Assembly (NCBI RefSeq): GCF_936931525.1
Contig: NZ_CAKZII010000132.1
Span: 1-33,144, forward strand
Direction: 5' to 3'
Source of the DNA: an uncultured Aurantimicrobium sp.
GTDB lineage: Bacteria; Actinomycetota; Actinomycetes; Actinomycetales; Microbacteriaceae
Length of the DNA: 33,144 bases
Numbering within the stretch: the first letter of the stretch is position 1; each line of letters begins with the position of its first letter. The translations under genes were made by a program, and so were the position numbers. Positions 1 through 33,144 of this stretch are shown piece after piece. The notes beneath the pieces were generated by a model. The model was not told the origin of the DNA and made no database searches. It saw only the letters and a program-made list of their open reading frames with translations.

Positions 1-210
1 ATCCCTGAACACCTCAAATACGCAGGGGAACTGCGTTTGAACTTCCGTGATGCCAGCCTGGATGAGCTCGGACACCACGCTGATCCTCCGATGACTAAGG
101 ATGCCGTCGCTGGCCGTATTCGCCGTTTGCTGGCCATGGCTGACAAACGGGCGCAGGACCTGGGTGTTCCGGGCACTGAATCAGCTGTCCCTGACGATAT
201 TGACGCCTAA
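1..210 (+). CDS. whiA: WhiA, C-terminal fragment (cut by window edge)
   Basis: The window opens inside a reading frame that runs 69 codons to a TAA. Its residues (AELRLNF-like opening '[17 protein letters not shown]', then '[17 protein letters not shown]') match the C-terminal helix-turn-helix region of WhiA, the DNA-binding regulator of sporulation and cell division found throughout Gram-positive bacteria. Only the tail is present, so the N-terminal LAGLIDADG-like domain cannot be assessed. In actinobacteria whiA commonly precedes gap-pgk-tpiA, which agrees with the downstream genes. A 95-base spacer separates it from sodA. Confidence 0.9.
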
Positions 211-305
211 CTCCCAGAAAAACCACCCGATTTCGGCAATAAACTTGAAGCCGAGACGGTTACACACAGTAAGACCCAACCGCACGTTCTAAGGAGAACA
301 CCTAA

Positions 306-932
306 GTGGCAAACTACACACTGCCCGAGCTGGATTACGACTACGCAGCTCTCGCACCACACATCAGCGCAACCATCATGGAGCTCCACCACAGCAAGCA
401 CCACAAGGCATACGTTGACGGCGCAAACACTGCGCTCGAGAAGCTTGCCGAAGCACGTGAGAAGAACGACTTCGCCAACATCAACAAGCTCCAGAAGGAC
501 CTTGCATTCCACCTTGGTGGTCACACCAACCACTCCATCTTCTGGAAGAACTTAACCCCAGGTTCTGAAGAGCGCCCCACCGGCGAACTTGCAGCAGCAA
601 TCGATGAGTTCTTCGGATCTTTCGATGCTTTCAAGGCACAGTTCAACGCTGTCGCACTAGGTCTGCAGGGCTCCGGCTGGGCATTCCTGGCATGGGATGC
701 ACTCGGCAAGAACCTCATCATTGAGCAGCTCTATGACCAGCAGGGCAACATTGCAGCAGGAACCATTCCTCTGCTCATGCTCGACATGTGGGAGCACGCC
801 TTCTACCTGGACTACAAGAACGTGAAGGGTGACTACGTCACCGCATTCTGGAACATCATCAACTGGGCTGATGTTTCGGCGCGTTTCGACGCTGCACGCA
901 AGGGCGCATCCAGCGTCCTGCTATTCTCTTAG
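306..932 (+). CDS. sodA: Superoxide dismutase, Mn-type
   Basis: 208-residue Fe/Mn superoxide dismutase that converts superoxide to hydrogen peroxide and oxygen in the cytoplasm. The four metal ligands are visible: His28 (in MELHHSKHH), His76 (in [10 protein letters not shown]), and Asp160 and His164 (in [11 protein letters not shown]). Glycines before His76 and a glutamine near 145-146 (DQQGN) follow the manganese rather than the iron pattern, although metal use cannot be proven from sequence. The start is GTG, with AAGGAG 9 bases upstream. Length is normal for the family. It sits between whiA and gap with its own downstream hairpin, so it is probably transcribed alone. A TTGAAG at 245-250 could be part of its promoter, but I see no strong -10. 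Confidence 0.95.
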
Positions 933-941
933 TAGTTGACA

Positions 942-987
942 ACGGGTGTCTCGAATCTTTTCGGGGCACCCGTTCCTACTGGTTTTT
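942..987 (+). terminator. Probable sodA terminator
   Basis: Bases 942-954 pair with 961-973 to give a 13-bp stem (two G-U pairs) around the 6-base loop ATCTTT, 10 bases after the sodA stop. A run of five T lies at 983-987, about 10 bases past the stem, so this is not a textbook U-tract. Actinobacterial terminators often have weak or displaced tracts. Confidence 0.7.
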
Positions 988-1000
988 CAGAAATAAGTAA

Positions 1001-2071
<1,071 letters not shown>

Positions 2072-2086
2072 AGAAAGAAAGTCAAT

Positions 2087-3298
2087 ATGGCACTTCGCAC
2101 CCTTTCCTCACTCGGTTCGCTTGCTGGCAAGCGTGTTTTGGTCCGTTGTGACCTCAACGTCCCGCTCAAGGATGGTGTGATTACCGACGACGGACGTATC
2201 CGTGCGTCGCTGCCAACGTTGAACGCTCTGCTCGATCAGGGCGCCCGTGTTGTGGTGATGAGCCACCTCGGGCGTCCTGACGGAGCACCCGAGGCTAAGT
2301 ACAGCCTCGAACCCGCAGCAACTCGCCTCGGTGAATTGCTCGGCAAGCCCGTTGCTTTCGCTACCGACACCGTCGGTGACTCGGCAACGGCCACGGTTTC
2401 TGCTCTGGCTGATGGCCAGATTGCTGTTCTCGAGAACCTGCGTTTCAACCCAGGGGAGACCGCCAAGGACGAAGCAGAGCGTGGCGCTTTTGCTGCTCAG
2501 CTCGCCGAGCTCGGTGACGTTCTCGTCTCCGACGGTTTCGGCGTTGTTCACCGCAAGCAGGCTTCTGTCTACGACCTGGCCAAGCTGGTTCCCAGCGCAG
2601 CAGGTCTGCTCATCGAGACTGAACTCGATGTTCTCGATCGCCTCACCGAAAAGCCCGAGCGCCCCTACACGGTTGTTCTCGGTGGCTCTAAGGTTTCCGA
2701 CAAGCTCGGTGTGATTTCCCACCTGCTTCCTCGCGTGGACACCATCCTGGTTGGCGGTGGCATGGTCTTCACCTTCCTCGCTGCTCAGGGCTACAAAGTC
2801 GGTGCCAGCCTGCTTGAGGTTGACCAGCTCGACACCGTTCGCGGTTACATCGCAGATGCCGAAGCTCGTGGCGTGAAGATCATTCTTCCCACCGACATCG
2901 TGATGGCCAGTAAGTTTGGCGCTGATGCAGAGCACGTCATTGCTCCTGCAGACGCCCTGGAAGACACTGCTTTTGGTGCAACCGGGATGGGCCTCGACAT
3001 TGGACCCGACACCGGCAAAGCATTCGCTGAGCAGATCAAGGCATCCAAGACAGTGTTCTGGAATGGCCCTGCAGGTGTGTTTGAAATTCCCGCCTTCGCC
3101 GAAGGCACCCGCGCAATTGCTCAGGCACTGACTGAAGTCGACGGCCTCAGCGTTGTTGGTGGCGGCGACTCAGCTGCTGCTGTGCGCATTCTTGGTTTCG
3201 CAGATGACCAGTTCGGTCACATTTCAACCGGTGGTGGAGCTAGCCTCGAATTCCTCGAGGGCAAGCGTCTACCTGGCCTGGAGGTCCTCGGATGGTAA
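2087..3298 (+). CDS. pgk: Phosphoglycerate kinase
   Basis: 403-residue kinase that transfers phosphate from 1,3-bisphosphoglycerate to ADP. The substrate-binding N-domain shows RCDLNVPL (20-27), SHLGRP (59-64) and [12 protein letters not shown]. The nucleotide-binding C-domain shows [11 protein letters not shown] and the C-terminal GGGDSAAAV and [13 protein letters not shown] motifs. Length is typical for bacteria. The purine-rich AAAGAAAGAAAG stretch before the ATG is the likely ribosome site. Its last seven bases overlap the start of tpiA, so the two are probably translationally coupled. Confidence 0.97.
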
Positions 3299-4077
3299 AC
3301 ACTCGTACCCCGCTCATCGCGGGTAACTGGAAGATGAACCTGGATCACCTCCAGGCAATCGCCTTCGTGCAGAAGCTGGCGTGGACCCTCAAAGACGCCA
3401 ACCACAAGTACACCGACGTTGAAGTTTCGGTCTTCCCACCCTTCACCGACATTCGTTCGGTGCAGAACCTGGTTGAAGCAGACAAGCTCGAACTCGCTTA
3501 CGGTGCACAGGACATTTCCATGCACGACTCAGGTGCCTACACCGGTGAAATTCCTGGTGGCTTCCTTAAGGCACTGGGTTGCTCTTATGTGATCATTGGT
3601 CACTCAGAGCGTCGCCAGTATCACGGTGAGAACGACGAGATCGTGGGCAACAAGGTCAAGGCTGCACTCAAGCACGGTGTCGTTCCTGTTCTGTGCGTAG
3701 GAGAAACCGAAGCAGAGCTCGAAGAGTTTGGTCCTTCTGCTGTTCCTGTGGCTCAGCTGAAGAAGTCTCTCGAGGGCGTCTCTCAGGATGCAGACATCGT
3801 GATCGCTTACGAACCTGTCTGGGCTATTGGCACCGGCAAGGTTGCTACCGAAGAGCAGGCAGAAGCTGTCTGTGCTGCAATTCGCGTGGCACTGGGAGAA
3901 GTTCTGGGTGACGCTGCCGCGCAGCGCACTCGCATTCTTTACGGCGGTTCGGTCAAGGCCAACAACATCGCTGGTTTCATGCGTCAGCCCAACATCGACG
4001 GTGCTCTCGTCGGTGGTGCCAGCCTTGACGTTGCTGAGTTCTCGAGCATTGCTCGTTTCCAGAAGCACGTTATCTAG
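3292..4077 (+). CDS. tpiA: Triose-phosphate isomerase
   Basis: 261-residue TIM-barrel enzyme that interconverts dihydroxyacetone phosphate and glyceraldehyde 3-phosphate. All catalytic residues are present: Lys14 in GNWKMN, His104 in IIGHSERR and Glu174 in [11 protein letters not shown], with the flexible loop following. The phosphate-binding LYGGSVK and GALVGGASL motifs are intact. The ATG overlaps the end of pgk by 7 bases. This completes the triose section of glycolysis and links it to the pentose-phosphate operon that follows on the other strand. Confidence 0.97.
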
Positions 4078-4082
4078 TCGGG

Positions 4083-4094
4083 TAGACTGTAGCT
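4083..4094 (+). promoter_or_regulatory. Candidate leaderless promoter for secG
   Basis: TAGACT (4083-4088) lies exactly 6 bases before the secG ATG at 4095, so transcription would start at the A of the start codon. No convincing -35 is seen. secG also lacks a good ribosome-binding site. The same spacing recurs at four other genes in this window. Confidence 0.45.
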
Positions 4095-4343
4095 ATGGAA
4101 ATTCTTCAGATTGTTCTGCAGGTGCTGCTCGGCATCACGAGCCTGCTCCTCACCCTGCTGATCCTCCTTCACAAGGGTCGCGGTGGCGGCGTCTCCGATA
4201 TGTTCGGTGGCGGCATGAGCTCGACTCTGGGATCCTCTGGTGTGGCTGAGCGTAACCTCAACCGCATCACCATCATTTTGGGCCTGATCTGGATTACTTG
4301 CATCATCCTGCTGGGCCTCATTACTAAGTTCCAAGGAGCATAA
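4095..4343 (+). CDS. secG: Protein-export membrane protein SecG
   Basis: 82-residue small membrane subunit of the SecYEG translocon. It has two hydrophobic segments (about residues 3-25 and 58-77) joined by a glycine-rich loop with the family pattern LHKGRGGGVSDMFGGG. The tpiA-secG order is widespread in actinobacteria. Seventeen bases separate it from tpiA. There is no clear ribosome site, but a TAGACT hexamer six bases upstream suggests an additional leaderless transcript beside read-through from gap. Confidence 0.95.
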   Translation: MEILQIVLQVLLGITSLLLTLLILLHKGRGGGVSDMFGGGMSSTLGSSGVAERNLNRITIILGLIWITCIILLGLITKFQGA

Positions 4344-4345
4344 CT

Positions 4346-4714
4346 ATGGCATCCGGCGGAAGTGCAATCCGTGGCTCGCGCGTTGGCGCGGGACCCATGG
4401 GAGAACAAGATCACGGTATTCACGCAGAACGTATTGCTATCTCTTACTGGGATGCTCTCGGTAACGAGACAGTACGTTACTTCGCAGCTAACCTGCCTGA
4501 GGAAGAAATTCCTGAGATCATCGACTGCCCACAGTCCGGTCTTCCCGCAGGTCGCGACAAGGCAAACCCACCTGAGCTAGCCAAGCTTGAGCCTTACAAG
4601 ACTCACCTTGCCTATGTGAAGGAACGTCGCACCGAAGAAGAGGCTGAGCAGATTCTCGAAGATGCTCTTCACCAGCTCCGCGTTCGCCGCGGAACGGTCA
4701 AGCCCACCAAGTAA
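4346..4714 (+). CDS. rbpA: RNA polymerase-binding protein RbpA
   Basis: 122-residue actinobacterial transcription factor that binds RNA polymerase and the group I/II sigma factor and stabilises the open promoter complex. The N-terminal tail carries the typical GGSAIRGSRVGAGPM segment. The central core follows, and the C-terminal sigma-interacting helix region YVKERRTEEEAEQILEDAL ends in LRVRRG. The core has a single cysteine (IIDCPQSG), so no zinc-binding cysteine pair is apparent. AAGGAG within the last codons of secG serves as ribosome site, two bases separate the genes, and a strong terminator follows. Confidence 0.93.
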   Translation: MASGGSAIRGSRVGAGPMGEQDHGIHAERIAISYWDALGNETVRYFAANLPEEEIPEIIDCPQSGLPAGRDKANPPELAKLEPYKTHLAYVKERRTEEEAEQILEDALHQLRVRRGTVKPTK

Positions 4715-4720
4715 CTTTCA

Positions 4721-4757
4721 TATAGCCCCTGAGAAATCAGGGGCTATATTTTTCTTT
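4721..4757 (+). terminator. Strong intrinsic terminator after rbpA
   Basis: Bases 4721-4732 (TATAGCCCCTGA) pair perfectly with 4737-4748 around a GAAA tetraloop (a GNRA loop), followed directly by a T-rich tract TTTTTTCTTT. This ends the gap-to-rbpA transcript. In the opposite direction there is no T tract, so it is probably unidirectional. Confidence 0.93.
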
Positions 4758-4779
4758 CCCCACGCCTCGAAGGAGTTTC

Positions 4780-5433
4780 ATGACTGATCTTGTCATTCCA
4801 GTATCTGGTCTGCTCTTCGACAATGACGGTGTCCTCGTGGACAGTCACGGTGCTGCGGTTGAGGCTTGGGATGCGTGGTCAAAGAAGTTTGCACCGGATT
4901 TTGACTGGAGCGATCGCTCGAATGCAGGGATCCGCGCAGAGGACATGGTCCGAAGGCATGTCTCGGATGACATCTATGACGAAGCTGTTGCCTATATCCA
5001 CCAGCTTGAGCAGGACTCTTCCAGCCTGACCAAGCCACTGCCTGGTGCTGTTGAGCTCCTCACCTCACTCGCTCCCGGAATGTGGACTGTCTGCACCTCC
5101 GCCAACCCTCGCCTCGGTGCTGCACGACTCTGTGCAGCTGGTTTGCCCGTTCCTGCCGAGTTGGTGTCTTCTGAAGACGTGGAGCTTGGTAAGCCTCACC
5201 CGGATCCCTATCTGCGCGGAGCGCAGAACCTAGGGTTAGCGCCAGGGGAGTGCATTGTCTTTGAAGATGCGGCTGCTGGTATTCAGGCAGGTGTTGCTGC
5301 AGGTGTGGCACAGGTCATTGGTGTGACCAAAGTTGCGCTGGATACTGACGTAAACGTCGTTGTGAAAAGCCTCGAGGGTGTGAGCTATCGCGACGGTGCT
5401 CTCCACATTCCTGCTTCGAGCAGGCTGCGCTAG
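4780..5433 (+). CDS. HAD-superfamily sugar-phosphate phosphatase/mutase-like protein
   Basis: 217-residue haloacid-dehalogenase hydrolase of the beta-phosphoglucomutase/sugar-phosphatase type. Motif I is FDNDGVLVDS with nucleophile Asp14 and general acid Asp16. An all-helical cap follows. Motif II is the serine in CTSANPR, motif III the lysine in LGKPHPDPY, and motif IV VFEDAAAGIQAG. The substrate cannot be read from sequence; position among sugar-phosphate genes fits a small phosphosugar. The ATG has GAAGGAG 6 bases upstream. Its stop codon directly abuts the stop codon of convergent pgl. Confidence 0.85.
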   Translation: MTDLVIPVSGLLFDNDGVLVDSHGAAVEAWDAWSKKFAPDFDWSDRSNAGIRAEDMVRRHVSDDIYDEAVAYIHQLEQDSSSLTKPLPGAVELLTSLAPGMWTVCTSANPRLGAARLCAAGLPVPAELVSSEDVELGKPHPDPYLRGAQNLGLAPGECIVFEDAAAGIQAGVAAGVAQVIGVTKVALDTDVNVVVKSLEGVSYRDGALHIPASSRLR

Positions 5434-6171
5434 CTAGTCTTCGTCAATGAGGCGAGCTGCTGCTGCCTCGTCGGTGAAGAACACGGTCTCTTCAATGCCC
5501 TCAACGGCGCTCACAGGCGCTTCTGAGGCACTTTCAGAGGTGAATGCGGCATAGATCGCATCTGCCTTGTCTTCGCCAGAGGCGACGATCCAGACGTTCT
5601 TGGAGTTATTGAGTGCTGGAAGAGTCAGACTGATGCGTTCTGCCGGTGGCTTGGGGGAGTTGCGCACGGCAATCACAGCACGGTCATCGACTTCGATGCC
5701 TTCCAAACCAGGGAACAAGCTGGCGATGTGCGCATCGGGACCCACACCTAAGAACGTGATGTCGAACTCAGGAAGTTCTGGCCAGTACTTGGCCAGTTCA
5801 TCGTCATAGGCGTCTACTGCCTCATCGAGCGTCATTCCTGCATCAGAGGCAGGCATGCGGTGAACGTTCTCAGCTGGAATGGGCAGACGGTGGATGAGAG
5901 CTGCTGTTGCCTGACCTTCATTACGGTCAGCGTGACCAGCAGGAACGAAACGTTCGTCGCCCCACCACAGGTGAATGCGTGACCAATCCAGCTTGTTACT
6001 GGGGTCAATGTTCTCCAAAAGTGCGATTCCGACTGTTCCACCGGTCAAAACAACGTGAACAGCGGGCTGTTCAACAAGAAGTTCTTTGACGGCTTCCTCG
6101 AAGATCTCATCAATGTTGTCGATGAGCTCTTGCTTGTCTGCATACGCCTCAAGCGTGGTTTCATCGCTCAC
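5434..6171 (-). CDS. pgl: 6-phosphogluconolactonase
   Basis: 245-residue enzyme hydrolysing 6-phosphogluconolactone to 6-phosphogluconate. Family motifs are LTGGTVGIALL, WWGDERFVP and FLGVGPDAHIASLFPG. The usual DGH in the last motif reads DAH here. RISLTLPALNNS with downstream lysines completes the phosphate site. The start is GTG, overlapping the opcA stop as GTGA, so translation is probably coupled. It is the last gene of the tkt-tal-pgi-zwf-opcA-pgl operon and sits where expected, right after G6PDH and its partner OpcA. No terminator separates it from the convergent HAD gene. Confidence 0.93.
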   Translation of the reverse strand: MSDETTLEAYADKQELIDNIDEIFEEAVKELLVEQPAVHVVLTGGTVGIALLENIDPSNKLDWSRIHLWWGDERFVPAGHADRNEGQATAALIHRLPIPAENVHRMPASDAGMTLDEAVDAYDDELAKYWPELPEFDITFLGVGPDAHIASLFPGLEGIEVDDRAVIAVRNSPKPPAERISLTLPALNNSKNVWIVASGEDKADAIYAAFTSESASEAPVSAVEGIEETVFFTDEAAAARLIDED

Positions 6172-7109
6172 TTGGCAGTCACAATGATCTGGGGCAAACC
6201 TTCGGTCACAACGCGGCCATAGACCTCATCGGGGTCAAGGCGACGCAGTTCCTCAGACAAGCAGTCACGAAGGCTTCGACGAGGCATTGCAATCTCATGG
6301 GTGGGCTGGCTGGGCTGCTTCAGACGTGCAACGGAAGGCTCAATACGAGTCAGCTCGATATCACCCGAAGGGCGAACTAAGCGAACACCGTGAATACCGC
6401 CCCAGCTGAGGCCAGTGTGGGTGAGATCGCACGAGACGGGAACACCGAGTTGCAGTTGCAGCCACGCGGCCAGCATCTTCGCCGAAGGGAAGTCGGGGGT
6501 AGAAGTCACGTGAGCTTCAGTGATGGGTTCATAAGGTGGCTGGTCCAACACAGCAGCGAGTTGTGTGCGCCAGAGAGTCAACCTTGTCCAGGCGAAGTCA
6601 GCATCGCCAGGGGCATATGTTTTGGAAAGGTCTCCAAGAGCTTCGATGGGATCTGCTTGCGCAGCCGCATCGGTGATGCGGCACTGCGCAATCTTGCCCA
6701 GTGGAGACTCAGAAACCTTTTCAGGTGCTGCGCCAGGCCACCATGCCACGACTGGGGTGTCGGGAAGAAGTAAACCTGTTACCAAGCCCTGTTCATCAGA
6801 GCCAACTTGACCATAGGCGCGCAGGACAATTACTTCACTGGCTCCTGCGTCACCACCGACGCGAACTTCCGCGTCGAGACGGTTGGAAATGGAGTGTTCA
6901 GGTTCAATCACCGAGAGAACAATGACGCGCATGGGGTGCTCGCGAGATGCTTCATTTGCCGCGGCAATCGCCTCTTCTTCTTCACCAATGGTGGTGGAGA
7001 TGAGAAGGGTGAGAACACGACCAAGCGCAACAGCGCCACCTTCTTCGCGGAGGTTGACCAGTTCCTTGGCAACCTTGGCGGTGGTGGTGTCAGGGAGTTC
7101 GAGGATCAT
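6168..7109 (-). CDS. opcA: Glucose-6-phosphate dehydrogenase assembly protein OpcA
   Basis: 313-residue OpcA, a partner needed for G6PDH assembly and redox control in cyanobacteria and actinobacteria. It opens with MILELPDTTTAKVAKEL, and the middle has LPDTPVVAWWPG typical of the family. I chose the ATG at 7109 because it overlaps the zwf stop as ATGA and has TTGGAG 6 bases upstream. A TTG four codons earlier (7121) is also open but less likely. It is encoded directly after zwf and before pgl, as in most actinobacteria. Its role here is assigned by family and context, not from catalytic residues. Confidence 0.92.
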   Translation of the reverse strand: MILELPDTTTAKVAKELVNLREEGGAVALGRVLTLLISTTIGEEEEAIAAANEASREHPMRVIVLSVIEPEHSISNRLDAEVRVGGDAGASEVIVLRAYGQVGSDEQGLVTGLLLPDTPVVAWWPGAAPEKVSESPLGKIAQCRITDAAAQADPIEALGDLSKTYAPGDADFAWTRLTLWRTQLAAVLDQPPYEPITEAHVTSTPDFPSAKMLAAWLQLQLGVPVSCDLTHTGLSWGGIHGVRLVRPSGDIELTRIEPSVARLKQPSQPTHEIAMPRRSLRDCLSEELRRLDPDEVYGRVVTEGLPQIIVTAK

Positions 7110-8647
7110 GGACGTCTCCAAACGCGGCCGTCACGGGCCATGAGGGCATCGGCAGAGGCAGGACCCCAGGTTCCTGGAGCATATTGCTCAGGCTGTCCTT
7201 GGGTCTCCCAGAATTCTTCGATGGGGTCGAGGATCTTCCAGCTCAGTTCCACCTCTTCGTGGCGGGGGAACAGGGGAGGATCGCCGAGCAAAACGTCCAA
7301 GATGAGACGTTCATATGCTTCGGGGCTGGCTTCGGTGAAGGCGTGGCCGTAACCGAAGTCCATGGTCACATCGCGCACCTGCATACCGGCACCAGGGACC
7401 TTTGAGCCGAAACGGATAGTTACACCCTCATCGGGCTGAACACGGATCACGAGTGCGTTCTGACCTAGGGCAGAAGTTTGGTGGTCTGCGAACAAGTACT
7501 GAGGTGCTCGCTTGAACACCACGGCAATCTCGGTCACGCGGCGTCCCAGACGCTTGCCGGCACGGAGATAGAAGGGAACTCCAGCCCAACGGCGGGTTCC
7601 GATGTCGAGGCGCATGGCTGCATAGGTTTCGGTCACGGACTGAGGGTTCATGCCCTCTTCGTCCAAGAAGCCGACAACTTCTTCGCCGCCTTGCCAGCCA
7701 CTGGCATATTGTCCGCGGGCTGTTGCTTCGGCCAGATTTTCTGGCAAACGCACTGCAGCAAGAACCTTTTCCTTCTCTGCACGCAGATCTTGCGCATCGA
7801 AGGAAATGGGTTCTTCCATTGCGGTCAATGCCAGAAGTTGAAGGAGGTGGTTCTGAATCACGTCGCGAGCAGCACCAATGCCGTCGTAGTAGCCAGCACG
7901 GCCACCCACACCAATGTCTTCAGCCATGGTGATCTGAACATGGTCGACATGCTCTGCGTTCCAGAGAGGTTCAAAAAGCTGGTTTGCAAAGCGCAAAGCC
8001 AGGATGTTCTGAACGGTCTCTTTGCCGAGATAGTGGTCAATGCGGAAGATTGAGTCTGCTGGGAACACAGATTCGACGACCTTGTTGAGTTCACGAGCAG
8101 TCTTGAGGTCACTACCAAATGGCTTCTCAATGACTACGCGGCGCCACTGGCCTTCGACTTCATCCGCGAGACCAGCACGCTTGAGCTGAGATACAACCTC
8201 AGGGAAGGAGCGGGGAGGAACGGAGAGATAGAACGCATGGTTGCCCATGGTTCCACGCTTCTCGTCCAGCTCGGCAATGGTCTTCTTCAGGCGATCAAAG
8301 GCCTTGTCATCGTTGAATTCACCCTGAACAAAGCGAATACCCTTAGCCAGCTGGTCCCAGACTTCCTCGCGGAACTCAGTGCGGGCATACTGCTTGACCG
8401 AGTCATGCACAATCTGAGCGAAGTCTTCGTCTTCCCAGTCGCGGCGGGCAAAGCCCACCAGTGCGAAGCCGGGAGGAAGAAGACCACGGTTTGCGAGGTC
8501 ATAAACCGCAGGCATGAGCTTCTTACGTGCCAAGTCACCGGTCACACCGAACAGCACCAGACCACAGGGGCCTGCGATGCGGTTCAGTCGACGGTCTTCG
8601 GCAACGCGGAGAGGGTTGTTCTCCGGAGTGATGTCAACAGGTGACAT
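7106..8647 (-). CDS. zwf: Glucose-6-phosphate 1-dehydrogenase
   Basis: 513-residue enzyme oxidising glucose 6-phosphate to 6-phosphogluconolactone with NADP. The coenzyme fold has GVTGDLARKKL (34-44), followed by EKPFG (174-178) and the signature RIDHYLGKE (202-210) that carries the substrate-binding and catalytic residues. Length is normal. The ATG follows the pgi stop by 9 bases, with AAAGGA as ribosome site, and the stop overlaps opcA. This is the NADPH-generating entry to the pentose phosphate pathway; gnd, the next oxidative step, is not in this window. Confidence 0.96.
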   Translation of the reverse strand: MSPVDITPENNPLRVAEDRRLNRIAGPCGLVLFGVTGDLARKKLMPAVYDLANRGLLPPGFALVGFARRDWEDEDFAQIVHDSVKQYARTEFREEVWDQLAKGIRFVQGEFNDDKAFDRLKKTIAELDEKRGTMGNHAFYLSVPPRSFPEVVSQLKRAGLADEVEGQWRRVVIEKPFGSDLKTARELNKVVESVFPADSIFRIDHYLGKETVQNILALRFANQLFEPLWNAEHVDHVQITMAEDIGVGGRAGYYDGIGAARDVIQNHLLQLLALTAMEEPISFDAQDLRAEKEKVLAAVRLPENLAEATARGQYASGWQGGEEVVGFLDEEGMNPQSVTETYAAMRLDIGTRRWAGVPFYLRAGKRLGRRVTEIAVVFKRAPQYLFADHQTSALGQNALVIRVQPDEGVTIRFGSKVPGAGMQVRDVTMDFGYGHAFTEASPEAYERLILDVLLGDPPLFPRHEEVELSWKILDPIEEFWETQGQPEQYAPGTWGPASADALMARDGRVWRRP

Positions 8648-8656
8648 GAAGGTCCT

Positions 8657-10264
8657 TTAGTTGAAGGCTGCGAACAGGTGTTCGAGTTCAGTGTTGGGGT
8701 TAGTCAAAGTGAGGGTCAGAACGGGACGACCGTGGTCGGCCAGAACGTTGGCATCACCAGCAGCCTGGGCAGCAATGAGCTGACCGAAGCTGAAGGGGCG
8801 CTCAGGGATGACTACGTCACCGTCTGGTGCCTGAAGAATCTGGATGAAGACACCCACTGCTGGGCCGCCCTTGTGGAACTGGCCGGTGGAGTGCAGGAAG
8901 CGAGGTCCCCAACCGAAGGTCACGGGGCGACCAGCACGAGCTGCGACGAGGTCGCGAACACCGTGAAGCTGAGGGTAGTTTGCACGGTCCACGTAAGCCT
9001 GAACGGAGACGTAACCATCTGCAGGGAGCTGTTCGAGCACGGCAGTGATCGCTTCCCGAACTGTCTTGGCATCGCCGATGCTTCCGTGAGCGCGAACTTC
9101 GATGCCCTTTTCGACAAAGAGTGGTTCGGTGGGAGCTGGACGGTTATCCAGAAGTGCACGAGCAGCAATCTTGGCCGATTCCACATCGGGCTGGTCGAAG
9201 GGGTTGATTCCCAGCAAACGGCCTGCAACAGCAGTTGCATACTCAAACACCATGAACATGGCGCCTAAAGTTCCCGAGACAAGGATTTCACCTTCGTGCT
9301 TGTCGCGGTTGAGCAGGTGGAATTCGTGAGCGTCATCGACCAGGCGCAGAACCTGAACATCTGCATAACCTGCAGAAAGCTCAGGGGAGACGACGTCGAG
9401 AACAACAGGAAGGATTCCTGTTCCTTCCTTACCGGTGGATTCAGCAATGAGCTGTTCAGCCCAGTCGGGGAAACCAACAAGGTGAGTGCCATCGGTGACG
9501 AGTGCCAGCTTGTTTTTCAGGGGCGAGGTGCCCGCAATTGCTGCACCAAGAATCAGACCGGGGTTCTCAGGCTGGTCAACAGCGAGATCCAGGGAGATTG
9601 CTTCGGCTTCATTGAGAAGCTCAGCAATGTCCACACCAGCAAGACCAGATGGAACCAGACCAAAAGCAGTCAGGGCCGAGAAGCGACCGCCCACGTTGGG
9701 GTCTGCGTTGAAGACGCGGTAACCAGCTTCACGAGCGGACTTGTCCAAGGGAGAACCTGGGTCGGTCACGATGATGATGCGCTCGAGAGGGTCGATACCT
9801 ACTGCCGCGAAAGCTGCTTCGTAGATGCGCTTTTGGCTGTCAGTCTCGACGGTGCCACCGGACTTGCTGGAAATCACCACGGCAGTGGTGTGCAGGCGGT
9901 CGGTGATTGCTGCCTTAATCTGGCCAGGCTCGGTGGAGTCCAGAACAGTAAGATCAGCCTGCATGGTTGCAGTGATGACTTCAGGAGCCAGTGAGGAGCC
10001 ACCCATGCCACCTAAGACAATGTGGTTGATGCCCTGGGCACGCAGTTCATCGCGCAGAGCCTCAATCTCTGCCACGAGGGGACGAGAGATGGACACAGAC
10101 TCTGTCCAGCCCAGTCGGATAGCCGATTCTGCCTCGGCAGCCTTGCCCCAGAGTGCGGGGTCCTGAGCAGTGATGCTGGAAGCTACGAGGTCAGCAACGA
10201 GCTGAGGAACGTGCTTCTCAACAGCTGCTTCTGCAGCTCCAGATACTTTGATGCGGAATGACAT
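8657..10264 (-). CDS. pgi: Glucose-6-phosphate isomerase
   Basis: 535-residue isomerase linking fructose 6-phosphate and glucose 6-phosphate. The SIS-type sugar-binding motifs are GGMGGSSLAPEV (85-96) and SSKSGGTVET (132-141). These resemble the isomerase half of bifunctional transaldolase/isomerase fusions more than the SKTFTT type of E. coli Pgi. The C-terminus has STGQFHKGGP, also typical of that form. The ATG immediately follows the tal stop codon and lies in the same reading frame as tal, with GGAG as ribosome site inside tal. Embedded in the pentose-phosphate operon, it could feed fructose 6-phosphate back into Zwf. Confidence 0.93.
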   Translation of the reverse strand: MSFRIKVSGAAEAAVEKHVPQLVADLVASSITAQDPALWGKAAEAESAIRLGWTESVSISRPLVAEIEALRDELRAQGINHIVLGGMGGSSLAPEVITATMQADLTVLDSTEPGQIKAAITDRLHTTAVVISSKSGGTVETDSQKRIYEAAFAAVGIDPLERIIIVTDPGSPLDKSAREAGYRVFNADPNVGGRFSALTAFGLVPSGLAGVDIAELLNEAEAISLDLAVDQPENPGLILGAAIAGTSPLKNKLALVTDGTHLVGFPDWAEQLIAESTGKEGTGILPVVLDVVSPELSAGYADVQVLRLVDDAHEFHLLNRDKHEGEILVSGTLGAMFMVFEYATAVAGRLLGINPFDQPDVESAKIAARALLDNRPAPTEPLFVEKGIEVRAHGSIGDAKTVREAITAVLEQLPADGYVSVQAYVDRANYPQLHGVRDLVAARAGRPVTFGWGPRFLHSTGQFHKGGPAVGVFIQILQAPDGDVVIPERPFSFGQLIAAQAAGDANVLADHGRPVLTLTLTNPNTELEHLFAAFN

Positions 10265-11371
10265 TTATGCTCCAGCCAAAGCGGTGTTGACGGTCTCGAG
10301 GAGTTCGCCCCACGAGATGATGAACTTGGAAACACCCTCAGACTCGAGGACGTTGGTGACGTCCTGGAAGTCGACTCCGACAGCTGCAAGTGCTGCAAAG
10401 ACAGCCTTGGAGTCTGCGTAGTTGGGGGTGATGGTGTCACCGGTGACCACACCGTGGTCGAAGGTGGCATCCAGAGTCTTTTCAGGCATGGTGTTCACGA
10501 TGCCTGCAGCAACCAGTTCGGTCACGTAGAGAGTGTCGGGGAGGGCAGGGTCCTTGACTCCGGTGGATGCCCAGAGGGGACGCTGCACGTTGGCACCGTT
10601 GGCCAGCAGTGCTGCTGCGCGCTCAGTGTCAAACATGTCCTCGAAGAGTTCATAAGCCAGGCGAGCGTTAGCAAGACCAGCCTTGGACTTCAAAGCCAGA
10701 GCTTCAGGTGTGCCAATGGCGTTGAGTCGGTTGTCTACCTCGGAGTCCACGCGAGAAACGAAGAATGAACCAACTGAGTGGATCTGCGAAAGGTCGTGGC
10801 CGTTAGCCTGCGCCTTTTCGAGTCCTGCAAGGTAGGCGTTGATGACTGCTTCGTAGCGCTCGAGGGAGAAGATCAGGGTCACGTTGACCGAGATGCCCGC
10901 ACCAATAACTTCGGTGATGGCGTCCAGGCCAGCAAGGGTTGCGGGGATCTTTATCAGAGCGTTGGGCTTGTTGACCTTTGCCCACAGACGCTTTGCTTCT
11001 TCCACGGTGCCAGGAGCATCGTGAGCAAGTGTGGGGGAGACCTCGATAGAAACGCGGCCGTCAACACCCTGGGTTGCGTCGTAAACACCACGGAAGATGT
11101 CGCAGGCATCTGCAACGTCATCGGTTGTGATGTCGAAGACTGCTGCCTCTGCATCTGCACCCGCAGCTGCGAGCTTCTTGACCTGTGCTGCATAGCTCTC
11201 ACCGTTGGTGAGGGCGCCAGCGAAGATGGTGGGGTTGGTCGTGACGCCCACTACGTTCTTCTGAGCAATGAGTGCCTGAAGGTTGCCAGAGGTGATGCGC
11301 TCACGGGAAAGGTCATCGAGCCAAATGCTGACGCCGGCTGCGGACAGTTGTGCGGTGGGGGTGTTCGACAT
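10265..11371 (-). CDS. tal: Transaldolase
   Basis: 368-residue transaldolase that moves a dihydroxyacetone unit from sedoheptulose 7-phosphate to glyceraldehyde 3-phosphate. The family motif GVTTNPTIF is at 42-50 and the Schiff-base lysine is Lys141 in NALIKIPAT. The phosphate-binding [12 protein letters not shown] region follows. Length fits the long actinobacterial/cyanobacterial type. The ATG has CTGGAG about 12 bases upstream. There are 102 bases between tkt and tal, which contain only a weak imperfect hairpin. Its stop is directly followed by the pgi ATG. Confidence 0.95.
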
Positions 11372-11473
11372 GAACGTTGATTCTCCAGTTAGTAAGGGGA
11401 GCGGATCTGGTTGTGGTGTGTGTGAAGTTGTAACTCGGGGCCAGAGAAGTTGTTTCTGACCCTGAGTGAAGTG

Positions 11474-13567
11474 TTACTGAGCTGCGATTGATTCCTTCGC
11501 AGCAGCGACAGCGGCATCGGTGGTGATGCCGAACTTGGTGAACAGGGTCTTGTAATCAGCTGATGCACCGAAGTGTTCGATCGAGACGCTGCGACCGGCA
11601 GTACCGACAATCTTGTCCCAGGTCAATGACAGGCCTGCCTCAATGGAGACGCGAGCCTTCACTGCTGCTGGAAGAACGCTCTCTTGGTATGCCGCAGGCT
11701 GCTCGTAGAACCACTCGAGGCAAGGAACTGACACCACGCGGGCGTGGATGCCTTCGCTTGCAAGCTGTTCGCGAGCGGCAACAGCAAGCTGAACTTCAGA
11801 ACCGGTGGCGATGAAGATGACGTCAGGCTTGCCGTTGGCTGCGTCCACGAGTGTGTAGGCACCCTTGGCGGTCTCACGGGCGTGAGCAAAGGTGTCGCCG
11901 GAAGCAGCACCTTCTCCGCGAGTGAAAACTGGAATGTTCTGACGAGTCAGTGCAATACCAGCTGGTCCGTTGCGGCGCTCGAGGATGGTCTTCCAGGCGT
12001 AGGCAACTTCGTTGGCGTCTGCGGGGCGAACCACATCCAGCTCAGGAATAGCGCGCAAGGTGGCGAGCTGCTCAATGGGCTGGTGAGTGGGGCCGTCTTC
12101 ACCGAGAGCCACAGAGTCGTGGGTCCAGACGAAGATCGAAGGCACCTTCATGAGGGCTGCCAGGCGCACAGCAGGGCGCATGTAGTCGCTGAAGATGAGG
12201 AAGGTTCCACCGTATGCGCGGGTCTTGCCGTGCAAGGCAATACCGTTCAAGATGGCGCCCATGGCGTGCTCGCGGATACCGAAGTGGAGAACGCGACCGT
12301 AGTTGTCACCAGTCCACTCGTGGGTTGACCACTGTGCAGGAACGAAGGACTTAGAGCCTTCTAGCGTGGTGTTGTTGGACTCAGCGAGGTCAGCAGAACC
12401 ACCCCAGAGCTCGGGGATAACTGCACCCAGAGCGTTGAGCACCTTGCCGGATGCTGCACGGGTGGACACTTCAGTGCCGCCTTCGAAGACGGGAAGTGCT
12501 GCCTCGACGCCGTCTGGAAGCTGGCCAGCTTCGAGGCGGTCGAGAAGCTTCTTGTTCTCAGGGTTAGCTGCAGCCCAAGCGTCGAAGCTCTTCTGCCATT
12601 CGGCGCGCTCAGCAGCACCCTTGGTCACTGCCTTGCGGGTGTGCTCGATAACCTCGTCGGCAACCTGGAAGCTCTGCTCGGGATCGAAGCCAAGAACTTC
12701 CTTGAGACCCTTGAGTTCATCTGCCCCGAGAGCAGAACCGTGAATCTTTCCGGTGTTCTGCTTCTTAGGCGAAGGCCAACCAATGATGGTCTTGAGGATG
12801 ATGAGTGAAGGCTTGTCAGTAACAGCCTTGGCTGCCTCGATAGCGTCGTTGAGAGCGGCTACGTCCTCAACGTAGACACCGGTCTTCTTCCAGTCCACAG
12901 TCTGGACATGCCAGTCATAGGACTCGTAACGCTTGGCGACATCCTCGGTGAAGGCAATGGTGGTGTCATCTTCGATCGAGATCTGGTTCGAGTCGTAGAT
13001 CGCGATGAGGTTACCCAGCTGCTGGTGGCCAGCAAGCGAGGAAGCTTCAGCGGTGACACCCTCTTGAAGGTCACCGTCACCGGCAATGACATAGACGAAG
13101 TGATCGAAAGGGCTCTTACCTGCGGCTGCGTTGGGGTCAAACAGACCGCGCTCGAAGCGAGAGGCGTAAGCAAAACCAACGGCAGATGCCAGACCCTGAC
13201 CCAGGGGGCCAGTGGTGATTTCCACACCCTTGGTGTGGCCGTATTCGGGGTGGCCAGGGGTCAGTGAGCCCCAGGTGCGCAATGCCTTGAGGTCATCGAG
13301 CTCGAGGCCATAACCATTCAAGTAGAGCTGAACGTACTGAGTGAGCGAGGAGTGGCCCACAGAAAGAATGAAGCGGTCGCGGCCAATCCACTGGTCATCC
13401 AGAGGGTCGCGGCGCATGACCTTGTTCCACAGTAAGTAGGCGGCAGGAGCGAGGCTCATCGCGGTTCCGGGGTGGCCGTTACCCACCTTCTCGACTGCGT
13501 CTGCGGCGAGAACACGCGCGGTGTCAACTGCCTTGTTGTCTAGTTCGGACCAGTCGAGCTGCGCCAT
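11474..13567 (-). CDS. tkt: Transketolase
   Basis: 697-residue thiamine-diphosphate enzyme that transfers two-carbon units between pentose, tetrose and triose phosphates. Visible motifs are the catalytic-site His32 in NGHPGTAMSLAP, the diphosphate/metal site GDGDLQEG (163-170) with the downstream YDSNQISIEDD, and DSVALGEDGPTHQPIE in the pyrimidine domain. I start at the ATG at 13567 (MAQLDWSELDNKAV), with GGAAGG about 11 bases upstream and normal family length. An in-frame ATG at 13639 would add 24 unusual residues and encroach on the promoter region. It is the first gene of the operon. Confidence 0.95.
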   Translation of the reverse strand: MAQLDWSELDNKAVDTARVLAADAVEKVGNGHPGTAMSLAPAAYLLWNKVMRRDPLDDQWIGRDRFILSVGHSSLTQYVQLYLNGYGLELDDLKALRTWGSLTPGHPEYGHTKGVEITTGPLGQGLASAVGFAYASRFERGLFDPNAAAGKSPFDHFVYVIAGDGDLQEGVTAEASSLAGHQQLGNLIAIYDSNQISIEDDTTIAFTEDVAKRYESYDWHVQTVDWKKTGVYVEDVAALNDAIEAAKAVTDKPSLIILKTIIGWPSPKKQNTGKIHGSALGADELKGLKEVLGFDPEQSFQVADEVIEHTRKAVTKGAAERAEWQKSFDAWAAANPENKKLLDRLEAGQLPDGVEAALPVFEGGTEVSTRAASGKVLNALGAVIPELWGGSADLAESNNTTLEGSKSFVPAQWSTHEWTGDNYGRVLHFGIREHAMGAILNGIALHGKTRAYGGTFLIFSDYMRPAVRLAALMKVPSIFVWTHDSVALGEDGPTHQPIEQLATLRAIPELDVVRPADANEVAYAWKTILERRNGPAGIALTRQNIPVFTRGEGAASGDTFAHARETAKGAYTLVDAANGKPDVIFIATGSEVQLAVAAREQLASEGIHARVVSVPCLEWFYEQPAAYQESVLPAAVKARVSIEAGLSLTWDKIVGTAGRSVSIEHFGASADYKTLFTKFGITTDAAVAAAKESIAAQ

Positions 13568-13663
13568 GTTTGTATCGGCCTTCCGTATTACCGCGGGGGA
13601 GGTGAGGGAGAAATTACGATGACTGGAAATTACAGCCATGCACGCCGAATAACGGCTCCTCTA

Positions 13664-13669
13664 AGTATA
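13664..13669 (-). promoter_or_regulatory. Candidate -10 box for the tkt-pgl operon
   Basis: Read on the minus strand, TATACT lies about 97 bases upstream of the chosen tkt start and would give a leader of roughly 90 bases. No good -35 hexamer is present at 17 bases. The rest of the 199-base divergent tkt/ctaB spacer contains a TAGACT (13728-13733) that could serve ctaB, and an 8-base direct repeat ACTTGAGG (13731-13738 and 13755-13762). Confidence 0.35.
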
Positions 13670-13766
13670 GGCGTGCGCAGGCTTACGCTGGCGGGGAACG
13701 TGCCATATGTCGAACCTTTACCTCCCGTAGACTTGAGGCTCTCGCGCACTCATCACTTGAGGACTT

Positions 13767-14687
13767 ATGAACGCTTCCGAATCTGGCACCACAGCGGTGT
13801 CCAAGGTCGGTTTTAAGCGCAAAGTTGCGGCGTATGTTTCGCTGACTAAGCCTCGCGTGATGGAACTGCTTCTCGCAGTGACCATTCCGACCATGTTTTT
13901 GGCTCAGGAGGGCATTCCCAACCTGTGGCTGGTTCTCGTCGTTCTCCTCGGCGGCATGATGAGCGCCGGTTCTGCCGGAACCTTCAACTGCTACATCGAC
14001 CGCGATATCGATCGTGTGATGAACCGCACCAAGGGCCGCCCTCTCGTCACAGGTGAAATCTCTGACCGTGAAGCGATCGTTTTCGCCTGGGCATTAGCAA
14101 TCATCTCCACAGTGTGGTTCTTGCTCTTTACGAATGTGTTGGCTGCTTCACTCTCCGTCTCAGCTATTGCCTTCTACGTCATCATTTACAGCCTGGTACT
14201 CAAGCGCCGCACCCCACAGAACATTGTCTGGGGCGGTGCTGCCGGTGGTTTCCCCGTGCTCATAGGCTGGGCTGCAGTCACCGGTTCGCTGACCTGGACT
14301 CCTGTCGTTCTGTTCCTCATCATCTTCTTGTGGACGCCACCGCACTACTGGCCTCTGTCCTGGCGTTACCGCGAGGACTACAAGAACGCCAACGTTCCCA
14401 TGCTCACCGTGGTGCGTGGACGTGTCACCGTGGGGCTTCAGATTGTTCTTTATGCCTGGGCAACCTTTGCAGCAACCTTGCTCCTCGTGCCCATCGGTCA
14501 CATGGGTTGGGTGTACACAGCTATTGCGACCGTGTCAGGTATTTGGTTCTTGGCAGAAAGCCACATGCTTTACTCACGAGCGCTGCGCGATGAAGATCCC
14601 AAGCCCATGCGCTTGTTCCACTTCTCCAATGGCTACTTATCGCTGATATTCCTTGCGGTAGCCATTGATGCTCTGCTGCCTTTCTAG
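13767..14687 (+). CDS. ctaB: Protoheme IX farnesyltransferase (heme O synthase)
   Basis: 306-residue polytopic UbiA-family prenyltransferase that adds a farnesyl group to protoheme to make heme O. The first aspartate-rich motif is [19 protein letters not shown]. The second is around [13 protein letters not shown], just after the conserved WTPPHYWPL. About nine hydrophobic segments span the rest. GAGGA sits only 3 bases from the ATG, so ribosome-site spacing is short. It converges on ctaA, whose product makes the next intermediate, heme A, for the aa3-type terminal oxidase. Confidence 0.95.
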
Positions 14688-14700
14688 CTGAGCAGAACTG

Positions 14701-15597
14701 CTAGCTGACTGGCTTCCGCAGGTTCAGCAGCACATTTGTCACTGCAATGGTGACCAAGCATGCCAGGAGCATGTGCAGCCCCACCAGGAGCTCAGGCAGT
14801 CCCATGCGTGATTGAGCAATACCCACCATGATTTGTGCTGCGTTGACGGCCAAGAGCGCGATCACAGCAATGCGAAGAGCCGCCGATTTATGGCGGATGG
14901 CAAGAAACAGTGTGACCGCAGCTAGTCCCACGGCGATATATGCGGGGTAGGAGTGGATGTGTTGCAGCAGTTCGCTGTTGAGGCCATTACGGGGAGCCTC
15001 AGCATCACCTGCGTGTGGTCCAGACCCAGTAGTGAGCACGCCTACACAAATGGTGATGAATTGGAACGATGCCATCATCCACGCAAATGTGATGGTGACC
15101 CCGGAGACAGCGCAGGTCCAGGGGCCATTGCCGTTGTATGCGTTGAAGACCAGGACAGTCGACAGCACAACCATGGCGATCGAGACGATGAAGTGCAGGC
15201 CGACAACATAGGGGTTCAGCTGAGTAAGTACAGAGATACCTCCGATGACAGCCTGGGTAGGGATACCTAAGCCGATCAGCAGAGTCAGCCAGAACAAGTC
15301 ACGACGTTGTTTACGCATGCGCAGAATGAGGGCAAACGTCACAATCGCGACAATGACCAGCAGGAAGGTCAGGAGGCGGTTACCAAATTCGATAATGCCG
15401 TGAATACCCATCTCGGGGGTGTTCACCAAGGAGTCTTCGGTGCAGGTGGGCCAGGTGGGGCAGCCTAAGCCACTGGCGGTAAGGCGTACAGCGCCACCTG
15501 TGACGACAATCAACGTCTGAACAACCAGCGTTACCCACGCTGCGATACGGACCTTACGGTCAACCGTGGTGGGGAACCAGTCGATAAGTGTTCTCAC
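14701..15597 (-). CDS. ctaA: Heme A synthase
   Basis: 298-residue membrane protein of the COX15/CtaA family that oxidises the C8 methyl of heme O to give heme A. About eight transmembrane segments are visible. The extracellular cysteine pair is Cys46/Cys52 (CPTWPTC). Candidate heme-ligand histidines are His134 (VVGLHF), His213 or His215 (QHIHSYPAY) and His275 (LVGLHML). In IEFGNRLLT the histidine found in the Bacillus EXXHR-type motif is asparagine; as far as I recall this is common in actinobacteria. The start is GTG with AAAGGA about 12 bases upstream. It converges on ctaB with 13 bases between stops. Confidence 0.93.
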   Translation of the reverse strand: MRTLIDWFPTTVDRKVRIAAWVTLVVQTLIVVTGGAVRLTASGLGCPTWPTCTEDSLVNTPEMGIHGIIEFGNRLLTFLLVIVAIVTFALILRMRKQRRDLFWLTLLIGLGIPTQAVIGGISVLTQLNPYVVGLHFIVSIAMVVLSTVLVFNAYNGNGPWTCAVSGVTITFAWMMASFQFITICVGVLTTGSGPHAGDAEAPRNGLNSELLQHIHSYPAYIAVGLAAVTLFLAIRHKSAALRIAVIALLAVNAAQIMVGIAQSRMGLPELLVGLHMLLACLVTIAVTNVLLNLRKPVS

Positions 15598-15660
15598 GAT
15601 GGGAATAATCCTTTGGTGAATAGTTGTTGTTCGCTCAGGAAGAACTTATTTACCCTGTCT

Positions 15661-15791
15661 TTACTAATGAAGTAAGGCTAGGCTAAGTAAGTTCAATGTG
15701 ATCGTGCGTAAGCCGATATCTCGAGGGCGAGAACATGCGAGATTGCCGCGGTTTTCGCGACAGTTCGTGCGTTCTCTTCTCAGTCTAGATT
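15661..15791 (+). promoter_or_regulatory. ctaA/sufB divergent control region with iron-box-like site
   Basis: The 210-base spacer between divergent ctaA and sufB holds several repeats. TTACT-AATGA-AGTAA (15661-15675) is a perfect inverted repeat. TAAGGCTAGGCTAAGTAAG (15673-15691) matches 13 of 19 positions of the published DtxR/IdeR iron-box consensus by my hand alignment. TCTCG-AGGG-CGAGA (15719-15732) is another perfect inverted repeat, with an overlapping alternative ATCTCG/CGAGAT (15718-15743). A TAGATT (15786-15791) is the best -10 for sufB. Iron control of both heme A and Fe-S assembly would make sense, but this is inference. Confidence 0.4.
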
Positions 15792-15807
15792 CGTAAGGAA
15801 GAGTGCC

Positions 15808-17226
15808 ATGTCAGACATCCTGATTGACCGGCCCGAACTTGAGGGCATTGGTCAGTATGAATTCGGTTGGCACGATAAAGATGCGGCTGGAGCAAGCGCT
15901 CGCCGAGGCATCAGTGCTGAAGTCGTTTCGGACATCTCTGGGCTGAAGTCTGAGCCCGAGTGGATGCTCAAGATGCGCTTGAAGGCGTATGAAATCTTTG
16001 GCCGTAAGCCCATGCCTAACTGGGGTGCAGATCTCTCCGGTATTCACTTCGACAACATCAAGTACTTTGTCCGTTCAACGGAACGTCAAGCCCAAACTTG
16101 GGAAGACCTCCCCGATGAAATCAAGGACACCTACGAAAAGCTGGGTATTCCTGAGGCAGAACGTCAGCGACTCGTTGCGGGTGTGGCAGCACAGTACGAA
16201 TCTGAAGTGGTTTACCACCAGATCAACGAAGAGCTTGAGCGCCAAGGTGTCATCTTCATGGACACCGACACTGCTCTGAAAGAGCACCCCGAATTCTTCG
16301 AAGAATACTTCGGCACCGTCATCCCTTCGGGAGACAACAAGTTCGCTGCACTCAATACTGCGGTGTGGTCGGGCGGATCCTTCGTCTACGTGCCCCCCGG
16401 TGTACACGTCGAGATTCCTCTCCAGGCCTACTTCCGTATCAACACGGAAAACATGGGTCAGTTCGAGCGCACCCTCATCATTGCTGACGAGGGAAGCTAC
16501 GTGCACTACATCGAAGGATGTACAGCACCGATCTACAAGAGCGACTCTCTGCACTCTGCTGTGGTGGAAATTATTGTGAAGAAGAACGCCCGCGTTCGCT
16601 ACACCACCATCCAGAACTGGTCCAACAACGTCTACAACCTGGTCACCAAGCGTGCGATTGCGCACGAGGGCGCAACCATGGAGTGGATTGATGGAAACCT
16701 CGGTTCCAAGGTCACCATGAAGTACCCCTCGGTCTACTTGGTCGGTGAAGGTGCAAAGGGTGAGACTCTCTCCATTGCTTTCGCAGGTCCCGGACAGCAC
16801 CAAGACGCTGGCGCCAAGATGATTCACATGGCTCCTAACACGCAGAGCTCAATCGTCTCTAAGTCGATTGCTCGTGGTGGTGGCCGTGCCGGTTACCGCG
16901 GTGAAATCCGTATCGATGCCAATGCCCACAACTCTGCGAACACCGTTCGTTGTGATGCGCTTTTGGTGGACACTCAGTCTCGTTCTGATACCTACCCTGC
17001 TATCGACATTCGTGTCGATGACGTTCAACTCGGCCACGAGGCAACTGTCTCCAAGGTCAGTGAAGACCAGCTCTTCTATCTGATGAGCCGCGGTATGGCA
17101 GAAGACGAAGCAATGGCCATGATTGTTCGTGGATTCATTGAGCCCATCTCTCGTGAACTTCCCATGGAATATGCACTCGAGCTCAACAAGCTGATTGAAA
17201 TCGGCATGGAAGGATCCGTGGGCTAA
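15808..17226 (+). CDS. sufB: Fe-S cluster assembly scaffold SufB
   Basis: 472-residue SufB, scaffold subunit of the SufBC2D complex on which Fe-S clusters are built. Family stretches include [26 protein letters not shown] and the C-terminal [17 protein letters not shown], followed by [10 protein letters not shown]. Length matches an intein-free SufB; many mycobacterial homologues carry an intein but none is present here. The ATG has AAGGAAGAG about 7 bases upstream. It is the first gene of the suf operon, with no SufR regulator gene in front. Its TAA is followed at once by the sufD GTG in the same frame. Confidence 0.96.
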
Positions 17227-18342
17227 GTGACTGTTCCCGTACAAGTTCGTTCTGCGCGCCCGAAATCGACTAATCCAGCCGATTTTGACGCGGTTACCGG
17301 TCGTGAACTCGACTGGAAGTTCACCCCTGTAGCGAAGCTGCAGGAACTCATCGCTGGTGACCTCGATGGCTCGCGATTTGACTACACCGCTTCAGAAACA
17401 GCTGGAGTATCTCTGTCATGGATTCCGGTTACTGACCCACGTGTCGGTTCCGCTGGGCTGCCTGAAGACAAGGCATCTGCCAACGCATGGGCAGCTGCTA
17501 CCGAAGTACTTCTGGTTTCCGTCATGTCTGAAGATGTCTCCGAGATCACGATTACTCGTGATGCACTCGGCACCACTCACCGTGCCGCCCACATTGTGAT
17601 TGAAGCAGCTCCGTTCTCCAAGGGAACTGTCGTTCTTCAGAACAACGGAGATGCTCGCCTGGTTGAGAACGTCGAGATTCTCGTCGGTGCTGAGGCAGAG
17701 CTCAACGTCATTTCTGTCCAGGAATGGAACGATGACGCACTGCACTTGGCTAGCCACTTCTCGCGTGTGGGCCGCAATGCCTCGCTTCAGCACAGCGTTG
17801 TCTCGCTGACCGGTGAAGTCATTCGTGTGAACCCATCCACTGTTCTTGCTGAAGATGGTTCATCGGTCAACATGCTCGGTGTCTACTTTGCAGATGCCCA
17901 CCAGCACATCGAACAGCAGGTCTACGTCAACCACGATGCACCCCAGTCCAAGAGCCGTGTTACCTACAAGGGTGCACTGCAGGGCAAGGGTGCTCGCACT
18001 GTCTGGATCGGTGACGTTCTCATCGGTAACAAGGCAACTGGCACCGACTCCTATGAGCAGAACCGTAACCTCATGCTCACCGAGGGCACACGTGCTGATT
18101 CAATTCCTAACCTTGAAATCGAGACCGGTGATATCGCTGGCGCTGGCCACGCGTCAGCAACCGGTCGTTTCGATGACGAGCAGCTTTTCTATCTCCAGGC
18201 CCGCGGCATCAGTGAAGAAGAAGCACGTCGCCTTGTTGTTCGTGGATTCTTGAATGAAGTTGTTCAGCAACTGGGCGTACCTGCTCTTGCTGAACGCATT
18301 GAGGCCTCCCTCAACGCCGAACTTGAAGCTGGAGTGAAGTAA
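17227..18342 (+). CDS. sufD: Fe-S cluster assembly protein SufD
   Basis: 371-residue SufD, paralogue of SufB and structural partner in SufBC2D. The SufB/SufD core beta-helix is recognised from VNHDAPQSKSRVTYKGAL, the IETGDIAGAGHASATGR segment and the C-terminal DEQLFYLQARGISEEEARR. The start is GTG, placed directly after the sufB stop, with AAGGA 12 bases upstream inside sufB. The ferredoxin gene overlaps its stop by one base. Cytoplasmic; role inferred from family and operon. Confidence 0.95.
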   Translation: MTVPVQVRSARPKSTNPADFDAVTGRELDWKFTPVAKLQELIAGDLDGSRFDYTASETAGVSLSWIPVTDPRVGSAGLPEDKASANAWAAATEVLLVSVMSEDVSEITITRDALGTTHRAAHIVIEAAPFSKGTVVLQNNGDARLVENVEILVGAEAELNVISVQEWNDDALHLASHFSRVGRNASLQHSVVSLTGEVIRVNPSTVLAEDGSSVNMLGVYFADAHQHIEQQVYVNHDAPQSKSRVTYKGALQGKGARTVWIGDVLIGNKATGTDSYEQNRNLMLTEGTRADSIPNLEIETGDIAGAGHASATGRFDDEQLFYLQARGISEEEARRLVVRGFLNEVVQQLGVPALAERIEASLNAELEAGVK

Positions 18343-18668
18343 TGGCTGCAGAAAAGGTATGTGCTGCAAGTGAGCTCGTGCTCAACCAGGCCAAGAAGGT
18401 TGTTGTGGGCGGCATTCCCGTCGCACTCGTGCTTGACGCTGCTGGAGATATCCACGCCATTGGTGACACTTGCACTCATGGAGATATTTCCCTCTCTGAA
18501 GGGTTCGTCGAAGACGACACCCTCGAATGCTGGGCTCACGGCTCCAAGTTTGAACTCACCACCGGCAAGCCACTGACGTTGCCTGCCTACGAACCCGTAC
18601 CCGTTTTTGTCGTCGAGGTTATCGACGGCGAGATTTTCATTGACCCCACCGTCACGAAAGAGATCTAA
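18342..18668 (+). CDS. Rieske [2Fe-2S] ferredoxin in suf operon
   Basis: 108-residue small Rieske-type ferredoxin, often labelled non-heme iron oxygenase ferredoxin subunit. Cluster ligands are Cys44 and His46 (CTHG) and Cys63 and His66 (CWAHG), the CXH...CXXH arrangement. No transmembrane segment or signal peptide is present, so it should be cytoplasmic. It starts in a TAATG overlap with sufD and lies 3 bases before sufC. Location between sufD and sufC, common in actinobacteria, suggests electron delivery during Fe-S assembly, although no oxygenase partner is nearby and the true partner is unknown. Confidence 0.93.
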   Translation: MAAEKVCAASELVLNQAKKVVVGGIPVALVLDAAGDIHAIGDTCTHGDISLSEGFVEDDTLECWAHGSKFELTTGKPLTLPAYEPVPVFVVEVIDGEIFIDPTVTKEI

Positions 18669-18671
18669 GCC

Positions 18672-19427
18672 ATGTCAACTCTGAAGATCACCGACCTGCA
18701 CGTCAGCGTCGAGACCGACCAGGGCACCAAGCAGATTCTGCGCGGCGTCAACCTAGAGATCAACTCGGGTGAAACCCACGCCATCATGGGCCCCAACGGT
18801 TCAGGCAAGTCGACCCTGGCTTACACAATCGCAGGACACCCCAAGTACACCGTGGACAGCGGCTCCATCACTCTTGATGGCGTGGACGTACTCGAGATGA
18901 GCGTGGACGAACGTGCCAAGGCTGGCCTGTTCTTGGCCATGCAGTACCCCGTCGAGATCCCTGGTGTGACAGTCACCAACTTCCTCCGCACCGCCAAGAC
19001 CGCTATCGATGGCGAAGCACCTTCTCTGCGTAACTGGATCAAGGATGTTCGCGAATCAATGGCGAACCTCAAGATGGACTCCAGCTTTGCTGAGCGAAAC
19101 GTCAACGAAGGCTTCTCGGGTGGTGAGAAGAAGCGTCACGAGATTCTTCAGCTCGAACTGCTCAAGCCCAAGTTCGCTGTTCTGGATGAGACTGACTCTG
19201 GTTTGGACGTAGACGCCCTCAAGATCGTTTCTGAAGGCGTGAACCGTGCCAAGGAGAACTCAGACATGGGTGTGCTCCTCATCACTCACTACACGCGCAT
19301 TCTTCGTTACATCAAGCCTGAGTTCGTTCACGTATTCGTCAACGGCAAGGTTGCCGAAGAAGGCGGCCCCGAGCTCGCTGATCGCCTCGAGTCTGAGGGT
19401 TACGACCGTTACCTCGAGATTGCCTAA
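18672..19427 (+). CDS. sufC: Fe-S assembly ATPase SufC
   Basis: 251-residue ABC-type ATPase of the SufBC2D complex; it powers conformational change in the scaffold and is not a transporter. Walker A is GPNGSGKST (40-48), the signature is FSGGEKKRHE (148-157), Walker B is AVLDETDSGLD (169-179), and the switch histidine lies in LLITHY. The ATG follows the ferredoxin gene by 3 bases, and AAAGAGA within the ferredoxin end is a possible ribosome site. Confidence 0.96.
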   Translation: MSTLKITDLHVSVETDQGTKQILRGVNLEINSGETHAIMGPNGSGKSTLAYTIAGHPKYTVDSGSITLDGVDVLEMSVDERAKAGLFLAMQYPVEIPGVTVTNFLRTAKTAIDGEAPSLRNWIKDVRESMANLKMDSSFAERNVNEGFSGGEKKRHEILQLELLKPKFAVLDETDSGLDVDALKIVSEGVNRAKENSDMGVLLITHYTRILRYIKPEFVHVFVNGKVAEEGGPELADRLESEGYDRYLEIA

Positions 19428-19429
19428 CA

Positions 19430-19759
19430 ATGTCCTCTGAGCTCTCTGACGACCGCTACAACGAGTGCATTGATGCACTCAAAGAGGTTATGGACCCTGA
19501 ACTAGGTATCAACATTGTTGACCTGGGGCTCATCTATGACCTCAAGTGGGATGACGAGAATGATGCACTGATCATTCACATGACTCTGACCAGTGCAGGT
19601 TGCCCTCTCACCGATGTGATTGAAGAGCAGACCGCTGAAGCACTGGATAAGGTCGTTGATGCCTTCCGCATCAACTGGGTCTGGATGCCACCATGGGGTC
19701 CTGAGAAGATCACCGACGACGGCCGCGAAATGATGCGCGCCCTCGGATTCTCAATCTAG
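19430..19759 (+). CDS. sufT: MIP18/DUF59-family Fe-S assembly factor SufT
   Basis: 109-residue MIP18-family protein. The hallmark DPELGINIVDLGLIYDL occupies 22-38, and the conserved cysteine is Cys58 in TSAGCPLTD. SufT-type proteins help mature or transfer Fe-S clusters in Gram-positive bacteria. It lies 2 bases after sufC and closes the operon. In mycobacteria and relatives sufS and sufU normally sit between sufC and sufT; here both are absent. Function by family and context. Confidence 0.9.
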   Translation: MSSELSDDRYNECIDALKEVMDPELGINIVDLGLIYDLKWDDENDALIIHMTLTSAGCPLTDVIEEQTAEALDKVVDAFRINWVWMPPWGPEKITDDGREMMRALGFSI

Positions 19760-19816
19760 GAACTGTTCGTCGTAACAATTCTGGAAAGAAATTTTTAACA
19801 ACTTCTTTCTCTCCTT

Positions 19817-19828
19817 TAGCCTGAGAAC
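19817..19828 (+). promoter_or_regulatory. Candidate leaderless promoter for metB-like gene
   Basis: TAGCCT (19817-19822) is 6 bases before the ATG at 19829. A TTTAAC 17 bases upstream (19794-19799) could be the -35. No clear ribosome site precedes the ATG, consistent with a leaderless message. Confidence 0.5.
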
Positions 19829-20980
19829 ATGCCTCAGGGATTCAATACGCGTTCAATTCACGCAGGACAAACCTCAGACCCCACCACGGGTGCTGTTGTC
19901 CCGCCCATCTACCTCTCTTCAACATTTGAGCAAGAGGTGGCAGGAACACCCCTGAATGGTTTCGAATACTCGCGTTGCGACAACCCGACACGTACAGCAC
20001 TGCAAGAGAACCTCACCTCTCTCGAAGGTGGATTGCTGTCTTATTCTTTCGCCAGTGGCATGGCTGCAGAAGATGCATTCTTCCGTGCTGTTTTGAAGCC
20101 CGGTGATCACATTGTTCTCGGAAACGATGCGTATGGTGGCTCCTACCGCGCTATTGAACAGGTCTATGGTCCATGGGGTGTAACGAACTCGTGCATCGAC
20201 TTCACTGATCTCACCTCTGTCGAGGAGATCATCAAGACCACCAAGCCTCGAGTGGTTCGAATTGAGACCCCCACCAACCCCATGATGACCATCGTGGACA
20301 TTGAAGGCGTTTCTAAGATTGCCCACAAGCATGGGGCATTAGTTCTCGTGGACAACACCTTTGCCACTCCAGCACTTCAGCGCCCTTTTGAGCTCGGTGC
20401 TGACGTTGTTTTGCACTCCACCACCAAATACCTCGGTGGCCACAGTGACGTGGTCGGCGGAGCGCTAGTACTCAAGGATGCCGCTCTCGCCGAGAAGGTA
20501 GCCCAAATACAGAACTGGCTGGGTGCGATTTCCTCACCATTCGATGCGTATCTGACCTTGCGTGGCATCAAGACACTCGGTGTCCGTATGGAACGTCACT
20601 CCAGCAATGCGATGGCTCTCGCTGAGCGTTTTGAAAACCACAAAGCTGTGGAACGTGTGCTCTACCCAGGGCTTGAATCGCACCCTGGTCACGACGTGGC
20701 TAAGCGTCAGATGTCGCTCTTTGGAGGAATGATGTCTATCCAGCTTGCTGGGGGAGAGAAGGCAGCAACTGCGCTGACTACCCGCACCAATTTGTTCATT
20801 CTTGCTCCTTCATTGGGTGGGGTTGAATCCCTCATTGAACACCCAGGACTCATGACTCACCACTCTGTCGAAGGCACGGCCCTTGAGGTGCCTTCGAACT
20901 TGGTGCGCATCAGTGTGGGCATCGAGGATATTGATGACCTCATCGAAGACCTTGCGCAAGCACTGGATTCTCTGCTGTAA
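19829..20980 (+). CDS. metB: Cystathionine gamma-synthase/lyase-family PLP enzyme
   Basis: 383-residue fold-type I PLP enzyme of the Cys/Met metabolism family. The PLP-binding lysine is Lys200 in [15 protein letters not shown]. The cofactor pocket includes FEYSR (45-49), SFASGMAA and the aspartate in LVDNTFATP. The C-terminus has [11 protein letters not shown] and VRISVGIED. The best guess is cystathionine gamma-synthase (O-acylhomoserine plus cysteine to cystathionine), but synthase, lyase and desulfhydrase members are hard to separate by eye. It follows the suf operon by 69 bases with its own likely promoter. Confidence 0.85.
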
Positions 20981-20987
20981 TCAGTAC

Positions 20988-21090
20988 TCGCGAATACGCG
21001 AAGACCTACAGGTTGATCTGTTCGTCGCACCCCTGCGACATTTCACCTGTATAAAGCGAAAGCCCCTGACGAATGTCAGGGGCTTTCGTG
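20988..21090 (+). ncRNA. Candidate structured small RNA or 3' UTR element
   Basis: The 122-base space between metB and bioY is unusually rich in perfect hairpins: TCGCG-AATA-CGCGA (20988-21001); an outer pair ACAGGT/ACCTGT (21008-21013 with 21045-21050) enclosing GTCGCA-CCCC-TGCGAC (21024-21039); then the terminator at 21057-21088. A possible promoter inside the metB end, TTGCGC (20952-20957) with 18 bases to TGTAAT (20976-20981), would start RNA at about 20988, exactly at the first hairpin, giving about 100 nt. It could equally be the processed 3' UTR of metB. I do not recognise an Rfam family. Confidence 0.3.
21057..21088 (+). terminator. Bidirectional terminator between metB and bioY
   Basis: CGAAAGCCCCTGAC (21057-21070) pairs perfectly over 14 bp with 21075-21088 around loop GAAT. 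The stem carries AAAG/CTTT at its base, so both RNA strands end in U-rich arms. It lies 14 bases past the bioY stop and serves both convergent genes. Its core AGCCCCTGA is shared with the rbpA terminator. Confidence 0.88.
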
Positions 21091-21102
21091 ATGTTCAGGG
21101 TG

Positions 21103-21705
21103 TTACTTGGTGCGGCTGGTGAGCTTCCACACGAGAGGAAGCAGTCCGCCAGCTGCCAGAGCCTTAATCAGGTCGCCTGGGATGAAGGGGTAGAGACCAG
21201 CCTGGAGAGTTGCGCTGAGGTCGTTGGGGTAACCCAGCTGACCAAGGGCAACAGAAAGCCAGGGGAGACCTACTGCGTAGATGACGGCAGTACCGGCAAG
21301 GAAAGCACCGATGGTGCCCAGAACCTTACGGTCCCACTGCTTCTGTGCGAGCCAGCCCACGAGAGCTGCTGCCAGGACGAAGCCGATCATGTAACCACCG
21401 GTGGGGCCAGCAAGCTTGGCCAGACCAGCGCCGCCTTCAGCAAAGACAGGAAGACCTGCAACACCGAGGCCTACATAAAGAAGCATGGAGAGTGCGCCAC
21501 GGAGAGAACCGAGGGTTGCACCGACGAACAGCACCGCGAAGGTCTGTCCCGTAATGGGCACAGGCCACATAGGGATAACCAGCTGAGCTGCACCTGCGGT
21601 CAGAACTGCACCAGCAGCAATGAGGGCAACATCGGTAGCGAGTGTGCGTGAACCGATGCGGTCAGCGAGCACGGGACGTGAAGCAGCAAGAGTGATGTTC
21701 GACAT
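21103..21705 (-). CDS. bioY: Biotin transporter substrate-binding subunit BioY
   Basis: 200-residue membrane S-component of the ECF biotin transporter. About six hydrophobic segments are visible, with the family motifs PVPITGQTFAVLFVGATLG and LAGPTGGYMIGF. It imports biotin with ECF ATPase and T units or alone. No bioM or bioN lies next to it, so it may use a shared ECF module encoded elsewhere. The ATG at 21705 is preceded by TAGTAT 6 bases upstream, indicating a leaderless message. An inverted repeat TGGC-TTA-GCCA (21737-21747) lies at its -35 position and could be an operator. Confidence 0.93.
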   Translation of the reverse strand: MSNITLAASRPVLADRIGSRTLATDVALIAAGAVLTAGAAQLVIPMWPVPITGQTFAVLFVGATLGSLRGALSMLLYVGLGVAGLPVFAEGGAGLAKLAGPTGGYMIGFVLAAALVGWLAQKQWDRKVLGTIGAFLAGTAVIYAVGLPWLSVALGQLGYPNDLSATLQAGLYPFIPGDLIKALAAGGLLPLVWKLTSRTK

Positions 21706-21747
21706 AGAAATATACTAAAGGAAGTAATGAGCCTTATGGCTTAGCCA
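21706..21747 (-). promoter_or_regulatory. Candidate leaderless bioY promoter with palindrome
   Basis: On the minus strand TAGTAT (21717-21712) stands 6 bases before the bioY ATG. The perfect inverted repeat TGGC-TTA-GCCA (21737-21747) covers the expected -35 position. It might bind a biotin regulator or another repressor. The sequence does not match a biotin operator I can recall with certainty. Confidence 0.4.
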
Positions 21748-21775
21748 AGATGTACCAAAGAATCGGGAAAAGCCT

Positions 21776-23374
21776 GTGCTCAACGTCCAAGACCTTGAGC
21801 TGCGCGTAGGCGCCCGAGTGCTCATGTCGGAAGTTTCCTTCCGCGTTTCCAACGGAGACAAGATTGGGTTGGTCGGCCGTAACGGTGCCGGCAAGACCAC
21901 GTTGACAAAGACACTCGCAGGCGATCTACAACCAGCTGGTGGCCTCATTGAGGTCGGCGGAGAGATTGGTTATCTCCCGCAGGATCCTCGCTCCGGTGAC
22001 CCTGAAGAGCTTGCCCGCACCCGTATTCTCAACGCTCGTGGCCTGGGTTCGCTCGTGCAGGGCATGTCTGAGAGCAGCATGCTCATGGGCGATGCTGACG
22101 AAAAAGTTGCTGCTGAAGCAATGCGCAAGTATGGCGAGCTCGCAGACCGATTCGATGCACTCGGTGGCTATGCTGCTGAGGCAGAAGCTGCCTCGATTGC
22201 TTCGAACCTTCAGTTACCTGATCGCATCCTCGATCAGCCACTCAAGACTCTTTCTGGTGGACAGCGACGCCGTATTGAATTGGCTCGTATTTTGTTCTCC
22301 GGAGCGGAAACAATGCTCCTCGATGAGCCCACCAACCACTTGGATGCCGACTCAGTTGTCTGGCTGCGTGAATTCCTCAAGGGCTACCAGGGCGGACTGA
22401 TCATCATCAGTCACGATGTCGAACTCGTCGGCGAAACAGTGAACCGAGTGTTCTATCTCGATGCCAACCGCCAGGTCATTGACGTCTACAACATGAACTG
22501 GAAGAACTACCAGAAGCAGCGTGAGCAGGACGAACAACGCCGTAAGCGTGAACGTGCCAACGCGGAGCAGAAGGCCTCCACGCTCCAGACTCAGGCCGCC
22601 AAGATGGGTGCCCGTGCATCCGGTGCTGTGGCAGCAAAGCAGATGGCTCGTCGTGCTGAGACTCTTCTTGCTGGACTAGATGAAGTTCGCATGAGCGACA
22701 AGGTGGCGAAGCTGCGCTTCCCAGATCCTGCCCCCTGTGGCAAGACGCCACTGATGGCGACAGACCTTTCTCGTTCATATGGATCCCTCGAGATCTTTAC
22801 CGCAGTTGATTTGGCTATTGACCGTGGTTCAAAGGTTGTCATTCTGGGATTCAACGGTGCGGGCAAGACAACCTTGCTGCGTATTCTCGCCGGCGTAGAC
22901 AAGCCCGACACCGGTGAGGTGATCGAAGGTCACGGCCTCAAGGTTGGCTACTACGCCCAGGAGCACGAAACTCTGCGTGTGCAGGACTCGGTCTTACAGA
23001 ACATGGTTTCTGCTGCAGCCCACATGACAGAAACAGAGTGCCGCAAGGTGCTGGGTTCCTTCCTGTTCTCTGGTGATGACGTTCTCAAGCCTGCGGGGGT
23101 TCTCTCTGGTGGGGAGAAGACACGATTGGCATTAGCAATGCTTGTGGTCTCCAGTGCGAACGTATTGCTCCTGGATGAGCCCACAAACAACTTGGACCCT
23201 GTTTCTCGTGAAGAAATCTTGGGTGCACTGGCGAGCTACAAAGGCTCCGTTGTTTTGGTCTCGCACGACCCAGGTGCTGTTGAAGCGCTCAACCCTGAGC
23301 GTGTGCTGATTCTTCCCGACGGTATTGAAGACCACTGGAACAAGGAATACGCCGACCTCATTGAGCTTGCCTAG
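21776..23374 (+). CDS. ABC-F family ATPase
   Basis: 532-residue soluble protein with two ABC domains and no membrane segment, the ABC-F arrangement. Domain 1 has GRNGAGKTT (34-42), LSGGQ (159-163) and LLDEPTNHLD (181-190). Domain 2 has GFNGAGKTT (358-366), LSGGE (443-447) and LLLDEPTNNLD (464-474). The linker (about 240-300) is charged and probably helical. ABC-F proteins act on ribosomes; some are housekeeping translation factors and some protect against antibiotics, and I cannot tell which. Likely a counterpart of the ABC-F encoded near suf in mycobacteria. The start is GTG with GGGAAAAG as a weak ribosome site. Confidence 0.9.
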   Translation: MLNVQDLELRVGARVLMSEVSFRVSNGDKIGLVGRNGAGKTTLTKTLAGDLQPAGGLIEVGGEIGYLPQDPRSGDPEELARTRILNARGLGSLVQGMSESSMLMGDADEKVAAEAMRKYGELADRFDALGGYAAEAEAASIASNLQLPDRILDQPLKTLSGGQRRRIELARILFSGAETMLLDEPTNHLDADSVVWLREFLKGYQGGLIIISHDVELVGETVNRVFYLDANRQVIDVYNMNWKNYQKQREQDEQRRKRERANAEQKASTLQTQAAKMGARASGAVAAKQMARRAETLLAGLDEVRMSDKVAKLRFPDPAPCGKTPLMATDLSRSYGSLEIFTAVDLAIDRGSKVVILGFNGAGKTTLLRILAGVDKPDTGEVIEGHGLKVGYYAQEHETLRVQDSVLQNMVSAAAHMTETECRKVLGSFLFSGDDVLKPAGVLSGGEKTRLALAMLVVSSANVLLLDEPTNNLDPVSREEILGALASYKGSVVLVSHDPGAVEALNPERVLILPDGIEDHWNKEYADLIELA

Positions 23375-23380
23375 AGCCTC

Positions 23381-23399
23381 ACAGGCGTAGCCTGTACTC
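23381..23399 (+). promoter_or_regulatory. Candidate leaderless promoter with palindrome for TRIC gene
   Basis: TAGCCT (23388-23393) is 6 bases before the ATG at 23400. It is embedded in a perfect inverted repeat ACAGGC-GTA-GCCTGT (23381-23395), which could be an operator or a short hairpin ending the ABC-F transcript, although no T tract follows. Confidence 0.45.
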
Positions 23400-24107
23400 A
23401 TGCTGATTGCAGAGCCGTTGGATGTGCCCGGATGGGTCAATGCCGTCGCTATTGGCGTCGGTAGTCTCCAGGGGGCGATCTACGCTTCTGGTTTCCGAGA
23501 TCGCAAGCTTGACCTTTTCGGCATTGCTGTCATTGGCATAGCTACCGGTCTGGGTGGTGGATTCCTTCGAGACATTTTGCTCAACCGCTTGCCCATTGCA
23601 CTGACTGAGAATTGGTACATCCTGGTTGCAGTTGGAGCTGCCCTGTTAGGTATGTTCCTGGCACGAGTAATCCGACGCATTGACTGGATGATTACGGCAC
23701 TAGATGCGTTAGCACTTGGTTTGTTTGGCGCCCTGGGTACGACAGCTGCCCTGGTTTCAGGTTTGCCTTTTGTTCCGGCTCTGTTCGTGGGTGTGATTAC
23801 AGCTGTGGGTGGCGGTTTCATTCGAGACCTCTTGTTGAACATGCCTATCTCTGTGATGCATGTGGGCTCGCTCTATGCAGTTGCGGCAGCTGCTGGTTCT
23901 ATTGCTTTATTGCTCTGCAACGAGGCAAACATTGGCTTGGAAATCAGCGTTCCGCTCAGTGTCGCAGTGACCACCATTCTTCGCCTGTTGGCGGTCCGCT
24001 TCGGTTGGTCGCTGCCTGAACAACGGATGTTGAAGTCCTTACGTAATCCAAAGTTGGTTCGCCCCGCAGATCTCACTGGCCCAATCGACGTTCAACGAGA
24101 CCTGTAA
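23400..24107 (+). CDS. TRIC/UPF0126-family membrane channel
   Basis: 235-residue membrane protein made of two repeated UPF0126 units. Each has a glycine-rich motif followed by Arg-Asp: [19 protein letters not shown] in the first and [16 protein letters not shown] in the second. About seven hydrophobic helices are visible. Prokaryotic TRIC-type proteins form trimeric monovalent cation channels; the physiological role in bacteria is uncertain. It starts 26 bases after the ABC-F gene and its stop overlaps recO as TAATG, so recO is translated from the same message. Confidence 0.87.
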
Positions 24108-24829
24108 TGCCCACCTACCGCGACGAGGGAGTGGTGCTGCGCACGCACAAACTCGGTGAAGCAGATCGCATTGTCACGCTTCTGACCAAAGGCCATGGCA
24201 AGGTTCGTGCCGTTGCCAAGGGTGTGCGCAGAACATCGTCCAAGTTCGGTGCTCGCTTAGAGCCCTTCATGGTCGCAGATATTCAGTTCTATGAAGGCCG
24301 TAGCTTGGACACCATTCAGCAGGCAGAAACGATTGCTTCCTATGGCGCTGACATCGTGGATGACTATCCACGATTTACTGCAGCAAGCGTGATGGTGGAA
24401 ACCGCTGACAAAGTCACAGAGCTGGAAGGCTCCCCGCAGCAGTACCTGCTGCTGGTGGGAGCCTTACGCTCCCTCTCTCGGCAGGAGCACCCCACCGAAC
24501 TCACTTTGGATTCTTATCTTCTGCGTGCGTTGAGCTTGGCAGGGTGGGCACCGACCTTCGATAGCTGTGCGCGCTGTGGTGAGATGGGTCCGCACGAGAG
24601 CTTTGTTGTTCAACTCGGTGGCATGGTCTGTGTGAAGTGTGCACCACCCGGTGCTCCGCACATCGTTCCTGAAGTTGTTGAGTTGTTAGATGCGCTCGTT
24701 CGTGGCGAGTGGGATGCGGCTGAGGCTCATACCCAGCAGAATTGGAGCAAGGCATCTGCCTTGGTCTCTGCCTATACACAGTGGCATTTGGAACGAACCC
24801 TTCGATCTTTGGAGCATGTAGCGAAATGA
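24107..24829 (+). CDS. recO: DNA repair protein RecO
   Basis: 240-residue RecO, which anneals single strands and helps load RecA in the RecFOR pathway. The N-terminal OB fold begins [21 protein letters not shown]-terminal zinc site has Cys154/Cys157 (CARC) and Cys175/Cys178 (CVKC). It overlaps the TRIC gene by one base and uppS by four (ATGA). RecO next to uppS is common in actinobacteria. It acts in the cytoplasm at gaps and breaks. Confidence 0.94.
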
Positions 24830-25626
24830 GTAAGCCCTACACGCACAAAGACGCGGTCGAATACAAGCCCATTGACTGGACGGGTGTCTATCCACCCGCT
24901 TTTGATGGTGCTGTTCCCAACCACGTGGCCATCGTGATGGATGGCAATGGACGCTGGGCGAACCAGCGCGGTCTCACCCGAGTGGAAGGCCACAAAGCCG
25001 GTGAAGCAGCTCTGCTTGATGTTGTGGCCGGTGCAATCCAGGCTGGCGTGAAACACCTCAGTGTCTATGCCTTCAGCACCGAGAACTGGAAGCGCTCACC
25101 TGATGAAGTGCGCTTCTTGATGGGCTTCAACCGTGATGTCCTTCACCGTCGCCGCGATCAGCTCAATGAGTGGGATGTTCGCGTGCGCTGGGCAGGCCGC
25201 AAGCCTAAGCTCTGGGCTTCCGTGATTGACGAACTTCAATACGCCGAAGAGCTCACGAAGAAAAACAAGACTCTGACTTTAACCATGTGCGTCAACTATG
25301 GCGGCCGAACCGAGATCGCGGACGCGGTCCGCAAAATTGCAGACGATGTTGCCTCAGGAAAGATCAACCCCAGCAAGGTGACTGAGAAGTATTTAGCAAA
25401 GAATCTTTACATTCCAGATATGCCCGATGTGGATCTCTTTGTTCGTTCCAGCGGAGAACAGCGCACATCGAACTTCCTGCTTTGGCAATCTGCATATGCC
25501 GAAATGGTGTTCTTGAACCAGCTCTGGCCCTCTTTCTCGCGCACAGACCTGTGGGAGAGCATTGAGCAATACATTGGTCGCGATCGCCGATTCGGTGGGG
25601 CTATTGATAAGCCCAACGCGAAATAG
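24826..25626 (+). CDS. uppS: Isoprenyl (undecaprenyl-type) diphosphate synthase
   Basis: 266-residue cis-prenyltransferase that makes the long polyprenyl diphosphate carrying cell-wall precursors. The catalytic aspartate is Asp39 in [12 protein letters not shown]. Other family motifs are [13 protein letters not shown] and [20 protein letters not shown] start at the ATG overlapping the recO stop (ATGA), with GGAG 11 bases upstream. A GTG/ATG-type start further upstream at 24742 would add 28 residues that are merely the recO region in another frame. Chain length (C50 or C55) cannot be read from sequence. Confidence 0.94.
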
Positions 25627-25650
25627 CCTGCGCAGAGTTCTTTCTCCGCC

Positions 25651-25662
25651 TAAAGTCGTGGC
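25651..25662 (+). promoter_or_regulatory. Candidate leaderless promoter for CDP-glycerol-transferase-like gene
   Basis: TAAAGT (25651-25656) lies 6 bases before the ATG at 25663, and there is no ribosome site. No recognisable -35 is seen at 17 bases. Geometry matches the four other candidates in the window. Confidence 0.45.
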
Positions 25663-26847
25663 ATGAGCAGACCTATCCGAGTGGTCTTCCTCGTCTTCTA
25701 TTTCGAAGCCTGGGATGCGCTTGATGCTGTCTATCGAGGAATGCTGGCAGACCCTCGCTTTGAACCACTGGTGGTTTCTCTGCCGCGCAAGCTCACCGGC
25801 TATGACAAGTTCCGAGATGAGAAGAAAGTCAGTGCTTTCCTCGACTCTCAGGGCATCGCGCATGAGCGATTTTCATTCAAGAAGAGCAAAGATGGCCTTG
25901 CCCGGCTCAAAGAGCTTGCCCCTGACTATGTGTTCTTGAACTATCCCTGGCAGCGCAACTACAAGAAGAACTACCAGATTGAAAAACTGGTCGAGTTCAC
26001 CAAAGTTTGCTACGTTCCCTACTTCTCCACTTCTCTCGTGCAGGAGCCGGGGGAGTCGGGTGTTGCTCCGCATCAATACACTCAGCCCACTCACCAGCTA
26101 GCTCACATGGTGTTCTTGCAAGATGCTGACACCAAAGCTGCCTTTGATGCCAGCGGTCGTGGTGATCACGCATTCTTGACCGGAACTCCCAAGATTGACG
26201 CATTGATGGAAGCCAAAGGCACTGTGCCAACAATTTGGCCCATCGTGAGAGAACATACAGGTGGCAAGGTTCCTTTCAAGCTGATTTGGGCCCCACATCA
26301 CAGCTATGCCGATCGCTGGTTGAATTTCGGTCACTTCAACCAGCAACGAGAGCCCATGCTCGCCTTTGCCGAGCACCACCCTGAGATGGACATTGTCTTT
26401 CGACCCCACCCGTTTTTGTTTGGCACAATGACTGACCGTGAAGTGATGACACAAGAAGAGGTCGATAACTGGCGTTCTCGCTGGGATGCTCTTCCCAACA
26501 CGTTCACCGATCTTGGCGCCCCGTTGACAGCCCTGTTGCTTGCTTCAGATGCGCTGGTGACCGACGGAGTCTCATTCCTCGCGGAATACCCACTTGTGAC
26601 AGGGAAGCCCGCCATCTTCTGGGAAAAGAGCGTGCACTGGGACTTCTCTCCTTTGGGGACCATCGCAGCAGCTTCTACCGTTACTGTTCACACGATGGCT
26701 GAGGTTGAACAGGCCATCTCCCAAGCAGAGTCAGGAACTCTTCCTGATCGCAGCAAGGAAATTGCTGCACTCGTGAAGGCCGTTCGGCCTCAGCCAGCCT
26801 CTGCTGCCCAGACCATCATCGAACTCGTTGCAAAGGATTATTCATGA
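25663..26847 (+). CDS. CDP-glycerol glycerophosphotransferase-like enzyme (orphan)
   Basis: 394-residue protein with GT-B-like character. The C-terminal half shows the pattern of the CDP-glycerol:poly(glycerophosphate) transferase family: IWAPHHSYAD near 210-220, VFRPHPFLFG near 245-255, and SDALVTDGVSFLAEYPL near 290-310. Unlike TagB/TagF members, the last motif reads TDGVSFL instead of TDYSS, so the donor may differ. No signal peptide or clear membrane segment is present. No other teichoic-acid or glycan genes are nearby, but uppS, which makes the lipid carrier, is immediately upstream. The stop overlaps the next gene by 4 bases. The substrate is unknown. Confidence 0.7.
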   Translation: MSRPIRVVFLVFYFEAWDALDAVYRGMLADPRFEPLVVSLPRKLTGYDKFRDEKKVSAFLDSQGIAHERFSFKKSKDGLARLKELAPDYVFLNYPWQRNYKKNYQIEKLVEFTKVCYVPYFSTSLVQEPGESGVAPHQYTQPTHQLAHMVFLQDADTKAAFDASGRGDHAFLTGTPKIDALMEAKGTVPTIWPIVREHTGGKVPFKLIWAPHHSYADRWLNFGHFNQQREPMLAFAEHHPEMDIVFRPHPFLFGTMTDREVMTQEEVDNWRSRWDALPNTFTDLGAPLTALLLASDALVTDGVSFLAEYPLVTGKPAIFWEKSVHWDFSPLGTIAAASTVTVHTMAEVEQAISQAESGTLPDRSKEIAALVKAVRPQPASAAQTIIELVAKDYS

Positions 26848-27488
26848 CCAATCCCATCAAGGTCGATATCTGGTCTGACGTGCAGTGCCCCTGGTGCTAC
26901 ATCGGCAAGCGCAAGTTTGAGAAGGGCGCTGAACTGTATGGTCGTCCTGTTGAGATTGAGTACCACTCGTTTGAACTTGCTCCCGATACTCCCGTCGACT
27001 TCGAAGGCGATCCTGTTCAGTACCTGAGTGAACGTAAAGGTATTCCTGTTGAGCAGGTGCACCAGATGTTAGAGCGCGTTACTGGCATCGCCGAGAGCGT
27101 GGGTCTGCATTACAACTACGACCAAGTGCACCAGACCAACACCATCAAGGCGCATGAACTTCTGCACTATGCCAAGGCTCATGGCAAGCAACTCGAGATG
27201 AAAGAACGCCTCCTCAAGGCCTACTTCATCGACGGCGAGCATGTGGGCAAGAGCGAAAACCTTGCCAAGCTAGCTGCCGAAATTGGCCTTGATGAGGCCG
27301 ATGTGTTGCGCTCGTTGAACGAGGAAGAGTTCCTCGCTGCAGTGAAGGCAGATATGGCCCAGGCTCAGGCTTATGGCATCAACGGTGTTCCGTTCTATGT
27401 CATTGACGGCAAATACGGCATTTCTGGTGCACAGGATTCGGCAACGTTCGCAGCTGCCCTCACAGAAGCTGCAGAAAACAGGGACTAA
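26844..27488 (+). CDS. DsbA/FrnE-type thiol oxidoreductase
   Basis: 214-residue cytoplasmic DsbA-fold protein of the FrnE group (2-hydroxychromene-2-carboxylate isomerase/DsbA-like). The active site is CPWC at 15-18, in SDVQCPWCYIGK. A helical insertion follows, and the cis-proline is in NGVPFYVID. There is no signal peptide. FrnE-like proteins are linked to oxidative stress tolerance or polyketide pathways; the role here is unknown. It overlaps the preceding transferase gene by ATGA, suggesting co-translation, though a functional link is speculative. Confidence 0.88.
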   Translation: MTNPIKVDIWSDVQCPWCYIGKRKFEKGAELYGRPVEIEYHSFELAPDTPVDFEGDPVQYLSERKGIPVEQVHQMLERVTGIAESVGLHYNYDQVHQTNTIKAHELLHYAKAHGKQLEMKERLLKAYFIDGEHVGKSENLAKLAAEIGLDEADVLRSLNEEEFLAAVKADMAQAQAYGINGVPFYVIDGKYGISGAQDSATFAAALTEAAENRD

Positions 27489-27554
27489 CTCTCCACTTTC
27501 CGCTACAGTCCCAGCACACAACGTGGGATACTGGAGTCACAGGAGCGAATGACG
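27489..27554 (+). promoter_or_regulatory. dusB upstream region with interrupted palindrome
   Basis: CAGTCCCA (27506-27513) and TGGG-AT-ACTG (27524-27533) form an interrupted palindrome. TACAGT (27504-27509), a possible -10, overlaps its left arm. The ribosome site AGGAG (27541-27545) is downstream. Together this could be a regulated promoter or just a leader hairpin. Confidence 0.3.
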
Positions 27555-28733
27555 ATGACGAGTGTGAAGACAGGTGCCCGGGCGGGCAATTTGAACATTG
27601 GGCCTATTCAGGCCGAAGTTCCTGTCGTACTCGCACCCATGGCTGGTATTACCAACATGGCTTACCGTCGCCTCTGCCGTGAGCAAGGTTCCGGAATCTT
27701 TGTCTCCGAGATGATTACCTCTCGGGCACTCGTTGAGCGCACACCAGGCTCAATGCACTTGATCCAGACCCACCCGAGTGAAGAAATCCGCTCCATTCAG
27801 CTTTATGGTGTTGCCCCCAAAACAGTGCGTGAAGCAGTGACCATGTTGGTGGCAGAAGACCGTGCAGACCACATTGACTTGAACTTTGGTTGCCCCGTGC
27901 CCAAGGTCACCCGCAAGGGTGGCGGCTCAGCTCTGCCATGGAAGAAAGACCTCTTCCGCGAGATTGTCGAAGAAGCAGTCAAGGCCGCAGGGGATATTCC
28001 TTTGACCATCAAGATGCGTAAAGGCATCGACGCAGACCACCTCACTTTTATTGAGGCGGGGAAAGCTGCTGAGGGCGCTGGAGTGTCTGCAATTGCTCTG
28101 CATGGTCGAACTGCCGCTGAGTTTTACTCAGGCCACGCTGATTGGAACGCCATCGGTGAGCTTAAGCAAGCCATCACCAGTGTTCCTGTTCTGGGTAATG
28201 GCGACATCTGGTCTGCTGAAGACGCGATTCGGATGATGGATCAGACCGACTGCGACGGTGTTGTGGTTGGACGCGGATGCCTCGGGCGCCCGTGGCTATT
28301 CGCTGAATTGGACGCCGCGTTCCGCGAGCGTGCTGGTTTGCAAGAACCTGGAAACAGGGTCGAGCCCACGCTGGGTTACGTTGCTGCCACGCTGCGCCGT
28401 CACCTTGAGCTGTTGATTGAATTCTTTGACACAGAAGAGCACGCCTGCCGCGATATTCGCAAGCACATGGCGTGGTATTTCAAGGGTTATCCCGTTGGGG
28501 GAGACGTGCGCTCTCAACTGGCTCAGGTGACCAGCTTGCAGCACTTGGATGACCTCCTTGGACAGCTCGACTGGACTGTTCCCTACCCAGGTGCAGATGC
28601 AGAGGGTCAGCGTGGTCGTCAGGGCACGCCTAAGCGACCTTCTCTGCCAGATCAGTGGTTGGCTTCACAGTCACTCAGCGACGCCGAGAAGGCTGTTGTT
28701 GCCCACGCTGAAATCGATGCGAGTGGTGGCTAA
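27555..28733 (+). CDS. dusB: tRNA-dihydrouridine synthase (DusB type)
   Basis: 392-residue flavoenzyme that reduces uridine to dihydrouridine in tRNA D-loops. The FMN-barrel begins with LAPMAGITN (26-34). The predicted catalytic cysteine is Cys113 in LNFGCPVPKVTRKGGG. ALHGRTAAEFYSGHADW and GNGDIWSAEDA are FMN and phosphate-binding loops. I prefer the ATG at 27555, 9 bases after AGGAG; the ATG two codons earlier (27549) has only 3 bases of spacing. It heads a dusB-dgt-dnaG unit with 1-base overlaps, an arrangement seen in other actinobacteria. Confidence 0.93.
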   Translation: MTSVKTGARAGNLNIGPIQAEVPVVLAPMAGITNMAYRRLCREQGSGIFVSEMITSRALVERTPGSMHLIQTHPSEEIRSIQLYGVAPKTVREAVTMLVAEDRADHIDLNFGCPVPKVTRKGGGSALPWKKDLFREIVEEAVKAAGDIPLTIKMRKGIDADHLTFIEAGKAAEGAGVSAIALHGRTAAEFYSGHADWNAIGELKQAITSVPVLGNGDIWSAEDAIRMMDQTDCDGVVVGRGCLGRPWLFAELDAAFRERAGLQEPGNRVEPTLGYVAATLRRHLELLIEFFDTEEHACRDIRKHMAWYFKGYPVGGDVRSQLAQVTSLQHLDDLLGQLDWTVPYPGADAEGQRGRQGTPKRPSLPDQWLASQSLSDAEKAVVAHAEIDASGG

Positions 28734-30040
28734 TGTCTGATCACATTCACGAAACCGCTTCTATCCCTGTAATCACTCCGGGATACTCCGAGTTTGATGC
28801 TGAGCGCATGCTCGAAGAGACTCACTCCTCACGTCGTTCAGACTTTGCTCGTGACCGTGCTCGATTGCTTCACTCCAGTGCTCTGCGTCGCCTTTCGGCA
28901 AAGACACAGGTGCTCAGTCCCACAGCAGGTCTCGACTTTGCTCGCAACCGTCTGACCCACTCACTTGAGGTTGCTCAAGTTGGTCGTGAGATAGCTGGAC
29001 GTTTACGTCTGGATCCAGATGTCGTAGACACGGCAAGCCTGGCCCACGACATTGGGCACCCTCCCTTTGGGCACAACGGGGAGAAGGCGTTGAACGCCTG
29101 GTGTGCAGACATTGGCGGCTTTGAAGGAAATGCACAGACCTTGCGTCTCCTCACCCGCCTCGAGCCCAAAGTTTTTGGGACCAACGGTCGCAGCTTTGGC
29201 TTGAACCTCACCCGGGCCAGCTTGGACGCCAGCACGAAGTACCCCTGGCCCGAACAGCAGGCCGTGATTGATCCCACAGGTCGAGCCAAGTTCGGTTTCT
29301 ATGCCGATGACTTCGATGTCTTCGAATGGATGCGCCAGGGCGCACCTGATCGCCAGCGCTGCATCGAAGCGCAGGTCATGGACTTGAGCGATGACATCGC
29401 CTACTCCGTGCATGACTTTGAAGATGCCATCTTCAACGGCTACGTAGATGCCGGTGAGCTTGGTGCTCGAGTGAACCACGATGAACTAGTGGACTCCATG
29501 TTTGAGTGGATTGGTGGGGAATTCACACACGATGAGCTCATTGCTGCTTTCGACCGCCTCGACAACCTCGATGTCTGGGTTGACACCTGGGATGGTTCGC
29601 GAATCGCGCAAGCCAAGCTCAAGAACTTGACCAGCCAGCTGATTGGTCGATTCGCGCATGCAGCGGTGCATGCCACGCGTGAAGCACATCCGCAGCAGAA
29701 CTTGGTTCGCTTTGGCGGCAACGTGATTGTTCCAGCAGAGGTTCGTGCTGAGATTGCTGTTCTCAAGGGAATCGTTGCAGCTTTCGTGATGACTACAAAT
29801 TCACGTCAGCCGGTCTATACCCAACAGCGTGAAGTTCTCACTGACCTGTGTAACACGCTGTTTGCACAGGGGACTGAAGTCTTGGACCGACACTTTGCAG
29901 ACGACTGGAACCGAACCACGGATGAAGCTGTTCGTCGTCGCATCGTTATTGACCAGGTCGCCAGCTTGACCGACCAGTCTGCCTTCGCCTGGCATGACCG
30001 TCTCTGTGGCGGAAACAACTCTGCGCAGGTGATTTCCTAG
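28733..30040 (+). CDS. dgt: Deoxyguanosinetriphosphate triphosphohydrolase-like protein
   Basis: 435-residue HD-domain dNTP triphosphohydrolase, which splits dGTP (or other dNTPs) into the nucleoside and triphosphate. Metal-site residues are His76 in RLTHSLEV and His105-Asp106 in LAHDIGHPPFGH, and the final aspartate is in DLSDDIAYSVHD. It starts in a TAATG overlap with dusB, and its TAG overlaps the dnaG GTG. The family suggests control of dNTP pools; encoding with primase places it with replication. Confidence 0.93.
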   Translation: MSDHIHETASIPVITPGYSEFDAERMLEETHSSRRSDFARDRARLLHSSALRRLSAKTQVLSPTAGLDFARNRLTHSLEVAQVGREIAGRLRLDPDVVDTASLAHDIGHPPFGHNGEKALNAWCADIGGFEGNAQTLRLLTRLEPKVFGTNGRSFGLNLTRASLDASTKYPWPEQQAVIDPTGRAKFGFYADDFDVFEWMRQGAPDRQRCIEAQVMDLSDDIAYSVHDFEDAIFNGYVDAGELGARVNHDELVDSMFEWIGGEFTHDELIAAFDRLDNLDVWVDTWDGSRIAQAKLKNLTSQLIGRFAHAAVHATREAHPQQNLVRFGGNVIVPAEVRAEIAVLKGIVAAFVMTTNSRQPVYTQQREVLTDLCNTLFAQGTEVLDRHFADDWNRTTDEAVRRRIVIDQVASLTDQSAFAWHDRLCGGNNSAQVIS

Positions 30041-31956
30041 TGGCAGGTCGTATTCGTCAAGCAGACGTGGAAGAGCTCAAGCAGCGCGTCAACATCGCCG
30101 ATGTCATCGGCGACTACGTCACTCTCAAGAGCGCTGGTGTGGGCTCTATGAAGGGGCTGTGCCCTTTCCATGATGAGCGCTCACCGAGCTTCCACGTTCG
30201 TCCCACCGTGGGCTACTTTCACTGCTTTGGTTGTGGAGAGTCAGGTGACGTTTATACCTTCATTCAGAAAATGGACCACCTCAGCTTCACGGAGTCCATT
30301 GAGCGTCTCGCTCAGCGCATCAACTTTGAGCTTCACTACGAAGAAGGCTCAGGCAAGCCCAATGAGTCAGGAAACCGTTCTCGCATCCTGGCTGCCAATA
30401 CAGCTGCCGCTGAATTCTTCGTGGCGCAGCTGGCTACGCCTGGTGCTGCAGAAGGCCGTAAGTTCCTAGGGGAGCGTGGCTTTGACAAGGCAGCGGCAGA
30501 ACATTTCGGCATTGGGTACGCACCCAAGGCGTGGAATGAACTTCGTGACCACCTCAAGGCCAAGGGTTTCACCGAAGAAGAACAGCTGCAAGCAGGTTTG
30601 CTCTCTCAGGGAGACAAGGGCGTTTATGACCGCTTCCGCGGTCGCGTGATTTGGCCTATTCGTGATGTGACCGGGCAGACCATTGGTTTTGGTGCCCGCA
30701 AGCTTTATGACGATGATCAGGGTCCTAAGTACCTCAACACTCCAGAAACCCCGGTCTATCACAAGCAGCAAGTGCTCTACGGACTGGATCTTGCAAAGCG
30801 TGACGTCTCGAAATCCCGCCGCGTCGTTGTGGTCGAGGGCTATACCGATGTGATGGCTGCCCACCTCTCTGGGGTGACCACAGCTGTAGCAACATGTGGA
30901 ACGAGCTTTGGCGTGGAGCACATCAAACTCATTCGCCGCATCATGGGAGATGACTCAGGTCTCGGTGAAGTCATCTTCACCTTCGACCCAGATGCAGCGG
31001 GCCAGAAGGCCGCCATGCGAGCCTTCGCCGAAGAGCAGCGTTTCGCTGCGCAGACCTTTGTCGCCGTCGCCCCTGAAGGATTAGACCCCTGCGACTTGCG
31101 ACTGCAGCGAGGCGAACAGGCTGTTCGTGATCTCATGGATGCCAAGGTGCCCATGTTTGAATTCGTGATTCGTCAGATGTTAAAGAATTACAACCTGGAC
31201 ACTGTCGAGGGACGAGTGGCCGCACTCCGTGAAGCAGCTCCTGTTGTGGCCGATATTCGTGACTCTGCGCTTCGCCCCGGATACACGAGAGAACTTGCCC
31301 GCCTTACCGGTGTGGATGTTTCTGAAGCTCAGGTGGCTGTTTCCAACGCTGTGAAGGCCTCTCGTTCAAAGGGGATGCAAACGACTGCTGAAGGTGCGCG
31401 TCAGGGCTACGCTGGCCCTGCCACGGAGCGTCCAGTTAGCTCTCCCGCCAACGCCTCTGCAGATACTCCTGCAGAACCTGAAGGCCCCCGTGTTTTTGAA
31501 TTGAAGAATGATCCTTCAACTCGTCTCGAACGAGATGCTCTGATGGCATTGATTCAATACCCCGAGCTCATCGGCCTTGAGCTAGCTGCTGATGCGGTGC
31601 AGTCCGCAATCATGGACGCCAACCTAGCAACCGTTCGCGACGCCATTGGTGCCAATGTGAATGAACTAGGTGGAGAGACGTGGCTGGATCGCATTCAAAA
31701 CGATCTCCCGCAGGATTTCAAGCCTCTTGTAACCCAGCTTGCTGTTGCACCTTTGCCACAGAAGAACGCTGAACAAACACAGATTTATTGCCGGGGCGTC
31801 GTGATTTCTTTGATTGAACGTGACCTCGTACGCCGCAAGTCCGAACTAGTTGGTCGTCTCCAGCGCACCAGCGTAGATCAGGGCGAAGTGAGCCGTGAGA
31901 TCCAGCGTGAACTTCTGGAGCTTGAGACAAAACGTCGTTCACTGCGCGAGGATTAG
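30040..31956 (+). CDS. dnaG: DNA primase
   Basis: 638-residue primase that lays RNA primers for replication. The N-terminal zinc finger uses Cys41, His44, Cys62 and Cys65 (CPFH...CFGC). The catalytic core has the TOPRIM motif VVVEGYTDVMAAH and the acidic FTFDPDAAGQKAA. A variable, Pro/Ala-rich linker (about 445-485) leads to the C-terminal helicase-binding domain. Start GTG overlaps the dgt TAG (TAGTG). Length is normal for actinobacteria. Confidence 0.96.
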   Translation: MAGRIRQADVEELKQRVNIADVIGDYVTLKSAGVGSMKGLCPFHDERSPSFHVRPTVGYFHCFGCGESGDVYTFIQKMDHLSFTESIERLAQRINFELHYEEGSGKPNESGNRSRILAANTAAAEFFVAQLATPGAAEGRKFLGERGFDKAAAEHFGIGYAPKAWNELRDHLKAKGFTEEEQLQAGLLSQGDKGVYDRFRGRVIWPIRDVTGQTIGFGARKLYDDDQGPKYLNTPETPVYHKQQVLYGLDLAKRDVSKSRRVVVVEGYTDVMAAHLSGVTTAVATCGTSFGVEHIKLIRRIMGDDSGLGEVIFTFDPDAAGQKAAMRAFAEEQRFAAQTFVAVAPEGLDPCDLRLQRGEQAVRDLMDAKVPMFEFVIRQMLKNYNLDTVEGRVAALREAAPVVADIRDSALRPGYTRELARLTGVDVSEAQVAVSNAVKASRSKGMQTTAEGARQGYAGPATERPVSSPANASADTPAEPEGPRVFELKNDPSTRLERDALMALIQYPELIGLELAADAVQSAIMDANLATVRDAIGANVNELGGETWLDRIQNDLPQDFKPLVTQLAVAPLPQKNAEQTQIYCRGVVISLIERDLVRRKSELVGRLQRTSVDQGEVSREIQRELLELETKRRSLRED

Positions 31957-31959
31957 TCC

Positions 31960-33000
31960 ATGAAAATCCGTCAGAAAGACTGCGTGTGTGAAGTGCCACA
32001 ACACAGCGCTGTTCTCGGGGACGAGGCTACTTCCGCCGCTGCCCCTCGCGTCGACGCAGGACCAATTGCGGTGATGCCAGAACAAGACGATAACTCAGCT
32101 GTTGGTGGCGCATTCTTTCGTGAGGCGGTGACCGCGGCAGGCGGTGATCTTCAGAATCTTGGTCCGGATACACGTGGCTTGATCTGGCTTTCCTATAAGA
32201 AATCGGCAGAACTTGGAGAAGTCCTCGCAGCGAATCCTCAACTCACCTGGGTTCAGTTGCCCTGGGCAGGCGTGGATGCATATGCGCAAGTGTTAGCTGA
32301 AGCAGCACGACCTGGCCTTGTTTTCACTAGTGCAAAGGGTTGTTATGCCCAGCCTGTGGCTGAACATGCTTTCGGCATGATTCTTGCGTTGCTGCGGCTT
32401 TTCCCACGTCGAATTCGAGCAACGAGCTGGGATGCCGAACCCAAAGGTATTTCTCTCTTCCACAAAAACGTCGTGATTATTGGAGCTGGCGGCATTGCCC
32501 GCGAGCTCATTCGACTTCTCGAACCTTTCAACACAAACATCACGGTGGTTCGCCGCTCTGCTGGCCAGGTTCCGGGAGCTTCCAGTACCGTGACAACGGA
32601 TCGGCTCCATAAAGTGCTGCCCTCTGCAGATGTTGTGGTTATTGCGGCGGCATTGACGGGGGAGACAAAACACCTCATCGGCTCTGAAGAGCTCGCCATG
32701 ATGAAGAACACAGCTGTGTTAGTCAATATTGCCCGCGGACCACTGGTGGATCCGGATGCACTCGTTACGGCATTGAATTCAGAACTCATCTATGGTGCTG
32801 CGATGGATGTGACAGAACCTGAGCCTCTGCCTGATGGGCATCCACTCTGGAGCGCAACAAATGTTCTCATCACGCCTCACATGGCAGATACTCCTGAGAT
32901 GACAGCTCCTTTGCTGGCAGAGCGCATCTCACGCAACGTCGCAGCCTTCGTTGCAGGGGAACAATTCATTGGGGTTGTCGACACAGAAGCTGGCTACTAG
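31960..33000 (+). CDS. D-isomer-specific 2-hydroxyacid dehydrogenase
   Basis: 346-residue NAD(P)-dependent dehydrogenase of the phosphoglycerate/glyoxylate reductase type. The nucleotide site is VVIIGAGGIARELI (171-184), with alanine in place of the third glycine. Catalytic residues Arg259 (NIARGPLVD), Glu286 (DVTEPEPLP) and His307 (ITPHMAD) are all present. Two arginines after the second strand (VVRRS, 198-199) hint at NADP preference. The substrate is unknown. The ATG has GAGGA 7 bases upstream and lies 3 bases after dnaG. About 35 N-terminal residues with two cysteines (KDCVCEV) precede the usual first strand. Confidence 0.88.
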   Translation: MKIRQKDCVCEVPQHSAVLGDEATSAAAPRVDAGPIAVMPEQDDNSAVGGAFFREAVTAAGGDLQNLGPDTRGLIWLSYKKSAELGEVLAANPQLTWVQLPWAGVDAYAQVLAEAARPGLVFTSAKGCYAQPVAEHAFGMILALLRLFPRRIRATSWDAEPKGISLFHKNVVIIGAGGIARELIRLLEPFNTNITVVRRSAGQVPGASSTVTTDRLHKVLPSADVVVIAAALTGETKHLIGSEELAMMKNTAVLVNIARGPLVDPDALVTALNSELIYGAAMDVTEPEPLPDGHPLWSATNVLITPHMADTPEMTAPLLAERISRNVAAFVAGEQFIGVVDTEAGY

Positions 33001-33023
33001 ATACTGAACTTGGTGTGCGGTTT

Positions 33024-33052
33024 TTGCACTCTCTCATTTGGGGTAATATAAA
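33024..33052 (+). promoter_or_regulatory. Promoter of tRNA-Asn
   Basis: TTGCAC (33024-33029) and TATAAA (33047-33052) are separated by exactly 17 bases, the best sigma-70-type promoter in the window. Transcription would begin near 33059, about nine bases before the tRNA. No terminator for the preceding dehydrogenase gene is seen in the 67-base gap. Confidence 0.8.
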
Positions 33053-33067
33053 AACGCCGAAAAGCAA

Positions 33068-33140
33068 TCCCCGATAGCTCAATTGGCAGAGCAACGCACT
33101 GTTAATGCGTAGGTTCATGGTTCGAGTCCATGTCGGGGAG
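33068..33140 (+). tRNA. tRNA-Asn (anticodon GTT)
   Basis: A 73-base sequence folds as a full cloverleaf: acceptor arms TCCCCGA/TCGGGGA, D arm GCTC...GAGC, anticodon stem ACGCA/TGCGT with loop CTGTTAA, 5-base variable loop, T arm CATGG/CCATG with TTCGAGT, discriminator G. The anticodon GTT reads Asn codons. The 3' CCA is not encoded (CGAA follows), so it must be added by the nucleotidyltransferase. It sits 4 bases from the window edge. Confidence 0.97.
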
Positions 33141-33144
33141 CGAA

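Follow-up and report, generated by a model that had tools for sequence, protein, structure and literature searches.

A near-invariant structured element behind metB in Aurantimicrobium, a candidate genus-specific small RNA

The spacer between the convergent genes metB and bioY in an uncultured Aurantimicrobium sp. holds a structured element that is nearly invariant in all eight Aurantimicrobium genomes sampled (the window's own included; the window is the whole stretch of DNA analysed, 33,144 nt). A conserved core (21005-21051, plus strand), made up of a helix P1, a single strand and a hairpin P2 with the loop CCCC, is followed by a terminator hairpin (21056-21089). The explanation we favor, with chances that seem to us about evenly balanced, is a genus-specific small regulatory RNA of some 90-110 nt, which would arise from the end of metB, or be cut from the 3′ end of its mRNA, and be ended by the terminator. 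We judge a small RNA or a processed 3′ end likelier than either a DNA site or an element acting only locally on the mRNA. The original prediction for this region, of a new small RNA, holds as far as a conserved structured element is concerned; the promoter and the first hairpin that it included find no support as parts of the conserved unit.

The spacer is 122 bases long. On one side is metB (19829-20980, plus strand; cystathionine gamma-synthase, NCBIfam NF005871.0, 596 bits against a cut-off of 513), and on the other bioY (21103-21705, minus strand; biotin transporter subunit, Pfam PF02632), so that both genes end towards the element, which is upstream of neither start. The perfect inverted repeats from which an array of three hairpins was predicted here are all in place, with an outer helix of 7 bp, one pair longer than claimed. 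The second and third repeats fold as a single unit (21005-21051): P1 (TACAGGT, 21007-21013, with ACCTGTA, 21045-21051) encloses P2, a 6-bp hairpin (GTCGCA, 21024-21029, with TGCGAC, 21034-21039) whose loop CCCC occupies 21030-21033, and the terminator follows. Inside P1 and 5′ of P2 is an unpaired stretch, TGTTC (21019-21023), that never varies. It is this unit that is conserved; the first hairpin of the proposed array, in the leader (TCGCG-AATA-CGCGA, 20988-21001, plus strand, with its arms at 20988-20992 and 20997-21001), falls outside it and, with the alignment read by eye, is complete only in G000 and G003. The terminator, claimed to be of 14 bp, has 14 pairs on the minus strand and 15 on the plus strand, where a G-U pair closes it (21056-21070 with 21075-21089); judging by the folds and the alignment of the eight genomes, it probably works from both sides. 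Despite its strong stem it is not listed by a T-run scan, which requires at least 5 T in 8 bases.

When the window is compared with the seven other genus genomes, the core keeps 38 of its 47 positions unchanged; the leader (20981-21004) keeps 8 of 24, and the stretch from 21052 to 21102 keeps 28 of 51. Every genome has one full copy of the core, found as a full-length match behind metB. The leader and the terminator loop vary among the eight genomes, and the third positions of metB differ by 17-61% between pairs of genus members. The core includes an invariant run of 22 bases (21019-21040), one of 12 such runs of at least 22 bases in the window. Apart from it, these comprise the tRNA, stretches inside long open frames and two at the start region of bioY and an ABC-F gene, 11 in all. 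Comparison of the spacer among relatives, proposed as a check on the original prediction, finds the core near-invariant throughout the genus sample, and its claim of structure beyond a plain terminator is borne out.

The unpaired TGTTC and CCCC match the helices in invariance. Twelve of the 13 core pairs never vary, the remaining one, in P1, is broken in G001, and none has changed on both sides; standard pairs fill 98.5% of the 65 pair cells over five distinct alignment rows. The core contains no covarying pair because it hardly varies, so that covariation speaks neither for nor against the helices. In the terminator stem, two pairs have changed on both sides among the eight genomes, and one C-G has become U-G on the plus strand. 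RNAalifold also proposes a pairing of the end of metB with the leader, in which one pair has both of its bases changed, a change common to three related genomes. Aurantimicrobium genomes are described as small and streamlined in the abstract of PMC4929513, and in such genomes a non-coding stretch that stays almost unchanged probably has a use.

Searches beyond the genus returned no second lineage with the element. A covariance model built from the core recovers the eight genus genomes with E values of at most 2e-14; under strict filters, with 15 candidates scored per genome, it finds no homologue in 390 other genomes of the family (best E 0.0064; weak matches at E ≤ 1 in 33 of them). With more candidates scored in 19 chosen genomes, only two genus controls stood out, and among 396 genomes of the order (a set overlapping that of the family) the only strong match was in G000, the next being again at E 0.0064. 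Five weak matches (one from the family search, four from that of the order) were checked and rejected as homologues, each having an open frame of more than 200 codons. The stem pattern occurs in 16 stretches of genome_contigs, three of them from Aurantimicrobium (MWH-Tana7, MWH-Mo2, and MWH-Bo1); the 13 others were likewise rejected, since their surroundings are unlike those of the element and the sole Microbacteriaceae record among them lies inside a long open frame. Behind metB in other genera, the hairpin was absent by pattern from the 28 loci read, drawn from 89 genomes with a metB match.

Several other origins were considered and set aside. As for a phage or mobile source, exact copies of the 16-base hairpin occur in 21 viral-contig stretches and of the 22-base stem pattern in five, but their surroundings do not resemble the element. 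Membership in a repeat family is contradicted by the single full-length match per genus genome, the remaining matches being short, weak or those of the terminator with itself. Against coding, no frame with a conserved start-to-stop reading runs through the core in the translations of five of the eight genomes. Among the papers searched, none joins Aurantimicrobium with a small RNA.

The position of the element is tied to metB. It had been described as lying between metB and bioY: the two are neighbours in all eight genomes, and in every one the element immediately follows metB on the strand of that gene, but in MWH-Tana7 (G003) an extra gene separates it from bioY. The order there is metB, element, terminator, a 2OG-Fe(II) oxygenase gene (locus L027, 396-1439) and bioY, which has a different hairpin at its own end (by eye). 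Since the element stays behind metB in this strain even though the oxygenase gene precedes bioY, it goes with metB. Elsewhere, G096 has a gene 63% identical to the MWH-Tana7 oxygenase gene after metB, and in G068 metB and bioY abut, without such a spacer.

A constant place behind metB on its own strand, kept in MWH-Tana7 as well, would also fit a cis-acting 3′-UTR element that remains part of the metB transcript and controls how stable it is or how it terminates, perhaps through a protein, with no separate RNA being made; so would a region without a recognisable sigma-70-type promoter. A cis role alone does not explain an invariant loop and single strand, and near relatives that have metB (G112, G068, and G096) do without the element. 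We consider this explanation possible but rather unlikely.

The original prediction proposed a promoter (TTGCGC, 18 bases, TGTAAT) that would start transcription at the first hairpin; a sigma-70-type scan of the region returns no site, although the end of metB, where the proposed promoter lies, is under extra constraint. The proposed TGTAAT lacks the usual A in second place, and reads TCTAAT in G003 and G005. In the last 12 testable metB codons (those whose first two bases are invariant in the eight genomes), the third base is constant in seven, against 34 of 266 gene-wide (p = 1.5e-4), and the gene's last codon window is its most constrained (7 of 15). Constraint of this kind is not unique to metB: in a control with 26 other hand-listed genes having testable codons, p was below 0.05 for eight, two of them with values below that of metB. 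All eight have a same-strand neighbour that overlaps them or starts within 26 bases (the neighbour of the gene at 24107-24829 being counted from an open-frame listing), whereas metB has none. The constrained block, comprising the last metB codons, the stop codon and TCA (20948-20983, plus strand), would suit either a promoter or an RNA's 5′ portion.

If there is a small RNA, it would be made either by initiation inside the end of metB or by processing of the metB mRNA at its 3′ end; the terminator would close it, for a total of roughly 90-110 nt. P1 would then present the invariant single strand and the C-loop hairpin as a surface for pairing with, or binding, a partner; that TGTTC and CCCC vary no more than the helices do suggests such a surface. 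We infer the strand, the discrete transcription, the regulatory action and the partner; in favor of the plus strand, one terminator pair has changed to G-U there. A search for complementary sites gave 99 matches, eight of which are the element's own copies; a reversed-pattern control gave 45. As 14 of the 16 loci inspected are antisense to a long open frame (of the other two, one is in sense orientation within a frame and the other has neither arrangement), we propose no partner. Antisense pairing would have only a small loop of four bases to work with, and this counts against reading the element as a small RNA.

A more specific and more tentative proposal, for which we would put the chances somewhat below even, is that the element may be a regulatory RNA not described before and confined to this genus of streamlined freshwater Actinobacteria, which originated in the spacer between metB and bioY and ties methionine synthesis to another function through its invariant C-loop hairpin and single strand. 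A small RNA here would represent a lineage-specific regulator linked to methionine synthesis. Gene replacement is stated to work in A. photophilum, of the same genus, in a section of PMC11577799, which makes the element directly testable provided that the A. photophilum strain carries it.

As a further alternative, the conserved unit might act as DNA, either as an inverted repeat bound by a protein or as a chromosome-organising or recombination site placed in a gene spacer. A single full, near-invariant copy per genome in an inter-gene spacer is what such a site might look like, and inverted repeats are possible protein targets. In G005 and G004, though, the internal loop that precedes the 3′ strand of P1 has changed bases and is one base shorter, with ACCTGTA intact; this shift in the spacing of the P1 arms fits better with a helix than with a DNA site of fixed spacing. 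Placement at the 3′ ends of both neighbours, upstream of neither start, also argues against a DNA site, as does the location of a dif-like sequence 159-174 kb away in the six genomes that have both on one contig, a distance that rules out a chromosome end site. We regard a DNA-level role as unlikely. The dif-like sequence itself has the same 20 bases in all eight genus genomes; seven contain a single copy, and the G000 assembly, which is fragmented, contains two.

The folds themselves are less distinctive than their conservation. A stretch of 151 nt including the element folds better than all of 200 shuffles (z -6.0), mostly through the contribution of the terminator. Taken by itself, the core has modest stability, being equalled or bettered by one of 300 random sequences for G000 and by up to 10 of 300 for G005. 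Perfect 6-bp hairpins with loops of 3-8 number 152 in the window, where 30 random first-order Markov sequences average 58. Perfect 7-bp stems that enclose such a hairpin give 20 register counts at six places in the window, the core and the terminator among them; the random sequences have a mean of 0.8 and a maximum of 6. With the core fold matched by few random sequences, and hairpins common, the anatomy by itself exceeds chance only moderately; the outstanding feature is conservation. That this is an ordinary terminator region, its extra hairpins formed by chance and kept through slow local evolution, would agree with the abundance of 6-bp hairpins and the lack of conservation of the first one, but is very improbable given a 22-base run that stays invariant beside diverging leader and loops and metB third positions up to 61% different, and given that the other long invariant runs coincide with tRNA, open frames or the bioY/ABC-F start.

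Comparison with known RNAs yields likenesses rather than a match. Over the whole window, the only Rfam family at its gathering score is tRNA (33068-33140), so that the Rfam check proposed earlier finds no family at cut-off within the element; at relaxed thresholds (E up to 10), the region 20930-21110 has 12 listed matches, none of them relevant. The top-scoring family in this region, MicC (RF00121), shares with it a hairpin followed by a GC-rich terminator, but at 24.2 bits against a cut-off of 90 the match is taken as chance.

The 6C RNA (RF01066) is an actinobacterial small RNA that forms two hairpins, each loop having a run of some six C. Like it, the element is actinobacterial, has one copy per genome and has an all-C hairpin loop; unlike it, the element has a single hairpin, with a loop of four C. 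Membership is rejected, the RF01066 model being absent from those 12 listed matches, in agreement with the original view that the C-rich loop recalls 6C-type RNAs without matching them.

The small RNA explanation has another parallel in small RNAs from mRNA 3′ ends, which the element resembles in its place between stop codon and terminator, on the strand of the gene, with constraint reaching into the coding end. A difference is that the well-known examples come mostly from bacteria with Hfq.

The only match of the RF01066 model at E ≤ 1 in each of the eight genus genomes is at a different place, with 31-45 bits against a cut-off of 47; a 6C control search gave a match in two of 14 named genomes, neither over the cut-off. 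The genus thus has a separate 6C-like RNA in all eight genomes, a C-loop small RNA that escapes curated cut-offs. Three of these 6C-like loci were rescanned: two are listed as CcsR1-like, below cut-off, and one is empty at E ≤ 0.001.

Beyond the element, the divergent spacer between bioY and the ABC-F gene (70 bases, within window positions 21691-21783) is also well conserved, with 50 of 70 positions invariant in the eight genomes and invariant runs of 26 and 24 bases that extend into the gene starts. A TATATT hexamer directly before the bioY ATG (by eye) suggests a leaderless mRNA. A second bioY, 91% identical to that of the window, is found on another contig in G000 (C171, L054) and in G006 (C2, L055).
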